From Polynucleobacter arcticus (GTDB taxonomy: Bacteria; Pseudomonadota; Gammaproteobacteria; Burkholderiales; Burkholderiaceae): a stretch of DNA of 64,000 bases. Below the pieces are notes generated by a model, which saw only the letters and a program-made list of their open reading frames with translations, had not been told where the DNA came from and made no database searches. Of this stretch, positions 1-64,000 are shown piece after piece; position 1 is the stretch's first letter, and every line of letters starts with the position of its first letter. Where the stretch lies: NCBI RefSeq assembly GCF_013307205.1, contig NZ_CP028940.1:254135-318134 (forward strand). Direction: 5' to 3'. A program made the position numbers and the translations under genes.

Positions 1-362
1 TCTGGCTTAGCTTGTTTGGCTACCGCAGTTTTGATGGTGTGTGCGCGATCTGCTGCGGAGATACCGGTGGTGACACCACTAGCAGCCTCAATTGAGACGG
101 TGAAGTTTGTCCCCATGGAGGTGCCGTTATCTCTCACCATTAAAGGGAGGTTGATTTGTTGGCAGCGCTCACGGGTTAAGGTGAGGCAAATCAGGCCACG
201 ACCATACTTGGCCATGAAATTGACTGCCTCTGGGGTGACATGGTCAGCGGCTAGTACGAGGTCACCCTCATTCTCACGATCTTCTTCATCGACCAGAATG
301 ACCATCTTGCCAGCCTTGAGTTCGGCAATGATTTCTTCTGTGGAGGCGAGATTATTTTGCAT
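1..362 (-). CDS. ribBA: 3,4-dihydroxy-2-butanone-4-phosphate synthase (RibB domain, 5' part)
   Basis: This makes the four-carbon riboflavin precursor from ribulose 5-phosphate. The 120 visible residues start [10 protein letters not shown] and contain the acidic Mg-binding motif [11 protein letters not shown] at about residues 26-36, then GRGLICL and the [13 protein letters not shown] stretch typical of the RibB fold. The gene runs off the left edge. Whether a GTP cyclohydrolase II domain follows (RibBA) cannot be seen; the symbol is by analogy with betaproteobacteria. It is transcribed away from ribD and ribE, from which the minor-pilin genes separate it. I saw no FMN riboswitch in the 140 bases upstream of its ATG. 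Confidence 0.9.
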
Positions 363-502
363 AGCCTTCTATTTTAAGCTGAGGAGGAGTTTTAGAGCTG
401 TAAGCCTGGATCTCCTCAAATAGGCGCTCTTATCCGCTGTTTCTGACAAGTGGCATCTATCGATGGCATTTTTTTATCACTCCAGCCTCGAGAAAATGTC
501 CT

Positions 503-850
503 ATGCCCCAATTTTGCCGAGTAAACCCAGAATCGTTGAGTGCACTCAGGCCATCTAGACAAGTCAATGGGTTTATCTTGCTCGAGGTTTTGGTGGCTCT
601 GAGTTTAGTGGCCGGCAGTTGGGTTGCTCTGGGGAGCACTTACCAAGGGATTATTTTGCGCTTAGGTCAACTGCAGGCAACAAGAGATGCAATAACAACA
701 GAGTGGGATCGGCATGAGATGGCCGTATTGAACACTGCGCAATTGAGTTCGACCACTTCACCCTTAAGAAAGTCATCTAATGAGCTTGCTGGAATGTCTC
801 GTCGCTCTCGCCCTCTCTCTCATTCTCGTAGCGCCTCTGATAAAAAATAG
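503..850 (+). CDS. PilV-like minor pilin (prepilin-type leader)
   Basis: Small type IV pilin-like protein. A type III leader ends at Gly23, followed by FILLEVLVALSLVAG, the prepilin peptidase site with Glu5 and the hydrophobic N-terminal helix. An alternative TTG start at 536 would give a more usual 12-residue leader. The last 24 residues overlap the next gene in another frame and are Ser/Arg-rich, so the true C-terminus may have been altered by a small frameshift: a TAA in another frame sits exactly at the next start (TAATG, 778-782). It is first of four minor-pilin genes in tandem. The family call rests on the leader and the position only. Confidence 0.55.
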   Translation: MPQFCRVNPESLSALRPSRQVNGFILLEVLVALSLVAGSWVALGSTYQGIILRLGQLQATRDAITTEWDRHEMAVLNTAQLSSTTSPLRKSSNELAGMSRRSRPLSHSRSASDKK

Positions 851-1406
851 CGGGGAGTTTATTGCCAAGAAAATTGCGCATGAAAAATCCCAATCTCTGA
901 CTGCTGAAGCGGACCGTGCTTTCGAGTTGATAGGGCGAGCAATTCGGATGGCTGGATATCGAAATATCCCCTCATCGATTTCGTCTGCAAAAAAACACAT
1001 TGCTTTGAGTGATTACATTCAAATTCAAAAAGGGAGCGGGTATCGAGGCTCAGATTCACTCATGGTTAAGCATGAAATCTCTCAAGGACAAGACTTTGAT
1101 TGCATTGGTAACACCCTATCAAAGGACCGTACTAAACATGATTTAGCGCAGCAGGGATTTTTTCTTGATCGACAGTCATCGATACCCAAAGGTATGCGAG
1201 TCAATGGTGGATCATTGGTCTGCCAGTCATTAGATCGTCAGGGACGCCTACAAAATACTACTCTGATGAATGGTGTGAATTTCCTTTCCTTCGAAGAGCT
1301 TACAGGTAGCGCTGGTAAGGCCTACAGGGTGAAGTTGGAGATGACAGACGGGGCGTCTATTCATCAAGAGTTTGTGCGTACATTTGCTACTCGCAATTTG
1401 CTGTGA
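780..1406 (+). CDS. PilW-like minor pilin lacking a visible leader Gly
   Basis: Protein of 208 residues beginning MSLLECLVALALSLILV, which is a prepilin hydrophobic helix with Glu5. The residues before the cleavage site are missing: the start Met sits where the mature +1 residue would be. The frame is closed by TAA at 765-767 and I see no upstream start. The C-terminal half is soluble, as in PilW-type pseudopilins that prime pilus assembly. It overlaps the PilV-like frame upstream by 71 bases and its TGA overlaps the next GTG start. Either the leader is lost or translation begins through a frameshift from the upstream gene. Confidence 0.55.
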   Translation: MSLLECLVALALSLILVAPLIKNSGEFIAKKIAHEKSQSLTAEADRAFELIGRAIRMAGYRNIPSSISSAKKHIALSDYIQIQKGSGYRGSDSLMVKHEISQGQDFDCIGNTLSKDRTKHDLAQQGFFLDRQSSIPKGMRVNGGSLVCQSLDRQGRLQNTTLMNGVNFLSFEELTGSAGKAYRVKLEMTDGASIHQEFVRTFATRNLL

Positions 1407-1732
1407 TTATTACCTGGATCCTATCGCTATTGACACTACTCTCCACCCTAGTCATGGAGTTAGAGCGCTTAGCGGCACTTGAAGTGATAGCTCTTAACAC
1501 TTATGTGGAATCTCAAAAACAATTTATTGCTGCAGAAAAATCTTTACTTGAATGTGAGCAGTATATTGCAAACGTTGCTCTATTGCCCAATTCCCCATGT
1601 CATCTTCAGTCCGTAGGAAAAAATCTGTGGCTGGTATCCAGTAAGGGCAAACCTAGACTGGAGGTGATGGTTCTTTGGGATGAAAAAAAGACTATAGCTA
1701 CTCGTTTGAATTGGCGGCAGAATTTTGATTAA
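1403..1732 (+). CDS. PilX-like minor pilin component
   Basis: A 109-residue protein from a GTG start overlapping the previous stop (GTGA). It has one N-terminal hydrophobic segment (IITWILSLLTLLSTLVMEL) with a Glu after it, then a short soluble part containing two Cys. Position in the cluster suggests PilX, but the canonical prepilin leader is not present. The downstream gene overlaps by 8 bases, consistent with one translationally coupled operon. Function is inferred from context only. Confidence 0.45.
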   Translation: MIITWILSLLTLLSTLVMELERLAALEVIALNTYVESQKQFIAAEKSLLECEQYIANVALLPNSPCHLQSVGKNLWLVSSKGKPRLEVMVLWDEKKTIATRLNWRQNFD

Positions 1733-2273
1733 CTCAGATCGTGGATATAGCTTATTGGAGCTTATGGCGGTAGTCCTCATTATCGCCATCATGGTGCTGA
1801 TGACGATGCCGCTATTGCATGAACACATGGCTGCTCGAGAAATCGACATGATCGCTAGACGCTTTATTGCGCATGCGCAATTTGCACGGGCACAAGCTTT
1901 AAGATTGGGAGCACCTGTCCGCATCATGCCTCTGCATGAAAATCTATGGGATGAGGGATGGATTGTTAAAAACGCTTGCGACCGCAACCAATTGAAATCT
2001 ACCTGTGTTGAACGGCAGTGGTTTTCACAGGGTGATATTGCCCCGGTCTATTTCAAGGGGGGTGGTAAGCAGTTTATTGACCCCCATACATCCCAGAGGG
2101 GGATTTTATTCAATGGGGCGGGTGCTGCAAAGACCACCCAGGGAGGGTTTGTGGCTAACCGCCTCATATTGGGTCATGAGCGCAATTCTTTGCTCGAGCG
2201 TCAGTTGATATTGGGTAGCGGGGGCCGCTGGAGAATTTGTGACCCGACTCGGGACTCAAAAGCTTGTAAGTAA
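1725..2273 (+). CDS. FimT/GspH-type pseudopilin
   Basis: The 182-residue protein begins MINSDRG, then YSLLELMAVVLIIAIMVLM. This is a clear prepilin leader with cleavage after Gly7 and Glu at mature position 5. The GspH/FimT fold is suggested by MIARRFIAHAQFARAQALRLG (about residues 42-62) and the C-terminal GSGGRWRICD, which resembles the usual end of this family. Start is TTG at 1725, overlapping the previous gene by 8 bases. It is the last gene of the minor-pilin cluster, 48 bases before ribD, and probably acts in type IV pilus assembly or DNA uptake. Confidence 0.75.
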   Translation: MINSDRGYSLLELMAVVLIIAIMVLMTMPLLHEHMAAREIDMIARRFIAHAQFARAQALRLGAPVRIMPLHENLWDEGWIVKNACDRNQLKSTCVERQWFSQGDIAPVYFKGGGKQFIDPHTSQRGILFNGAGAAKTTQGGFVANRLILGHERNSLLERQLILGSGGRWRICDPTRDSKACK

Positions 2274-2320
2274 AGAGGGTAAATTTGCCGCTTCCGGCCA
2301 CAATCGGTTTTAATAGACCC

Positions 2321-3448
2321 ATGTACACCGCAGTTGACCATCAATTTATGAGTCAGGCATTAGCCGAGGCTCAAAATGCCCTATATTTAGCCAACCCCAA
2401 TCCTCGGGTGGGATGCATCATTATTAAAGATGATGAAGTGATTGGGCGGGGTTATACCCAAAAAGTTGGCGGTCCCCATGCGGAAGTTCAGGCTTTAGCT
2501 GATGTGAAGTCAAAGGGGATAGATCCTGCTGGATCGACCATCTATGTCACGCTAGAGCCCTGTAACCATACCGGTAGAACCCCGCCTTGTGTCGATGCCT
2601 TAATTGCAGCTAAGCCAGCCAGGGTGATTGTGGCGATGTTAGACCCCAACCCCTTAGTTAGCGGTAAAGGCCTCGAGCGTCTAAGGGCTGCAGGAATTGA
2701 TGTCCGTTGTGGCCTATTAGAGTCAGAATCTCAGGAGCTTAATCGGGGTTTTATTTCTAGAATGACGCGCAGTTTGCCTTGGGTTCGCATGAAGATCGCT
2801 GCGAGCTTAGATGGCAAAACCGCTTTGCCGAATGGCCAAAGCCAATGGATTACAGGCCCTTTAGCTAGAGCTGATGGGCACCACTGGCGAGCTCAAGCAT
2901 GCGCCATATTGACTGGAGTAGGTACGGTTAAAGAGGATGATCCGACTCTCAATGTCCGCGATGTTAAAACTGAACGTCAGCCCTGGAAAATCATTGTCGA
3001 CTCTAAGCTAGAGACACCACTGACCGCTAAAGTATTAAGCAATCCCAAAGCATCAGGCATCATTCTGGTTTGCGCTTCATTAGATTCGGTAGACGCACAA
3101 GAGAAGAGAAAAGCATTCGAGGCCATTGGTGTTGAAGTGATTGCGATGGCTAATACCCATGGCAAGGTCGACTTAACTAAGCTCTTTGCTTACTTGGCAC
3201 AAGAGCGTCATATGAATGAAATCCACATCGAGGCAGGATTTAAACTCAATGGCTCCCTACTGAGAGAAGATTGTGTTGACGAGTTATTACTGTATTACGC
3301 CCCCTTTATGGTGGGTGATGGTATTGGTATGGCAAACATCTCTTCATTGACAGCTCTGGATCAGCGGCAGGATTGGCAAATAATGGATCACAGCCTATTT
3401 GGTCCTGACCTTCGCTTACTTCTGCGTCTAGATAAAAAAACGATTTAA
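2321..3448 (+). CDS. ribD: Bifunctional riboflavin deaminase/reductase RibD
   Basis: Carries out the deamination and side-chain reduction steps of riboflavin synthesis. The N-terminal deaminase domain shows the zinc signature HAE then PCNHTGRTPPC; the C-terminal reductase domain begins near RMKIAASLDGKTALPNGQSQWITG and includes AILTGVGTVKEDDPTLNVR. I chose ATG 2321 over an upstream TTG at 2285 because the protein then starts MYTAVDHQFM, directly before the deaminase fold. It is followed 32 bases later by ribE, so the two are probably co-transcribed. Confidence 0.95.
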   Translation: MYTAVDHQFMSQALAEAQNALYLANPNPRVGCIIIKDDEVIGRGYTQKVGGPHAEVQALADVKSKGIDPAGSTIYVTLEPCNHTGRTPPCVDALIAAKPARVIVAMLDPNPLVSGKGLERLRAAGIDVRCGLLESESQELNRGFISRMTRSLPWVRMKIAASLDGKTALPNGQSQWITGPLARADGHHWRAQACAILTGVGTVKEDDPTLNVRDVKTERQPWKIIVDSKLETPLTAKVLSNPKASGIILVCASLDSVDAQEKRKAFEAIGVEVIAMANTHGKVDLTKLFAYLAQERHMNEIHIEAGFKLNGSLLREDCVDELLLYYAPFMVGDGIGMANISSLTALDQRQDWQIMDHSLFGPDLRLLLRLDKKTI

Positions 3449-3480
3449 GAAAATTACAAACACCTTTTTAAGATCTCACT

Positions 3481-4098
3481 ATGTTTACTGGAATTATTAC
3501 TGCAGTTGGCCAAATTAAAAGCATTCAAGCTAAAGGCGATGGTTTGTACTTGGTGGTTGAAGTACCTACGGGCTATCTCGATGATGCGGTAATGGGCGAT
3601 AGCATTGCGATACAGGGGGCCTGTATGACCGCTACGGAATTGACTAGCAATACTTTTGCCTTAGATATCTCGCGCGAGTCTCTTAATAAAACTGTTGGTT
3701 TGGATCGGGTCGGCCCAGTGAATCTAGAAAAAGCACTGCGTTTAAATGATCGCCTAGGAGGTCACTTGGTAAGCGGCCATGTGGATGGCGTTGGTAAGGT
3801 CACGCATTTTGCAACTGTGGCACAAGATCCCTATGGCTCTTGGTTACTGCGGATTGAAGCTCCAAAAGCGCTGGCACCATTCTTGGCATACAAAGGATCT
3901 ATTGTGGTGAACGGCGTTTCGCTCACAGTCAATAAAACTGAAGACAGTAAACATGTCTGCATAGTGGATATCAATATCATTCCACATACGCTAGAGAATA
4001 CGACTTTGGGTAAGTTAAACCAGGGTGATGCAGTGAACTTAGAGGTAGATTTAATTGCGCGCTATGTTGCGCGGATGATGGAAGCGCAAGTCAAATAA
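3481..4098 (+). CDS. ribE: Riboflavin synthase alpha chain
   Basis: Dismutates two 6,7-dimethyl-8-ribityllumazine molecules to riboflavin. It is 205 residues with the internally duplicated lumazine-binding barrel: first repeat begins MFTGIITAVGQIKSI, second begins GGHLVSGHVDGVGKV near residue 95. The motif SIVVNGVSLTVN is typical of the second barrel. Length matches the family. E. coli calls this gene ribC. It ends 2 bases before a convergent TA toxin. Confidence 0.95.
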   Translation: MFTGIITAVGQIKSIQAKGDGLYLVVEVPTGYLDDAVMGDSIAIQGACMTATELTSNTFALDISRESLNKTVGLDRVGPVNLEKALRLNDRLGGHLVSGHVDGVGKVTHFATVAQDPYGSWLLRIEAPKALAPFLAYKGSIVVNGVSLTVNKTEDSKHVCIVDINIIPHTLENTTLGKLNQGDAVNLEVDLIARYVARMMEAQVK

Positions 4099-4099
4099 T

Positions 4100-4390
4100 T
4101 TACCGTCTTTTACTTGCTTTTTCATAAACCTCAGATTGATCTCGCCTGCCAACAGCAATAATGAGTACGACCAACTTATGGTCTATGACCTCATATACAA
4201 GCCTATAGCCAACTGCCGCTAGTTTTATCTTGTAAAAATTATCTAAGTCTCCATGGAGTTTAGCCGATGCAACTCTAGGATTCTGAACTCGCTTTTCAAG
4301 TTGCTTTTTAAACTGGCTGCGGACTGAATTATCTAATTTTTTCCACTCTCTGAAGGCTAGTACATTGAATTCAAGACTATAGATCTGCAA
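4100..4390 (-). CDS. RelE/ParE-family toxin
   Basis: Type II toxin of about 96 residues. Start is set at TTG 4390, overlapping the antitoxin end by 14 bases, because the RelE fold then begins at once (QIYSLEFNVLAFREWKKLD). Family features include the basic helix RSQFKKQLEKR, LHGDLDNFYKIKLAAVGYRLVYEV and the end VLIIAVGRRDQSEVYEKA. RelE toxins of this kind cleave mRNA at the ribosome. The partner antitoxin lies immediately upstream. It converges with ribE. Confidence 0.85.
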   Translation of the reverse strand: MQIYSLEFNVLAFREWKKLDNSVRSQFKKQLEKRVQNPRVASAKLHGDLDNFYKIKLAAVGYRLVYEVIDHKLVVLIIAVGRRDQSEVYEKASKRR

Positions 4391-4631
4391 GCTTGACCTT
4401 AATTGTTTTTCCACCGCTTCTAGACTTAATAGTTTTAATGAGTGAGACATCATCTACTAAATCAAGTAAAGCCTCATATGCTTTTGCTGAGAGAAGGTAG
4501 GCTTCAGGTTTATTGTGATTCAGAACGGCAACGGGTAGGTCGCCAGCAATCTCTAAAATTTTGCTCGGATTGCGCCTAAGGTCAGTCATGCTGACGGTCG
4601 TTTTTGCGTGAATGGTTTGTGTCAAAGTCAT
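4377..4631 (-). CDS. Phd/YefM-family antitoxin
   Basis: An 84-residue antitoxin with the Phd/YefM N-terminal DNA-binding fold (SMTDLRRNPSKILEIAGDLPVAVLNHNKPEAYLLS) and a flexible C-terminal part ending GGKTIKVKLADL that should wrap the toxin. It precedes and overlaps the RelE toxin, the usual order. An imperfect palindrome lies just upstream and is the probable autoregulatory operator. Confidence 0.85.
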   Translation of the reverse strand: MTLTQTIHAKTTVSMTDLRRNPSKILEIAGDLPVAVLNHNKPEAYLLSAKAYEALLDLVDDVSLIKTIKSRSGGKTIKVKLADL

Positions 4632-4648
4632 AATAAATTGCCCATAAT

Positions 4649-4670
4649 TAAGTGCATTATTATGCGCTTA
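4649..4670. promoter_or_regulatory. Imperfect palindrome upstream of the Phd/RelE pair
   Basis: TAAGTGCAT, four bases, ATGCGCTTA: 9-bp arms with one mismatch, 18 bases upstream of the antitoxin start. By analogy with other TA systems this should be the operator for the antitoxin or the complex. Confidence 0.5.
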
Positions 4671-4721
4671 TTAGGTAAAGTCAAACCCTTTTAAGGGAAG
4701 GACTTTGACGTACAGATACGC

Positions 4722-5462
4722 TTAAAGTCGGCGATATCGCGTTGGATCACTGAGATTGGCTTGCTTAAAGCCAATCTGCCTCAACCGACAAGACTCACAT
4801 TCTCCGCAAGCCTCACCTAAATCGTTGGCTTGATAGCAAGAAACGGTTTGCGAGTAATCCACGTCTAGGGTGGTGCCCAGTTGAATGATCTCTGCCTTGG
4901 TCATGCCAATGATGGGCGCATGCACCCGAAAGCGATTTTCAAGATGAATGGCTTCTACGCCAGCCTTGGTAGCTAAGTTTGCCATCGTTTCAAATGAGGC
5001 AACGTACTCTGGACGGCAGTCTGGATAGCCAGAGTAATCGACTGCGTTAGCGCCATAAAAAATATCTAAGCCACCTAAGGATTCTGCCCAACCCAAGGCA
5101 AGTGATAGCAGAATCGTATTACGTGCTGGCACGTAAGTCACAGGAATCTCTTGATCTTTACCGGGAGTAGTTGGCACATCAATCGATGCATCAGTTAAGG
5201 CTGATCCGCCAAAACGGGTGAGATCTAAATTGACTACTTCATGACGGACTACACCCATCTTCTTAGCGATATGTTTTGCAGCGGCCAGCTCAGAGGAGTG
5301 CCGCTGTCCGTAACCAACTGACAGAACATAGGGCGCGTAACCAAGATCCTTTGCAAGCGCCAAAATCGTGGTGGAATCGAGACCACCAGAAAACAGGATG
5401 ACTGCGGGGGCATTCGGCTTGCGTGGAGCGATATTTTGAAATGCAGCAGATAACAGAGACAT
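4722..5462 (-). CDS. queC: 7-cyano-7-deazaguanine synthase QueC
   Basis: ATP-dependent conversion of 7-carboxy-7-deazaguanine to preQ0 for queuosine in tRNA. The 246-residue protein has the PP-loop SGGLDSTT near residue 25 and a C-terminal zinc-binding cluster [19 protein letters not shown] with four Cys. Length is normal. It lies 26 bases downstream of cpoB on the same strand, so it is probably the last gene of the tol-pal transcription unit. Confidence 0.95.
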
Positions 5463-5488
5463 CGGAATTGGGCTTACCTTTTTACTTC

Positions 5489-6226
5489 TTACTTAATCGC
5501 AGCATTGAGTTGTTGCGCGTCTTTTGCTGCTTCCGTATCGGGATACCTGCTGATGATCTCAGCAAACGTTTTTTTAGCCGCTGCCTTATTGCCACTTTCC
5601 AGCTGTGCATTACCCAAGGTCAACATTGCAGACGGAATGCGAGGATGAGTAGGGTAGCGCTTGATCAAGCTTTGTAACTGCGCAATAGCGCCGGCATAGT
5701 CTTTATTGGCGTACTTGCTGTTGCCACTCCAAAAAATAGCTAGTGGAGCATAAGGACTCTTGGGATAGCGTTTATCAAAAGCAGAGAAACCTTCATCTGC
5801 CTTTTTGAGGTTGCCGGCCTGGAACGCCTTTAATGCTTCGTCATACGCCTTTTTCTCCTCAGGTTGGATTGTGCCGCTGACCCCTTCAATGGTCGCATTA
5901 CGTGGCTCAAAATTACCTAAGCGGGTATCCAGGTCCTGGTAGTAAGTTTTTTGACTGCTATTGATATCCTCGCCTTGCTTCTCCAAATTTTCAACCTTGC
6001 CACGCAACTCTGCATTTTCTGTTTTGAGCTTTTCAATTTGATTTTGTAAGTCCAATTGCGTTGTTGCTAGAGACTTACGTAAATCCAAAATCGCTTTGCG
6101 AGCATCATCGTCGGCAAAGAGTGCCCAAGCATTACTTGAGAGGCCCAAGCAAAGTGTGGCAACACTTAAACAAAACGCTCGTGAGAGCGTTCGTTGGAAA
6201 GAGCAAGCCTGATGCATGAGTCGCAT
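5489..6226 (-). CDS. cpoB: Cell division coordinator CpoB (YbgF)
   Basis: Periplasmic Tol-Pal partner that links outer-membrane constriction with peptidoglycan synthesis. The 245-residue protein has a basic, hydrophobic N-terminal signal ending near ALF, a coiled-coil trimerisation segment at about residues 45-95 ([19 protein letters not shown] and following), and TPR repeats from about residue 125 ([60 protein letters not shown]). Its start overlaps the pal stop by one base. Confidence 0.92.
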
Positions 6227-6738
6227 TAGTTCGTGATGTAAACAATGTCAGCGCGGCGGTTTTCTGCCCAGGCTGCTTCGTTATCACCTTCGGCTTTTGG
6301 TCTTTCTTTACCAAAACTGACTGCTTCCATTTGGTCATCAGATACACCCATCAGATTCAGTGACTTACGAACCGCATCCGAACGACGTTGGCCTAATGCT
6401 AAGTTGTACTCAGCTGTACCACGCTCATCAGTATTACCCTGAATAATGATCTTTTGCTTAGCATTGGCTTTTAGAAAACTGGCGTGGGCAGATAATTGTT
6501 TTTGGTATTTTGTCTGAACGGTGTACTCATTCAAATCAAAATAGACGCTGCGCTGAAAAAGGGGGCTACTAGGATCGTTCCATGGTTGTGAGCCAAACTT
6601 ACCATTACCACCGCCACTACTACCGCTATTAGCGCCATCTACATCATCTAATTTGACGCTAGAGCAAGCGGCTAAAAACAGTGCTGTTACACCAAGGAGG
6701 GTGAGGGTTGCGGCACGGCGTGCGATAGAAATTGTCAT
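6226..6738 (-). CDS. pal: Peptidoglycan-associated lipoprotein Pal
   Basis: Outer-membrane lipoprotein that binds peptidoglycan and interacts with TolB and TolA. It has a lipobox FLAAC with Cys25, a Gly/Ser-rich linker, and an OmpA-like domain from about residue 60 (SVYFDLNEYTV; QGNTDERGTAEYNLALGQRR; SFGKERP). Length of 170 residues fits the family. A 131-base gap separates it from tolB upstream, so it may have its own promoter. Confidence 0.96.
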   Translation of the reverse strand: MTISIARRAATLTLLGVTALFLAACSSVKLDDVDGANSGSSGGGNGKFGSQPWNDPSSPLFQRSVYFDLNEYTVQTKYQKQLSAHASFLKANAKQKIIIQGNTDERGTAEYNLALGQRRSDAVRKSLNLMGVSDDQMEAVSFGKERPKAEGDNEAAWAENRRADIVYITN

Positions 6739-6869
6739 GATCTTTCCTTTTCCTACAAATGAAGCTATGAAATGAGCTAATAATTAATAGCTAGTATTTA
6801 ATATTATGCCCCTAAGAGTCTAATTTTAGCTATTGAACTGGAAAGATCTGTGTTTATTTGCTGAAGTGA

Positions 6870-8165
6870 TTAATCCATAAATGGACCCCAGGATGGCTGA
6901 CGGACATCAGATCCTGGAATACTTAACACCTGCTTGGAATTGCCATCTACTGATACGGCTGCCAATACTCGCTTGCCACCGACCTTGGTGGAATACAAGA
7001 CATAGCGACCATTTGCTGCAAAGGAAGGGGACTCATCACTACTGCTGTCCGTTAAGGCCTGGGCATCACCTGTAGCCAAATTGAGGATATAGAGTCGGAA
7101 AGCACCCCCAATATTGGCAATATAGGCCAAATACTTGCCATCTGGAGAAATGCGCGGGGATGTCACAAAGCCTTGCTTAAAGGTGATGCGCTTGGCACCT
7201 TCAACTTGTTCGCCATCCGCACTCATTCGGTAAATCTGGGGATTTCCGCCACGATCGCTGGTGAAATAGATAGAGCGACCGTCAGCAGAATATTGGGGCT
7301 CTGTATCAATCGTACGGCCCTGAGTCAGGCGCTGTAAGCCGCTCCCATCAGCGTTGATGCTATAGATCTGGGTATTGCCATCTTTCGAAAGGGAGATCGC
7401 TAGTTTTTTACCATCCGGTGACCAAGCCGGCGCACTGTTATTACCCTTTTGATTTGAGAGGGGGATGCGACGACCTGTTGCGAGTTCATGAACGTAGATC
7501 ACTGGCTTGCGATCTTCAAAGGACACGTAGGCCACTTTCTTGCCGTCGGGGGACCAAGATGGGGAGATGATGGGCTCACCACTATTCATGGCATTACGAA
7601 TGTTTTGACCATCTGCATCGGAGATGACCAAGCGATAGCGTCTACCTTCTTTAATGACATAAGACAGCCGTGTAGAGAAGATGCCGCGCTCACCCAGCAA
7701 TTTGAAGATGATGTCATCGGCAATCTTATGGCCGGCAGCGCGTAAATTATCCGCGCTGGAATTGATATTGAGGCCGCCCAAGCTCAACGATTTACGCACA
7801 TCAAATAATTTGTATTGAATCTCAAATTGATCACTTCCTTTTTGGACCACAGAGCCCACTACCAAAGCATCTGCTCCGCGAGCAGCCCAAGACTTGTAGT
7901 TAGGAGTGCCTTCATCGCTCTCACTGGCATTACCGTTCTCAGTATTTTTAAAGTAACCACTACGAGCTAAGTCTTGGCGAATGATTTCGGTAACACTCGT
8001 TGGTAGTTTGTTCTCATCCTTAAAGCGCATAACGGCGATGGGATAGAGTGACTGTCCCACACCAGTGATTTCAATATTCATTTGCGCTGTAGCGGGAATG
8101 GCGAGGCCAATCAATGACAACGCAACTGCAACAAATGAAAAATACTGCTTAGCTAATTGCAACAT
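6870..8165 (-). CDS. tolB: Tol-Pal periplasmic protein TolB
   Basis: Periplasmic beta-propeller that exchanges between Pal and other envelope partners. It has a signal peptide ending near ATAQ (about residue 28), an N-terminal alpha/beta domain (to about residue 165) and a WD40-like propeller with repeated blades: PSWSPDGKKVAYVS, PAWSPDGKKLAISL, PQYSADGRSIYFTS, PRISPDGKYLAYIA, PSFAANGRYVLYST. Length 431 is normal. It is 3 bases downstream of tolA. Confidence 0.97.
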   Translation of the reverse strand: MLQLAKQYFSFVAVALSLIGLAIPATAQMNIEITGVGQSLYPIAVMRFKDENKLPTSVTEIIRQDLARSGYFKNTENGNASESDEGTPNYKSWAARGADALVVGSVVQKGSDQFEIQYKLFDVRKSLSLGGLNINSSADNLRAAGHKIADDIIFKLLGERGIFSTRLSYVIKEGRRYRLVISDADGQNIRNAMNSGEPIISPSWSPDGKKVAYVSFEDRKPVIYVHELATGRRIPLSNQKGNNSAPAWSPDGKKLAISLSKDGNTQIYSINADGSGLQRLTQGRTIDTEPQYSADGRSIYFTSDRGGNPQIYRMSADGEQVEGAKRITFKQGFVTSPRISPDGKYLAYIANIGGAFRLYILNLATGDAQALTDSSSDESPSFAANGRYVLYSTKVGGKRVLAAVSVDGNSKQVLSIPGSDVRQPSWGPFMD

Positions 8166-8168
8166 GCT

Positions 8169-9005
8169 TTAGTCCTTGGGTTTAAAGGTCAGCTTAACTT
8201 CTCTTTGAGGAATTTTGCCATTGTCGTCTTTTGGTAGGCTTTCTGCGCGAGTGAGTGCGAGTAATACTGCACGATCCCAGCCAGCACTGCCGCTAGAACT
8301 TAACAACTCAGTGCTCAAAATAGCCCCATCGGGCGCGAGATTGACTTTAACTACTGCCGCAGGATTGCCGCTGATGGACTCTGGGTTGTAGACAATTAAG
8401 GGTTTTACTTTTTTAATGACCTTATCGGTCCAGCCGGGAGGGGCATTGCCACCACCACCTACTCCACTACCGCTGGTACCGCCACTACCGCCTTCTGCGC
8501 CAGCTGCAGCGCGAAGACGTGCCATCTGATCGGCGCGGACTTTCTCGGCAGCAGCATTGGCTTTGGTGTCTGCAGGAGTTGCTGCCTTAGGTGCTTCCAC
8601 TTTTTTGGCTGGCTCCGCCTTTTTAGGCTGCTCTTTTTCCTTCTCCTTGGCTGGAGTCGGCTTAGGTGGAGTTACCGGCTTAGGAGTTTCTTTCACCACC
8701 TCTTTTTTAGGAGGCTCTTTTTCAAGTTGCTTTTTCTTAATCGCAATATCGGCGGCCTCTTCCTTCATCTCGGTTTTGATTTCTGGGACAACAGGCGCTA
8801 CTACTTGCTGACTGGCATCCCATAGTTCAACCTCGACCCCAGAAGGGGTAGAGTTATTCCAGCTAATACCGATCACCAAGAAAGCCACCAAACCTAAGTG
8901 CGCAGCCAGAGAAAAACTAAAAGCACGTTGAGTGCTTTCGTTTTGAGTAGGGCGACCTCGTTTGAAAGTCGACGGGCTTAAGTGAAATGTTTGCGCGCTA
9001 TTCAT
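8169..9005 (-). CDS. tolA: Inner-membrane energy-transducing protein TolA
   Basis: Spans the periplasm and couples TolQR proton flow to Pal and TolB. One transmembrane segment lies near residues 30-52 (FSLAAHLGLVAFLVIGISW), followed by a Lys/Pro/Ala/Glu-rich domain (about 75-165), a Gly/Ser linker (GGSGGTSGSGVGGGG) and a C-terminal TonB-like domain containing GNPAAVVKVNLAPDGAILS. The Lys-rich part is partly PKP-like rather than purely helical. It sits between tolR and tolB. Confidence 0.93.
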   Translation of the reverse strand: MNSAQTFHLSPSTFKRGRPTQNESTQRAFSFSLAAHLGLVAFLVIGISWNNSTPSGVEVELWDASQQVVAPVVPEIKTEMKEEAADIAIKKKQLEKEPPKKEVVKETPKPVTPPKPTPAKEKEKEQPKKAEPAKKVEAPKAATPADTKANAAAEKVRADQMARLRAAAGAEGGSGGTSGSGVGGGGNAPPGWTDKVIKKVKPLIVYNPESISGNPAAVVKVNLAPDGAILSTELLSSSGSAGWDRAVLLALTRAESLPKDDNGKIPQREVKLTFKPKD

Positions 9006-9024
9006 GAATGAAAGACAAAGAGGT

Positions 9025-9444
9025 TTACTGACTCTTCACTGCAAGACCAACCCGTTTCACACCATTTTCTTTAAGCTTGGACATGACATCCATGACTACT
9101 TCGTATTTAATGGATTTGTCAGCGGCGAGTACTACTGGTTGCTCAGCTGACTTTTCTGCTTGCGAACGTGCAAAGGCACCCAGTTCGAGCTTATTCAAAG
9201 TTTGCACTGGATCACCATCTTTACGAACAATGACATTCTCATTGGCGTCAATCGTTAAAAAGACAGGAGGCAAGGTTTGTACTTTGGCGCCACCGACGGT
9301 CGGAAGGTTGACGACGCCGGGATTTACCATCGGTGCGGTCACCATGAAAATGACCAACAACACCAACATCACGTCGATGTATGGCACTACGTTAATGTCG
9401 GCCATTGCTCGACGCTTGGAGGACTTTCTGAGTGAGCCAGCCAT
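9025..9444 (-). CDS. tolR: TolR, ExbD-family proton channel subunit
   Basis: Part of the TolQR inner-membrane motor. The 139-residue protein has one N-terminal membrane segment, INVVPYIDVMLVLLVIFMV, with the essential channel Asp in YIDVMLVLL, then a periplasmic ExbD domain. It follows tolQ with a 2-base gap and precedes tolA. Confidence 0.96.
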   Translation of the reverse strand: MAGSLRKSSKRRAMADINVVPYIDVMLVLLVIFMVTAPMVNPGVVNLPTVGGAKVQTLPPVFLTIDANENVIVRKDGDPVQTLNKLELGAFARSQAEKSAEQPVVLAADKSIKYEVVMDVMSKLKENGVKRVGLAVKSQ

Positions 9445-9446
9445 AC

Positions 9447-10103
9447 TTATTTTCCTGAGGCTTGACGTTGCAAGATGTTTGTAAATTCTTCAATGAAGGT
9501 TTCAAAGCGAATTGCCAAACGATCTACATCCGTTGCAGCGCGGTTATAGGCCACTACTGCTGGAATGGCAGCAAATAGACCAATCGCAGTAGCGACTAGC
9601 GCTTCTGCGATTCCAGGAGCAACTGCTGCCAAGGTCGCGTTTTGAACATTAGCTAGGCCACGGAATGCATGCATGATCCCCCAAACGGTGCCAAAGAGGC
9701 CGATATAAGGTGATACCGAGCCCACAGAGGCCAGGAATGGCAGATTGGCCTCTAGCATGTCCATTTCGCGTTGGTAAGTGGCTTTCATGGCGCGGCGGGC
9801 GGCATCTATCTCTCGACACTTAGTGAACTCCTGCATGCCAGCTTCAAAAATATGCTCCAAGACGGCGTCGCTACGGGTATTACGCTGGGCAGCTTCAAGG
9901 AGGGTGCCCAGGTCGCCACCGGACCAAAAGTCCCGCTCAAAGCGCTCGGTATCCCGCCTAACACCACGCAAAATGGCCGTTTTCTTAAAAATGATGGTCC
10001 ATGAGGCCACAGACATGCCCAGTAATAACAACATTACTAACTGTACTAATAGGCTGGCATTGAGGACTAGAGAGAGAAATGAGAGGTCTTGAGTAGGAGT
10101 CAT
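9447..10103 (-). CDS. tolQ: TolQ, MotA/ExbB-family proton channel subunit
   Basis: First gene of the tol operon. The 218-residue protein has three membrane segments: about 14-38, about 125-147 (FLASVGSVSPYIGLFGTVWG) and about 160-185 (VAPGIAEALVATAIGLFAAI). The conserved GLFGTVWGIM and AEALVATAIGL motifs define the ExbB/TolQ family. It is divergent from glyA, with 76 bases between them for both promoters. Confidence 0.96.
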   Translation of the reverse strand: MTPTQDLSFLSLVLNASLLVQLVMLLLLGMSVASWTIIFKKTAILRGVRRDTERFERDFWSGGDLGTLLEAAQRNTRSDAVLEHIFEAGMQEFTKCREIDAARRAMKATYQREMDMLEANLPFLASVGSVSPYIGLFGTVWGIMHAFRGLANVQNATLAAVAPGIAEALVATAIGLFAAIPAVVAYNRAATDVDRLAIRFETFIEEFTNILQRQASGK

Positions 10104-10179
10104 GATGGATTTTGTATGATGTAGGTTGATTTTACTAAGTTAATTCACTTAGCAATCCAACTTTTTCAGGATTATTATC

Positions 10180-11424
10180 ATGTTCGACCGCCAAAACACC
10201 TTAGCCAAAACCGATCCAGAATTGTGGGCATCGATTCAGAATGAAAATCAGCGTCAGGAAGACCATATTGAATTGATCGCTTCTGAGAACTATGCCTCAC
10301 CAGCAGTGATGCAGGCACAGGGCTCTCAGCTGACCAATAAGTATGCTGAAGGCTATCCAGGTAAGCGTTATTACGGTGGTTGTGAGTTTGTGGATGTCGC
10401 CGAGCAATTAGCGATTGATCGCGTGAAAGCGTTATATGGTGCTGAGGCAGCAAACGTTCAGCCCCATTGCGGCGCGTCTGCGAACCAAGCTGTGTTCTTG
10501 GCGTTTTTAAAGCCAGGAGACACTTTTATGGGAATGAGTTTGGCTGAAGGCGGTCACTTGACTCACGGTATGGCCCTGAATATGAGCGGTAAGTGGTTTA
10601 ACCCGATTTCTTATGGCCTCGATAAAAACGAAGCGATCGATTACGAGCAAATGGAGCGTTTAGCGCGTGAGCACAAACCTAAATTAATTATTGCCGGTGC
10701 ATCTGCCTATTCTCTCGTGATTGACTGGGAGCGCATTGGTAAGCTGGCTAAAGAAGTCGGTGCTATTTTTATGGTGGATATGGCGCATTATTCTGGCCTG
10801 ATCGCCGCTGGTGTTTATCCCAGCCCAGTACCGCACGCAGATATCGTGACTTCTACTACGCACAAGAGTTTACGTGGCCCCCGTGGCGGCATCATCTTGA
10901 TGAAGGCTGAACATGAAAAGGCGATTAACTCTGCGGTATTTCCAGGTCTACAAGGCGGCCCTTTAATGCATGTGATTGCGGCTAAGGCGACAGCATTTAA
11001 AGAAGCTCAAGAGCCTAGTTTTATTGAATATCAAAAGCAAGTGATTGCAAATGCGAAAGCCTTGGCTGAGACTTTGATCGCACGTGGCTTGCGCATTGTT
11101 TCCGGGGGCACCGATTCCCATGTGATGTTGGTAGATTTGCGCGCCAAGAAAATGACAGGTAAAGAAGCTGAGCGTGTATTGGGCGAAGCCCACATTACCT
11201 GTAACAAAAACGGTATTCCAAACGATCCAGAAAAGCCGATGGTGACAAGCGGTATTCGTTTGGGTTCACCTGCAATGACGACGCGTGGCTTTAAAGAAGC
11301 TGAAGCACGTCAGGTAGGTAATTTCATTGCTGACGTTTTGGATAACCCAAATGATGCTGACAACATTGCTAAAGTGCGAGCACAAGTAGCCGAGTTAACC
11401 AAGCGTTTCCCGGTTTACGGTTAA
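10180..11424 (+). CDS. glyA: Serine hydroxymethyltransferase
   Basis: Pyridoxal-phosphate enzyme that interconverts serine and glycine with tetrahydrofolate. The 414-residue sequence carries the N-terminal [20 protein letters not shown] region, YYGGCEFVD, and the PLP-binding lysine motif [13 protein letters not shown]. Length is normal. nrdR follows 26 bases downstream and is probably co-transcribed. Confidence 0.98.
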
Positions 11425-11450
11425 GTTCTAGAAACTGAGGAAAGCATTCA

Positions 11451-11897
11451 TTGCGCTGCCCTTTTTGCCACAACGACGATACCCAGGTACTCGATACCCG
11501 GGTATCGGACGAAGGCGATACCATTCGTCGCCGTCGCCGTTGTGCGAAGTGCGACAAACGATTTACTACCTATGAGCGCGTAGAGCTTGCATTGCCAGCG
11601 ATCGTAAAGAAAAACGGTAGTCGCGTGGATTACAGTCATGACAAATTAGCCAGCTCAATTAAGCTCGCTTTACGTAAACGTCCCGTCTCTTCTGACTCTG
11701 TAGATGAAGCTATCGGGCGTATTGAAGAAAAACTACTGAGTCTTGGTGAGAAAGAAATTCCGAGTGAGCGCGTTGGTGAGCTGGTGATGCGCGAGCTCAA
11801 GCGCTTGGATAAGGTGGCTTACATTCGGTTTGCTTCAGTCTATCGAAGCTTTGCGGATATTGAATCTTTTGAGAGCGCACTCAAAGAGTTAAAATAA
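11451..11897 (+). CDS. nrdR: Transcriptional repressor NrdR
   Basis: Zinc-finger and ATP-cone regulator of ribonucleotide reductase genes. The N-terminal zinc ribbon is CPFC then CAKC, followed by [20 protein letters not shown] and the ATP-cone. Start is TTG at 11451, giving the family N-terminus MRCPFC; GAGGAAAG lies about 10 bases upstream as a ribosome binding site. Length 148 is standard. Confidence 0.96.
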
Positions 11898-11902
11898 TTT
11901 TC

Positions 11903-12220
11903 TTACAAAATAACTTCTAACCCTTTTCTCTCGATTAAAGATAAAAGCTTTAAGGACGTGCCGCTTGGCTTTTTATCTCCAGCCTCCCATTTCTGAATAG
12001 TCGACAAACTAGTATTAATTGCCAAGGCAAAGACAGCCTGGCTCAGATGGGTTTTACTTCGTAGCTGCTTAATTCGCTTGGCGGTCATCGGTTTAACCTC
12101 TAAGTGCCGTAAGGCCTCAAATTCCTCCATACTTTTTATAGTGATGACGCCGGCTTTATGAAGGCCCTTTACGGTATCCGTCATCTCCTCAATAATTCTA
12201 CTTTTTGTTTTATTAAGCAT
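11903..12220 (-). CDS. XRE-type antitoxin of a toxin-first TA pair
   Basis: A 105-residue protein with a C-terminal helix-turn-helix (IKQLRSKTHLSQAVFALAINTSLSTIQKWEAGDKKPSGTSLKLL, about residues 50-93). This is the form of antitoxins paired with RelE-like toxins whose gene comes first. It overlaps the toxin end by 8 bases. The C-terminal end lies 5 bases from the nrdR stop on the other strand. Confidence 0.8.
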   Translation of the reverse strand: MLNKTKSRIIEEMTDTVKGLHKAGVITIKSMEEFEALRHLEVKPMTAKRIKQLRSKTHLSQAVFALAINTSLSTIQKWEAGDKKPSGTSLKLLSLIERKGLEVIL

Positions 12221-12596
12221 TGTTTGTTAACTCCTTTAGTTCTCCGGCAAGGATTGCGTTTTCAATATCTTGATCGGTTAGGTGTAGTAATTTACTTGCC
12301 ACACCTTGTAAATAAACTAGCTCGTCATCAGTAATATTGTCTTTTTCATTTTTTACGAAACCAAAAATAAAAAACCATTTTCTAAAAATTTTCCCTGCTA
12401 CCAGCGTTCTTGCCCCGGCCCTTTTACCCATGCCTGGTAGAGCAATTCTTTTCTTAAATACATTTCCACCAAGATCTGCATCAACGAGGCCTGCCTCCAT
12501 TTCCGCAACTGCGAAGAGTAGATCTCCATCTTTTAACTCAGTTTTTCTCATCCACTTATTAAAAGTTTTTGTCTTAAAGGTACGTTTTTTGGTCAT
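12213..12596 (-). CDS. RelE-like toxin (former DUF1044 type)
   Basis: A 127-residue putative mRNA interferase. The stretch VFKKRIALPGMGKRAGARTL followed by FIFGFVKNEKDNIT is diagnostic of the RelE subgroup found with XRE antitoxins. The toxin is first in the operon and the antitoxin second. A palindromic AT-rich sequence (TTATTTAAATAA, 12620-12631) lies 24 bases upstream and could be the operator. Confidence 0.8.
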   Translation of the reverse strand: MTKKRTFKTKTFNKWMRKTELKDGDLLFAVAEMEAGLVDADLGGNVFKKRIALPGMGKRAGARTLVAGKIFRKWFFIFGFVKNEKDNITDDELVYLQGVASKLLHLTDQDIENAILAGELKELTNNA

Positions 12597-12650
12597 AAAA
12601 AACTATACCACTAGGTACGTTATTTAAATAATACCCCTTTTCCTGACAAA

Positions 12651-12676
12651 GAAAAAGGGCTGCAAAAGCAGCCCCT
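12651..12676 (-). terminator. Rho-independent terminator after adk
   Basis: Read on the minus strand: GGGGCTGC, loop TTTT, GCAGCCC, then TTTTTC. A GC-rich stem with a U-tract lies 21-46 bases after the adk stop. Confidence 0.85.
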
Positions 12677-12696
12677 ATAATTAGCGGGTAGGTAAG

Positions 12697-13383
<687 letters not shown>

Positions 13384-13466
13384 TCATTGTCCCGTATTTT
13401 TTCGGGTTCATTGATAAGTAATTCCTAGGATTATCCCCGAGAACTCTCGTATAACCAGAATCTTGG

Positions 13467-14222
13467 CTAGCTAGCGAAGATGCGACGTACCCGCTCGAGG
13501 TCTTGGGCTGTATCAACCCCTGCTGGTGGGGCTTCATGGGCGGTATGAACAGCAATACGGTAGCCATTCCAGAGGGCGCGAAGCTGCTCTAAAGCTTCGG
13601 CTTGCTCTGGCGGAGCCGGCTCAAGCCGGGCATAGGCCTGCAAAAAATCCGCACGATAGGCATAAATACCTAAATGCCGTAAGTGAGTCACATTACTGCT
13701 TGTTGATGTATCGCGTACAAAAGGAATGCTCGCTCTGGAGAAATAGAGGGCCTCACCGACTTTATTGAGAACGACTTTAACTACATTGGGATTGGTAATC
13801 TCCGAAGCATCCACAATCGGGACTGCAACGGTCGAGATTGCGCAAGCGGCATTGTCAGCCAAAGTTTGCGCAACTTGATTAATCAGCTCCGGTGGAATAA
13901 GAGGTTCATCACCTTGTACGTTGACAACTAATGTATGTGCCGGCAGTTTTAGTAATTGCGCTACTTCTGCAATTCGGTCAGTGCCTGTGAGGTGGTCTGG
14001 ACTGGTCAATAAACACTCGATACGGTGTTCGTCACAGGCCGCCTGAATTTCTGGTGAGTCGGTCGCCACCACAACACTCTGTGCATTGGATTGTTGCGCA
14101 CGTTCTGCCACACGAATCACCATAGGCTTACCGCCAATATCAGCAAGGGGTTTACGGGGTAAGCGTGTGGATCCCAGTCTTGCCGGAATAACCACTAAAA
14201 ACTCTGGAGACATATTACTCAT
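13467..14222 (-). CDS. kdsB: 3-deoxy-manno-octulosonate cytidylyltransferase
   Basis: Activates Kdo as CMP-Kdo for the lipopolysaccharide core. The nucleotidyltransferase signature is FLVVIPARLGSTRLPRKPL near the N-terminus, with VNVQGDEPLIPP and GIYAYRADFL later. I chose ATG 14222 (MSNMSPEF). A GTG at 14258 is also open, and ATG 14213 is equally possible. The GTG would overlap the trm112 stop, which hints at coupling. Confidence 0.95.
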   Translation of the reverse strand: MSNMSPEFLVVIPARLGSTRLPRKPLADIGGKPMVIRVAERAQQSNAQSVVVATDSPEIQAACDEHRIECLLTSPDHLTGTDRIAEVAQLLKLPAHTLVVNVQGDEPLIPPELINQVAQTLADNAACAISTVAVPIVDASEITNPNVVKVVLNKVGEALYFSRASIPFVRDTSTSSNVTHLRHLGIYAYRADFLQAYARLEPAPPEQAEALEQLRALWNGYRIAVHTAHEAPPAGVDTAQDLERVRRIFAS

Positions 14223-14248
14223 CTTAGGTTCAATCGATGGCGATTGAA

Positions 14249-14428
14249 TTAATTGCACTCATCAGCCGAGAGGCTGCGCGCCTCATCAACCAGCATTACT
14301 GGGATGTCATTCTGAATCGGGTAAGCCAGACGATCTGCCTTGCAAATCAACTCCTGTTTCTCGCCATCTAAATGCAAAGTACTTTTGCATAAAGGGCAGA
14401 CCAAAATCTCTAGTAAGCGCTTGTCCAT
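14249..14428 (-). CDS. Trm112/YcaR-family small protein
   Basis: A 59-residue protein, [16 protein letters not shown] and so on, ending [12 protein letters not shown]. It matches the Trm112-like (YcaR) family that sits between lpxK and kdsB in many proteobacteria. The CPLC pair is present; the second metal pair of some members is not. Its molecular role in bacteria is poorly known. It is 19 bases downstream of lpxK. Confidence 0.9.
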
Positions 14429-14447
14429 ATATGATCTTTGCTATCTT

Positions 14448-15539
14448 TTATAAAGTGTATTGGTTTGGATCAGGTCTTTGCAAAATAGACTGTAGCCAAT
14501 CTGCTAGTGTATTCGGGAGCTCTAAACTCATGGGAACCACCCAAATGCGCTCATCTTGTATTGAAGTGCATTTTACGGCATCCTTTTCCGTGATGAGAAT
14601 GCACTCAGCATGAATGGTAGAGAAAAATTCCGGAGTGTAGGTGGCGTGATCGGCTAAACCGATGCATTTGCCTGCGATGCCCTTTTTCAGCAAGTCATCA
14701 AAAAATCCCTGCGGATTGCCAATCGCTGCCACGGCCGTAATTTTATTTGGGAGATAAGTGTCGGCAATAACCGCCAACGACTGTTGATTGTCTGGGTGGG
14801 CTAGCTGATAGGATGTGCCTAATTGACTCTGGAGAGTAAAGGCACGGCGTCCTAAAAAATATTCAGCAGCAGGATTTGTGGATTGTGAAGCACCAGTCAT
14901 TAAGGTGGCATCTCGCTCTCGCGATGCTGGCTCACGTAAGGGACCTGCCGGTAACAAAAATCCATTTCCTTCACCGCGTTGATCACGCACTACCAACTCA
15001 ATATCACGGCCACCTTCTCTTGCGGGCCAGCGTACCAAGCTACGATGTTGCAGACCATCATCACTGATGATGACATTTACAGAAGGGTCTCGCTTGAGGA
15101 GCGATCGAATGCTTTGTACTCGCTGAGGATGTACCCAAATCGGAAATCGATCTTGTGTCCGTTTAGCAATCAGCACTGGTTCATCGCCTACAAGTGCTGG
15201 GTCGGAAGTGCTACCTACTGAAATCGGCGACCTTGCTGCAGTTGCACCATAGCCTCTGCTGATAATGCCGGGCTTCCATCCCATGCGCGCAAGGCGCTCT
15301 GCTAATGCAATGACGATCGGTGTTTTACCGGTTCCGCCTACGCGGATGTTACCCACAATAATGATAGGAACCGCTTGCGTCTGACGCTTTCGGAAATCCA
15401 AATCATGGATCAAATCGAGGCCACGATTAATACATCCATAGAGCCAAGATAGGGGCCATAGCACCAGACTAGTCGGCCCACGCCGCTCCCAAAACTGGGG
15501 GGCCTTGTTCAAGAAAGAGGATCTCTTAGGTAAAGGCAT
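14448..15539 (-). CDS. lpxK: Tetraacyldisaccharide 4'-kinase
   Basis: Phosphorylates the lipid A disaccharide at the inner membrane. The 363-residue protein has an N-terminal membrane-associated helix (SLVLWPLSWLYGCINRGL), the P-loop VGNIRVGGTGKTP near residue 60 and the RGYGA motif. It lies 15 bases after exbD and belongs to the exbB-exbD-lpxK-trm112-kdsB-adk unit. Confidence 0.97.
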   Translation of the reverse strand: MPLPKRSSFLNKAPQFWERRGPTSLVLWPLSWLYGCINRGLDLIHDLDFRKRQTQAVPIIIVGNIRVGGTGKTPIVIALAERLARMGWKPGIISRGYGATAARSPISVGSTSDPALVGDEPVLIAKRTQDRFPIWVHPQRVQSIRSLLKRDPSVNVIISDDGLQHRSLVRWPAREGGRDIELVVRDQRGEGNGFLLPAGPLREPASRERDATLMTGASQSTNPAAEYFLGRRAFTLQSQLGTSYQLAHPDNQQSLAVIADTYLPNKITAVAAIGNPQGFFDDLLKKGIAGKCIGLADHATYTPEFFSTIHAECILITEKDAVKCTSIQDERIWVVPMSLELPNTLADWLQSILQRPDPNQYTL

Positions 15540-15554
15540 GTGGGAGAGCTTAGT

Positions 15555-16001
15555 CTACTTCTTAGTAGTTTGACTACTAAACACAATATTGGATAGATTG
15601 GCATCACGCGCCGCCTCTAGTGCGCTCATGACTGCTTGATGCGGCGCTCTTGCATCGGCATCGATGTTTACTTGAATTGCATTATCTTTATTGAGTGTAC
15701 TTAAGCCATTGATGAGCTGGCTGCGATCAGTCACTTTGCCGTTGATTGCAAAACGCCCATCTCGACTGACGGCAATATGAATTTGCTTGACTGCGGATTG
15801 GCTGGCTGAGCCATTAGCAGTTGGTAGTGTGATTGCCAATTCTTGATAGCGGGTAAAGGTGGTGGAGATCATCAAGAAAATCAACACCACCAACAACACA
15901 TCAATAAAAGGGATGAGATTGATCTCAGGCTCTACAGAAGTAGATTTCACTCCTAGAGAAAATCGCCCATGGTGATGAACGCTGTTATCTAACCAACTCA
16001 T
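15555..16001 (-). CDS. exbD: ExbD/TolR-family biopolymer transporter
   Basis: A 148-residue inner-membrane protein with one membrane segment carrying the channel Asp (INLIPFIDVLLVVLIFLMI) and a periplasmic ExbD domain. It overlaps exbB by 4 bases. Its position before lpxK is typical of betaproteobacteria, where the pair is distinct from tolQR. The energised partner is not in this window. Confidence 0.92.
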   Translation of the reverse strand: MSWLDNSVHHHGRFSLGVKSTSVEPEINLIPFIDVLLVVLIFLMISTTFTRYQELAITLPTANGSASQSAVKQIHIAVSRDGRFAINGKVTDRSQLINGLSTLNKDNAIQVNIDADARAPHQAVMSALEAARDANLSNIVFSSQTTKK

Positions 16002-16648
16002 TTTTGATCCGCGGGATTGATGTGCTTGGGATACAGCTTTTTAAATAATTGACGGGTAAATTCTTCACACTCATGTTGGCGTTGATTTGCCATGGCACGT
16101 AAACCACGCCAGGCAGCCAGAGCGGGAATTGCAATTAAGAGTCCAAAGGCAGTGTTGTAAAGCGCCACTGAAATACCATGCGCGAGTTGTTGAGGGCTAC
16201 CTGCGCCACCATTGATGGCGCCTTGACTGCCAAAAATCTCAATCATCCCCACTACCGTGCCAAAGAGTCCTAGTAATGGTGCAACAGTGGCAATTGTGGC
16301 GAGGGCGCCTAGATAACGATCGAGCTTTAACCAGGTGGTCTGGGCGCAAGCTTGCAACTCTTCTAGGGCGGCATCCGCTGAATTTCCGGCTAATTTTTCA
16401 CGTAGGATGCAGGCAAAGAGGGGTCCTGATGGTGAAAGCTGACTGATGGCGCTAATTTCAGCCTCGGTGACATCTTTTTGCTGTGAAACGGTATTCGCCA
16501 ACCCAAAGACAGATGCAAGACTATCTTTAGGAAAGACGTGAATTTGACGCAAATACCAGGCCCGTTCGATAACAATGGCTAGGCCAATAACGGAGATGAT
16601 TAGTAGGGGCCAGATGGGCCAACCGGCAGACAGTAAGATTGAGTACAT
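15998..16648 (-). CDS. exbB: ExbB/MotA/TolQ-family proton channel protein
   Basis: A 216-residue inner-membrane protein with three membrane segments: about 10-28 (WPLLIISVIGLAIVIERAW), about 115-140 (ATIATVAPLLGLFGTVVGMI) and about 160-185 (GISVALYNTAFGLLIAIPAL). The motif PLLGLFGTVVGMI is family-defining. It starts the operon leading to lpxK and adk. Confidence 0.93.
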   Translation of the reverse strand: MYSILLSAGWPIWPLLIISVIGLAIVIERAWYLRQIHVFPKDSLASVFGLANTVSQQKDVTEAEISAISQLSPSGPLFACILREKLAGNSADAALEELQACAQTTWLKLDRYLGALATIATVAPLLGLFGTVVGMIEIFGSQGAINGGAGSPQQLAHGISVALYNTAFGLLIAIPALAAWRGLRAMANQRQHECEEFTRQLFKKLYPKHINPADQK

Positions 16649-16962
16649 AAGCTCAGTACTTTAGCTGAATTAAAAACTGGTTTTCATAAAGCGATCCTGT
16701 GGATAACTCTGTGCAAAACTTTTTAGAAAGCAAGCTGTAAGTCCTTGATTGATGGTGAATAGGGCTTATTTTGAGTGAAATGATTCAAAATACTTTGTAA
16801 AAATAGTGTATATGAATCATGTACTTAAGTATGCTATGCTGGATTTATGAGACGATCTGGGTCAGTAATTGCTTACTTGTTGAGCTTAGATCAAGGGTTA
16901 ATAGGTCTCTGTGGATATTTATTGGCCTTCGAGCCTAATAGCTGTGTAAAAGAAGAGAAAAA
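16649..16962. other. Divergent intergenic region exbB / xseA
   Basis: About 314 bases with no convincing gene. It must hold promoters for exbB (minus) and xseA (plus). A TATGCT box lies in AAGTATGCTATGCTGG near 16830-16845. A DnaA-box-like TGTGGATAA at 16698 is probably chance. Confidence 0.5.
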
Positions 16963-18183
16963 ATGTCGGAAATACAAAGAGAAATTCTCAGTGTTGGCGA
17001 TCTGAACCGCGCCATTGCTAGCTCTTTAGAGGAGCGTTTTGATACCGTTTGGGTTAGCGGGGAGATTTCGAATTTCAAGGCTTATGACAGCGGGCATTGG
17101 TACTTTTCTCTGAAGGATGAAGAGGGGCAGATTCGTTGTGTGATGTTCCGGGGTCGCAATGGACAGGTTGGCTTTATGCCCCAATCGGGGGATTTGGTGG
17201 AAGTCGCCGCCAATCTGGGGTTTTATGTGCCCAGAGGGGATATTCAGCTCACAGTGCAAAGCATGCGCCGTGCTGGCATGGGCGGTCTATATGAGGCTTT
17301 TCTCAAACTCAAGGCGAAGTTAGCGAATGAGGGCGTATTTGATGCTGAGAATAAACAATCCATTCCGACCCATCCCAGATCGATTGGCATTATTACTTCA
17401 CCACAGGCGGCAGCTTTAAAAGATGTCCTGAGTACATTGGCCAGAAGAGCGCCACATATCCCCATCGTGATTTACCCAACCCTAGTGCAGGGTCCGGATG
17501 CACCAGCCGGAATTATTTCCGCACTCAAGGCAGCCGAAAAAGAAAATGCCGTAGATGTCATTTTGTTGGTGAGGGGTGGCGGCAGTATTGAAGACCTTTG
17601 GGCATTTAATGATGAGCAGCTTGCTTACGCTATTGCAGCTTCACCTATTCCAATTGTGAGCGGTGTCGGTCATGAAACAGATGTCACTATTGCTGACTTT
17701 GTTGCAGACTTGCGTGCACCCACCCCTACGGGCGCGGCAGAGTTGGCTGCACCAAGGCGTGATCAACTATTGCAAGAGTTAGACGCCATCATGCAGGCGC
17801 TCTTACAAAGAGTAAACCAACGCGTGGAGCGTGAAGCGCAAACCTTAGATCAATTGGCCTTACGTCTGAGTCATGCTTTGCCCAATCCAGATCGTATGCG
17901 AGAACAAATTCAGGGATGGCAGAAGCGGCTCAATCAAGCATGGCTGGTCAGAATGGAAAACTGGAAGCGGGATCAAGGCCACTTCCAGTCTCAGCTAGAA
18001 ATGCTCAATCCACAAAGAACCTTAGAGCGCGGCTATGCTGTCATTCTGAGTAAAAATAAAGCAGAATTACAGGCGGTACGAAAGCCTAGTGAGCTTCAGG
18101 TGAAAAATATCTATCAAGTGCAATTGGCGGAAGGTCAAGTAGAAGTTCAGTTTTCGGAAGTCAATCAACTTGAAAGTAAATGA
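16963..18183 (+). CDS. xseA: Exonuclease VII large subunit
   Basis: Single-strand DNA exonuclease large subunit. The 406-residue protein has an N-terminal OB fold (VWVSGEISNFKAYDSGHWYFSL), then the catalytic domain with GIITSPQAAALKDVL, LLVRGGGSIEDLWAFNDE and SGVGHETDVTIADFVADLRAPTP. Length is at the short end of the family. The small subunit xseB is not nearby. Confidence 0.96.
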   Translation: MSEIQREILSVGDLNRAIASSLEERFDTVWVSGEISNFKAYDSGHWYFSLKDEEGQIRCVMFRGRNGQVGFMPQSGDLVEVAANLGFYVPRGDIQLTVQSMRRAGMGGLYEAFLKLKAKLANEGVFDAENKQSIPTHPRSIGIITSPQAAALKDVLSTLARRAPHIPIVIYPTLVQGPDAPAGIISALKAAEKENAVDVILLVRGGGSIEDLWAFNDEQLAYAIAASPIPIVSGVGHETDVTIADFVADLRAPTPTGAAELAAPRRDQLLQELDAIMQALLQRVNQRVEREAQTLDQLALRLSHALPNPDRMREQIQGWQKRLNQAWLVRMENWKRDQGHFQSQLEMLNPQRTLERGYAVILSKNKAELQAVRKPSELQVKNIYQVQLAEGQVEVQFSEVNQLESK

Positions 18184-18184
18184 G

Positions 18185-20201
18185 ATGAAAAAGCAGATTC
18201 AAAAATGTACTGCACTGCTGGGGATACTATTTTTGGCTGCGATGCTAACTGGTTGTCCAAGCAGCGGCTCTGGTAATAGCACCGTCATTTATGGCATTGT
18301 CAGTACTGGTGGAGGGTCAACGCCGATTGCCATCAGCGGTGCCGCAGTAACGATTTATCAAATCGACTCTGGGGTATCTTCGGCTCTTGCTCAAACTACG
18401 TCAGATGGCTCAGGTAATTTTTCTGTAAAAATACCCAGCAATTCTGCTAATACAAGCAGTAATCCCATTACCTACTATGCAGTTGCAAACAAGTCTCCCA
18501 GTATTCAGTTCATTGCGAGCTTGGGTACAGGCCCTCTTACTGCAGTACGGATTAACGAGCTTACTACCGTGGCATCAGCCTATGCTTTTGCCCAATTCTT
18601 TCGTAATGATTATTCGATTGGGGGCAGCGCTCTGCCTATAAGTATTGCAGCGGGCATGGCTGAGAATTTGGTTTCCGCAGAATCGGGCACTGCTGCTAAC
18701 GTCATTCGAACTTCACCGAATGGTTATGAAACCAATACCTGGAGTGCGCTTGGTACGCTGGCGAATGTCTTGGCAGGGTGTACTCAGGGTGTAGCTAATG
18801 CCTGTACCAACTTATTTGCCTTAACCCCTTCAGCAAGCGGTGTTACCCCAACGAATACCTTGCAAGCGATGGTGAACATCGCATTAAATCCTACCGTGAA
18901 TGTCAGCGGCATTTATGACCTAGGGAATGTGGTGACAAGCTATACGCCAGCGCTGACTACTAACCAGGGGCCTAATTCCTCAGCGCCACTACAAAAGCTC
19001 GATGCTTGGACAATGGCGGTCAAGGTCAACAACACTGGCAGCAGCGGCTGCCCATTCGGTGGCCCCGGTAATGTGGCGTTTGATATTAATGGATATGCGT
19101 GGATTAACAATAATGTGATCCAAGGAACACCCAATTCTTCAAATTGTTTAATAGTGCTTAAGCCCAATGGTCAGGCAGCTAACGGGATTGCTAACACTCC
19201 CATCTCACCGATCACTGGCGGCGGTATTTTGGGTTCAGGGTTTGGAGTTGCGGTCGATAAACTAGGATACATTTGGTCAGGCAGTTTTGGCTGGGGCAAT
19301 AATGTGCCGACTAGTGGAGCCGTAGCAAAGCTATCTTCACTCGGGGTGCCAATTTCTCCTGCCGCAGGTTATACCTCAGGCTTGTTGAGGGTCCAAGGCA
19401 CTGCAATCGATCAATCCAATAATGTCTGGATGGCGAGCTATGGTAACAGGGCCGTCGTGGTGTATCCCAATCAAACGACAACACCGATCAGTTATGAAGA
19501 TAATAATATCGAGCCTTTTGGTATGGCCATTACGAGCGATGGCTATGCATGGGTGAGCTATACAGGATCAGATACGGTTTCTAAATTGCGTTATAGAAAT
19601 GGCGGTGTTTCGAAATTATTTACAGTTTCTCTGCCGAGCGGTAGCAATCCAAAAGGGATAGCAGTAGATTCTCTTGGCAATGCTTGGGTAGCAGCAGGGG
19701 CAACGTCTACGGTATATGCCATCAACTCCAGCGGCACGATTGTGGGAACCTATACAGGGCAGGGCATTAATGGCCCTTGGGGCATTTCATTGGATGCCAA
19801 AGGAAATGTTTGGGTGTCAAACTTTGGGACTAGCAGTCCTAGCTTGCGCTACAGCATTGTGCAATTGTGTGGAGCGACCGGAAACTGCCCAACCGGAGTC
19901 GCTATGGGAACGGCGATGACTCCAAGTACTGGCTTTACCTTACCCTCTGGGGGGGAGTCAGGTATTACTAAACTCTGGTCAGCCTTTGTATGGAACAGGA
20001 GCGCCACCGTCTTATTTGCCATTAATGCGATTAACGTCAGTGAATGCGGACATGGCCGGAAATATTTGGGCAGCGAATAACTGGAAGCCTGCTGGATTAA
20101 ATGATGTGCTCTTAAACCCTGGTGGTGATGGCATGGTCATTTTTGTTGGAGTGGCAGCGCCGACTAAGGCGCCTAGCTTGGGACCAGCACAAGCACCTTA
20201 G
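18185..20201 (+). pseudogene. Frameshifted NHL/beta-propeller lipoprotein
   Basis: Secreted lipoprotein with lipobox MLTGC (Cys about 24), an Ig-like or carboxypeptidase-regulatory-type region, then propeller-like repeats ending in variants of GNVWVSNFG (GYAWVSYTG, GNAWVAAGA, GNVWMASYG). The frame runs to 20080, but its last 40 residues look random. In the +1 frame from the G7 run at 19949-19955 the sequence reads GGSQVLLNSGQPLYGTGAPP and continues with NADMAGNIWAANNWKP to 20201, the expected C-terminus of such proteins. Deleting one G restores a single ORF. It may be a sequencing error, a pseudogene or a phase-variable gene. Start is ATG 18185, 2 bases after the xseA stop. Confidence 0.75.
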
Positions 20202-20291
20202 TTTTTCAGCTACTAAAGTGATTTTCAGTATCAGAGAAAAATCTTAGGAAGTGCAAGTGATGTATGCCGTGTGCAATCCAAAGAAGCTCAA

Positions 20292-20711
20292 TCAACAGGC
20301 CCGATCGAAAAATACGCCTGCTGGCACCTTAAAGCGTTTTGCCAAAGCATTTATTTGGCGGACATTCAGTTCGCGAGCACCAGAAAGAATTTGAGAGATA
20401 ACGCTTTGATTTCCGACCTCGGGTAAATCGGACTGTTTAAGCCCATGCTCCTCCATCAAAAATGAGAGAAGTTCTTGGGGTTTTGTATCTGGCACATTAA
20501 AGTGCTCCAAATCATATGCCCGAATTAATTCGCTTGTCAGTTCAAATAAATTGAGAAGAGAATGTTTTTTAGATGAGCCGATGATATCGCTCAGCATATC
20601 TGCGAGCTCAACCATCTTCCGGTATTGTTTTTCGGAGTGAATCTGATGCGATTGAGCTTGCATAGTGATGCCAGTATTTTGTTGCGGTTGTTTGAAACTA
20701 ATTTCGATCAT
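20292..20711 (-). CDS. HigA-like helix-turn-helix protein
   Basis: A 139-residue protein whose C-terminal half (LLSFLMEEHGLKQSDLPEVG, QSVISQILSGARELNVRQIN, ALAKRFKVPAGVFF) matches HTH antitoxins of the YgjM/HigA kind. No HigB-like toxin is adjacent. Instead the gene lies 7 bases after a HicB-like gene on the same strand, so two antitoxin-like regulators form one unit. Confidence 0.7.
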   Translation of the reverse strand: MIEISFKQPQQNTGITMQAQSHQIHSEKQYRKMVELADMLSDIIGSSKKHSLLNLFELTSELIRAYDLEHFNVPDTKPQELLSFLMEEHGLKQSDLPEVGNQSVISQILSGARELNVRQINALAKRFKVPAGVFFDRAC

Positions 20712-20718
20712 TACATCA

Positions 20719-21138
20719 TTAGACGGCTACTGTAATTTCAATATGACATCCAAGAACAGTAGCAGCAGCTTCAATCTGATCAAACTTAGATGAGTGTTTT
20801 AAATCAAATAATCTATCAATTTGAGGCATATGCCAGCCTAGGCTACGTGCTAGTTCGGCTTTCTTAATTCCTTGATCCATCATCGCTTGATATTCACCTA
20901 ACTTTGCGGACTCTAGTGCAGAGGGGCTAACAAGCTTTTGCCCGCGCTTAGCTTTGCTAGGCTTGGGCAGTGGCTTACGTGCATCAACATAAAAAGATAA
21001 TCCTGTTTCCAATGCATCCACAGCATTAGAGAGCGCATCGGCTTCAGTTTTGCCAAATGTAATAGCTTCTGGTACATCTTTAAATGTAACAAGAAGATCT
21101 CGACCATCTTTGGTAATTGTTGCTGGATACTTAAACAT
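20719..21138 (-). CDS. HicB-family antitoxin-like protein without HicA
   Basis: A 139-residue protein. The N-terminal half is the degenerate RNase-H-like HicB fold (MFKYPATITKDGRDLLVTFK, GKTEADALSNAVDALETGL), and the C-terminal half holds an HTH (GIKKAELARSLGWHMPQIDRL). No hicA is seen upstream in the 147 bases before murB's end or downstream. It may be a free-standing regulator or the remnant of a TA system. Confidence 0.75.
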   Translation of the reverse strand: MFKYPATITKDGRDLLVTFKDVPEAITFGKTEADALSNAVDALETGLSFYVDARKPLPKPSKAKRGQKLVSPSALESAKLGEYQAMMDQGIKKAELARSLGWHMPQIDRLFDLKHSSKFDQIEAAATVLGCHIEITVAV

Positions 21139-21285
21139 GTAACCCCCCTTTATTTCAAGCCTAACTGTCGTTTGTTTGACGGTATAAACTTAGACGGCCT
21201 GAGAATTTGGACATTTAATATTGTCTAGGATTTGAATAACCCGAAAGCAAAGAGGGTAGGAAGGCTTCTCCTTGCGAAGGAACAG

Positions 21286-22338
21286 CTAAAGAATATTTGG
21301 CTCGATTTCGAGTTCTACGCCGAATTTATCCAACACTTCTGTCTGAATACGTTCTGCTAGATTTAATATGTCAGCAGATGTGCCGCCACCATGATTAACC
21401 AGCACTAGCGCTTGATTTTCATAAACGCCTACAGCGCCGACACGCTTGCCTTTAAAGCCGCATTGATCAATTAACCATCCAGCCGCTAACTTTCGCTTGC
21501 CAGTGGTATCCGGGTATGACACGATATTTGGAAATTGCTCAATCAATCGCTGGTGCTGTTCCTTATCCACGATTGGATTCTGGAAAAAACTACCAGCATT
21601 ACCAATTACCTTGGGATCTGGCAATTTCATCGATCGGATAGCGCAGACGGCATCAAAAATTTGCTTAGCAGTTGGAGTAGAGTTTGTGTTTGTGTTTGTG
21701 TTTGCGAATTGCTTTGCCAGATCGGCGTATTGCAATCTCGCTTGCCAAGCTTTGGGGATTTTAAAAACGACCTTGGTCACGATCAATCGATTGGGATTTT
21801 GCTTGAAGTAGCTATCGCGATAGGCAAATCGGCATGCTTCTTGCGGGAGAGTGACAAAGGCATGAGCCGCAGAATCAAATGCTTCGATGTTGTCAATGTA
21901 TTCACCAATCTCCAGGCCGTAAGCGCCAATGTTCTGAATAGGGGCTGCACCAACCGTTCCAGGTATGAGTGCCAGGTTCTCAAACCCTGGAAGGTGGTGT
22001 TCTAGTGTCCAAGCGACCAATTCATGCCAGTTGACCCCGGCACCTACCGCTAGCCATGTACTTTGTTCATTTGATTTGATTACTTCCTGCCCCAGAATAT
22101 TAATGAGTAGGGTTGCTCCAGGTAATGCGTCTGGAAGGATCACATTACTGCCACCACCCAATACACGCCAGGCCAGTTTCTGATCACTCAACTCCTGCAT
22201 TAGGGGCGGTAATTGCTCTGCAGAGCTAATTTCATATGCCAATTCCGCTATTGAATCCAAGCCAAAGCTATTCCGGTGCTTGAGTCCCAGATTGGGAGTC
22301 AATTTTGCTGGATGGGGCGCATTTTTCGCGGAGTTCAT
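21286..22338 (-). CDS. murB: UDP-N-acetylenolpyruvoylglucosamine reductase
   Basis: FAD- and NADPH-dependent second step of peptidoglycan precursor synthesis. The FAD-binding part shows VLGGGSNVILPD and PGTVGAAPIQNIGAYG; the C-terminal part has GNAGSFFQNPIV with the catalytic Ser region. The 350-residue protein is an E. coli-type MurB. An unusual Asn-Thr run (residues about 211-218), encoded by a hexanucleotide repeat (21683-21706), lies in a loop. Confidence 0.96.
   Translation of the reverse strand: MNSAKNAPHPAKLTPNLGLKHRNSFGLDSIAELAYEISSAEQLPPLMQELSDQKLAWRVLGGGSNVILPDALPGATLLINILGQEVIKSNEQSTWLAVGAGVNWHELVAWTLEHHLPGFENLALIPGTVGAAPIQNIGAYGLEIGEYIDNIEAFDSAAHAFVTLPQEACRFAYRDSYFKQNPNRLIVTKVVFKIPKAWQARLQYADLAKQFANTNTNTNSTPTAKQIFDAVCAIRSMKLPDPKVIGNAGSFFQNPIVDKEQHQRLIEQFPNIVSYPDTTGKRKLAAGWLIDQCGFKGKRVGAVGVYENQALVLVNHGGGTSADILNLAERIQTEVLDKFGVELEIEPNIL
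21683..21706. repeat. In-frame hexanucleotide repeat in murB
   Basis: Plus-strand TTTGTG repeated three times followed by TTTGCG; on the coding strand it encodes Asn-Thr dipeptides. Changes of one unit keep the reading frame. Confidence 0.85.
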
Positions 22339-22455
22339 GCCACAATCTTATTCGTGTTCGAGTTTCTGTTCGTAATTTATGAAAAAACTTGAAAAGTAAC
22401 AATGCAATGATTGAATTTGCAGAATTGAATACCCAGATTATTTAAGGAGTTTGAG

Positions 22456-22941
22456 ATGCCCTCATTTGACGTAGTGTGTGAGCCAGACATGATTGAATTG
22501 AAAAATGCAATCGAGCAATCGAATAAAGAGATTACCAATCGCTTTGACTTTAAAGGCTCCGATAGCCGGGTTGAGCAAAAAGATGAGACTTTGATCTTGT
22601 TTGGAGATGATGACTTTAAGTTAGGTCAAGTTCGCGATGTTCTCTACGGCAAGATGGCTAAACGCAATGTGGATGTGCGCTACCTGAAAGACGACAAAAA
22701 AGAGACTATTGGCAGTGATAAGCGCAAGCAGACAATGAAGATTCAAAAAGGGATTACTTCAGAGTTAGCTAAAAAAGTAGTGCGCATCATTAAAGACAGC
22801 AAGATCAAAGTGCAGGCGAGTATTCAGGGGGATGCGGTTCGTGTAACAGGCACTAAGCGCGACGATCTGCAAGAAACCATGGCAATGCTCAAGAAGGAAG
22901 TATCCGAGGCCCCATTAGGCTTTAATAACTTCCGTGACTAA
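22456..22941 (+). CDS. YajQ-family nucleotide-binding protein
   Basis: A 161-residue protein of the YajQ family (start [20 protein letters not shown], then [13 protein letters not shown]; end [10 protein letters not shown]). Members bind cyclic di-GMP or other nucleotides and some act as transcription co-regulators; the role here is not visible. Start ATG has GGAG 8 bases upstream. A stem TGGGTAT/ATACCCA follows at 22961-22981 without a clear U-tract. Confidence 0.95.
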
Positions 22942-22995
22942 TTCTCTCTAAAAGAGTAATTGGGTATCGTCTCAATACCCACTTGCAGATTGCAG

Positions 22996-23022
22996 TAATG
23001 TATATTATAGTAATATACATTA
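22996..23022. promoter_or_regulatory. Perfect palindrome, probable brnTA operator
   Basis: Arms TAATGTATATTA and TAATATACATTA (12 bp each, perfect) with spacer TAG end exactly one base before the brnT ATG. A TTGCAG/TATAGT pair with 17-bp spacing (22983 and 23006) would place the promoter under the operator. BrnA is known to repress its own operon. Confidence 0.75.
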
Positions 23023-23322
23023 ATGATCGATTTTCAAAAAATAGTTGGGTTTCAGTGGGATGCGGGCAATGCTTACAAGAATCACAATAAGCACGATGTT
23101 TCTCAAGGTGAGGCAGAGGAGATTTTCTTCAATCAACCTTTATTGATTGAGGGTGATGAGAACCATAGTTATGTGGAGAGTCGGTTTCTCGCTTTAGGCA
23201 TTACGAACACCATGAGACTTTTATCAATTATTTTTACTCTGCGTAGTCAGGAAACCCTGATTCGCATAGTTTCAGCAAGATCGATGAGTAAGAAAGAAAG
23301 GGCGTTCTATGAAAAAGCCTAA
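23023..23322 (+). CDS. brnT: BrnT-family toxin
   Basis: A 99-residue RelE-fold ribonuclease toxin. Features include FQWDAGNAYKNHNKHDVSQGEAEEIF and the end IRIVSARSMSKKERAFYE, the standard BrnT N- and C-terminal signatures. There is almost no room for a leader between the palindrome and ATG 23023. It overlaps brnA by 14 bases. Confidence 0.92.
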   Translation: MIDFQKIVGFQWDAGNAYKNHNKHDVSQGEAEEIFFNQPLLIEGDENHSYVESRFLALGITNTMRLLSIIFTLRSQETLIRIVSARSMSKKERAFYEKA

Positions 23323-23584
23323 CAAATTAGCCATTCCATCCTTTGGGGATGAAAAAGAGGAGCGCATTTTTTGGGAAAAAAATGATGCTGCTGATTACTT
23401 TGATTTATCAAAAGCTAAACGGGTAACCATGCCCAATTTGAAGCCCACAACAGCTTCTATATCTCTACGCCTATCCCAAAGTTTTCTCGAGGGTATTAAG
23501 TTGCAGGCTAACAAGATTGATGTTCCCTACCAGTCTTTGATGAAGATTTGGTTAGCAGAAAAGTTGGAAGAGGCTACCAAGTAA
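23309..23584 (+). CDS. brnA: BrnA-family antitoxin
   Basis: A 91-residue antitoxin with a ribbon-helix-helix C-terminus (SISLRLSQSFLEGIKLQANKIDVPYQSLMKIWL). The N-terminal part (IPSFGDEKEERIFWEKNDA) matches the toxin-binding region of BrnA. xerD starts 2 bases after its stop, so xerD may be read from the TA promoter. Confidence 0.88.
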   Translation: MKKPNKLAIPSFGDEKEERIFWEKNDAADYFDLSKAKRVTMPNLKPTTASISLRLSQSFLEGIKLQANKIDVPYQSLMKIWLAEKLEEATK

Positions 23585-23585
23585 T

Positions 23586-24485
23586 ATGCAACCCGCAAGC
23601 CAAGAAGCTATTGAGCGCTTCTGCGATGCTTGTTGGCTGGAAGATGGTTTGGCAAAAAACAGCTTATCTGCCTATCGCCGAGATCTATTGCTCTTGGCCC
23701 AGTGGCTGAAACAGGATTCTGGTATCGATCTCTACGGCGTTGCAGAAAAAGATCTCACTGCATACATCGCACATCGCCGAGCTGATAAGGCGACTACTGC
23801 CAATCGTCGCTTGACGGTATTCAAACGCTTTTATCGCCATGCCCTGCGCATGAACTTGGTTAAAAGTGACCCTTGTATTGGTTTGCGTGCCGCCAAGCAA
23901 GCATTGCGTTTCCCGAAGACCTTGAGTGAAGATCAGGTCACTACCTTGCTCAATGCCCCTGATGTAGAGACAGCACTGGGATTGCGAGATCGCACCATGT
24001 TGGAGTTAATGTATGCCAGTGGTTTGCGTGTTTCTGAGATCGTGGCATTAAAGACAGTTGCATTGGGTCTAAATGAGGGTGTGATCCGAGTTGTGAATGG
24101 TAAGGGTGGCAAGGAGCGTTTGGTGCCATTTGGTGGTGAGGCAGGGCAATGGTTACGTCGCTATCTAGCGGATGCGAGAACGCCATTACTTGAAGGCAAG
24201 ACCTCTGATGCGGTCTTCATTGGGCGTCACACTGGCACAGGCCTCACTCGTCAAGCTTTTTGGGCGCTGATAAAGCGCTACGCTACCATCGCTAATATTC
24301 CAGTAGCCTTATCTCCGCATACGCTGCGACATGCCTTTGCTACTCATTTACTCAATCATGGTGCAGATTTAAGAGTTGTGCAGCTACTTTTGGGACATGC
24401 CGATATCTCTACTACTCAGATATATACCCACGTGGCCAGAGAGCGCCTCAAGTCTATTCATCAGCAGCATCATCCGCGCGGCTAG
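23586..24485 (+). CDS. xerD: Tyrosine recombinase XerD
   Basis: Site-specific recombinase for chromosome dimer resolution at dif. The 299-residue protein has the N-terminal SAM-like domain and catalytic residues Arg148, Lys173, His245, Arg248, His271 and Tyr280 (SGLRVSE, GKGGKER, HTLRHAFATHLLNHG, LGHADISTTQIYTH). It is 2 bases from brnA, an unusual neighbour for a core gene. Confidence 0.95.
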   Translation: MQPASQEAIERFCDACWLEDGLAKNSLSAYRRDLLLLAQWLKQDSGIDLYGVAEKDLTAYIAHRRADKATTANRRLTVFKRFYRHALRMNLVKSDPCIGLRAAKQALRFPKTLSEDQVTTLLNAPDVETALGLRDRTMLELMYASGLRVSEIVALKTVALGLNEGVIRVVNGKGGKERLVPFGGEAGQWLRRYLADARTPLLEGKTSDAVFIGRHTGTGLTRQAFWALIKRYATIANIPVALSPHTLRHAFATHLLNHGADLRVVQLLLGHADISTTQIYTHVARERLKSIHQQHHPRG

Positions 24486-24496
24486 GGGTTTCAGAT

Positions 24497-24517
24497 TGAT
24501 ATCATTTTATGATATCA
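24497..24517. promoter_or_regulatory. Paired TGATATCA boxes upstream of hicAB
   Basis: Two copies of the self-palindromic TGATATCA at 24497-24504 and 24510-24517, 13 bases apart, 8 bases before the hicA ATG. Likely HicB operator. Confidence 0.6.
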
Positions 24518-24525
24518 TTTAGGTA

Positions 24526-24782
24526 ATGAATAGCAAACACCAAAAAACTCTACAGGCAGAGTGTTTGCTAAACCCACTTCTGCAACGATAGAGTGGAGAA
24601 AGATTGAATTATTGTTGATAGCAATTGGTAGTCAATGTGTTGAAGGTGAGGGATCTAGGGTAAGCTTTTTAATAAATAACCACAGGCTGGATCTGCATAG
24701 GCCACACCCCAGTAAAGAAGCAAAAAGGTATCAAGTAAAAGATGTTCAAAGTTTTTTGGTCCTAATAGGAGTTAAGCCATGA
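24526..24782 (+). pseudogene. hicA: HicA-type toxin with a 2-bp frameshift near its start
   Basis: The frame from ATG 24526 reads MNSKHQKTLQA, the usual N-terminus of this HicA subgroup. After GCA, an extra AG (GCAGAG in place of GCAG, about 24557-24560) moves it out of frame. The rest, VFAKPTSATIEWRKIELLL onward with HRPHPSKEA, is in another frame that opens at GTG 24561. Removing two bases restores a normal 84-residue HicA. It is either inactivated or now translated from GTG 24561 (73 residues, missing the first strand). It overlaps hicB by 4 bases. Confidence 0.75.
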
Positions 24783-25105
24783 ACAAGCCGCTAAGTTACA
24801 AGAATTACTCTGCCAACGTTGAGTTTGATGCAGATGATCGTATTTTTGTCGGTCACTTGACTGGCATTACAGATATCGTCTCTTTTCATGGCGAGTCTGT
24901 TTCGGAGTTAATTAAAGCCTTCGAAGCGGCGGTGGATGGTTACATCACTATGTCGGAAATGCATGGTGTAAAGCCACAAAAACCATATTCTGGAAAGTTG
25001 ATGTTGCGCATTTCACCAGAAATTCATGCGAAAGTAGCAAGAACTGCTGAGGCATCAGGAAAGAGTATTAATGCCTGGGTCGCCGATGTATTGCAGGCTG
25101 CGTAA
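24779..25105 (+). CDS. hicB: HicB-family antitoxin
   Basis: A 108-residue protein with the HicB fold (YSANVEFDADDRIFVGHLTGI, FHGESVSELIKAFEAAVDGY) and a C-terminal Arc-type ribbon-helix-helix (GKLMLRISPEIHAKVARTAEASGKSINAWVADVL). ATG overlaps the HicA stop (ATGA). It appears intact although the toxin is frameshifted. Confidence 0.92.
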   Translation: MNKPLSYKNYSANVEFDADDRIFVGHLTGITDIVSFHGESVSELIKAFEAAVDGYITMSEMHGVKPQKPYSGKLMLRISPEIHAKVARTAEASGKSINAWVADVLQAA

Positions 25106-25127
25106 TAGAGAGCTCGCAGTATAGTTT

Positions 25128-25340
25128 TTACTCTCCACACTCCTTCATGAAGTCATCAGACACGGATGGCCCGTTTAAGAAAAAGTTATCCCAAGTGTTT
25201 GCTAAGGGTGAAATGATTCTCTCATGACCGCGAATACGGACAATGACCTGTTTCACTTTATCTGGCAAGCAAGCCTCGGTGGGTAACCTGACTGCTTGAC
25301 TCTGATTGCAAGTAAGTACAGTCGAAATGACTATTGGCAT
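25128..25340 (-). CDS. Orphan VapB-type antitoxin
   Basis: A 70-residue protein with the AbrB/MazE-type fold, SQAVRLPTEACLPDKVKQV, then RIISPLANTWDNFFLNGPSVSDDFM. This is the usual VapB antitoxin pattern. It stops soon after SDDFM at KECGE, and no VapC PIN-domain gene follows: the next 22 bases reach the hicB stop. It is probably a remnant whose toxin has been lost. Confidence 0.75.
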   Translation of the reverse strand: MPIVISTVLTCNQSQAVRLPTEACLPDKVKQVIVRIRGHERIISPLANTWDNFFLNGPSVSDDFMKECGE

Positions 25341-25433
25341 GGCACCTCCTCATACATTCAACACTACTGTAGCAAAAATCTTACTTCTGGATAGTTAAAA
25401 ACCATTATTTGGAGAAGTGTTTAAGATAGCACA

Positions 25434-26090
25434 ATGAATTTCTCCTTAGATCTATTGCTGATTCCAGCTGCCTACCTGATTGGTTCCATCTCTTTTGCGG
25501 TAGTGGTCAGTAAGTGCATGCGCTTGCCCGACCCCCATTCTTATGGCTCAGGTAATCCCGGCGCTACTAACGTTCTGCGCACAGGCAATAAGCTTGCAGC
25601 CGTCCTTACACTCATTGGAGATGCGCTAAAGGGTTATTTTGCAGTGATGCTAGCGAGAGCATTGCTCGGCGATGCAGCTTTGACATCGACACTCAATTCT
25701 TGGTTATTGTGCGGGGTGGTAGTAGCAGTGTTCCTGGGTCACCTGTTCCCAATTTTCCATGGCTTTAAGGGTGGTAAGGGTGTAGCTACAGCTTGCGGCA
25801 TCTTGTTTGGAATTAATTGGATCTTAGGTTTAGCAACTCTGAGTACTTGGATCATTGTTGCGACATTCATGCGCTACTCATCACTTGCTGCGCTAGCTGC
25901 TGCTGTATTCGGCCCTGTTTACTTTATATTTTTATTTGGTTTTCACCCAATGGCGCTTGCCTTAGCGGTGGTAAGCGCATTATTAATATGGCGCCATCGT
26001 AACAATATTACTAATCTCCTGAATGGGACTGAGAGCCGTATTGGTTCAAAGAAAAAAGCTCAAGCAGAGCACTCAACTAAAGGACATTGA
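25434..26090 (+). CDS. plsY: Glycerol-3-phosphate acyltransferase PlsY
   Basis: Transfers acyl from acyl-phosphate to glycerol 3-phosphate in the inner membrane. The 218-residue, five-helix protein has the motifs [17 protein letters not shown] and [19 protein letters not shown], plus a Lys/Gln-rich tail. Its TGA overlaps the next ATG by one base. Confidence 0.96.
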
Positions 26091-26461
26091 TGACTATCGC
26101 CTATTGGTGCATTCTGTTTATGGGGCTATTTCCGATTGTGGCAGCAGGGATTGCCAAAAAAGGTTTTGAGGGTTATGACAATGGCATGCCAAGACAATGG
26201 CTTGCTCAGCAGACAGGCTTTCGGGCGCGAGCGAATGCTGCTCAAGCAAATTTATTCGAGTCTCTTCCTTTATTCTTTGCTGCAGTGATCATCGCATCGA
26301 TGGCTAACGCGCCACAAAATAGGGTCGATTTATTAGCAATGGGATTTGTACTGACGCGTATTGCTTATCTGATTTGCTATTTAGCCAATTGGCCAACTAC
26401 GAGGTCAATCGTTTGGCTTGCTGGATTAGTGTGTGTCGTGGCGATCTTTTTTCAGATCTAA
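26090..26461 (+). CDS. MAPEG-family membrane protein
   Basis: A 123-residue protein with four predicted membrane helices. It has the MAPEG signature FRARANAAQANLFESLPLFFAAVI near residues 40-63 and the C-terminal LTRIAYLICYLANWPTTRSIVW. Many bacterial members have no known substrate. Translation is coupled to plsY through TGATG. Confidence 0.88.
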   Translation: MTIAYWCILFMGLFPIVAAGIAKKGFEGYDNGMPRQWLAQQTGFRARANAAQANLFESLPLFFAAVIIASMANAPQNRVDLLAMGFVLTRIAYLICYLANWPTTRSIVWLAGLVCVVAIFFQI

Positions 26462-26547
26462 ATCCATTCACCAACCCTTGCTGAGATAGCCCCTCAAAAA
26501 ATCATCTTTTAATTAGTATAAAAAATTCATCGAGACAAAAAATATTT

Positions 26548-27327
26548 ATGGCCACTAAGAAAATTGCAACAAAGTCAGTTGTTAAAACACCTGTCAAGAA
26601 AGTTGCCAGCGTAAAGCCTGTTAAGGCAGCTACTACAAGTAAGAGTGAAAGTGGTACACCGTTGTCGGTAGTGATTCGTCGACGTATCGAGGCTCAAAAA
26701 GCACGCTTTCATGCAAATGACAATATTTCTAAGTTTATTCAACCAGGAGAGCTAGAGGGCTTGGTGGATGAGGTTGCACAGAAGATGCAGGCAGTCTTAG
26801 AGAGCTTGGTTATTGATACTGAGAGTGACCACAATACTCAAAATACCAGTCAACGTGTTGCCAAAATGTTTGTTAAAGAGGTCTTTAATGGTCGCTATGT
26901 TGAGCAGCCTTCCTTAACGAAATTCCCGAATGTCAGCCGCCTTAATGAGTTGATGATTATTGGGCCCATTACTGTTCGCAGTGCTTGCTCTCACCATTTC
27001 TGCCCCATCATGGGCCGGGTTTGGATTGGCGTCTTACCTAATAAAGAATCTGCACTCATTGGTTTATCGAAGTACTCGCGCTTAACTGAATGGATCATGT
27101 GTCGACCACAAATCCAAGAGGAGGCAGTGGTGGAGTTGGCAGATATGCTAGAGAAAAAAATTAAGCCTATTGGGGTTGCTATCGTCATGGAAGCAGACCA
27201 CTTTTGCATGCAATGGCGCGGTGTTAAAGACCCTAATTCGAGGATGATTAACAGTGTGATGCGCGGAGCGTTCTTAAAGGACTCGAATTTGCGTCGTGAG
27301 TTTTTATCTCTTTTAGATAAGAGGTAA
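26548..27327 (+). CDS. folE: GTP cyclohydrolase I with Lys-rich N-terminal extension
   Basis: First enzyme of folate synthesis, and possibly the queuosine precursor route (queC lies in this window). The catalytic domain includes DHNTQNTSQRVAKMFVKEV, the zinc motif SACSHHFCPIMG, GLSKYSRL and HFCMQWRGV. The first 50 or so residues are an Ala/Lys/Thr/Val-rich extension (KKIATKSVVKTPVKKVASVK) that is disordered-looking and absent from E. coli FolE. Confidence 0.95.
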   Translation: MATKKIATKSVVKTPVKKVASVKPVKAATTSKSESGTPLSVVIRRRIEAQKARFHANDNISKFIQPGELEGLVDEVAQKMQAVLESLVIDTESDHNTQNTSQRVAKMFVKEVFNGRYVEQPSLTKFPNVSRLNELMIIGPITVRSACSHHFCPIMGRVWIGVLPNKESALIGLSKYSRLTEWIMCRPQIQEEAVVELADMLEKKIKPIGVAIVMEADHFCMQWRGVKDPNSRMINSVMRGAFLKDSNLRREFLSLLDKR

Positions 27328-27382
27328 GAGACGAAAGACAAGAGAAGAAAGACAAGAGACAAGAGATGAGAGACCAGGGTAA
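27327..27382. repeat. GA-rich imperfect tandem repeat
   Basis: AAGAGACAAGAG-like units directly after folE, purine-only for about 50 bases. It resembles slipped-strand repeats and lies just before the small lipoprotein gene. Confidence 0.6.
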
Positions 27383-27393
27383 TTAAAGAGAAG

Positions 27394-27597
27394 ATGACAG
27401 CACTACTTAGCTTGTTGATGAGCGCAGTCTTGTTTGGGTGCTCTTTATATCCGGACGTCAATCGTGACCCCGCCAAAAATAATCAAGCGACTTTTCGACA
27501 AGATGCCGTAGATTGTGCTCGAGCATATCCAGAGTCGGGATCTGGGACTCATATTAAGCAACGTATTGGCTGTATGAATCTAAAAGGTTGGCGCTAA
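27394..27597 (+). CDS. Small putative lipoprotein
   Basis: A 67-residue protein beginning MTALLSLLMSAVLFGCSLYP: a hydrophobic N-terminus ending in a lipobox-like LFGC (Cys16). The mature part has two more Cys (VDCARAYPESG, IGCMNLKGW), which may form a disulphide in the periplasm. No family recognised. Confidence 0.55.
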   Translation: MTALLSLLMSAVLFGCSLYPDVNRDPAKNNQATFRQDAVDCARAYPESGSGTHIKQRIGCMNLKGWR

Positions 27598-27647
27598 CGA
27601 CATCTCGTAAGTCTGTGGTGCATCCAGTGCAGTTGGGTACTTTCTTG

Positions 27648-27666
27648 GTTGAGAACAGTTCTCAAC
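27648..27666. promoter_or_regulatory. 19-bp perfect palindrome
   Basis: GTTGAGAAC, A, GTTCTCAAC: perfect 9-bp arms around one base, 110 bases upstream of the HiPIP start and with no T-tract. It looks like a dimeric repressor site. Confidence 0.5.
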
Positions 27667-27775
27667 AAAATAGCTAAGTAAATCAATAGCTTGGGCTGCC
27701 CATAGCTGAGTAATTTGATCTGCTCTATGATCCATTTAGTGCATTCTTTGTTCTATTTCACTTTCTGGAGTTCAT

Positions 27776-28084
27776 ATGAAAAATAGTCGTCGCCAATTTA
27801 TGATTTTGTCTGCTGCTGGTGCTTGCACATTAGCTTTGAACGGTCATGTTCAGGCTCAAGCCATGCTTGCTGAAACTGATCCACAAGCTGTTGCTTTGGG
27901 TTACAAGGCTGATGCCTCCAAAGTGGATAAAGCGAAATATCCTAAATACGCTGCAGGTCAAATTTGCAGCAACTGTGCCTTGTATCAAGGTAAAGCAGGT
28001 TCTGCCGCTGGTGGTTGCTCTTTGTTTGGTGCTAAGCAAGTTGCTGGCCCAGGCTGGTGCTCTGCTTACGCTAAGAAGGCTTAA
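27776..28084 (+). CDS. High-potential iron-sulfur protein (HiPIP)
   Basis: Periplasmic 4Fe-4S electron carrier. The 102-residue precursor has a Tat leader (SRRQFMILSAAGACTLAL) and four cluster Cys at 64, 67, 81 and 95 (CSNC, GGCSLF, GWCSAY), the classic HiPIP arrangement. A strong terminator follows, so it is probably monocistronic. Confidence 0.95.
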   Translation: MKNSRRQFMILSAAGACTLALNGHVQAQAMLAETDPQAVALGYKADASKVDKAKYPKYAAGQICSNCALYQGKAGSAAGGCSLFGAKQVAGPGWCSAYAKKA

Positions 28085-28111
28085 GCTCTGCTGACAGTTT
28101 GAGTATTCAGT

Positions 28112-28148
28112 AAAAATGGCTGCCCTACGAGGCAGCCATTTTTTTTAC
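28112..28148 (+). terminator. Rho-independent terminator after HiPIP gene
   Basis: AAAAATGGCTGCC, loop CTACGA, GGCAGCCATTTTT with a continuing T-tract; 28 bases after the stop codon. Confidence 0.93.
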
Positions 28149-28212
28149 TTATTCTGGCCATTTCTGGAGAACAGCTCCCGCGGCAAGCTGGGAGTCTGAT
28201 TGTACTGCTTGA

Positions 28213-28359
28213 TTATTGTTGCTTAGTGGCTGCAATCGACAAAATGCAGTCCTTGATACCGTAGTTGTGATATTTCCCGGCATTTTCCTTTTTAAGGGAT
28301 TGGGCGCACTCCAAAACAGAGTTGCGAACATTGGTTTTGGGGGTGGCATTGGTGGTCAT
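28213..28359 (-). CDS. Putative small ORF, 48 residues
   Basis: Minus-strand frame starting MTTNATPKTNVRN, then SVLECAQSLKKENAGKYHNY and a short tail ending KQQ. An upstream ATG at 28374 adds five residues. Composition is protein-like, with two Cys and an amphipathic helix. I recognise no family. Another frame over the same bases (28149-28349) is longer but has poorer composition. Confidence 0.3.
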   Translation of the reverse strand: MTTNATPKTNVRNSVLECAQSLKKENAGKYHNYGIKDCILSIAATKQQ

Positions 28360-28507
28360 AGTACGAATTCTCATGATCTATTGGTTTGGTAAAAACTGCT
28401 TTTAGAGCATATTCCAAAAAATCGAGTGCTGCCTAATAAACCTATAAAATTAATACCTATTTACTTATTTGTCTATTAAAGCGAAAGCGCGAAGTCCTAT
28501 TTACTAT

Positions 28508-30037
28508 ATGACCCAAGTCATCCCAGCCACCCCAGTCATTCTTTGCGGCGGATCCGGTACACGGCTATGGCCTTTATCGCGCTCGGGCTTTCCGAAGCAG
28601 TTTTTAGTGCTTTCTGGGGATAACTCCAGTCAGAGTTTGTTTCAACAGGCAATCGAGAGAATTCACTCTATCGGAAGCACTCAGATTCAATTGGGTACTA
28701 CCTTGATTGTGACCAATGAAGACCATCGCTTTTTAGCTTTGGATCAATTGCGAGAACTCAAAGAGGTGCGAGCTACCTTATTGCTTGAGCCATCAGGCCG
28801 CAATACTGCTCCAGCACTGACCTTGGCAGCATTCTGCGCAATGGATGGCGAGCTGAATGAGCAGATGAATGAGCAGATGAATGCGCAGGGTGGATCCCAT
28901 GATCCTATTTTGATCATCACTCCAGCTGACCAAACAGTCAAAAATTCAATAGCTTTTACTAAAGCCTTGCAAGATTGTGTGGCTCTGGTTGCTAGCGATA
29001 CGACTAATCAAACGATTGCCATTTTAGGTATTACGCCAACTGCTCCTGAAACTGGCTATGGTTACATTCGTCGTAGTACTGTAGTTGGATCTCATCATGA
29101 ATACACAGTGGAAGCGTTTGTTGAAAAGCCGGATGCCAAGACTGCCCAAACCTATTTAGAAGACGGTAACTATCTTTGGAATAGCGGCATGTTTGTCATG
29201 CGTGCGAGCACTTGGCTTGCCGCTTTAAAAGAATTCCGTCCCGATATTTTTGGTGCAACTGAAACGGCTTGGGTTGGTAAGACGACAGATCAATCAGGTC
29301 AAACTACTTTTGTACGTCCGGACAAGGTAATTTTTAATACTATTCCTAGCGAGTCGATTGACTATGCGGTGATTGAAAAGTGCCCCAAATCCAATTTTTC
29401 CATCAAGATGGTTGAGCTCGATGCCGGCTGGAATGACCTGGGTGCATGGGATGCCGTATGGCAAGTGGGTCAACAAGATGGCGAAGGTAATGTCACTTCT
29501 GGTGATACGTTACTGAGTAACACCAAGAACTCCTTGATTCATGCTAGCACCCGTTTGGTGAGCGCAGTAGGAGTGGAAAATTTGATTATCGTTGAGACGG
29601 CAGATGCCGTATTGGTGGCCGATCGGTCCAATAGCCAAGATGTGAAACACATCGTCAATCAATTAGACACACAGCAGCGGGAAGAAAAAAACCTCCACCG
29701 TAAAGTTGCGCGCCCTTGGGGTTGGTACGACAGTGTGGATGAAGGCGAACGATTTAAGGTCAAGCGTATTCAGGTGAAGCCGGGGGCGAGCCTCTCTTTG
29801 CAAATGCATCACCATCGTGCCGAGCACTGGATTGTGGTTAAAGGGGTTGCAGAGATTACCAATGGTGATCAAGTGATCACATTGACTGAGAATCAAAGTA
29901 CGTATATTCCGCAAGGACAAACCCATCGCTTAGCCAATCCCGGAACAACTCCTTTGGAGATTATTGAGGTGCAGTCTGGGAGCTACTTGGGTGAAGACGA
30001 TATTGTGCGGTTTGAAGATACCTATGGGCGTAGCTAA
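28508..30037 (+). CDS. manC: Mannose-1-phosphate guanylyltransferase / mannose-6-phosphate isomerase
   Basis: Makes GDP-mannose for the polysaccharide locus. The N-terminal nucleotidyltransferase has VILCGGSGTRLWPLSRSGFPK, ILITPADQ-type sequence and VEKPD; the C-terminal cupin isomerase has RPWGWYDSVDEGERFKVKRI and the metal-site stretch LQMHHHRAEHWIVVKG. I chose ATG 28508 (MTQVIPATPV); an upstream TTG at 28469 would add 13 residues. A 12-bp repeat (28859-28882) encodes the Asn-Glu-Gln-Met run in the first domain. Confidence 0.93.
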   Translation: MTQVIPATPVILCGGSGTRLWPLSRSGFPKQFLVLSGDNSSQSLFQQAIERIHSIGSTQIQLGTTLIVTNEDHRFLALDQLRELKEVRATLLLEPSGRNTAPALTLAAFCAMDGELNEQMNEQMNAQGGSHDPILIITPADQTVKNSIAFTKALQDCVALVASDTTNQTIAILGITPTAPETGYGYIRRSTVVGSHHEYTVEAFVEKPDAKTAQTYLEDGNYLWNSGMFVMRASTWLAALKEFRPDIFGATETAWVGKTTDQSGQTTFVRPDKVIFNTIPSESIDYAVIEKCPKSNFSIKMVELDAGWNDLGAWDAVWQVGQQDGEGNVTSGDTLLSNTKNSLIHASTRLVSAVGVENLIIVETADAVLVADRSNSQDVKHIVNQLDTQQREEKNLHRKVARPWGWYDSVDEGERFKVKRIQVKPGASLSLQMHHHRAEHWIVVKGVAEITNGDQVITLTENQSTYIPQGQTHRLANPGTTPLEIIEVQSGSYLGEDDIVRFEDTYGRS

Positions 30038-30100
30038 GAATTACCAGAAAAATGATTAACGATGTAGATTGAAAAACTAGATAAAGAAACTAATAAAGTT

Positions 30101-31231
30101 ATGACCACTAAACAAAAAGTAGCTCTCATCACCGGTATCACTGGCCAAGATGGTTCCTACCTTGCCGAGTTCCTTTTAGAGAAAGGTTATATCGTTCACG
30201 GTATTAAGCGCCGTGCCTCTTCTTTTAATACCGAGCGCATTGATCATCTGTATCAAGATCCCCACGTTAATCATCCAGACCTCATTCTGCATTACGGTGA
30301 TTTAACGGATACCAGTAACTTGGTGCGCATTATTCAAGAATGCCAGCCTGATGAGATTTATAACTTAGGTGCTCAGTCTCATGTAGCGGTATCTTTTGAA
30401 TCTCCTGAGTACACGGCAGATGTCGATGCGATGGGCCCACTCCGAATGCTTGAAGCTATTCGGATCTTGGGTTTGGAGAAAAAGACCCGCTTTTATCAAG
30501 CCTCTACTTCTGAGCTCTATGGCTTAGTGCAAGAAATTCCGCAAAAAGAGACTACCCCGTTTTATCCACGTAGTCCTTATGCAGTAGCAAAGCTTTATGC
30601 CTATTGGATTACCGTGAACTACCGTGAAGCCTATGGCATGTATGCATGTAATGGCATCTTGTTTAACCATGAGTCTAAGCGCCGTGGTGAAACCTTTGTA
30701 ACCCGTAAGGTCACTCGTGGTTTAGCCAATATTGCACAAGGTTTAGAGAAATGTCTTTACATGGGCAATATTGACGCCTTACGTGACTGGGGTCATGCCA
30801 AAGACTATGTCCGTATGCAGTGGTTGATGTTGCAACAAGATAAGCCGGATGATTTTGTGATTGCGACAGGTGTGCAGTTCACTGTTCGTGAATTCATTAC
30901 CCGTAGCGCTAAACAGTTAGGCATCACCCTTAAATTTGAAGGAAAGGCCGAAAATGAACAAGCTATTGTTGCAAGCATTGAGGGCGATAAAGCACCAGCA
31001 CTAAAAGTGGGCGATGTGATTGTGCAAATCGATCCACGCTACTATCGTCCTACTGAAGTAGAGACCCTCTTGGGTGATCCTACTAAAGCCAAAGAGAAGC
31101 TGGGCTGGGTTCCAGAAATTACGCTAGATCAAATGATTGTCGAGATGGTTGCCAACGACTTGGATCAAGCTAAGCAACATGCCCTACTGAGTAAGCATGG
31201 TTACTCTGTAGCAGTGGGTAAAGAAAACTAA
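30101..31231 (+). CDS. gmd: GDP-mannose 4,6-dehydratase
   Basis: Converts GDP-mannose to GDP-4-keto-6-deoxymannose. The 376-residue SDR protein has the nucleotide motif [15 protein letters not shown], catalytic TSELYG and YAVAK ([12 protein letters not shown]), and [15 protein letters not shown]. It lies between manC and fcl, the standard GDP-fucose order. Confidence 0.96.
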
Positions 31232-31307
31232 GAACTAAGAACTAAGAACAAAGAACAAAAAGTAAAATCAAAAAAGATAAAAAGATAAAAAGATAAAAAG
31301 ATAAAAA
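31229..31307. repeat. Heptamer and octamer tandem repeats before fcl
   Basis: TAAGAAC-type heptamers (about 31229-31256) are followed by four exact copies of GATAAAAA at 31276-31307, ending 8 bases before the fcl ATG. They occupy the ribosome-binding region. Confidence 0.8.
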
Positions 31308-31315
31308 GCATCAGC

Positions 31316-32293
31316 ATGAGTAAAGATCTGAATCAAAAGATTTATGTTGCCGGCCATCGTGGCATGGTGGGTTCTGCCATTGTGCGTAATCTTCAAGCCA
31401 AAGGCTTTACTAATATCGTTACCCGCACGCATAGCGAGTTAGATCTGACCAATCAAGCCGCTGTAGAAGCGTTCTTCCAGACTGAGAAGCCTGATCAAGT
31501 CTATTTAGCGGCTGCTAAGGTGGGTGGTATTCATGCGAACAACACATTTCCGGCCGAGTTCATTTATCAAAACCTCATGATGGAAGCCAACGTGATTCAT
31601 CAGGCTTTTGTCAGTGGAGTCAAAAAACTCTTGTTCTTGGGATCAAGTTGCATATATCCAAAGCTGGCCCCGCAACCGATGAGTGAGTCTGCCTTATTGA
31701 CTGGAACGCTTGAGCCAACCAATGAGCCTTATGCCATTGCCAAGATTGCGGGCATTAAATTGTGTGAAAGCTACAACCGCCAGTATGGTCAAACTCACGG
31801 AATAGATTACCGCTCAGTCATGCCGACTAATCTCTATGGTCCTGGGGATAACTACCACCCTGAAAATAGCCATGTGATACCCGCACTCATCAGACGGTTT
31901 CACGAAGCAAAAATACATCAATATCCTGAAGTGGTTATCTGGGGGACGGGGAAGCCCAAGCGCGAGTTTTTGTATGTCGATGATATGGCGGCTGCTTCGG
32001 TATTTGTGATGGACTTAGAAAAAGAGATTTATGAATCCCATAGCAACCCAATGGAAAGCCACATCAATGTGGGCTACGGTAGTGATGTAACGATTGCGGA
32101 GTTGGCACGTGAAGTGGCCAATGCGACTGGGTATGAAGGGGGGATTAGCTTTGACTCTAATAAGCCGGATGGCGCCCCACGTAAATGGATGGATTCATCA
32201 AAATTACATGGTTTGGGATGGGCTCCACTGGTAGAGTTGCCGGTAGGATTGCAAAGCGCCTATCAAGCTTACCTTGCCACATTAAAACTGTAG
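31316..32293 (+). CDS. fcl: GDP-L-fucose synthase
   Basis: Epimerises and reduces the Gmd product to GDP-L-fucose. The 325-residue SDR has [28 protein letters not shown] and the catalytic YAIAK ([10 protein letters not shown]). The purine repeat directly upstream replaces a normal Shine-Dalgarno, so expression may depend on repeat number. Confidence 0.95.
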
Positions 32294-32433
32294 TAATCGG
32301 GTTACTGTGAATATTCAATTTGGACTGTTTATTCAAGTATCTGCCACTAATATCGGTAGCGGCCTAAATCATTTGCGAGAGATGCGCGCTTTTTGGTAAA
32401 GAAATTTCACGCATTACGAGGGTTAATTGAATA

Positions 32434-33057
32434 ATGAAGATTATTGCTCACCGAGGTCTTTGGTTTAAACCAGATGAAAAAAATACACTAGTAGCATTTG
32501 AACGCGCCTTGCAAAATGGATTTGGTATTGAAACTGATTTTAGGGATCGCAATGGGGAGCTGGTCATTAGCCATGATCCTGCAGCAGCTGATTCAATTGA
32601 GGCAAATGTATTCTTTGAATTATGCAATCAATATCCAGATGCGGACCCACATGCCATAAATATAAAATCCGATGGTTTGCAAAAATTACTTGCCCCACAT
32701 CTCCTTGCATGGAGTCCTGATCGATATTTCGTATTTGACATGTCAGTGCCAGACTCCCTGGGCTATCTCAAGCAAAACATGAATACGTTTACCCGGGTAA
32801 GTGAGTACGAGTCTTACCAAGATTTTGATGGAAAAACTACTGGTGTCTGGTTAGATGGGTTTGGTGGGGAATGGTTTGGGGCTGAGCAAATCGATCATTA
32901 CTTGGCACTAGGTAATTCTGTAGCAATAGTATCTCCTGAGCTACACGGACGAGATCATGAATCGCTTTGGGCTAAGATTAAATCGCTGTACACTTCAAAT
33001 ATGTCATTAATGCTTTGCACAGATTTGCCCTTAGAGGCAAAGAAATATTTCTCATGA
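32434..33057 (+). CDS. GDPD-like phosphodiesterase domain protein
   Basis: A 207-residue protein of the glycerophosphodiester phosphodiesterase superfamily. It keeps the catalytic set His6-Arg7 (IIAHRGLW), Glu33 and Asp35 (GIETDFRD) and His47 (VISHD), but is shorter than typical GDPDs. It is first of five genes that overlap by 4 bases each. Its substrate is unknown; context suggests a sugar- or glycerol-phosphate linked to the surface glycan. Confidence 0.75.
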   Translation: MKIIAHRGLWFKPDEKNTLVAFERALQNGFGIETDFRDRNGELVISHDPAAADSIEANVFFELCNQYPDADPHAINIKSDGLQKLLAPHLLAWSPDRYFVFDMSVPDSLGYLKQNMNTFTRVSEYESYQDFDGKTTGVWLDGFGGEWFGAEQIDHYLALGNSVAIVSPELHGRDHESLWAKIKSLYTSNMSLMLCTDLPLEAKKYFS

Positions 33058-33686
33058 TTAAAATCAAGTGCGTTATTTTCGATATGGATGGCGTCTTGAT
33101 AGATGCTCGTGATTGGCACTACGAAGCCTTAAATAGAGCTTTGGCAATCTTTGGTTTTCAAATTTCAAGGCATGATCACCTGGTTACTTATGATGGTCTG
33201 CCAACCACGAAGAAGCTAGAAATCCTGAGCACGCATTCTCAATTACCAAATCAATTGCATGGCTTTATTAATGATCTGAAGCAAATCTTCACCATGGATA
33301 TTACGATGACAAAATGTGCTCCTACATTCTGTCATGAGTATGCTATTTCAAGATTAAAAAGTGATGGATATCGCATGGCGGTTTGCTCAAACTCTATCCG
33401 AGATACCATTACTTCGATGTTGTCTAAAGCAGCCTTAATTGATTACTTTGATTTTTATTTATCCAATCAAGATGTGACTAAATCCAAACCTGACCCCGAG
33501 ATCTATTTAAAAGCAATTCAGCGCTTTGGAGTGCACCCGAGTGAGTGTCTAGTATTGGAAGATAATGCCAATGGCATTCGTGCAGCCAAGGATGCTGGAG
33601 CTCATGTAATGAAGATTGATCAAGTGACGGATGTGAGCTACGCCAATATTGTGAAATATATTCAAAAGATTGAGGCGACTTCATGA
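33054..33686 (+). CDS. HAD-family phosphatase
   Basis: A 210-residue HAD subfamily I enzyme with all motifs: nucleophile FDMDGV (Asp10, Asp12), SNS (motif II), KSKPDPEIY (motif III Lys) and VLEDNANGI (motif IV). The cap is beta-phosphoglucomutase-like. ATG 33054 overlaps the GDPD stop (ATGA); an upstream in-frame ATG at 33015 lies inside the previous gene. The probable role is dephosphorylation of a phospho-sugar intermediate. Confidence 0.85.
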   Translation: MIKIKCVIFDMDGVLIDARDWHYEALNRALAIFGFQISRHDHLVTYDGLPTTKKLEILSTHSQLPNQLHGFINDLKQIFTMDITMTKCAPTFCHEYAISRLKSDGYRMAVCSNSIRDTITSMLSKAALIDYFDFYLSNQDVTKSKPDPEIYLKAIQRFGVHPSECLVLEDNANGIRAAKDAGAHVMKIDQVTDVSYANIVKYIQKIEATS

Positions 33687-34411
33687 TTAATGTACTTATT
33701 CCGCTGAGCGGCGGATCCAAGTTCTTTGATTCTGAGGAATATTTTTATCCAAAAATGCTGGTTGAGATCTTGGGTAAACCCATGATTCAGCATGCTATTG
33801 AAAATCTGCAGACATTGCGGGAAGATTTGCAATTTACCTTTGTAGTTAAAAAAAGTGACTGTACTCAGTTTCACTTAGATGACACTCTCCGACTCTTGAC
33901 TGATGCAGAATGCAAGATTGTCGTTCTGGACGAAGAGACTAAGGGCGCTGCCTGTAGCGCTTTAATGGCTATTGATGCTATCAATAATGATGATCCCTTG
34001 GTGATTGCCAACTTTGATCAAGTGATTGATTGCAATCTTTCTGAGTTGTATGATGAATTTCATAATTCAGACAGTGATGCAGGGTGTCTTGTTTTCAGTA
34101 CGACTCATCCTCGATGGTCATTTGTTTTGCTTGATGAGCAGGATTGCGTACTAGAGACTGCAGAAAAGAGGCCCTTGAGCCGAAATGCCATCGCCGGTTT
34201 TTATTGCTATAAGCAAGGCAAAGATTTTGTTGAGGCTGCCAAGTCAATGATTTTGAAATCTTGCTCTAACGCAGATGTATTTTATATTTCCCCTACCTTT
34301 AACGAGTTAATTCTTAAGGGTAAGAGCATCAAGGCACTTCGCATCCCTAACGAAAAATATCATAGCTTCTATACGCCTCAAAAAATTGAAGAGTACGAGA
34401 AGGGTTTATGA
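33683..34411 (+). CDS. Nucleotidyltransferase-like protein with altered signature
   Basis: A 242-residue protein with a glycosyltransferase-A/NTP-transferase fold: the start IPLSGGSKFFDSEE replaces the usual GxGxR with a Lys at position 13, followed by PKML (Lys24) and GKPMIQHAIENL. The metal site appears as VIANFDQVID. It is a paralogue of the gene at 34734. The changed signature suggests altered substrate or reduced activity. Overlaps both neighbours by 4 bases. Confidence 0.75.
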   Translation: MINVLIPLSGGSKFFDSEEYFYPKMLVEILGKPMIQHAIENLQTLREDLQFTFVVKKSDCTQFHLDDTLRLLTDAECKIVVLDEETKGAACSALMAIDAINNDDPLVIANFDQVIDCNLSELYDEFHNSDSDAGCLVFSTTHPRWSFVLLDEQDCVLETAEKRPLSRNAIAGFYCYKQGKDFVEAAKSMILKSCSNADVFYISPTFNELILKGKSIKALRIPNEKYHSFYTPQKIEEYEKGL

Positions 34412-34737
34412 AAAAGTATCAACTAAACACGATGACCAAGGGGTGGTTTGTTGGTGACTTCTCGCCAACCATCATTAAAACTCAAGAAGTTGAGGTGGGC
34501 GTTAAGCAGTATCTCAAGAATGAATATGAAGAAACGCACCATCATAAAATTGCCACCGAAGTTACGGTAATCGTCTCTGGAAAAGTGCGTATGAATGGTG
34601 AGATTTTTGTTGCTGGCGATATCATCGTTATCGAGCCGGGGGAGTCTACCGATTTTGAAGTTTTAGAAGATGTCACAACGGTAGTTGTGAAATACCCTGG
34701 TGCTCAAAACGATAAATATATGGGTGCATCAAGTTGA
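34408..34737 (+). CDS. Small cupin-like protein
   Basis: A 109-residue protein with a single cupin barrel: YEETHHHKIATEVTVIVSGK with a His44-His46 cluster, then DIIVIEPGESTDFEVLED. This could be a sugar isomerase, epimerase or metal-binding regulator. It overlaps both nucleotidyltransferase genes by 4 bases (ATGA and TTGA). Confidence 0.7.
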   Translation: MKKYQLNTMTKGWFVGDFSPTIIKTQEVEVGVKQYLKNEYEETHHHKIATEVTVIVSGKVRMNGEIFVAGDIIVIEPGESTDFEVLEDVTTVVVKYPGAQNDKYMGASS

Positions 34738-35462
34738 ACATAGTAATTCCGATGGCAGGCCTGGGCTCTCGCTTTGTCAAGGCAGGTTACCAAGCCCCAA
34801 AACCGTTAATTGATGTTGCCGGGAAGCCTATGATTGTGAGGGTGATGGAAAACCTGCAACAACCCGGAGCTACATTTACTTTATTGGCTAGAAAAGAACA
34901 TATTGATAGCAATCAAGGGCTAGTTGCCCAAATACAGTCAGACTTTAATGCAGTGTTTGTTCCCATTGATAAATTGACTGAAGGCACCGCTTGCACCGTT
35001 TTATTCGCTAGGTCTCATCTTGATCCTAATCAGGAAGTAGTTATCGCTAATTCTGATCAAATTATTGACAACTGCTTTACTCAGTTTTTGATCGATGCCA
35101 AGGTAAGGGATCTAGATGGATCGATCTTGACTTTTATTGATGCAGAGTTAAATCCGAAATGGTCCTTTGCGAAGATTGATGCTGCGGGATTGGTTACTGA
35201 AGTTCAGGAAAAAAAAGTCATCTCTGAATTTGCAACAGTAGGAATCTATTATTTTAAACGTGCCGACGAGCTGGTTGACAGCATCATTCAGATGATCATT
35301 GAAAATGACCGTGTGAATAACGAATTTTATACATGCCCCGTTTATAACTACCTCATTCGCGAGGGAAAAAAGGTGGGCATATTTAACATAGACCAATCCC
35401 AAATGCATGGAATTGGCACCCCAGAAGATTTAAACACCTACCTGAAGCTTATTCAAGGTTAA
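34734..35462 (+). CDS. Sugar-phosphate nucleotidyltransferase
   Basis: A 242-residue protein with an intact signature: MAGLGSRFVKAGYQAPKPL (Gly9, Gly11, Arg13, Lys23), metal site VIANSDQIID, and GIGTPEDLNTYL at the end. It probably couples NTP to a sugar or polyol phosphate made with the preceding enzymes. TTG start overlaps the cupin stop. The first nucleotidyltransferase in the cassette is a close structural match. Confidence 0.8.
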   Translation: MNIVIPMAGLGSRFVKAGYQAPKPLIDVAGKPMIVRVMENLQQPGATFTLLARKEHIDSNQGLVAQIQSDFNAVFVPIDKLTEGTACTVLFARSHLDPNQEVVIANSDQIIDNCFTQFLIDAKVRDLDGSILTFIDAELNPKWSFAKIDAAGLVTEVQEKKVISEFATVGIYYFKRADELVDSIIQMIIENDRVNNEFYTCPVYNYLIREGKKVGIFNIDQSQMHGIGTPEDLNTYLKLIQG

Positions 35463-35470
35463 CACTCTCT

Positions 35471-36253
35471 ATGGGTACTGTTTCATCTTTTCTTCAGCCG
35501 CTTAAAGAAAATATTAAATTCCGTTTACGGTGGCGGTACCTGTGGAAAGATTGGTTTTTAGGAAGACATGCTTGTCTTGGGTATGACGTTCTAAAGTACT
35601 ACGACAAACTACCAAGAGAGGTTAACTTTCAAAAAGGTCGTGCAGATCTTTTGCTGCGGTATTGGGCTGATAAATCACTTCTACCAATCAGTAGTCGACT
35701 TTCCCCATTGATGGCAAGAAACGATGTGCTACCGCACATTCGTCAGTTAGAGTTTTTTAATTGCTTACCGATGCATCCACCCCGATTTATTTTGATGGAT
35801 TCATTTGCAGAGCTTACAGATCAATTGTTTACGCAACGTTCTGAAGGGTGGCAATTTTGTTGCGCCTATAGCGATTTAGTTCAGGAGAAGTCATTTTCTG
35901 AAGAGTATGAAAGTAATGGCCTGCTACCCATTGAAAATATGAGGCAGGTCTACTTAGAGCTGTTTAGTTTTTTTATCAATAGGTGGGGTGCTGTACCTAT
36001 TTACTTTTTACACTTTCCAATTGCCCTAGAAACTCGGGAAAACTTGAGAAAACGGCATGCGGCAATGATTGAAATTATCCATCAGATAGCACTGGAATAT
36101 CCTAATGTTCACTCCATTGCAATTGATGAGTCAAGTGTTCAGTGGCCTAACAATACTCCTGAGGAGTTAAAGGCTTTTCCTTATCATTATGATGAGGAAA
36201 CTTATCTCGCATTTAAGAAAAATATTGAGCAAGTAGCGCCATTACAGCGTTAA
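35471..36253 (+). CDS. Unknown protein in polysaccharide locus, SGNH-like features
   Basis: A 260-residue protein without a family I can name. MDSFAELTDQLF near residue 108 could be the Ser block of an SGNH hydrolase and FPYHYDEETYLAF near the C-terminus its Asp/His block, as in capsule-associated esterases. This is speculative. It follows the five-gene cassette after 8 bases and is the last gene on this strand before two minus-strand genes. Confidence 0.5.
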   Translation: MGTVSSFLQPLKENIKFRLRWRYLWKDWFLGRHACLGYDVLKYYDKLPREVNFQKGRADLLLRYWADKSLLPISSRLSPLMARNDVLPHIRQLEFFNCLPMHPPRFILMDSFAELTDQLFTQRSEGWQFCCAYSDLVQEKSFSEEYESNGLLPIENMRQVYLELFSFFINRWGAVPIYFLHFPIALETRENLRKRHAAMIEIIHQIALEYPNVHSIAIDESSVQWPNNTPEELKAFPYHYDEETYLAFKKNIEQVAPLQR

Positions 36254-36268
36254 GTACTTGTTGATGAA

Positions 36269-36976
36269 CTAGCGTTGGAAGTGAAAGCAGCCACAACCAT
36301 AGATTTGACCTACTGTATTTGCTTGATTTGCTTGTGGGATGTATTTTCCTGCATCATTGATGTAAGAAAAATCAACAAGTTGCATATCTAAAAAATACGA
36401 TAGTATTTGTTGGTACGTATAAATACGATGCGCGTTATATTGAATAATTGCCTTTTCGCCTAAGGGGACTACAAACAAGAGGCTTCCGCCCGTTGCAACT
36501 ACTCTTTTTAGCTCAGCGATTGCTTTGAGGTCGCCTTGCGCATCTAGCGGATCGCCATAGCGCTCGAGTCCAATATGCTCAACTACATGCATGCAAGATA
36601 GCGATTGCACTGAATGATCTGGGAAGGGTAGATTCATCAAGTCGGCTTTGTTTGATTCAAGTCCCGACAGATTCAGCTTTGCTGGACGATAGTCATAAAA
36701 GCGAACGGGTACAAAAGCCGAGACTAAAGAAACAAATCGCAGACAAGAAGAAATATCAACATGTAACTCTGGTTTAGTTTTTGCTAAGACTCTTGCAGCC
36801 CAAGCAGTGTGAAATAAATAATGTGCATCAAACCCAGTGGTCGAAGTTGCATCATTGAGGCAAGGATAGCGATCCTCCCAGCGCATGTCAAAACGCCCAT
36901 CTTCTAATAGATTTTTTTTGGCTGAAAAGTGTTTTGTAAATCTTGCTTTTCTGAAGTATTTCTTTAGAAGACTCAT
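36269..36976 (-). CDS. DUF268-type SAM-dependent methyltransferase
   Basis: A 235-residue protein with a class I methyltransferase core: HVDISSCLRFVSLVSAFVPV, the acidic DYRPA, LPFPDHSVQSLSCMHVVEHI and GLERYGDPLDAQGDL. The last is the DUF268 signature. The family occurs in glycan loci. It lies 17 bases downstream of the WavE-like gene on the same strand. Confidence 0.72.
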   Translation of the reverse strand: MSLLKKYFRKARFTKHFSAKKNLLEDGRFDMRWEDRYPCLNDATSTTGFDAHYLFHTAWAARVLAKTKPELHVDISSCLRFVSLVSAFVPVRFYDYRPAKLNLSGLESNKADLMNLPFPDHSVQSLSCMHVVEHIGLERYGDPLDAQGDLKAIAELKRVVATGGSLLFVVPLGEKAIIQYNAHRIYTYQQILSYFLDMQLVDFSYINDAGKYIPQANQANTVGQIYGCGCFHFQR

Positions 36977-36993
36977 CTCAATGAACTTTGGTT

Positions 36994-37911
36994 TTATAGG
37001 GTGACATTTTGGAATTGACTAGCCCAGATATTTTCCTGAGCAGCGATCTCCTGTTGAATTTTATATTTCGATATTTTTTTCTTGAGACGCCCAAGAAGAC
37101 CGCGGGAATGGTAGCCGCAAGGATGTATCTTAGCGCTATGCTGGGCCCACTGCGTTTCAGTCCACCATGGATGCTCCCATGCCTGACCTAAACTTCTAAA
37201 TCCTGCTTGAGCTCCAAACCATAAAATTCCCAGTTGCTGATGGTCAATGAGTCTCAAGTAGTTTTCTGCAACAGACTTATGGTTTAACTGTTGACTGGCA
37301 TGCTGATTAATTCGTGATCGATACAGGGCATAAAGTTCTGCTTCAGCGCAGTAGAGATCTTCTAGGGATGGCAGGCCAAGATATTCAGGTCCGAGCGCCA
37401 CTCGATCCTGTTCGGACATATTAAACATCTGCTTGTAATTGAAGCCATCATCACTCCACAGTTTTTCCATCTCGTGGATATGTCCAAATGAGAATAGATC
37501 TGGCATGGTTGAAAAGCTATCTGGACTAATTGAAATATTACGAAACGCTGGAACAACAATTCTAGAATTCGTTCCCTCTGGAGGCGAAAAGTGCGCCCAC
37601 TCCATCAATTGGTTTACTGCCATGCGTGTTGGCAGCATATCTGTTCGCCACTTGAGAACATAGTCACATCCAGCGGCTTTGGCGGCATCTAAACCCCTTG
37701 CGCTGGAGAAGCGTTGGTAGTTGCGGTTGGTAAATCCCGCTACGACAGGTTTTGGGCTTCTGATGAGCTCAAAGTCACCTTTTGGGATGATCTGTCCATC
37801 ATTCCAGGTAGATAGGACCGTATAGTCAAAGAGATGGGGCAAGGTTTCAAGGATCAGTCTGCTACCCCTGCGGATATCGCCCTGAATAATGCAGCCGACT
37901 TTCATTGCCAT
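36994..37911 (-). CDS. WavE-like LPS synthesis protein
   Basis: A 305-residue probable glycosyltransferase of the WavE family named after Vibrio cholerae core LPS synthesis. The N-terminus VGCIIQGDIRRGSRLILETL, YTVLSTWNDG and CDYVLKWRTDMLP match the pattern. The C-terminus is basic (GRLKKKISKYKIQQEI). It forms a minus-strand pair with the methyltransferase, inside an otherwise plus-strand locus. Confidence 0.7.
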   Translation of the reverse strand: MAMKVGCIIQGDIRRGSRLILETLPHLFDYTVLSTWNDGQIIPKGDFELIRSPKPVVAGFTNRNYQRFSSARGLDAAKAAGCDYVLKWRTDMLPTRMAVNQLMEWAHFSPPEGTNSRIVVPAFRNISISPDSFSTMPDLFSFGHIHEMEKLWSDDGFNYKQMFNMSEQDRVALGPEYLGLPSLEDLYCAEAELYALYRSRINQHASQQLNHKSVAENYLRLIDHQQLGILWFGAQAGFRSLGQAWEHPWWTETQWAQHSAKIHPCGYHSRGLLGRLKKKISKYKIQQEIAAQENIWASQFQNVTL

Positions 37912-38051
37912 TTCACCACTTATTTTGAATCTAATGATTTTAGCATTGGAGCCCTGTAGTAATTAGGCGCTCACGTGGTACACATTATTTAAAAAGTCTA
38001 ATAAAGGGCTCGTAGGCAGTAAAATAACGCTAATTTCTATAAGTAAGACAT

Positions 38052-39440
38052 ATGCTTAAAACTCGCCAGTTATCGCTGATAAATTACCTTGGGTTATCCA
38101 TCGTACTTTTAAGTGCTTGCTTACTATCCATTTGGGCAATGAAACACACCATTGCATTGCGCAACATCCTTTTAAGCCTGGGTTGTCTGCTTTCCATTAT
38201 TTACATTTATCAAGCTAAAAAAATCGCGCCATTCTCGATTGCTTGGCGCAACCTCACACCATTTCTATTTATCGGCAGTCTCTTTATTTGGGTGCTGGTG
38301 CATTATTTTTTGTTTTCACAGGATTCAGTTCTGCAGCTTAAGGAGCTCAAGTCTATTTGGTTTCGGAGTCTGGAGGCATCCCTTTTAGGGTTCGTTTGCG
38401 GCCTAGTAATTGCTCAAAAGCCTTCCAGAATCAATTTATTAGCCTATGGGCTGATTGCTGGCTTTGCTGTTCTCTACTACCAATACTTGCCAAAGGTGTT
38501 GGCAACGCATCGGTTGTTTCATCCAGATCATTTCAATTACATTTTTTATGGAAAAATTAATGGGGTCTTGATTGGAACCCTGTTGATTGCGGGGGTTGGC
38601 GGTCATTTGACTGATCTACTATCGGGCAGTCTCGCTGGACGCTTGAAAATAGCTTTAAATGCCATTGCCTCGGCATTGATCGTTGCAATACCCCTATATG
38701 CTTATGTCTATATTTTTGATGCTAAAAATGGGATTGGGTTAGCTACCATCCTCGCTTTTGTCTGGATTTGTTGGGGGGTGTATGGATTTTTCAAGCCGAA
38801 ACCTCAGGCGGAGCAACGGAAAAGCAAATTGGCATGGATTTTGATAATCCTATTAATGTTGAGTCTAGTTGCCCTATTTGGGCGGCTTCAGCTTAAACAA
38901 CATCCAAGTTGGCAATATCTTATTGAGGATGTTCGGGAAAGTGTTCAGATTGACAAATATCCCCAATGGAAGAGTCCATCTACCCTGGGCTACCCAGTTC
39001 TGCCCTCGGGCAGGGTGATTACCCCCAATGTATTTGAGCGGGTTTCGTGGGCGACAGCCGGATTAACGTTGATCCCCAAAAATCCTTGGGGTAATGGCAT
39101 TTTGCAATACCCTTTTGAGCGTTCGCTAATGCGGCAATTCCCCAATTCCCCACCTAATTCGTTACCAGGATCGACCCACAGTGGATGGATAGAGCTACTT
39201 CTATCATTTGGTTTTCCAGCCTTGATCTGCCTTTGGGGGGCTTTAGCATCAGTAGCATATGGGGCAATGAGAGGTTCAGCACCGACAAAAGGGGTGGCAA
39301 TTAGTGTCTTAATAGCTATTTTTTGCCTATATACAGTTGGCGAACTTAGCAACCATCACGCGGTAGAAATATTACTATTTACCATTGCATTGTTGGCAGC
39401 TTTGAATTTAGGCCAAAGGCCGTCCAGTATGGAAGATTAG
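38052..39440 (+). CDS. O-antigen ligase/polymerase family membrane protein
   Basis: A 462-residue protein with about 11-12 hydrophobic helices and a large loop with STHSGWIELLLSFGFPALI, the Wzy_C/WaaL motif region. Such proteins either polymerise repeat units or attach the glycan to lipid A core. Length fits either; sequence does not separate them. It is followed by the Wzz gene after a 186-base gap. Confidence 0.75.
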   Translation: MLKTRQLSLINYLGLSIVLLSACLLSIWAMKHTIALRNILLSLGCLLSIIYIYQAKKIAPFSIAWRNLTPFLFIGSLFIWVLVHYFLFSQDSVLQLKELKSIWFRSLEASLLGFVCGLVIAQKPSRINLLAYGLIAGFAVLYYQYLPKVLATHRLFHPDHFNYIFYGKINGVLIGTLLIAGVGGHLTDLLSGSLAGRLKIALNAIASALIVAIPLYAYVYIFDAKNGIGLATILAFVWICWGVYGFFKPKPQAEQRKSKLAWILIILLMLSLVALFGRLQLKQHPSWQYLIEDVRESVQIDKYPQWKSPSTLGYPVLPSGRVITPNVFERVSWATAGLTLIPKNPWGNGILQYPFERSLMRQFPNSPPNSLPGSTHSGWIELLLSFGFPALICLWGALASVAYGAMRGSAPTKGVAISVLIAIFCLYTVGELSNHHAVEILLFTIALLAALNLGQRPSSMED

Positions 39441-39626
39441 CGATGCTAAGTAACGCGGCCTAGATTACAATTAGTACTAAATTTTAGATGGGATTATGTT
39501 TTATCAAACAAGGCTCAATTCGAGGGCAATAGCGCGTTTTTTGGTTTGAGTTGATTCATCAAAGACCGCTAGTAGGCAGTATGATTTTTTCCCATTGTTT
39601 TTTAATAAATTAAGTGATTACCTAAA
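39441..39626. other. Intergenic gap between polymerase/ligase and wzz
   Basis: AT-rich, 186 bases. I saw no JUMPstart/ops element and no gene. It probably contains a promoter for the Wzz gene. Confidence 0.4.
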
Positions 39627-40865
39627 TTGAGCAATCAAATTGTTATAGATGACTTAAAGCAAGAGGAGAATGAAATTTCCCTCCTCGATATCATTACTTT
39701 CATACAAGAGTCCTGGAAAAAGCTGGCAATTGCCGCTATTGTGGGAGCCATCTTAGGTTTTGCAAGCTGGAATTTCTTAGGCAGTTATCAAGCTGAGTAT
39801 GTTTTACTAAATAATACCAATACCAATACCAATACCAATACCAATACCAGTATCAGCAGCAACACTAATTCGAGTAGCTATGCCCTGGATCTAGTTTCTT
39901 GGAAGACTATTCAAAAGAGTTTGCCAAACCTAGCGGCGCAAATTGAAGATGAGGGCAAGGCTCCTGAAGGTCAAGCCCGTCTTTACAGAGTCTTAGCAAA
40001 TGATCAGTGGTGGCAAAAAAATGTAGTGCCTAGCTACGCTATCTCTAAAGCAGATACTAAAGATCTAGCGGCCATCAGTAAGGACCTCGACACTGCATCA
40101 ACCACGATTTTGAGCTTAACACTAAAGTCAGATGGCCCCACAACAGAGAAGGCTGTAGAGAACGTACGCACAGTTGCCAAATTTTTACGTACCGGCAGCG
40201 CCTACCTACAGATACGTAATATTCTCAATAGCTACGAGAGCGAGACGATTTCGATGGTGGCTGATTTGCAAAAACGCATCACTTCCACTGAGATTGAGAT
40301 GAGTTACCAAGTGCAGCGCGCCAAGAGTCTAGAGGAGTTGTATAAGCGTTTCCCCAGTGGTGCAAGCGGGGCTAACCAGGTGGTCGACCTTAAAGACTCG
40401 GGCGCTAAATACTTACCACTGGCTACCCAGATCATTGCGGCTAATAATGACATTAATCAGTTTAAAGAAACTTTGCAGCGCTATAAAGATCGCTTAGCGC
40501 AAATTGCGCTGATGAAGACCTTTGTAGACCAAGCCATTCCCTTGGCAGAACAAACCTATGACGGGCTTGTCTTAGATGAGCAGTTGCTTGAAGTAGAAGC
40601 TGCTATGAGAGCGAAGCTGGCAAAAGAGGACATTAAGCAGCAAGAAGCTTTAGATCAACTGCGTGGCCAGTTATTGGTAGTCAAAGCCCGCTTTACCAAA
40701 GGCTTGGAGGGTAATACTGCGCCAACAGCGAGCAAAAAAGGAATGATCAAAACTACGGCCGGTGGACTGGCAGGCGCGTTCTTCCTGATGCTATTCCTGC
40801 TCTTGGGTCAAAAAGTCTGGGTGAGTATTAAAGGTAGTCAAAAGAGTGGTGGTGTCAGATCATGA
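39627..40865 (+). CDS. Wzz-type chain-length determinant
   Basis: A 412-residue co-polymerase with two membrane helices (about 30-52, AIAAIVGAILGFASWNFLG, and about 375-400, GGLAGAFFLMLFLLLG) around a coiled-coil periplasmic domain. Start is TTG 39627. Just after the first helix is an Asn-Thr run encoded by six AATACC units. No tyrosine-kinase domain, so it is an O-antigen-type Wzz. Confidence 0.8.
   Translation: MSNQIVIDDLKQEENEISLLDIITFIQESWKKLAIAAIVGAILGFASWNFLGSYQAEYVLLNNTNTNTNTNTNTSISSNTNSSSYALDLVSWKTIQKSLPNLAAQIEDEGKAPEGQARLYRVLANDQWWQKNVVPSYAISKADTKDLAAISKDLDTASTTILSLTLKSDGPTTEKAVENVRTVAKFLRTGSAYLQIRNILNSYESETISMVADLQKRITSTEIEMSYQVQRAKSLEELYKRFPSGASGANQVVDLKDSGAKYLPLATQIIAANNDINQFKETLQRYKDRLAQIALMKTFVDQAIPLAEQTYDGLVLDEQLLEVEAAMRAKLAKEDIKQQEALDQLRGQLLVVKARFTKGLEGNTAPTASKKGMIKTTAGGLAGAFFLMLFLLLGQKVWVSIKGSQKSGGVRS
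39813..39848 (+). repeat. Six AATACC hexanucleotide units in wzz
   Basis: Six exact in-frame copies encoding Asn-Thr six times in the periplasmic juxtamembrane segment. Loss or gain of units keeps the frame. Confidence 0.95.
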
Positions 40866-40934
40866 TCCAACTAAAAGCAGTGGCTCGGGATCGGGCATTA
40901 GCGGGCGCAAGAAAAAGATTGTGAAGAATATTAA

Positions 40935-41924
40935 ATGGAAGTAACTGATAAATCGAATGCTAAAAGACGGGCCCTGATCTGTGGGGTATCAGGTCAAGAT
41001 GGCGCCTATCTTGCGCAGTTATTGCTCAGTAAGGGGTATGAAGTGTGGGGTACCTCTAGAGATGCTCAAACCTCTAGCTTTTCTTCTTTAAAGAAGCTGG
41101 GCATTCTCGATAAAGTAAAAACCATTTCGATGTCTCTGGTTGATTTCCGAAGTGTGTTGCAAGCTTTGTCTAAGGTAAGCCCTGATGAGATTTATAACTT
41201 AGCAGGTCAATCTTCTGTTGGCCTTTCCTTTGATCAGCCGGTAGATACCCTCGAAAGCATTACTTTGGGCACAGTCAATTTACTCGAGAGTATTCGTTTT
41301 TTAAACCCTAATATCCGTTTTTACAATGCAGGCTCAAGCGAGTGTTTTGGCGATATTGGCGGGGTCTCTGCTACTGAAAATACTGCCTTTCGCCCTAAAA
41401 GCCCTTATGCAATTGCCAAAGCGGCCGCGACTTGGCAGGTCGATTTATATCGACAGGCTTATGGCTTGTTTGCTTGTACGGGAATTTTGTTTAATCACGA
41501 ATCCCCTTTAAGACCTGAACGTTTTGTGACTAGAAAAATTATTGCTGCAGCCTGTCGCATTTCCAAAGGGAGCGCAGAGAAATTAGAGCTCGGTAACATT
41601 GAGGTTCGTCGGGACTGGGGGTGGGCACCAGAATATGTTGATGCGATGTGGAGAATGCTAAATCATGGCGAACCACAAGATTTTATTATCGCTACGGGAG
41701 TGACCCAAAGCCTGCGACATTTTCTGAAGACGGCGTTTGATGCGGTCAATTTAGATTGGAATGATCATGTCCAAACGAACCCTAATTTATTAAGGCCATC
41801 CGATCCCCTGGAGATTGGCGGGGTTGCCACAAAAGCAAAAGAGATTTTGCTGTGGGAGCCTGAATTTAAGGGGGAAAACTTGGTCAGAAGATTGGTTGAG
41901 GAAGAATTAAATGGGGCTGCCTAA
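40935..41924 (+). CDS. Second GDP-mannose 4,6-dehydratase-like SDR
   Basis: A 329-residue paralogue of Gmd, with GVSGQDGAYLAQLLLSKGY, SSECFG, and SPYAIAKAAA (YxxxK), then NHESPLRPERFVTRKI. It is divergent from the gmd at 30101 and shorter by about 47 residues. It could make GDP-4-keto-6-deoxymannose for a different sugar (for example a GDP-rhamnose route). Distance to the next gene is 67 bases. Confidence 0.82.
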   Translation: MEVTDKSNAKRRALICGVSGQDGAYLAQLLLSKGYEVWGTSRDAQTSSFSSLKKLGILDKVKTISMSLVDFRSVLQALSKVSPDEIYNLAGQSSVGLSFDQPVDTLESITLGTVNLLESIRFLNPNIRFYNAGSSECFGDIGGVSATENTAFRPKSPYAIAKAAATWQVDLYRQAYGLFACTGILFNHESPLRPERFVTRKIIAAACRISKGSAEKLELGNIEVRRDWGWAPEYVDAMWRMLNHGEPQDFIIATGVTQSLRHFLKTAFDAVNLDWNDHVQTNPNLLRPSDPLEIGGVATKAKEILLWEPEFKGENLVRRLVEEELNGAA

Positions 41925-41991
41925 AGCTAGCTAGGCGATTGATTAATTAATGAATGAATTATAGTTTTAATAATTAGAAAGATTTATTAAG

Positions 41992-42762
41992 ATGAAGGCA
42001 GTTATTCTGGCAGGTGGACTGGGTACACGAATCTCCGAGGAGACCCATTTAAAGCCCAAGCCGATGATTGACATTGGCGGTAAGCCGATTCTTTGGCACA
42101 TCATGAAGTCGTACTCGGCGCATGGCGTCAACGACTTTGTCATTTGCTGCGGCTACAAAGGCTACGTCATCAAAGAATATTTTGCCAATTACTTTTTGCA
42201 TATGTCAGACGTGACTTTTGATATGGCAAGCAACCAGATGGAAGTGCATCAGCGCAACGCTGAGCCGTGGAAAGTGACTTTAATTGATACTGGTGATGAG
42301 ACCCTAACTGGCGGCCGCTTAAAACGGGTTGCTAGTTATGTTCAAGGCGAGTCTGAGTTCTGCTTTACTTACGGCGATGGCGTAAGCGACCTGAATATTA
42401 CCTCCTTAATTGATTTTCATCGCAAGCATGGAAAATTGGCGACGGTGACTGCAGTTCAACCTCCGGGACGTTATGGGGCCCTTAAGCTCGAGGGAAATCA
42501 AGTCACGGGCTTTACTGAAAAACCGCGCGGAGATGGCGGCTTAATTAATGGGGGGTTTTTTGTGCTCTCCCCAAAATGCTTAGAACTCATCGCAAGTGAT
42601 TCGACGACTTGGGAGGCGGAGCCCTTAATCGAGCTCTCCAAAATGGGGGAGCTCATGTCCTTTGAGCACAATGGTTTTTGGCAGGCAATGGATACCCTTC
42701 GGGATAAAACCCACCTTGAAGAACTTTGGGCTTCTGGGAATGCGCCCTGGAAAAATTGGTAG
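41992..42762 (+). CDS. rfbF: Glucose-1-phosphate cytidylyltransferase
   Basis: Makes CDP-glucose from glucose 1-phosphate. The 256-residue sequence begins VILAGGLGTRISEETHLKPKPM, then WHIMKSYSAHGVNDFVICCGYKGY, and FCFTYGDGVSD. These match RfbF/DdhA closely. It starts the CDP-sugar subcluster (41992-46475). Confidence 0.95.
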   Translation: MKAVILAGGLGTRISEETHLKPKPMIDIGGKPILWHIMKSYSAHGVNDFVICCGYKGYVIKEYFANYFLHMSDVTFDMASNQMEVHQRNAEPWKVTLIDTGDETLTGGRLKRVASYVQGESEFCFTYGDGVSDLNITSLIDFHRKHGKLATVTAVQPPGRYGALKLEGNQVTGFTEKPRGDGGLINGGFFVLSPKCLELIASDSTTWEAEPLIELSKMGELMSFEHNGFWQAMDTLRDKTHLEELWASGNAPWKNW

Positions 42763-42764
42763 AT

Positions 42765-43850
42765 ATGTTGACCAATGCATCTCCCCAATTTTGGTCTGGC
42801 AAGAAGGTGCTTCTTACTGGGCATACTGGCTTTAAGGGTGCATGGATGGCTCTTTGGCTCCATCAGATGGGGGCAATTGTGTGTGGGATCAGTCTGCCAC
42901 CCCAAACTCAGCCCAATCTTTTTACGCTTGCTAAGGTTGGCGATTTGATCGAGAGTCATTTTTGCGATATTCGTCATGCAGATGCTATTGCGAGCGTAAT
43001 TAAAAGTGCTAATCCAGAAATTGTGTTGCATCTAGCAGCTCAGGCCTTAGTTAGATCAAGCTACAAAGATCCTCTAGCCACTTTTGCGACAAACGTGATG
43101 GGTACTGCTAACGTACTTAATGCATTAAGAGATTTACCATCGGTAAAGTCGGTTGTATGCGTTACCACGGATAAGGTTTACAAAAACTTAGAACATAGTT
43201 ATCCATATCGGGAGACCGATGTATTGGGCGGTCATGATCCCTATAGCGCCAGTAAAGCAGCTAGTGAAATTGTGATTTCTTCTTTTAGGGATTCTTACCT
43301 TAAAGAGCAAGGCGTTGCCGTAGCTTCTGCCCGTGCCGGTAATGTGATTGGGGGTGGTGATTGGTCCGAGGATAGACTCATACCAGATGCTATTCGTGCA
43401 TGGGAAAATAACGCACCCCTAGAAATTCGTAGGCCCAATGCAGTTCGTCCATGGCAGCACGTGCTAGAGCCAGTTAATGGCTATTTAGTGCTTGCCGAAA
43501 AACTATATACAGATGCCTCCTTATCGGGCGCATATAACTTCGGCCCACTCACCCATGAGGCGGCTACCGTGGGGAGTGTTATCAAGTTGGCGCGCCATAT
43601 TTATGGATCTGGTGAGGTGGACTGGGGTGATGGTAGTCAAGGTCCACATGAGGCAGGGCTACTCTCTTTAGAGGTATCAAAATCACGGGCGGCGCTGGAT
43701 GTGGGTCCTCGTTGGGGTCTGCATGAAACTATAAAACGAACCATCAATTGGTATCAGTTACAGGCCACCAATCAAGATGCGCAAATATTATGCCAAGAAG
43801 ATATTTTGGCTTTTATTGAAGCAAAAAATAGTAACAACGAATCAGTATGA
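42765..43850 (+). CDS. rfbG: CDP-glucose 4,6-dehydratase
   Basis: Converts CDP-glucose to CDP-4-keto-6-deoxyglucose. The 361-residue SDR has LLTGHTGFKGAWMALWL, VTTDKVY and catalytic YSASK (DPYSASKAASEIV). ATG 42765 lies 2 bases after the rfbF stop; an in-frame TTG at 42726 lies inside rfbF and is less likely. It overlaps the epimerase gene by 4 bases. Confidence 0.94.
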   Translation: MLTNASPQFWSGKKVLLTGHTGFKGAWMALWLHQMGAIVCGISLPPQTQPNLFTLAKVGDLIESHFCDIRHADAIASVIKSANPEIVLHLAAQALVRSSYKDPLATFATNVMGTANVLNALRDLPSVKSVVCVTTDKVYKNLEHSYPYRETDVLGGHDPYSASKAASEIVISSFRDSYLKEQGVAVASARAGNVIGGGDWSEDRLIPDAIRAWENNAPLEIRRPNAVRPWQHVLEPVNGYLVLAEKLYTDASLSGAYNFGPLTHEAATVGSVIKLARHIYGSGEVDWGDGSQGPHEAGLLSLEVSKSRAALDVGPRWGLHETIKRTINWYQLQATNQDAQILCQEDILAFIEAKNSNNESV

Positions 43851-44407
43851 GTCAATTTTCTATTATCGATACCCCCCTATTCGACTTAAAAGTGATTGAG
43901 CGTAAGCCAATTGGAGATAGCCGGGGTCATCTGGCGCGTATTTTTTGTGCCGATCAGTTAAAAGATGCTGGCTGGAAAAAGCCGATTGCTCAGATCAATC
44001 AAACGATGACCAAAAGTCGGGGAACAGTTAGGGGCTTGCATTTTCAAAACCCACCATATGCCGAGATGAAATTAATTTCTTGCTTGCAGGGAGAAATTTG
44101 GGATGTGGCTGTCGATTTGAGAAAAAATTCACCCACATTTTTACAGTGGCATGCAGAAAGATTATCTTCTGAAAATTATCGAGCGCTCTTAATCCCGGAA
44201 GGTTTTGCACATGGGTTTCAAACACTCACTGATGATTGCGAATTGCTTTACTTGCATTCAGCCCCTTATAAGCCAGCAGCAGAAGGCGGCATTCGCCCCA
44301 ATGATCCCCATTTAGCAATCGATTGGCCTCTAGATTTTTATGAAATTTCAGCAAGAGATTCTGAGCATCCCTTATTAAATGATTTATTTGAAGGAATTGA
44401 ATTATGA
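43847..44407 (+). CDS. dTDP-4-dehydrorhamnose 3,5-epimerase family protein
   Basis: A 186-residue cupin-type epimerase: SRGHLARIFCADQL, INQTMTKSRGTVRGLHFQ (catalytic His), GEIWDVAVDLRKNSPTF, and PEGFAHGFQTL. In this context it probably epimerises a CDP-4-keto-6-deoxyhexose rather than a dTDP sugar. It overlaps both neighbours by 4 bases. Confidence 0.88.
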   Translation: MSQFSIIDTPLFDLKVIERKPIGDSRGHLARIFCADQLKDAGWKKPIAQINQTMTKSRGTVRGLHFQNPPYAEMKLISCLQGEIWDVAVDLRKNSPTFLQWHAERLSSENYRALLIPEGFAHGFQTLTDDCELLYLHSAPYKPAAEGGIRPNDPHLAIDWPLDFYEISARDSEHPLLNDLFEGIEL

Positions 44408-45627
44408 AGTGTCGTCACTGTTTGGCTGAGCTAACCCATGTCTTCCTAGACCTTGGTTTTGCACCACCTTCTAACGCGTATTTAATGAAGAGTGATTTAA
44501 CTAAGCCAGAAAAGTATTACCCTTTAAAGGTTATGGTGTGCGACCAATGCTGGTTAGTGCAGACTGAGGATTACGCGCAGGCGAATGAATTGTTTGATTC
44601 TGAATACGCCTATTTTTCAAGCACCTCCACTAGTTGGTTAGAGCATGCCAAACGTTATTCTGAAAAAATGACACAAGAGTTGGGATTAAATGAAAAGAGT
44701 CTTGTTATCGAAGTGGCTTCCAATGATGGGTATTTGCTTAAGAATTTTGTGGCTAACAGTATTCCCTGTCTAGGAATTGAACCAACAGCTAGTACTGCGG
44801 CTGCGGCAGAGGCATTAGGTATTCCTGTTTTACGAGAATTCTTTGGTGAGCAGCTAGGCAAACAATTGGCTAAAGAAGGTCGTGCAGCCGATTTAATTGC
44901 GGGGAATAACGTTTATGCACATGTGCCCGATATTAATGACTTCACCCGTGGATTAAAAGCAGCATTAAAGCTTAGCGGAACCATTACCTTGGAATTTCCG
45001 CACTTGATGCGTTTGGTTGAATTTAATCAATTTGACACTATTTATCACGAACATTTTTCTTATCTTTCTCTATATACCGTTGCCAAAATATTTAAAGCGG
45101 CAGGTTTACGCATATGGAATGTAGAGGAATTACCTACGCATGGTGGAAGTTTACGTATCTACGGTTGCCATGAATTTGACGATCGCCAGGACTTGCCGGT
45201 TGTTCAGGAAATTCTTGATCGGGAAAAGCAACGCGGCTTACAAGATCTGACGATCTATAGTGCATTTCAAAGTAAAGCCGACGTAATTAAAAATGACTTT
45301 TTAGAATTTTTAATTGCCCAAAAGAAGTTGGGTAAAAAAGTAGCAGCGTACGGTGCAGCCGCTAAGGGTAATACATTGCTTAACTATGCGGGAGTCAAAC
45401 CTGATTTACTGCCATTTGTTTGTGATGCTGCTGCCGCCAAACAAAATAAATATATGCCGGGAAGTCATATCCCCATACTAAAACCCGAAGCATTATCTGT
45501 GGCGCATATCGATTATGTCGTCATTTTGCCCTGGAATATTGCAAAAGAAGTTATTGAGCAAAATGCTAACCTATCGAAGCTTGGCACTCAATTTGTTATA
45601 GCAATACCTGCAATTAAAGTCTTATGA
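44404..45627 (+). CDS. NDP-hexose C-methyltransferase
   Basis: A 407-residue protein of the TylC3/NovU type. The N-terminal zinc-binding Cys (CRHC, CDQC) are followed by VASNDGYLLKNF (SAM site), the family stretch YHEHFSYLSLYTV and the C-terminal YGAAAKGNTLLNYAGV domain. Such enzymes methylate C3 of a 4-keto-6-deoxysugar. It sits between epimerase and reductase, as expected for a branched sugar pathway. Confidence 0.88.
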   Translation: MKCRHCLAELTHVFLDLGFAPPSNAYLMKSDLTKPEKYYPLKVMVCDQCWLVQTEDYAQANELFDSEYAYFSSTSTSWLEHAKRYSEKMTQELGLNEKSLVIEVASNDGYLLKNFVANSIPCLGIEPTASTAAAAEALGIPVLREFFGEQLGKQLAKEGRAADLIAGNNVYAHVPDINDFTRGLKAALKLSGTITLEFPHLMRLVEFNQFDTIYHEHFSYLSLYTVAKIFKAAGLRIWNVEELPTHGGSLRIYGCHEFDDRQDLPVVQEILDREKQRGLQDLTIYSAFQSKADVIKNDFLEFLIAQKKLGKKVAAYGAAAKGNTLLNYAGVKPDLLPFVCDAAAAKQNKYMPGSHIPILKPEALSVAHIDYVVILPWNIAKEVIEQNANLSKLGTQFVIAIPAIKVL

Positions 45628-46475
45628 AGATTGCAGTAACTGGTTCAACAGGTTTTATTGGTCAATATGTACTACGCGAATTAGTTTCGCGTAGTGACGT
45701 TGATTCAATTATTGCTACAGGACGCCATAAAGAACGCCCTTTGATAATTCCAGAGGAATTTCAGTATGAATATTTGGATATGACCTCTCCATCTCCGGAT
45801 GATTACGAAAGAATAGGGCGACCAGATATCTTGATCCATCTTGCCTGGGAGGGCTTACCAAATTATCGATCTTTACATCATTTCGAAACTGAACTTCCTA
45901 AGCAGTATGCGTTTTTAAATTCACTTCTTAGTTCGGGACTTCCATCCTTATTAGTAACGGGGACATGTTTTGAGTATGGAATGGCGTCGGGGGAGTTGAG
46001 TGAAGAAATGGCGGTGCGCCCCACAAATCCCTATGGGTTTGCAAAAAATGCATTACGCGAGCAACTCGAATACAGACAAAAAAAATCAGAGTTTAATTTA
46101 ACTTGGGCACGTCTTTTTTATCTTTATGGGAATGGGCAGGCTTCTAGCTCTATATATTCTCTGTTGATGAGCGCTATTAACAATGGTGAAGTGAATTTTA
46201 AAATGTCTAAAGGGGATCAACTTCGCGACTTCCTTCCAATAGAAATAGCTGCTAAAAATTTAGTAAGATTAATATTTCAGGATTCCAATGTAGGTATCGT
46301 TAATATTGGCTCGGGATCCCCTATTTCTATTCGAAGTTTGGTGGAAGGGTGGGTATCCGGCAGAAATGCAAAAATTTCCCTTCAGCTTGGGAGCTTCCCT
46401 TATCCAGACTATGAGTCGCTTGCATTTTGGGCATCAGCAAAAAAACTTAATCAAATTTTAGTTGGTAAAGATTAG
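45624..46475 (+). CDS. NAD-dependent sugar epimerase/reductase
   Basis: A 283-residue extended SDR: VTGSTGFIGQYVLREL and catalytic YGFAK (NPYGFAKNAL). It probably reduces the 4-keto group of the CDP-C-methyl sugar as the last step. It overlaps the methyltransferase by 4 bases, and its TAG shares a base with the GTG of wzx. Confidence 0.8.
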   Translation: MKIAVTGSTGFIGQYVLRELVSRSDVDSIIATGRHKERPLIIPEEFQYEYLDMTSPSPDDYERIGRPDILIHLAWEGLPNYRSLHHFETELPKQYAFLNSLLSSGLPSLLVTGTCFEYGMASGELSEEMAVRPTNPYGFAKNALREQLEYRQKKSEFNLTWARLFYLYGNGQASSSIYSLLMSAINNGEVNFKMSKGDQLRDFLPIEIAAKNLVRLIFQDSNVGIVNIGSGSPISIRSLVEGWVSGRNAKISLQLGSFPYPDYESLAFWASAKKLNQILVGKD

Positions 46476-47983
46476 TGACTATCAAGGGCTCTCTGATTAA
46501 GCGTAATATTGCAGCCAATCTTATTGGGACGGGCGTGGTCACGCTTCTGACATTGGTAATCACGCCCCTCCAGATAAAAATTTTAGGTATCGAAGCCTAT
46601 GGAATAGTCGGTTTTATCGCCACTCTTCAAGTAATATTTGCGGTATTTGACCTTGGTTTATCTAGCACCTTGACGCGTGAACTGGCTATTGATAGTAGTC
46701 CAAATAAAGTGACTTGCCGAAGTTTAATTTCAACTGTTTCAGGGGTGTATTGGTTAGCTGCAGTTTTAATTAGTATATTGATAATAGTCTTTGCAGAGCC
46801 AATTTCTCAGTGGTGGTTTCTTCCGGGTGAAGTAAGTCAGGACACTCTCACTTTTAGTGTGAGGGTTATAGGTCTTTATTTGGGATTACGATGGCCTGTT
46901 GCTATGTATGTTGGGATTTTGAGCGGCCTTCAGCGTATGCAAGTTTTAAATATAGTTAAAGTCGGCGTAACCATTTTCCGTCTAGGAGGAGGGATTGGCG
47001 TCTTGCTTATTTGGCGCAATCTAGATATTTTTTTAATTTGGGTAGCAATTAGTGGGCTATTTGAGTTGGGGTGTTATTGGTTTGCATGCCGAAGAGCATT
47101 TCCAGACCTCTCTTTATTTAAGCACTTTTCAATAGACGAGATAAAAAGAGTGTGGAGGTTCTCATTTGGTATGAATGCATTATCAATCTTGGCAATCATT
47201 ATTGTCCAGATGGATCGATTAATGATAAGTAAGTTAAATACCTTGGAAATTTTGGGGTATTACAGTCTCGCCTACATGGCGGTCACTGGGTTGAGTCTAG
47301 TTTTAAGTTCAATTAGTTCTGCAGCTCTTCCTTGGTTAGCAAATTCGCTTCAATCAAATAACAAGGCAGACCTTATGAGCCGCTATGAAAAATCATCACT
47401 ATTAATTCTTTTGGCGGTAGGTTTTTTTGCATGTGCTATGGTTTTTTATCCTTACCTACTTCTTTCTATTTGGGTTGATAAAAATACTGCACTCAATACG
47501 TCAAGCATATTTTTACTCCTTGCACTTGGCACATGGCTTTCAGCTATTAATGCGAATTTATACAATGTTGCAATAGCGAGTGGCCAACCATATTGGCATC
47601 TTAGGGTTAATTTAATTCTTATAGCACCATATACTGTGACCCTTTATTTTCTTATAGAAAATTTTGGTGGAGTTGGTGCCGCTATTGGCTGGATCTTGCT
47701 TAATTTGGGGTACATATTGCTCTTATCGAAGGCAGTCAGTGTAAATATTCTTAGAATTAAAGTCTCCAAATTATTTATAGAGATTGTTTTTCCTGCATTG
47801 TTTGTTGCTCTTGTTTCGTACGTACCATTTAAAATATTTTCAACTATTTTTAGCTTTGAGCAATCTGCAGAATTATTAATATTATTGTTAAGCTCTTTCC
47901 TATATCTTCTAATTGGATATTTAGTTTTACCTAAAACTTTAAAGGTAAGCTTATTCGGACATAGTTTAAAAAACATTTTTTGA
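46475..47983 (+). CDS. Wzx-like polysaccharide flippase
   Basis: A 502-residue MATE-type protein with about 12-14 membrane segments, beginning IKRNIAANLIGTGVVTLLTL and including the TM-rich middle (MDRLMISKLNTLEILGYYSLAYM). It should flip the lipid-linked repeat unit to the periplasm. Start GTG overlaps the previous stop (TAGTG). Confidence 0.87.
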   Translation: MTIKGSLIKRNIAANLIGTGVVTLLTLVITPLQIKILGIEAYGIVGFIATLQVIFAVFDLGLSSTLTRELAIDSSPNKVTCRSLISTVSGVYWLAAVLISILIIVFAEPISQWWFLPGEVSQDTLTFSVRVIGLYLGLRWPVAMYVGILSGLQRMQVLNIVKVGVTIFRLGGGIGVLLIWRNLDIFLIWVAISGLFELGCYWFACRRAFPDLSLFKHFSIDEIKRVWRFSFGMNALSILAIIIVQMDRLMISKLNTLEILGYYSLAYMAVTGLSLVLSSISSAALPWLANSLQSNNKADLMSRYEKSSLLILLAVGFFACAMVFYPYLLLSIWVDKNTALNTSSIFLLLALGTWLSAINANLYNVAIASGQPYWHLRVNLILIAPYTVTLYFLIENFGGVGAAIGWILLNLGYILLLSKAVSVNILRIKVSKLFIEIVFPALFVALVSYVPFKIFSTIFSFEQSAELLILLLSSFLYLLIGYLVLPKTLKVSLFGHSLKNIF

Positions 47984-48003
47984 GCATAAAATTCAATTTA
48001 AAT

Positions 48004-48900
48004 ATGAAAACAGCTACTTGTCTCAACTGCAGCCATGCTTCTCCCCTTTTTTTTAAGGCGGAAGACTATAACCGCCGAGTTTCTAAGGAATCTTTCCCTT
48101 ATTATCGCTGCCCTAACTGTAAATTAGTCTTCCTTGATCCGGTCCCAAATAATCTTGGAGAATACTATCAGACTGACTACTATGATGTTCCGAATAGCAT
48201 CTCTGAGCATGATGCAAGGGCAAAAAATTTACAGCAATGGAAGATTGATTTAGTTAATCGATTTGCTAAAAAAGGTAAGTTACTTGAAATCGGACCAGCC
48301 TATGGGCTCTTCTCGCATCTTGCCAAGCAATCCGGGTTTGATGTTACCGCTATTGAGATGGATGCTCGCTGCTGCGAGTACTTGAGAGATATTGTTGGAA
48401 TCAATGTAGTGAATGATATGGATACCTCTGCTGCCTTATCTAGATTACCTAAATTTGATGTCATCGTCTTCTGGCAAGTCTTGGAGCATTTAGTTGACCC
48501 AATGACTGTCCTTGATCTAGCTGCTGAACACTTGTCACCTGGTGGAGTTCTGATATTTGATACCCCAAACCCAAATGCATTCCAGTTTAGAGTGCTGGGA
48601 AAGTATTGGACTCATATTGATGCCCCCCGCCACGTAACTTTGATACCTATTGAGTTGGTTTCAGAGAGGTTAAAAGCTGCTGGCTTGCAGCCAGAGCTAA
48701 TAACATCCTCCGATAAAAGCGCTAATGGCTTTAATGGTTTTGGCTGGGCATTTAGTTTTAAAAATTTCTTTGCTAGTGAAATCTTAGGATCGATAGTGCA
48801 TTTATTCGGTCGAGTATTGGCAAAAATTTTAATACCAATTGAAAGAACTGGATGGAGGGGGAGTACCTATACGGTAGTCTTTAGGAGGCCAAAAATATGA
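48004..48900 (+). CDS. Methyltransf_23-type SAM methyltransferase
   Basis: A 298-residue protein with an N-terminal zinc-ribbon (CLNC, CPNC) and class I SAM core (LLEIGPAYGLFSHLAKQ; VIFWQVLEHLVDPM; HLSPGGVLIFDTPNP). ATG 48004 was chosen; TTG 47980 would overlap wzx. It precedes two glycosyltransferases and probably modifies a glycan residue. Confidence 0.82.
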   Translation: MKTATCLNCSHASPLFFKAEDYNRRVSKESFPYYRCPNCKLVFLDPVPNNLGEYYQTDYYDVPNSISEHDARAKNLQQWKIDLVNRFAKKGKLLEIGPAYGLFSHLAKQSGFDVTAIEMDARCCEYLRDIVGINVVNDMDTSAALSRLPKFDVIVFWQVLEHLVDPMTVLDLAAEHLSPGGVLIFDTPNPNAFQFRVLGKYWTHIDAPRHVTLIPIELVSERLKAAGLQPELITSSDKSANGFNGFGWAFSFKNFFASEILGSIVHLFGRVLAKILIPIERTGWRGSTYTVVFRRPKI

Positions 48901-50102
48901 AATTTTCAGTTTTACTTCCAACTCGAAATCGACTTGAATACTTACGATATGCAATAGAGACAGTTTTACGGCAAGATTATCAGAATTGGGAAATCATTGT
49001 TTCTGATAATTGCTCTGAGGATGATATTGCTGGGTATATCGCATCTCTGAATGATCCACGTATTTACTATATACGTACCGATACATTTGTCCCTGTGACT
49101 GACAATTGGAACAATGCCTTAAGACTCAGTACTGGTGAATACGTAATTATGCTGGGGGACGACGATGGATTACTTCCAAATTACTTCTCAAGAATGATGG
49201 ACGCTATGGAATTATTTCCAGATCCTGATTTTGTTTATGTAAGCGCATATTTTTTTGCTTATCCAGGTGTTATGCCTGATTCCCCAAATGGCTTTTTACG
49301 CCGAGACATCAATAAATTATTAGGGGGCAATAAGCCATACATTCTAGATTCGTCAATAGCTAGAAAAATAGTAGATGGGTATCTTAATTTTTCAATGCCC
49401 GTTGCATCAAATATGCAATTCTCGCTTATAAGTAGACGCAAAATAAATGAGTTATCAATTGATGGAGATTTTTTTAAGTCACCTTATCCTGACTTTTATG
49501 CTACTCCAATGTTGTTTTTAAAGTCTTCAAAGATTTTGATCTATCCAAGTCCTATGGTAATCATAGGAATCACACCAAAATCTTATGGATTCTTTCACTT
49601 CAATAATCGACCTAATGAAGGCGTTCAATTTCTTAAAAATACTTTAAAGGAAGGACATTCACCTAAAATTTTAAATATCCTATTGCCCGGAACTTCCTAC
49701 AATGACTCTTGGATGCTTTCAAATGAGACTTTATTTTTAAATCATATAAAAGCATTAAATGAGGAGCCCAACTACAGCAGGTATAGATTTTTACAAATAG
49801 TCCACTGTTATAAAAGGTTCTATTATGATCAAACACTACCCTTAAAAGAGATTGTTAGCCTAAAGTCGTTAATGACTGTGCAAGAACGTTATTTGTATGG
49901 CACATCAATGGCTACATTATTCACCCTACTTCGTATTGTTCCTATCAACTTAGCTAAAAAAATAATTACATTACTTCGTCAATTAATTGGTCAGCATTCC
50001 ATTAAAGATCGTTTAGATTCGAAGATAAGGTTTGAGAATCTAATCGGTGTTTACAACCATTTAAGCTATCAGCAAGATCTTGACGCCTGCCAAGATGAGT
50101 GA
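48897..50102 (+). CDS. Family 2 glycosyltransferase
   Basis: A 401-residue GT-A enzyme: FSVLLPTRNRLEYLRYAIET, IIVSDNCSEDDI, and the metal motif LGDDDG (YVIMLGDDDGLLP). The C-terminal half is less conserved and basic. Overlaps the methyltransferase by 4 bases; the next GT overlaps by 8. Confidence 0.85.
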   Translation: MKFSVLLPTRNRLEYLRYAIETVLRQDYQNWEIIVSDNCSEDDIAGYIASLNDPRIYYIRTDTFVPVTDNWNNALRLSTGEYVIMLGDDDGLLPNYFSRMMDAMELFPDPDFVYVSAYFFAYPGVMPDSPNGFLRRDINKLLGGNKPYILDSSIARKIVDGYLNFSMPVASNMQFSLISRRKINELSIDGDFFKSPYPDFYATPMLFLKSSKILIYPSPMVIIGITPKSYGFFHFNNRPNEGVQFLKNTLKEGHSPKILNILLPGTSYNDSWMLSNETLFLNHIKALNEEPNYSRYRFLQIVHCYKRFYYDQTLPLKEIVSLKSLMTVQERYLYGTSMATLFTLLRIVPINLAKKIITLLRQLIGQHSIKDRLDSKIRFENLIGVYNHLSYQQDLDACQDE

Positions 50103-50670
50103 GAAAAATAGAAATGAGGTTTCTGAGTTGCCTAACCCTCTAATTAGTATCGTAATCCCTACTCGTGATCGAGAAGATACGCTTTTTTATACCTTAACTA
50201 CTGCACTAGCACAAAAAAGCAATAATTATGAAGTAGTTGTGAGTGATAACAATAGTGATATTAAAACTAAGAATGTGGTGGATTTGTTTCCTGATAATCG
50301 CATACAGTACTTTAATACTGGAAAGCGCCTGTCCATGTGTGATAACTATGAATTTGCTCTTTCGAAATGTCGCGGTGAGTATGTGATCATCATAGGAGAT
50401 GATGATGCAGTTATTCCAGGTAGGCTTGATGATTTAATTAATGTATTAGAGAAATTAGATCAGCCAATGATTCACATGTGGCCGTTGCATATCTATGATT
50501 GGCCTGTAAATAATGCGCTCGCCCGAGTAGCGTACTTAGCGCCGATTGTGAAATCAACCAAATTAAATTTGAAAGAAAAAGCGCAATTTGTCATTTCAGC
50601 GGGGGGTTGGAAGTATTATGAGCTTCCATCCCCATACCATAGCGCGATTCCAGTAACAATCTTAGATTGA
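50095..50670 (+). pseudogene. Family 2 glycosyltransferase truncated by IS3-family element
   Basis: About 191 residues remain of a GT2 (SIVIPTRDREDTLFYTLTTA; VVSDNNSDI; IIIGDDDAVIPG), about half the usual length. The stop codon TGA is the first three bases of the IS terminal repeat. The lost C-terminal part is not found beyond the IS. Probably non-functional. Confidence 0.9.
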
Positions 50671-50742
50671 ACTGACTTGATTTTTAGTACCACTCCAGAA
50701 GAGAGGATTTTTGATAATCTTCACCTTAAAGGAGTGCTAAAT

Positions 50743-51024
50743 ATGGCAAAAGGCCAACGTCTTAAACCCGAGCAAATCGTCACCTTATTGCGTCAAATCG
50801 ATGTCCTGACAACGAACGGCAAAACCCTAGCCCAGGCCTGTAAAGAAGTGGGAACGGTAGAGCAAAGCTACTATCGTTGGCGCAAGATTTATGGCGGCAT
50901 GAAGGTCGATCAAGCTCGTAAGTACAAAGATCTAGAACTGGAAAATACCCGACTCAAGAAGCTCGTAGCGGACTTATCGCTACGAGAAGTCATGCTTAAG
51001 GAAGTCATTAAGGGAAACTTCTAA
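50743..51024 (+). CDS. IS3 transposase OrfA
   Basis: A 93-residue helix-turn-helix and leucine-zipper protein (LKPEQIVTLLRQIDVLTTNG; YYRWRKIYGGMK; LELENTRLKKLVADLSL). ATG 50743 has AAAGGAG 9 bases upstream. Its 3' end contains a GGGAAAC heptamer for -1 frameshifting into orfB. Confidence 0.92.
   Translation: MAKGQRLKPEQIVTLLRQIDVLTTNGKTLAQACKEVGTVEQSYYRWRKIYGGMKVDQARKYKDLELENTRLKKLVADLSLREVMLKEVIKGNF
51012..51018 (+). promoter_or_regulatory. Canonical -1 ribosomal slippery heptamer
   Basis: G_GGA_AAC in the orfA zero frame (X_XXY_YYZ), 4 bases before the orfA stop. The -1 frame continues KLLSPTRRKNAAQLLM into orfB, giving the OrfAB transposase. Confidence 0.75.
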
Positions 51025-51059
51025 GCCCTACTAGGCGTAAAAATGCAGCGCAGCTGCTC

Positions 51060-51884
51060 ATGGACCAGCATTCTATCTCTGAGCGGACTGCCTGCAGTTT
51101 AGTGGGGCTATCTAGAGCAGCGTATCGCTATATGCCATTGCCTAGAGATGACGAAGAGCCCCTTAGAGCCGAAGTCATCCGCATGGCCAGCACCTATGGC
51201 CGTTACGGTTATAGATTTATTGCGGGCATGATGCGTAACGCTGGTTGGGGGCAAGCGACTACCGCCAAGGTTGCTCGCATCTGGCGGCAAGAAGGCCTAA
51301 AGATCCCACAAAAGCAACCTCCTAGAGGCAGACTCTGGTTTAACGATGGCAGCTGTATGAGGTTGCGAGCTACTCATACCAATCATGTTTGGAGTTATGA
51401 CTTTGTCTTTATCAGGGACGCTTATGGTGGCAAGATCCGGATGCTGACCATGATTGATGAGTTCAGTAGAAAGTGTTTAACGATCCACTGCGCTAGACGA
51501 ATTGGCTCAATCCAAGTGATTGAACAACTGGCCAACGCCATGATTACTCACGGCATCCCCGAGCACATCCGAAGTGATAATGGCCCAGAATTTATTGCTA
51601 AAGAGCTGCGTAGTTGGTTATCTGGCATTGGAGTAAAGACAGCCTACATTGAACCGGGCAGCCCTTGGGAGAATGGCTTTTGTGAAAGCTTTAACGGCAC
51701 CTTTAGAGACAATCTTTTGGATGGGGAGATCTTCTATAGCTTAAAAGAAGCCCAGATCATCGTGGGGGAGTGGGTTAAGCATTACAACCATGTCAGGCCG
51801 CATAGCGCTTTAGGTTACAGACCACCAGCACCCCAAACCCAAGTACCCCAAATAATACAAAATCAACCCATGTTGCTGCAATGA
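51060..51884 (+). CDS. IS3 transposase OrfB (DDE)
   Basis: A 274-residue integrase-core protein with DDE residues in WSYDFVFIRD, RSDNGPEFIAKEL and WENGFCESFNG, and the ending HYNHVRPHSALGYRPPAPQ. Upstream in-frame codons belong to the OrfAB fusion; ATG 51060 is only a formal start. Confidence 0.93.
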   Translation: MDQHSISERTACSLVGLSRAAYRYMPLPRDDEEPLRAEVIRMASTYGRYGYRFIAGMMRNAGWGQATTAKVARIWRQEGLKIPQKQPPRGRLWFNDGSCMRLRATHTNHVWSYDFVFIRDAYGGKIRMLTMIDEFSRKCLTIHCARRIGSIQVIEQLANAMITHGIPEHIRSDNGPEFIAKELRSWLSGIGVKTAYIEPGSPWENGFCESFNGTFRDNLLDGEIFYSLKEAQIIVGEWVKHYNHVRPHSALGYRPPAPQTQVPQIIQNQPMLLQ

Positions 51885-51936
51885 TTTACTATAGAAAAAC
51901 TCTCTTTGGTAGTGGACCTAAATTGACAGCAGTTCA

Positions 51937-52169
51937 CAAAGAGATGCAATCGATGTCTCGCCACCGGCTCATGAGGCTGAATAAAGAGGGCCCTTTAAAG
52001 AGGGCGGATACGGGCGGCATCAAATAAAAAGCCGTTTTTTACAAAACAGACTGATTCTCAACTGGGCCGTATATCAATCTCTAAAGGGATCTGTTTTAGA
52101 GCTTGAGTAGGGTAGTGATCGGTGCGCTAATGCCATGTCTCAGACCTCAAATTTTATGTAATGGCTTCC
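51937..52169. other. Gene-free stretch after the IS
   Basis: Holds no glycosyltransferase remainder and no clear gene. One short hairpin-like GCCCTTTAAAGAGGGC lies at about 51990. Confidence 0.5.
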
Positions 52170-52197
52170 TTGACATTGTAATTGTACGCATTACAAT
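52170..52197 (+). promoter_or_regulatory. higBA promoter with embedded operator
   Basis: TTGACA (52170-52175), 16 bp, TACAAT (52192-52197); an inverted repeat ATTGTAAT/ATTACAAT (52175-52182 and 52190-52197) covers both boxes. HigA is expected to bind here. Confidence 0.8.
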
Positions 52198-52214
52198 AAT
52201 AAAAAAGGAAAAGC

Positions 52215-52493
52215 ATGATCGTATCGTTTCGTCATAAAGGGCTGGAGAGCTTCTTTATTAAGGGAAGCTATAAAGCTATTCCAGCGCAGTTCGCTGCCAG
52301 AATCGAGCGAATGTTGGATCGTTTAGACGCTGCGATCATGCCGGAAGATATGGATTTACCAGGATTTAAGTTTCATCAGTTAAAAGGGGTTCGCAAAGGC
52401 GTTTACTCAATCGTCGTATCGGGAAACTGGCGTATCACTTTTAAATTTGATGGCGATAATATGATTGAAGTTGATTTGGAGGATTATCACTAA
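52215..52493 (+). CDS. higB: HigB-type toxin
   Basis: A 92-residue RelE-superfamily mRNase. Typical features: FRHKGLESFFIKGS, KFHQLKGVRKGVYSIVVSGNWRITFKF and VDLEDYH. GGAAAAGC precedes the ATG. Toxin is first and antitoxin second, sharing a base. Confidence 0.92.
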   Translation: MIVSFRHKGLESFFIKGSYKAIPAQFAARIERMLDRLDAAIMPEDMDLPGFKFHQLKGVRKGVYSIVVSGNWRITFKFDGDNMIEVDLEDYH

Positions 52494-52828
52494 TGACTAA
52501 AGCGATGAGAAGTTTAAGAAACCCAAACCGCAAGCCAACCCATCCAGGTGCTCTGTTGCGCGAGGATGTTTTGCCTGATCTAGGAATTACTCAAGCTGCC
52601 TTTGCAAATTACTTAGGCGTGAGTCGTTTAAGCGTTTCGGAGATCCTTCATGAAAAAAGAGGTGTCAGCGCTGAGATGGCCGTCAGAATTTCTAGGGTGA
52701 TTGGTGGAACGCCAGAGAGTTGGCTGCATATGCAAGAAGCTGTTGATTTGTGGGAGGTGCAACAGAGATTTAAAAGTAATCCTGCAATTGCTCCATTGGT
52801 AGCGAAACCCTTGTTGGCTGCTGCATAA
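52493..52828 (+). CDS. higA: HigA antitoxin
   Basis: A 111-residue HTH_3 protein (HPGALLREDVLPDLGITQAA; ANYLGVSRLSVSEILHEKRG; GGTPESWLHMQEAVDLWEV), the HigA/VapA pattern. The operator upstream of higB should be its binding site. Confidence 0.93.
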   Translation: MTKAMRSLRNPNRKPTHPGALLREDVLPDLGITQAAFANYLGVSRLSVSEILHEKRGVSAEMAVRISRVIGGTPESWLHMQEAVDLWEVQQRFKSNPAIAPLVAKPLLAAA

Positions 52829-52838
52829 GAAAAAAGCA

Positions 52839-53312
52839 ATGCAATGGATTATTGATTTAACCAAATTAAATTATGGCCCGTATTTCATCCAAATTTTTCT
52901 TTTTGGTGTGTTTGCTTATGTAGCGCGACACTATTTTCCATTATGGGTTGCTGAGCAGATTAAATTGCAAACTCAAAAAGACCATACTCAATTTTCTGAA
53001 GCTTTGAAGTGGGAATTGAAGGGTAGAGAGCAGGCAGTAAAAGTAGCGGAGTATCTTGCTCTAGCAAATACACTTAAAAACTCTTCGTCTGAAGAGGAGT
53101 ATCGAAAAGCAAATCAACTTTCATGGGAGCTAGCTATGTGGCTGCCCAAAGATATCTATAAAAAGATGGTTCAAGGGGTTATAAATCGAAATGCAGATTC
53201 TAATGAATTGGCAACCGTTATTCAGGTTAGGAAATTGCTGTTGGGTGATAGCTCGGGTAATTTAACTGCAGAGGATGTGGCTGCACATGGGCCATCAATT
53301 GGTAGACAATGA
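52839..53312 (+). CDS. Single-pass membrane protein downstream of higBA
   Basis: A 157-residue protein with one N-terminal membrane segment (FIQIFLFGVFAYVARHYFPL) and a charged helical domain after it. It follows higA by 10 bases and may be co-transcribed. No family recognised. Confidence 0.6.
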   Translation: MQWIIDLTKLNYGPYFIQIFLFGVFAYVARHYFPLWVAEQIKLQTQKDHTQFSEALKWELKGREQAVKVAEYLALANTLKNSSSEEEYRKANQLSWELAMWLPKDIYKKMVQGVINRNADSNELATVIQVRKLLLGDSSGNLTAEDVAAHGPSIGRQ

Positions 53313-53447
53313 TTTGTGACCAAGACCAAAAACTATAGATGTCTAGGGGTGGAGCGAAATAGCTGTTTGAATTGAGCTATATTCGGGTTAATTGGTTAGT
53401 TAGGCTCCCTAACTCAATGTATCGTGACACATTTTGAGATGATTTTT

Positions 53448-53507
53448 TTGTAAAAAACTTTACAATAAATAAACAAAACTTTACAATAATACATAGATAC
53501 TTTACAA
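53448..53507 (+). promoter_or_regulatory. Three ACTTTACAA repeats at 21-bp spacing
   Basis: ACTTTACAA at 53457, 53478 and 53499, exactly 21 bp apart, ending 16 bases before the next start codon. An inverted copy TTGTAAA at 53448 faces the first. The spacing of two DNA turns suggests cooperative binding, most simply by the downstream winged-helix protein. Confidence 0.8.
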
Positions 53508-53523
53508 ATAACCAAAGGGTGAA

Positions 53524-54561
53524 ATGACTCTTGCCACGACAAAACGCTCGGAGATTATTCGTCGCTTCTTGCTAAGCGGCATTAAGACTAAAAATAGTAA
53601 CGTTATTTTAGACGCTACAGAAGCATTTGGGATATCCCGGCAAGCCGTGCATGCCCATTTAAGCGCATTAATAAAGCAAGGTTATTTAGTTGCCGTTGGC
53701 AATACGAAGGGACGCACCTATCAGCTGGGAGTCAATCGATCTGAGTCAGGCATATTCTCGCTAAAAGATTTACAAGAGTCCGATGTGTATTACCGTGATT
53801 TTGGGTCGATCTTTGCCGACTTACCTCGTGAATTAGAAAGTATTTGTCATTATGGTTTTACAGAAATGCTTAATAACGCCATTGACCATTCTCTAGGAGT
53901 GACGGTGGTCATTGGTGTTGAGCGAAGTGCAGAAAAAATTGCTATCACCATCATGGATGATGGAGAGGGGATCTTCAATCACATTGCTCGCTTGAAGAAT
54001 TTGAGGGATCCGAGAGAGTCAATCTTGGAGCTAAGCAAAGGAAAGCTCACTACAGATCCTGATAATCATACTGGTCAGGGTATCTTTTTTACTTCCCGGG
54101 CTTTCGATGAATTTTTTATTGTGTCAGGCGATTTAGCGTTTTCACATCTCGAGGTATATGAGGATGATTTTTTACTACATAGAGAAAAAAATCAAAAGGG
54201 AACCAAGATCTATATGGAGATTTTTCTAAATACGGATCGAGTATTAAAGTCCATCTTTGATGAATATACTGGCAACGAAGATCAAGACTATGCGTTTAAT
54301 AAAACAGTGGTACCAGTCAAGTTAGCGCTTTATGAGGGGGAAAGGTTAGTATCCCGTTCACAGGCAAAGCGAATACTCAATCGCGTTGATCAATTTGAAA
54401 CCGTACTCTTGAACTTTAAGGGGGTCGATATGATCGGCCAAGCATTTGCTGATGAAGTGTTTAGGGTATTTGCAAAACGTAATCCCCAAATTTTTATAGA
54501 CGCTATTCATCAAAATGCTGATGTGGAAAAGATGATCAAAGCAGCAAAAGCGGGCGAATGA
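53524..54561 (+). CDS. Winged-helix / HATPase / STAS-like (DUF4325) fusion regulator
   Basis: A 345-residue protein with three parts: a winged helix (about 5-70, ISRQAVHAHLSALIKQGYLV), a GHKL ATPase (about 105-235) with N-box FTEMLNNAIDHS, G1 box MDDGEGIF and G2 box HTGQGIFF, and a C-terminal STAS-like/DUF4325 part (about 255-345; VLLNFKGVDMIGQAFADEVF). This unites a DNA-binding domain with a kinase-like and an anti-anti-sigma-like domain in one chain. It probably regulates itself through the upstream repeats. The target process is unknown. Confidence 0.8.
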   Translation: MTLATTKRSEIIRRFLLSGIKTKNSNVILDATEAFGISRQAVHAHLSALIKQGYLVAVGNTKGRTYQLGVNRSESGIFSLKDLQESDVYYRDFGSIFADLPRELESICHYGFTEMLNNAIDHSLGVTVVIGVERSAEKIAITIMDDGEGIFNHIARLKNLRDPRESILELSKGKLTTDPDNHTGQGIFFTSRAFDEFFIVSGDLAFSHLEVYEDDFLLHREKNQKGTKIYMEIFLNTDRVLKSIFDEYTGNEDQDYAFNKTVVPVKLALYEGERLVSRSQAKRILNRVDQFETVLLNFKGVDMIGQAFADEVFRVFAKRNPQIFIDAIHQNADVEKMIKAAKAGE

Positions 54562-54668
54562 GGGTTAATGATTTGATGCCTTCTATGGGCTAGTATCGGG
54601 TGGTTAATTGTGTGTGCTTAACCCTATTTTTGGCTGAGTTGTATTGCTCTATTAGAAATTATAAAGTA

Positions 54669-54688
54669 TAATTTGTATATACAAATTA
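54669..54688. promoter_or_regulatory. 20-bp perfect palindrome before a TA locus
   Basis: TAATTTGTAT and its exact reverse complement, adjacent, 11 bases before ATG 54700. Probable operator of the downstream ribbon-helix-helix antitoxin. Confidence 0.75.
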
Positions 54689-54699
54689 ATGGAACATTC

Positions 54700-54994
54700 A
54701 TGAAAAACCTCATTAATTAGCCCCGATACTGAAGAAAAACTAATCAAAAAACATGGTTTAAGGCGGATTGACGTGGAGCAGTGCTTTAGGAATAGAGAGC
54801 GCTCTTATTTACTGGAAACACGACCAGAAAATAAAACTGAGCCATTGAGTGAGTGGTTTATATCTGAAAATGATAGAGGTATATTGATCAAGGTTGTTTG
54901 TATTTTCATAGAAGGCATGATTCACCTGAAAAGCGCATTTCCTCCAAATGATGAAGAGATTAGTATATACAATACAATGTCTGAAAATTACTAA
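54700..54994 (+). pseudogene. Frameshifted BrnT-like/'ADP-ribosyl hydrolase'-type small toxin
   Basis: The frame from ATG 54700 reads MKNLIN then stops at TAG. Dropping one base in TTAATT (about 54713-54716) gives MKNLIISPDTEEKLIKKHGL running into the open frame that ends at 54994 (VEQCFRNRERSYLLETRPEN, ILIKVVCIFIEG). Small proteins of this type are often annotated as ADP-ribosyl-(dinitrogen reductase) hydrolase and are paired with RHH antitoxins. A GTG at 54773 could still give a 73-residue fragment. Confidence 0.7.
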
Positions 54995-55038
54995 AAGTGT
55001 TGGCAATCAAAAGCAGATAATTGAAATAGAGGACAGTG

Positions 55039-55407
55039 ATGACTACAAACGAAAAAACAAAAAAGATTGAAGCCGCCCAGGACGCTTGGGAAAGTGGCAA
55101 GTTAGGTAGAGATAGTAAATATGCCGTGGCAGCTAGCAAAGAGCTTGGCGATCAAATCGATGATGCATTGGGTTTGCAAATGATCTCCATTCGGCTGGAT
55201 AGAGAATTAATTGATACATTCAAGCTTTTGGGTGGGAAATACCAAATGGGCTATCAGCCTTTAATGCGGGAAGCATTAAAGCGGTTTGTCGATGGTGAGC
55301 TGAAGATGGTTGCGATTGAGGCTTTGGAAAAACAAAGCTTAGCAAGATCAAAATCAAAGGATGATCAAAATCACCCCAAGAAAGAAAAGGTAGCCAAGGC
55401 TGCATAA
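55039..55407 (+). CDS. Ribbon-helix-helix antitoxin-like protein
   Basis: A 122-residue protein with a CopG/BrnA-type domain in the middle (ISIRLDRELIDTFKLLGGKY; PLMREALKRFV) and a Lys-rich tail. ATG 55039 has AGAGGA upstream. It follows the broken toxin by 44 bases and appears intact. Confidence 0.82.
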   Translation: MTTNEKTKKIEAAQDAWESGKLGRDSKYAVAASKELGDQIDDALGLQMISIRLDRELIDTFKLLGGKYQMGYQPLMREALKRFVDGELKMVAIEALEKQSLARSKSKDDQNHPKKEKVAKAA

Positions 55408-55488
55408 AGTCAAAGCTCTACCAGAGGCTCTTTCATTACGTGGAATGGTCTTGATTCTCCCAAGGATTTAATAGAAAGCGCACCAAAA

Positions 55489-55647
55489 ATGCCATCAACT
55501 AAATCATTTAAAGAAACAGTCTATTTGCGAATGGTGCGTGATCCTGCTTTCAGGCTAGCCTTACTTCAAGAGGCGCTCTCTGCTTTACATATGGGGGATA
55601 TACCCCTTGGAAAACTCATACTACGAGATTTACTTATCCACAATTAG
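55489..55647 (+). pseudogene. Truncated HTH antitoxin (addiction-module antidote) stump
   Basis: A 52-residue frame: MPSTKSFKETVYLRMVRDPA, then FRLALLQEAL and GDIPLGKLILRDLLIHN. This is the N-terminal part of the antidote family found with HigB-like toxins, and the HTH half is missing. No toxin lies beside it. It is a decayed TA locus. Confidence 0.7.
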
Positions 55648-55695
55648 CCTTGAGAGTTATGCCTGCTAGGCGCTAGTATCAGACTCATCTATCAA

Positions 55696-55753
55696 GTTAT
55701 ATATTTATATAATATTTAAACATGGTAAAATTCGTGTTATATTTTTATATAAC
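55696..55753. promoter_or_regulatory. Two GTTATAT-type palindromes upstream of mazEF
   Basis: GTTATATATTTATATAA (55696-55712) and GTTATATTTTTATATAAC (55736-55753), 40 bp apart; the second has perfect 7-bp arms and ends 15 bases before the mazE ATG. Likely MazE/MazEF operators. Confidence 0.75.
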
Positions 55754-55768
55754 TCAAGGGGGCAGGAA

Positions 55769-56023
55769 ATGCAGACAAGCTTGAGAAAAGTAGGTGGTTC
55801 GATAATGATGGCGGTTTCGCCCGCATTTTTAGAGGAGTTAAAGATTCATTCGGGTTCAATGGTTGATGTTGCGCTGCTAGAAGGTCACTTAGTAGTAAAG
55901 CCTATTACCAAGCCTAAATATAAATTGACTGATTTATTGGCAAAATGCGATACGAAAGCCAAAATGCCCAAAGAGGACAAGCAATGGCTTGAGCTTGCTC
56001 CAGTTGGCAATGAGATCTTGTAA
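55769..56023 (+). CDS. mazE: MazE/ChpBI-type antitoxin
   Basis: An 84-residue AbrB-fold antitoxin (LRKVGGSIMMAVSPAFLEEL; VDVALLEGHLVVKPITKPKY) with a C-terminal toxin-binding tail. Shares a base with mazF (TAATG). Confidence 0.92.
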   Translation: MQTSLRKVGGSIMMAVSPAFLEELKIHSGSMVDVALLEGHLVVKPITKPKYKLTDLLAKCDTKAKMPKEDKQWLELAPVGNEIL

Positions 56024-56349
56024 TGAATCGAGGCGATATCTATTTGGTTTCATTAGACCCTGCTTCTGGCCATGAGCAAAAGGGAATGCGTCCTGTGCTC
56101 GTAGTTTCGCCAGGATCTTTTAACAAGTTAACGAAGACGCCAATGGTGGTGCCCATCACAACAGGCGGAAATTTTGCAAGAGTTGCTGGATTTACAGTCG
56201 ACCTAGTAGGCTCTAAAACAGTAGGCGTGGCCCGGTGCGATCAACTCAGGGTGCTGGACTTGGTGGCAAGAAAAGCAAAGAAGTTAGAGGGTGTTTCGAC
56301 TGACGTAATGGATGAAGTATTAGCCAAATTATCGACATTAATTACTTAG
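56023..56349 (+). CDS. mazF: MazF-type mRNA interferase
   Basis: A 108-residue PemK/MazF endoribonuclease: MNRGDIYLVSLDPASGHEQK, GMRPVLVVSPGSFN, PMVVPITTGG, and ARCDQLRVLDL. All family motifs are present, so it should be active. Confidence 0.94.
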   Translation: MNRGDIYLVSLDPASGHEQKGMRPVLVVSPGSFNKLTKTPMVVPITTGGNFARVAGFTVDLVGSKTVGVARCDQLRVLDLVARKAKKLEGVSTDVMDEVLAKLSTLIT

Positions 56350-56500
56350 CATTGTTCTTCAAATAATATTTCTTTATGGGAAATTTACAAGTCAATCATC
56401 AAGCTTAGTGAATTATCTAGTAAGGCCATTTTCTTAAAAGCTGCAGATAATTTTTTAAATGCCTATATGAATCCTGCCTTTGGTGCATTGTCCCAAGGGT

Positions 56501-56890
56501 CATCCATTTTTAGATGGCAATAGACGTGCCATGCTTCTGGTTCATGCTGAGTGATGTTTTCGTGCGAACATGTCTATTGATTGGGTTGGCACTGACAAGA
56601 CTACTTATTTAGAAGCATTGACCCGTGAGATTGAAGATCCGCATGCTGGCCTTTTAGATCGCTTACAAGCTTGCAGAACAAAACGTAAGTTCATCAACAG
56701 ATGGCTCGAAATGACGAAAGTGATTATTCGTACTGGTGCAGTTAAAGGATTTTTTGAGCGCGCACGAAAAGTGGCGCAAAAAGCGGATAGTGGAGAGCCA
56801 ATTTTCAAGTCAGAAACCATCACATTTGAAGGCCCTCAAGAAAAGGCTATCGCTCTTTCGAATCGAGCCGTAAAGGATCGTGGTGCTTGA
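56501..56890 (+). pseudogene. Fic-family relic
   Basis: The frame opens near HPFLDGNRR at 56501-56527, the Fic motif HPFxxGNGR with the second Gly changed to Arg, then RAMLLVHAE, TGA at 56552, and CFRANMSIDWVGTDKTTYLE onward to 56890. The upstream sequence does not give a normal Fic start. One nonsense codon, a changed motif and a missing N-terminus mark it as dead. The 106 residues from ATG 56570 could still be made. Confidence 0.75.
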
Positions 56891-57008
56891 AAAAAAACTG
56901 ACTTCGAAACTCGATTACTGCAACTAGCCTAGAGCATAGTCCCGCTACGAAGTAATTGCTAATCAAAATTGTGCATAGATACATTAATAAAAGATGGCGA
57001 AGATGACC

Positions 57009-57965
57009 CTATTCAATTTCTTCATAAGGGCTAGTGAAGTTTTCTATGTATTTCATTACGGTATCCGTCTTGGACCATCTTCCTCTACTCATGATCATGG
57101 GCATGCTGGCGCCCGATGTGAGTAAGTCTTGGGCAGCACCTACTCGCATAGAGTGCCCACTGATTTGATCGATGATAGATTGATCGAGATTGGCGCTTTT
57201 AGCCAGCCTTTTATAGATGCGATTAACTTGACCCCCACCAAGACTTTTTAGCAGGATATTTCCTCGGCTTATCCCTCTAAATAAAAATCCTTCAGTAATT
57301 TGGGCTTGCTGTATCCACTCTTGAGTTGCTAGATAAGTTAACTTTCTGATGTGGGCGATTCTGCCGTCGCCCTCTTGATCAGTTTTACTTTTCCGTATGC
57401 GCATATGGTAATAAGTGTTTCCCCCTTTGGTATGTGTGGATAAGTTATTCACTTGATAGGAGACCAGCTCACTTCGGCGGGCCAGTGTGTCATAGGCAAT
57501 TAATAGCAGAGCTCTATCTCTGTAGTCTCGGATGGATTCGAGATTTTCAGGAATTAATTTACTTAAAGTTTCCCATGTAATGGGGTGAGCTTGTTTTCTA
57601 TAGCGCCCCAGTTGGCGATGCATTCTTTTCATTTCCAGTTTGACATCGGGATGAGCTGTTACATCAGTAAATGAATTAAGCTGGTGTATTGATGACAGTC
57701 CACATATCGCCCTGCGAATGCCGGCTGAGGACTTGCCAATGGCAATGAGCCTTTTTATAAAAAGACAAACTGCTTGGGGTATGGCTGGTAGTGAGCTTAA
57801 GCTATGTTCATCACAAAATGCAATGAAACAAATAAAGTCTTCCTTATAGGCGCGAATAGTGGCTGGAGCATAGGCGCCACTGATTTTTTGTATAGTTTTA
57901 TTTAGTAGACTGTTCGGATTCGGATTCGGATTCGGGTTCGGATTGGGATTGACCGGCTCTGTCAT
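57009..57965 (-). CDS. Tyrosine recombinase/integrase with Asn-Pro repeat
   Basis: A 318-residue integrase with catalytic Arg164 (ARRSEL), Lys region RKSKTD, His271-Arg274 (HSMRVG), Trp297 (GRW) and Tyr306 (MKYIENF). The N-terminus has an Asn-Pro run (residues 6-18) encoded by a GAATCC-like hexanucleotide repeat. It lies at the right border of the TA island and is the only recombinase beside it. Confidence 0.9.
   Translation of the reverse strand: MTEPVNPNPNPNPNPNPNSLLNKTIQKISGAYAPATIRAYKEDFICFIAFCDEHSLSSLPAIPQAVCLFIKRLIAIGKSSAGIRRAICGLSSIHQLNSFTDVTAHPDVKLEMKRMHRQLGRYRKQAHPITWETLSKLIPENLESIRDYRDRALLLIAYDTLARRSELVSYQVNNLSTHTKGGNTYYHMRIRKSKTDQEGDGRIAHIRKLTYLATQEWIQQAQITEGFLFRGISRGNILLKSLGGGQVNRIYKRLAKSANLDQSIIDQISGHSMRVGAAQDLLTSGASMPMIMSRGRWSKTDTVMKYIENFTSPYEEIE
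57911..57953 (-). repeat. Hexanucleotide repeat coding Asn-Pro
   Basis: About seven units of AAYCCN on the coding strand, in frame near the integrase start. Confidence 0.85.
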
Positions 57966-58259
57966 GGTGCGCTATTTATTATTTGGTGGATTCCTTGAGA
58001 GTAATCAGATAGTCACATCACGGATGACTAATTAAGGACCAGATTATCTTGATTCATATGTATGAGACTGCGGATCGCAGATGCCGCTATCTTTTTGAGC
58101 TTGTCGTTTTAAACGCTGGCGAAAATTAATTCCACTTCAATTATGGCGATGTATTGTTATCGCACGCACCAATTCCTACATTCACTTCAGTATCTATCGA
58201 CTGATTTATTCCGCTTCGTACTTTAGGCTTGACTGATCCTCTAACCTAAAGGAGTCTTC
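57966..58259. other. Intergenic region upstream of integrase
   Basis: 294 bases without a gene. Contains a strong Shine-Dalgarno (AAAGGAG) for the next small ORF. No attachment site could be defined from one end only. Confidence 0.4.
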
Positions 58260-58391
58260 ATGTTATCGATTGAATATGTGCACAAAAGAGTGAAGTTATT
58301 TCGGATTGAATTGAGGCTAGTGGTACTCGCCAGTCTCTTGGTAGCGATTCTCATTTGGCAAATACTGCGTGTACTGATGGTGCTGAAATAG
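58260..58391 (+). CDS. 43-residue membrane protein
   Basis: MLSIEYVHKRVKLFRIELRL, then VVLASLLVAILIWQILRVLM: a basic N-terminus and one hydrophobic helix. AAAGGAG lies 6 bases before the ATG. Too short for a family assignment; its translation signals are good. Confidence 0.5.
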   Translation: MLSIEYVHKRVKLFRIELRLVVLASLLVAILIWQILRVLMVLK

Positions 58392-58414
58392 TAGATCAGT
58401 ATTTTTAAGTGAGT

Positions 58415-59503
58415 CTAGGATTGGGGATGCATCCATTGTGGCGTTCTAAATGTCACGATTTGCTTATAGAGCCATACATAGGCAATGATGAAGATTAGTA
58501 AGCATCCAATGAGTATGGCAGTGGAGTTGTAAAACAAAATTGCTGGAACGACTGCTAGGCTACTGAGTACCCAAAGATAGGGTGATGTTCTGGCATTGGC
58601 GCTAAACCAATCACTCTCACTAGTAATGTGGGTTTTATTGAGGATGCGTCTAAAGATCAGTGAATGAAAGTGAATGCCATCCGGATGGCCTGGACTCTTG
58701 CCTTGATGAAATTTTCTGCGATAGATAGTAAAGACTGTTTCTAAGATAGGGTACGCATTGAGCATCAATGCAAACCAAGGAGAAATCTCCCCATGTCGGC
58801 TAACTGCAAGAATGCTCATGATCGCAATCCAAAAACCAATGAGATAGGCACCACCATCGCCTAAAAAGATCAAGCCTCTGGGGTAATTCCAAATAAAGAA
58901 CCCTAAGATGGCGCCTGCCATGATCAAGCTCATAGATAAGATCATTGGATCATTGAATTTAAAGCCGATATAGCTCAGCCCCAATAAAGAGATGATGCCT
59001 ACCATGCTCGATAGCCCATTAAAGCCATCGATAATGTTGAAGGCATTGGCTAAGCCAGTCACAGCAAATATGGTGAACAGTATTGCCACTGCTGGTAGAG
59101 CAAATACATAATCTAATCCTGGAATATCTAGACTTTGAATTTGTACATTCAAAAAAAGGCAGGCTAGTAGCGCCCCAAATGCCGTAAACATAAGACGAGT
59201 ACGTACACTCACTTTCTTGGTAATGTCTTCTGCAACACCAATGCTAAATGCAGGGATAGCGCAAAATAAGAGCAACAATTCGGTAAAGTTCGACACGTCT
59301 TCTTCATAGCGTAGAGCAATCGCAAAGAAGAGGCCCAGACCAATGGCAACCCCACCAATTCTGGGAACAGGCCCCATATGAAACTTTTGTGGTCCAGCAA
59401 GATCGTGATCGCCGCTAAATCCTCCATGCAATTTCTGGGTGCGAATAATCAGAATAGTCGCAATAAAGGATACAAAAAAAGCGGTTAACAGGCTAATCAT
59501 CAA
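58415..59503 (-). CDS. WecA/MraY-family glycosyl-1-phosphate transferase
   Basis: A 362-residue multi-pass enzyme that starts the lipid-linked glycan by moving sugar-1-phosphate to undecaprenyl phosphate. Motifs: GPVPRIGGVAIGL, NAFNIIDGFNGLSS, FLGDGGAYLIGF and HPDGIHFHSLIFRR. It is separated from the other polysaccharide genes by the IS and TA island. Confidence 0.9.
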   Translation of the reverse strand: MMISLLTAFFVSFIATILIIRTQKLHGGFSGDHDLAGPQKFHMGPVPRIGGVAIGLGLFFAIALRYEEDVSNFTELLLLFCAIPAFSIGVAEDITKKVSVRTRLMFTAFGALLACLFLNVQIQSLDIPGLDYVFALPAVAILFTIFAVTGLANAFNIIDGFNGLSSMVGIISLLGLSYIGFKFNDPMILSMSLIMAGAILGFFIWNYPRGLIFLGDGGAYLIGFWIAIMSILAVSRHGEISPWFALMLNAYPILETVFTIYRRKFHQGKSPGHPDGIHFHSLIFRRILNKTHITSESDWFSANARTSPYLWVLSSLAVVPAILFYNSTAILIGCLLIFIIAYVWLYKQIVTFRTPQWMHPQS

Positions 59504-59602
59504 TTCATTATAAATTCTATTATTTCTTGTTTAGATAATTTAAGTCAGTATTAACCATAGCTGTTGATATCAATCGCTTCAAGGATCGCAGTTTTAGCTT
59601 TT

Positions 59603-60310
59603 TTAATTAGTCGGCCCTGTAATCCGCGATCGCACAATCACATAGGGTTCTCCCGAGGGCCGGGTATTTTTAGAGGAATACAGCACCTCTGGCTTCATTT
59701 TCCCGCTGGCGAACTGGGCTAGTTGACCAGGGGCTTTGAGCTTTTTGGAGGTAAAAATCAGGATATTCTGATTGTTGGGGTCCTTACTGGGATAGTGACC
59801 TGCCAGTAGGAGCATGGGATCGAACGGCTTGCCTAAATAACTGACTTCAAAGTGTAAATGGGGTCCAGTGGATCTGCCAGTACTACCTACAGTAGCAATG
59901 ATTTGCGATTGCTTAACGAGATCTCCTTTGTTAATCAACATGGTTTGTGCATGCCCATACCGAGTGGAATAACCCTGCCCATGATCAATTTCTACTAAGT
60001 TGCCATACCCAGGAGCGTAAGCAGCATAGGTCACTCTGCCATCTCCCGTTGCCAGAATCGGGCTCCCAGCCTGCGATGGAATATCGACCCCATTATGTTG
60101 CTCATGTTCACTAGTAAACGGGCTAGTTCTGACCCCAAAAGGACTGGAAATGGTTTTAGCGCTAGAAGGGTTAGCCCCGATATGCTGAGGCTGAGCAAAA
60201 GCAAGTGCTGGCGCCATACCAAGCCAGAAACTGTATTTGAGGGCATGGATTCGCAATGGGTAGCATTTGCTAGCCAGTTTATGGAGGCGCTGTTGTTGAT
60301 CGGATTTCAT
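59603..60310 (-). CDS. M23-family (LytM) peptidase
   Basis: A 235-residue exported protein with a signal-like segment near residue 30-40 (GMAPALAFAQ), then the zinc motifs HNGVDIPSQAG and GRSTGPHLHFEVSYLGKPFDP. All metal ligands appear. Likely a peptidoglycan hydrolase; the C-terminal 60 residues are outside the catalytic domain. Confidence 0.9.
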   Translation of the reverse strand: MKSDQQQRLHKLASKCYPLRIHALKYSFWLGMAPALAFAQPQHIGANPSSAKTISSPFGVRTSPFTSEHEQHNGVDIPSQAGSPILATGDGRVTYAAYAPGYGNLVEIDHGQGYSTRYGHAQTMLINKGDLVKQSQIIATVGSTGRSTGPHLHFEVSYLGKPFDPMLLLAGHYPSKDPNNQNILIFTSKKLKAPGQLAQFASGKMKPEVLYSSKNTRPSGEPYVIVRSRITGPTN

Positions 60311-60440
60311 ATTCTGCTGATGCTCTTAAGTGTCGGCCTTAGTGCCTAGTTCAAAGTAATTAACTGCAGTTACTAATCGCAGCTTCATACTTTTTAATAA
60401 CATTCCCTCAACCCACCATCAGAGGATTTTTATTAGCCAG

Positions 60441-61040
60441 CTACCACGTTGAATCAAATACCTTGATTTTGAGCTGTAGTGCAATAGCACCATGCACACG
60501 ATCGCCAATGGTTGGAATGAGAAACACATTTGCTCCTACCCAATTCCCTTCCCAAGTTAAGGCTGGTACTGCTGAGGCAAACCAGCCGCCGTTATTGGTT
60601 TGGGGGTATCCATTAAACCCACCAAAGACAGCGCCAACTTTGATTGGGCCAATGGCAATGGGCTGGTAATACACGCCAGCATAGTTAGAGTAGGCGCGGT
60701 CGCTGTTGTAAAAGCGTCCGGCTGTGACTGAAGCAACGGTATTAAAGCGGTACTCCAAGCCTGCACCCCAGTTGCCCCCATTCAGATTCTTATCTTGTTG
60801 AAAGTGATACGAAACCATGCCCGGATTAATCCAGAGTTGACTTTTGGTCTTAGGTTCTAGAATCTGAAAGAAGTTATCGCTTTTATCAGCTTTGGTATCT
60901 GAGCTTGTTTGGGCATTGCTTGATGTCGTTGATGTAGGTGCCGTAGTTTGTGCCTGCGCATGTGCACTCCGTACAAGGGCTGTAAGCCCAACTAGGGTGA
61001 GGCATATTGAAAGCGATGTTCGTAGAACGGCGCTCTTCAT
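60441..61040 (-). CDS. Outer-membrane beta-barrel-like protein
   Basis: A 199-residue protein from ATG 61040 (MKSAVLRTSLSICLTLVGL) with a cleavable signal ending near AHAQ, a Ser/Thr-rich linker and amphipathic strands (WINPGMVSYHF; GAGLEYRFNTVASVTAGRFY; NYAGVYYQPIAIGPIKVGAV). An upstream in-frame ATG at 61157 lies inside gspC. Proteins of this shape are sometimes called PagP-like; the function is not known. Confidence 0.7.
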   Translation of the reverse strand: MKSAVLRTSLSICLTLVGLTALVRSAHAQAQTTAPTSTTSSNAQTSSDTKADKSDNFFQILEPKTKSQLWINPGMVSYHFQQDKNLNGGNWGAGLEYRFNTVASVTAGRFYNSDRAYSNYAGVYYQPIAIGPIKVGAVFGGFNGYPQTNNGGWFASAVPALTWEGNWVGANVFLIPTIGDRVHGAIALQLKIKVFDSTW

Positions 61041-61044
61041 CTGC

Positions 61045-61656
61045 TTATTTCTTGCTGGCGCCTTTAGCACTTTGATTACCTTTAGCAGGACCTGACTTAT
61101 GTAATTTGAAATCCAGTTTTTGACCTTGATACAAAAGGGTGGCTGATTCATCACCAATGCTGTGTAAGGTTAGGCCCTTACCGAGTCCTTCGCCAACACT
61201 AATAGCATTCGTTGGCTTGCCATCAATTTCAAAAATAGCAAAGCCGTCTAAGGAGCCATCTTTATTCTTGGAGGTAACTACGATACCCTGCAGGTAGATA
61301 TTTTCAGTGACCAATGGTTTATTGCCAAATAGGTCATAAGCAGCGCTAGCATCTTGATTGGAATACAAGGTCATGCCTTTGTTCATGCCTAAGGCACTCT
61401 GTCCTGGTGCTGAAGGAACTTGTGCCACTCTCATGAGCCAATAGGTAACTGAGACAGCGCACGCGAGCATCAAGATGTAAGTCAAGAGTCTACTGACTCC
61501 TATAGGGCTGATGAATGCGCTATTGGCAGTGAGCATAGTATTGAGCTTGTTGCCAGCAGATGGAGATGTCTTTTGGGCATGGTCATTTCGTCGCGGGTTG
61601 ACGACTGTTTTTGCTTCTTTAATGCGTGTTCGCATTTGCTTGATAAATTCGCTCAA
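61045..61656 (-). CDS. gspC: Type II secretion protein GspC-like
   Basis: A 203-residue bitopic protein with one membrane helix near residues 55-75 (LLTYILMLACAVSVTYWLM) and a homology region (YDLFGNKPLVTENIYLQGIV; FEIDGKPTNAISVGEGLGKG). No PDZ domain, as in short betaproteobacterial GspC. It is divergent from gspG with 51 bases between. Confidence 0.8.
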   Translation of the reverse strand: MSEFIKQMRTRIKEAKTVVNPRRNDHAQKTSPSAGNKLNTMLTANSAFISPIGVSRLLTYILMLACAVSVTYWLMRVAQVPSAPGQSALGMNKGMTLYSNQDASAAYDLFGNKPLVTENIYLQGIVVTSKNKDGSLDGFAIFEIDGKPTNAISVGEGLGKGLTLHSIGDESATLLYQGQKLDFKLHKSGPAKGNQSAKGASKK

Positions 61657-61707
61657 AGTAACAAAATACCTATAAAATTTAGACCAGTTTAAATCAATGA
61701 AAGTGCC

Positions 61708-62220
61708 ATGTTTATGTCTTTCTGCAATCTACGCCTGTTTAGTCATAAATCATCCAAAAACTCCCCTGTTCGCTCTGAATTAGCCCAAACGCTGAATCGC
61801 AAAAGTGGTGAGGCGGGATTTACTTTAATTGAAATTATGGTGGTCATTGCCATTATCGGTATTTTGGCTACGTTGATTGTTCCAAAGATCATGGGTCGCC
61901 CTGATGAAGCGCGTGCCACTGCAGCCAAGCATGATGTGGGCACCTTGGTACAAGCATTTAAGTTATATCGTTTAGATATTGGCCGCTATCCCACGTCTGA
62001 GCAAGGAATCAAAGCTTTAGTAGAAAAACCCACTTCTGAACCTGTTCCTCAGAACTGGAAAGCAGGTGGTTATTTAGATTCCATTCCAAAAGATCCTTGG
62101 GGCAATCCATACCAATACGCTAATCCAGGTACTCGTGGTGAAATCGATGTCTTTAGCTTTGGTGCAGATGGTAAAGCCGGTGGAACCGGAACTGATGCCG
62201 ATATCGGTAACTGGCAGTAA
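61708..62220 (+). CDS. gspG: Major pseudopilin GspG
   Basis: A 170-residue pseudopilin with cleavage at Gly37 before [19 protein letters not shown], then [34 protein letters not shown] and [13 protein letters not shown]. These are the classic GspG calcium-site and core motifs. The leader is unusually long from ATG 61708; an in-frame ATG at 61714 is an alternative. Confidence 0.96.
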
Positions 62221-62248
62221 GCTATCCACGGGGGATCCTCAGTCAAGC

Positions 62249-62773
62249 ATGCTGCGTAAAAGCAGTCGTGCTCAGGATCATGAGCATGATCAAGCCCAGG
62301 CTCAGGCTGGTTTCACCTTAATTGAGGTACTGGTAGCTCTTGCGATATTTGCCATTGTGATGGCGGTTGCTGTCTTAGCGATACCGAATCACGATGATCG
62401 CTATTGGCGAGACAACTTAAATCAACTGGTGGCTTCGCTCAATTTAGCGCAAGACGAAAGTGCGATGTCCGGCATGACAATGATTGCACAAGTGGACAGT
62501 AATGGCTGGCGCTTTTTTACTCCCGGCGCTGCGGGTAGTGCTGCTAGCAATGTGCCACCGAACTTCAGTAACTCTAGCGGCTTGATGCCCGACGTGTATC
62601 AAGCAAAAAATTGGTACAAGCCAGTCGATATGGCGCCGCTGTTGCTCACACTGGGTGGTGAGCAGGTAACAGCAGTGTTGCAAATTCCGATTAGACAAAC
62701 CACCAATTCTGAAATACGCCAAGCTCTTTTGATTCGTAATCGCAATGGGCGCTTTAGTTGGAATAAGCCATGA
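62249..62773 (+). CDS. gspH: Pseudopilin GspH
   Basis: A 174-residue minor pseudopilin with AGFTLIEVLVALAIFAIVMA after a 21-residue leader rich in Gln/Ala/His. ATG 62249 is preferred to an in-frame TTG at 62135 inside gspG. Overlaps gspI by 4 bases. Confidence 0.88.
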   Translation: MLRKSSRAQDHEHDQAQAQAGFTLIEVLVALAIFAIVMAVAVLAIPNHDDRYWRDNLNQLVASLNLAQDESAMSGMTMIAQVDSNGWRFFTPGAAGSAASNVPPNFSNSSGLMPDVYQAKNWYKPVDMAPLLLTLGGEQVTAVLQIPIRQTTNSEIRQALLIRNRNGRFSWNKP

Positions 62774-63183
62774 GCCAATCTTTGAATGCAGATCGCAATG
62801 GTTTTGCTCTCGTTGAAGTGCTGGTCGGACTGGCAGTGCTCAGCATTGCCATGCTGGCAGGCCTTCGTGCAATTGCTAATGGGGCTGATACGCAGTTAGC
62901 TGTATCCCAGCGGACGATGGCTTTGTGGAGCGCAGACAATGCCCTGATGAGCTTGCGTGCGACTCGTGTATGGCCAGAGCTAGGTACCACTACCTTTAGC
63001 TGTCCTCAAGCAAGTTATGTTTTTGTCTGTCAACGCAAGGTGATCAGCACTCCCAATCCGGCTTTTAGAAGAGTCGAGCTCACGGTGTACATATCGAGCC
63101 CTGATAGCGCTGAAGTAGCCAGTGGCCCGCGCTTAGCCTGGTTAACTACAGTGGTCTCTAATCCGACTGGCGGTGTAATGTGA
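62770..63183 (+). CDS. gspI: Pseudopilin GspI
   Basis: A 137-residue minor pseudopilin (NGFALVEVLVGLAVLSIAML), with two Cys in the C-terminal half (FSCPQASYVFVCQRK). Start ATG overlaps gspH; end overlaps gspJ by 4. Confidence 0.9.
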   Translation: MSQSLNADRNGFALVEVLVGLAVLSIAMLAGLRAIANGADTQLAVSQRTMALWSADNALMSLRATRVWPELGTTTFSCPQASYVFVCQRKVISTPNPAFRRVELTVYISSPDSAEVASGPRLAWLTTVVSNPTGGVM

Positions 63184-63902
63184 GCAATCACACACCACTT
63201 GTATTGCCATCTTGTGATTCAGCCTGCGCGATTAATGACAAACAATCTGATCGCGGCTTCGCCTTAATGGAAATGGTAGTGGCATTAGTCATCATGGCAT
63301 TAGTCGGCTTGATGGCTTGGCGCGGAATGGATGCCATGATTCGGGGGAATGAGGTGATTGATAAACGTGCCAATCAAGACGCTGACTATGCTCAATTGGT
63401 GCGTCAGTTTGAGCGCGACTGTCAGTCTGCCTTAAGCAAAGATGAGATTGCTAGCTTGGCCGGTTCGGCTAGTTCGGCATCGGGAAATGCAATCACTAGT
63501 CCCATAGCGGCTGGCGCAAAAAATATTTGGTTCTTACGTCGTTACCGTGCAGACAATAGCGATGCATGGTTAATCGCAGGTTACGTGATTGGCCCTGCAG
63601 GCTTACAGCGCTGGACTAGTCGACCGCTGACACAAAGAACTGATGCGGGTGCTTTATGGACGGGTATTGCGCGTGATCCCGATCTCAGCTCAAGTGATCT
63701 TTTGGTGAGCTTGGAATTACCCTCTATCGTGCGCCAATCTTTTCAGGTTCAGACTGCAGTTGTGAGTGGGGTAGGGGCAAATCCAAGTGCGAGCACCAGC
63801 ACACCGCTTGTTGCTGATTCTCAAGGTGTGACGATGCAGTGGTGGGTAAAGGACATGACCTTTCCGATTACGCGCTCTTGTCTCATGGGCGGGGCACTCT
63901 AA
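63180..63902 (+). CDS. gspJ: Pseudopilin GspJ
   Basis: A 240-residue minor pseudopilin (RGFALMEMVVALVIMALVGL after a 27-residue leader), with DADYAQLVRQFERDCQSALS. GTG start overlaps gspI. It joins GspI and GspK at the pseudopilus tip. Confidence 0.9.
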   Translation: MSNHTPLVLPSCDSACAINDKQSDRGFALMEMVVALVIMALVGLMAWRGMDAMIRGNEVIDKRANQDADYAQLVRQFERDCQSALSKDEIASLAGSASSASGNAITSPIAAGAKNIWFLRRYRADNSDAWLIAGYVIGPAGLQRWTSRPLTQRTDAGALWTGIARDPDLSSSDLLVSLELPSIVRQSFQVQTAVVSGVGANPSASTSTPLVADSQGVTMQWWVKDMTFPITRSCLMGGAL

Positions 63903-64000
63903 TGCAAGACCGCTTCTTGGTTAACCGTGAGCGTGGCTCGGCTACTGTTACTGCGCTCATTGTGGTGGGTGTGGCGGCTGTTTTATTGGCTGGATTGATG
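63902..64000 (+). CDS. gspK: GspK, 5' part
   Basis: First 33 residues (MQDRFLVNRERGSATVTALI, then VVGVAAVLLAGLM), the GspK-type pseudopilin N-terminus with Gly before SATVTAL. The ATG overlaps the gspJ stop by one base. Runs off the right edge. Confidence 0.85.
   Translation, partial: MQDRFLVNRERGSATVTALIVVGVAAVLLAGLM

Follow-up and report, generated by a model that had tools for sequence, protein, structure and literature searches.

The window, a 64,000-nucleotide stretch of the Polynucleobacter arcticus contig NZ_CP028940.1, carries at positions 32434-35462 of the forward strand five co-directional genes that form a widespread, uncharacterised cassette, which probably serves to make a surface-glycan precursor. 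They encode, in order, a GDPD-like phosphodiesterase, a HAD phosphatase, a nucleotidyltransferase (NTase)-fold protein (NT1), a small cupin and a second NTase (NT2) (Table 1). Going by the enzyme types, we consider it reasonably likely that the five make up one pathway whose product is a non-standard unit activated by a nucleotide (NDP-X or NMP-X) and destined for a surface polysaccharide, with the steps proposed below.

Table 1 Features of the cassette and its 3′ flank, in window positions
Feature	Position	Strand	Remarks
GDPD-like (PI-PLC-superfamily) phosphodiesterase, 207 aa	32434..33057	+	Compact TIM barrel, catalytic residues intact; PHROG 35688 (function unknown)
HAD-IA phosphatase, 210 aa	33054..33686	+	Pfam and NCBIfam matches; fused with NT2 in phages
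NT1, paralogous to NT2 (NTase fold); NTP loop eroded, predicted to be a non-catalytic partner	33683..34411	+	
Small cupin, 109 aa	34408..34737	+	Motifs GWF[V/I]GxFxP and HxHK...E
NT2, nucleotidyltransferase, TTG start	34734..35462	+	GxGSRF...PKP loop intact
260-aa protein	35471..36253	+	Starts 8 bp past the cassette; cluster c18
WavE-family putative transferase	36994..37911	-	PF07507, E 1.8e-7; inferred member, candidate user of the product

The first-pass annotation had described a five-gene cassette with 4-bp overlaps in a polysaccharide locus, and both parts of that description hold. The reading frames were confirmed, each of the four junctions is an exact 4-bp overlap, and Pfam and NCBIfam support the HAD-IA phosphatase and two NTP_transferase-fold proteins, with a weak match for the cupin. 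A ManC-type protein, a GDP-mannose 4,6-dehydratase and an epimerase-family protein are encoded upstream; the WavE protein, a Wzy_C match below its cut-off and a flippase of the Polysacc_synt family lie downstream. The overlaps fit an operon. A fixed ratio of the five proteins, which had been deduced from them, does not follow, because such overlaps are commonplace here (another five lie between 43847 and 48900) and are only partly or poorly conserved elsewhere. The 260-aa protein that follows the cassette has no match in Pfam or NCBIfam; its family occurs in 11 loci, including the window, and it is at most a possible member of the cassette.

The first-pass annotation had also treated the genes as a unit and proposed a gene-neighbourhood search. 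A cupin-profile scan of a one-genome-per-species collection yielded 421 relatives, and all five families lie near the cupin in 67 of the best 80 loci. Among loci of at least 16,000 bases the full set is present in 43 of 46, and 10 of the 13 loci that lack it fall below that length. The order of the window recurs in 34 of these best 80 of 421; GDPD-HAD-NT1-NT2-CUP accounts for 19, NT2-GDPD-HAD-NT1-CUP for 9, and in the remaining 18 genes are extra, missing or moved. NT1 comes after HAD in 71 of 74 cases. Nine cellular loci (L043, L075, L090, L039, L023, L047, L035, L056 and L031) have a gene for a protein of 111-133 aa between NT1 and the cupin; the single member scanned (L043:7669-8004) is SnoaL-like. 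Records with the full set are named as Proteobacteria, Campylobacterota, Bacteroidota, Treponema, Akkermansia, Clostridia-type bacteria and Gastranaerophilales (names as recorded, many genomes being metagenome-assembled).

Seven plasmid records match the cupin and five were examined. Ruegeria and Roseinatronobacter plasmids have the window order followed by WavE, and a plasmid of P. aeruginosa PA83 has NT2-GDPD-HAD-NT1-cupin. The set is split in a Scandinavium plasmid, with NT1 uncalled, and the cupin is the sole cassette gene called in an Acetobacter pasteurianus plasmid. E. coli genomes gave no DNA-level match to the Scandinavium GDPD-HAD genes, a weak test given how distant the hosts are.

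Because the 80 loci were picked by cupin similarity, we sampled further genomes by kinship: a set of 61 relatives and one of 159 Campylobacterales, 220 in all, including the chosen carriers G000 and G334. Among the relatives the cupin and the GDPD-like gene each occur in 3 of 61 genomes, the same three, one of them the window's own. In the Campylobacterales, centred on the chosen carrier G334, the cupin occurs in 8 of 159 genomes and the GDPD-like gene in 11; the same eight have a GDPD-like gene at E ≤2.9e-78, within approximately 3 kb of the cupin, and the other three have distant paralogues (E 3e-26 to 1.5e-22). Over both samples, the cupin and a strong GDPD-like match, spaced by about 3 kb at most, coincide in 11 of the 220 genomes; leaving out G000 and G334, the count is 9 of 218. 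In a class-wide sample of 274 genomes the cupin was found in the window's own genome only, and GDPD-like matches in five: the window's own genome, one strong (G076) and three weak. G076 has GDPD-HAD-NT1-NT2 plus a second NT1-like gene, and its genome lacks the cupin at E 1e-8. The distribution of the cassette is thus patchy and its linkage tight. In one Campylobacterales genome the GDPD-like gene is interrupted by an in-frame stop (G396:C1:1240750-1241325).

The five proteins also diverge together. Pairwise distances correlate at r 0.62-0.86 across the 42 loci in which all five have normal length, and for each of the 10 pairs none of 500 shuffles reached the observed value. This co-divergence is compatible with joint transfer and joint vertical descent alike.

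Since functionally uncharacterised phage protein families match all five proteins, we examined phage as well as plasmid loci. Searches by tblastn recovered 3 phage records with the cupin as query and 19 with NT1, and a viral scan found cupin relatives in 469 viral contigs. Among the best 80 of these, HAD and NT2 are fused in 36 loci, 33 of which also have a GDPD-like gene; NT2 stands with a RuBisCO-like protein (RLP) in 15 and occurs otherwise in 6; 13 have GDPD and cupin only, and 10 the cupin only (four of these ten are shorter than 12,000 bases). In total, the GDPD-like gene is present in 65, NT2 in 57 and NT1 in one of the best 80 of 469, counts that are not independent events because some loci are near-identical in layout (for example, L109-L112). 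The fusion places the HAD step beside activation. The five genes were not found as separate genes in the cellular loci examined, in keeping with the unit, but phages hold reduced sets and lone cupins; loci with the cupin only, or with GDPD and cupin, indicate that parts may act separately. In a further viral gene group (L137:10309-13571 and similar loci, with some scanned members taken from sister loci), a 119-aa HAD-like protein, a 117-aa PMI-type cupin, a 516-aa protein with an NTase match and a 332-aa unknown protein occur together.

The RLP genes lie directly 3′ of NT2-cupin (for example, L151:8302-9549, L161:7973-9184 and L170:8323-9600, plus 12 more viral loci). The 15 RLPs represent 10 distinct sequences, all retaining KPKxG and KEDE and lacking the HxHRxxH-type stretch; the one scanned with Pfam matched RuBisCO_large, and the three scanned with NCBIfam fell far under the cut-offs. 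Of the 42 NT2-containing viral loci that have no RLP, 40 have HAD; of the 15 that have one, none does. A search of the whole RLP records with the HAD profile gave no match in 15, compared with 3 of 3 control records, although the controls had contributed rows to the profile and many RLP records may be fragments. The RLP may have displaced the HAD step in some phages; we offer this as a suggestion, since the host or an unrelated enzyme could supply the phosphatase.

The GDPD-like protein is a true GDPD-fold enzyme. Fold comparison of its model (VIA-align 2 and a viral library) places it among the TIM barrels of the PI-PLC/GDPD superfamily, with matches to glycerophosphodiester phosphodiesterases that include glycerol-3-phosphate complexes. 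Its catalytic residues H6, R7, G8, E33, D35, H47 and K78 are invariant across 30 aligned sequences; in viral forms, mostly approximately 150 aa long, all but G8 (55 of 56) are kept in 56 of 56 distinct sequences. These short forms needed profiles, as tblastn with the window's protein found none in phage records. No curated GDPD model matched (Pfam and NCBIfam were empty at E 0.1), so we call the protein GDPD-like and do not place it in a curated family. By sequence it reaches a solved GDPD only at E 0.018, and it differs from GlpQ/UgpQ-type enzymes in lacking a Pfam or NCBIfam match, in carrying distinctive conserved motifs (C195-T-D, for instance) and in its setting in a glycan cassette. The best viral fold match is a 716-aa Bodo saltans virus protein named glycosyltransferase/phospholipase (A0A2H4UUJ1; E 1e-13, 28% identity).

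The HAD protein matches PF13419 (E 7.5e-34) and has the DxD nucleophile and the Ser/Thr, Lys and acidic motifs of a HAD-IA phosphatase: D23, D25, S125, K158, E182 and D183 (counted from a start at 33015) are kept in at least 97% of 73 sequences. It is close to broad phosphorylated-carbohydrate phosphatases and beta-phosphoglucomutase-like enzymes, yet falls below the cut-offs of the beta-phosphoglucomutase models (TIGR01990, 95.2 bits against 189.4; TIGR02009, 116.7 against 153.35). The cupin profile had no significant match among solved structures (best E 0.22). Small sugar-isomerase cupins (the TDP-sugar 3,4-ketoisomerases WlaRB, QdtA and FdtA, and archaeal phosphomannose isomerase) tied in Z score with seed-storage cupins, so the likeness to them is one of fold only.

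Transferases were counted with our own WavE model and with a model of the DUF7796-like family c2, a distant WavE relative (hhalign probability 94.6%). Of the 81 cellular loci (the window and the best 80 of 421 genome loci), 45 match the WavE model and 56 match either model; of the 80 viral loci, 15 and 40 do, respectively. Where genome loci are fully flanked, 33 of 46 have one or the other and 13 have neither; in the 102 loci with either family, among them plasmid and phage records, the median distance between a cassette gene and the closest member of these families is 17.5 bp. The curated model PF07507 matched in 2 of the 220 sampled genomes, both carriers, and 9 of 11 carriers had no match. 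Without the chosen genomes this becomes one match in 9 carriers and none in 209 other genomes (approximately 0.04, by hand arithmetic), an association that is suggestive only. A separate link to methyl-phosphoramidate transferases (NF058596, in L179) was rejected: it scored 107 bits where the cut-off is 600 and covered only residues 332-454, a stretch common to several other open reading frames of Campylobacter-type loci.

The two NTase-fold proteins have diverged in their catalytic motifs. NT2 matches PF00483 at E 3e-13 and keeps the GxG[ST]R NTP loop in 65 of 68 sequences, and the PK motif and the first metal-binding Asp (D108) in 68 of 68. Sugar NTases usually have a second metal-binding Asp ahead of the GTP motif; in the alignment NT2 has Gly there in 67 of 68, so its chemistry may be unusual. 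NT1 gave a Pfam match of 8.6e-7. The first-pass annotation took both for working NTases, and we find it very unlikely that the two make two different activated units. NT1 has lost the triphosphate-binding loop (GxG[ST]R in 0 of 74) and the GxGTPxD-type motif (0 of 74), and it was called in one of the best 80 viral loci, compared with 57 for NT2. Conserved T, G and C residues (73-74 of 74) and an E-K pair (74 of 74) would be in keeping with two working enzymes, and they imply that NT1 still binds something. Judged by these motifs, the cassette probably has one active NTase, NT2, and a non-catalytic partner, NT1. GMPPB/GMPPA form a catalytic/regulatory NTase pair of this kind, likewise an intact NTase with a paralogue that has lost its NTP loop; the cassette pair differs in that NT1 is so rare in viral loci, and a complex of NT1 with NT2 would be hypothetical. 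A domain name used for this NTase group hints at a possible link to Pasteurella BcbE/BcbF. NT1 is broken into two open reading frames in L022 (7262-8004), and the NT2 of Campylobacter bilis (L044:4201-6048) continues at its C terminus for 375 aa that match a free-standing 377-aa protein of L031.

In the pathway that we propose, the GDPD-like enzyme would cleave a small phosphodiester to a phosphorylated or free C3-C6 precursor, which the cupin would isomerise or epimerise. The HAD enzyme would take off a phosphate just before or just after activation, and NT2 would join the product to an NTP, with NT1 binding or regulating NT2. A WavE or DUF7796-type transferase may put X onto the glycan; the product is perhaps added in this way. 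Points against this pathway are the viral loci with the cupin only or with GDPD and cupin, the cupin-free set of G076, the Gly of NT2 in place of the second Asp, the lack of phage records in the tblastn search with the window's GDPD-like protein, and the loci and carriers that have no WavE-type gene. Given the linkage and co-divergence, a phosphodiesterase, phosphatase, cupin and NTase route to an activated non-standard unit, as first put forward, remains the best reading. Of that earlier interpretation, the unit, the polysaccharide locus and the activated-unit route thus survive, but two working NTases and a fixed protein ratio do not.

The matches of the GDPD-like barrel, together with the presence of glycerophosphodiesters in most hosts, would also suit a donor resembling CDP-glycerol: the phosphodiesterase would release glycerol phosphate from glycerophosphodiesters of phospholipid origin, the position or form of the phosphate would be tuned by HAD and cupin, NT2 would make the nucleotide and a transferase would add glycerol phosphate. 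We regard this as unlikely, as the set has no oxidoreductase or kinase, an isomerising cupin would have no obvious task, and NT1 and NT2 match GT-A-type sugar pyrophosphorylases, with no TagD-like protein among their matches. It is similarly unlikely that an ordinary sugar phosphate is what the core activates and that GDPD and HAD serve housekeeping or editing, removing wrong phosphodiesters or phosphates and limiting side products. The kinship of HAD to broad carbohydrate phosphatases would agree with that role, but GDPD and HAD co-diverge with the other members, and the HAD-NT2 fusion in phages fits a dedicated step.

Known systems resemble our preferred single-pathway reading in part. In Kdo, sialic acid and heptose activation a HAD phosphatase (KdsC or GmhB) is followed by an NTase (KdsB or HddC), and there too the phosphatase adjoins or is fused with the nucleotidyltransferase; by contrast, the cassette lacks a synthase or kinase and has a phosphodiesterase, a cupin and an eroded second NTase. 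NT2 matches the HddC and KdsB models weakly, far under their curated cut-offs. In the CDP-glycerol and CDP-2-glycerol pathways an NTase activates a small phosphorylated alcohol for surface polymers, but those enzyme sets differ and are not known to have a counterpart of the cassette's GDPD or cupin. L200 and L201 may hold a second, related gene group: there, distant GDPD paralogues have as neighbours an NTase-like protein of double length, a membrane protein of the GtrA type and a GT2 transferase.

No description of the five-gene set or its pathway was found among the papers listed in searches of the PMC literature, in agreement with the first-pass annotation, which knew of no named pathway with this set; the absence is weak because subscription papers lie mostly outside that collection. 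PMC10919079 covers work on capsule nucleotide sugars and not this set. In the annotated records examined the parts bear only general names (for example, hypothetical protein, HAD family phosphatase, phosphodiesterase, cupin or glycosyltransferase family 2). We tentatively entertain the possibility that the cassette is an undescribed glycan-precursor pathway, found in several phyla and reduced in phages, with a precursor made by a phosphodiesterase, an NTase with a non-catalytic twin, an RLP displacing HAD in some phages, and a unit that is novel or as yet unlinked to genes. Should the product be one activated unit, one biochemical study could account for a surface-glycan feature in all carriers, and the same study would show what phages gain from their reduced copy.
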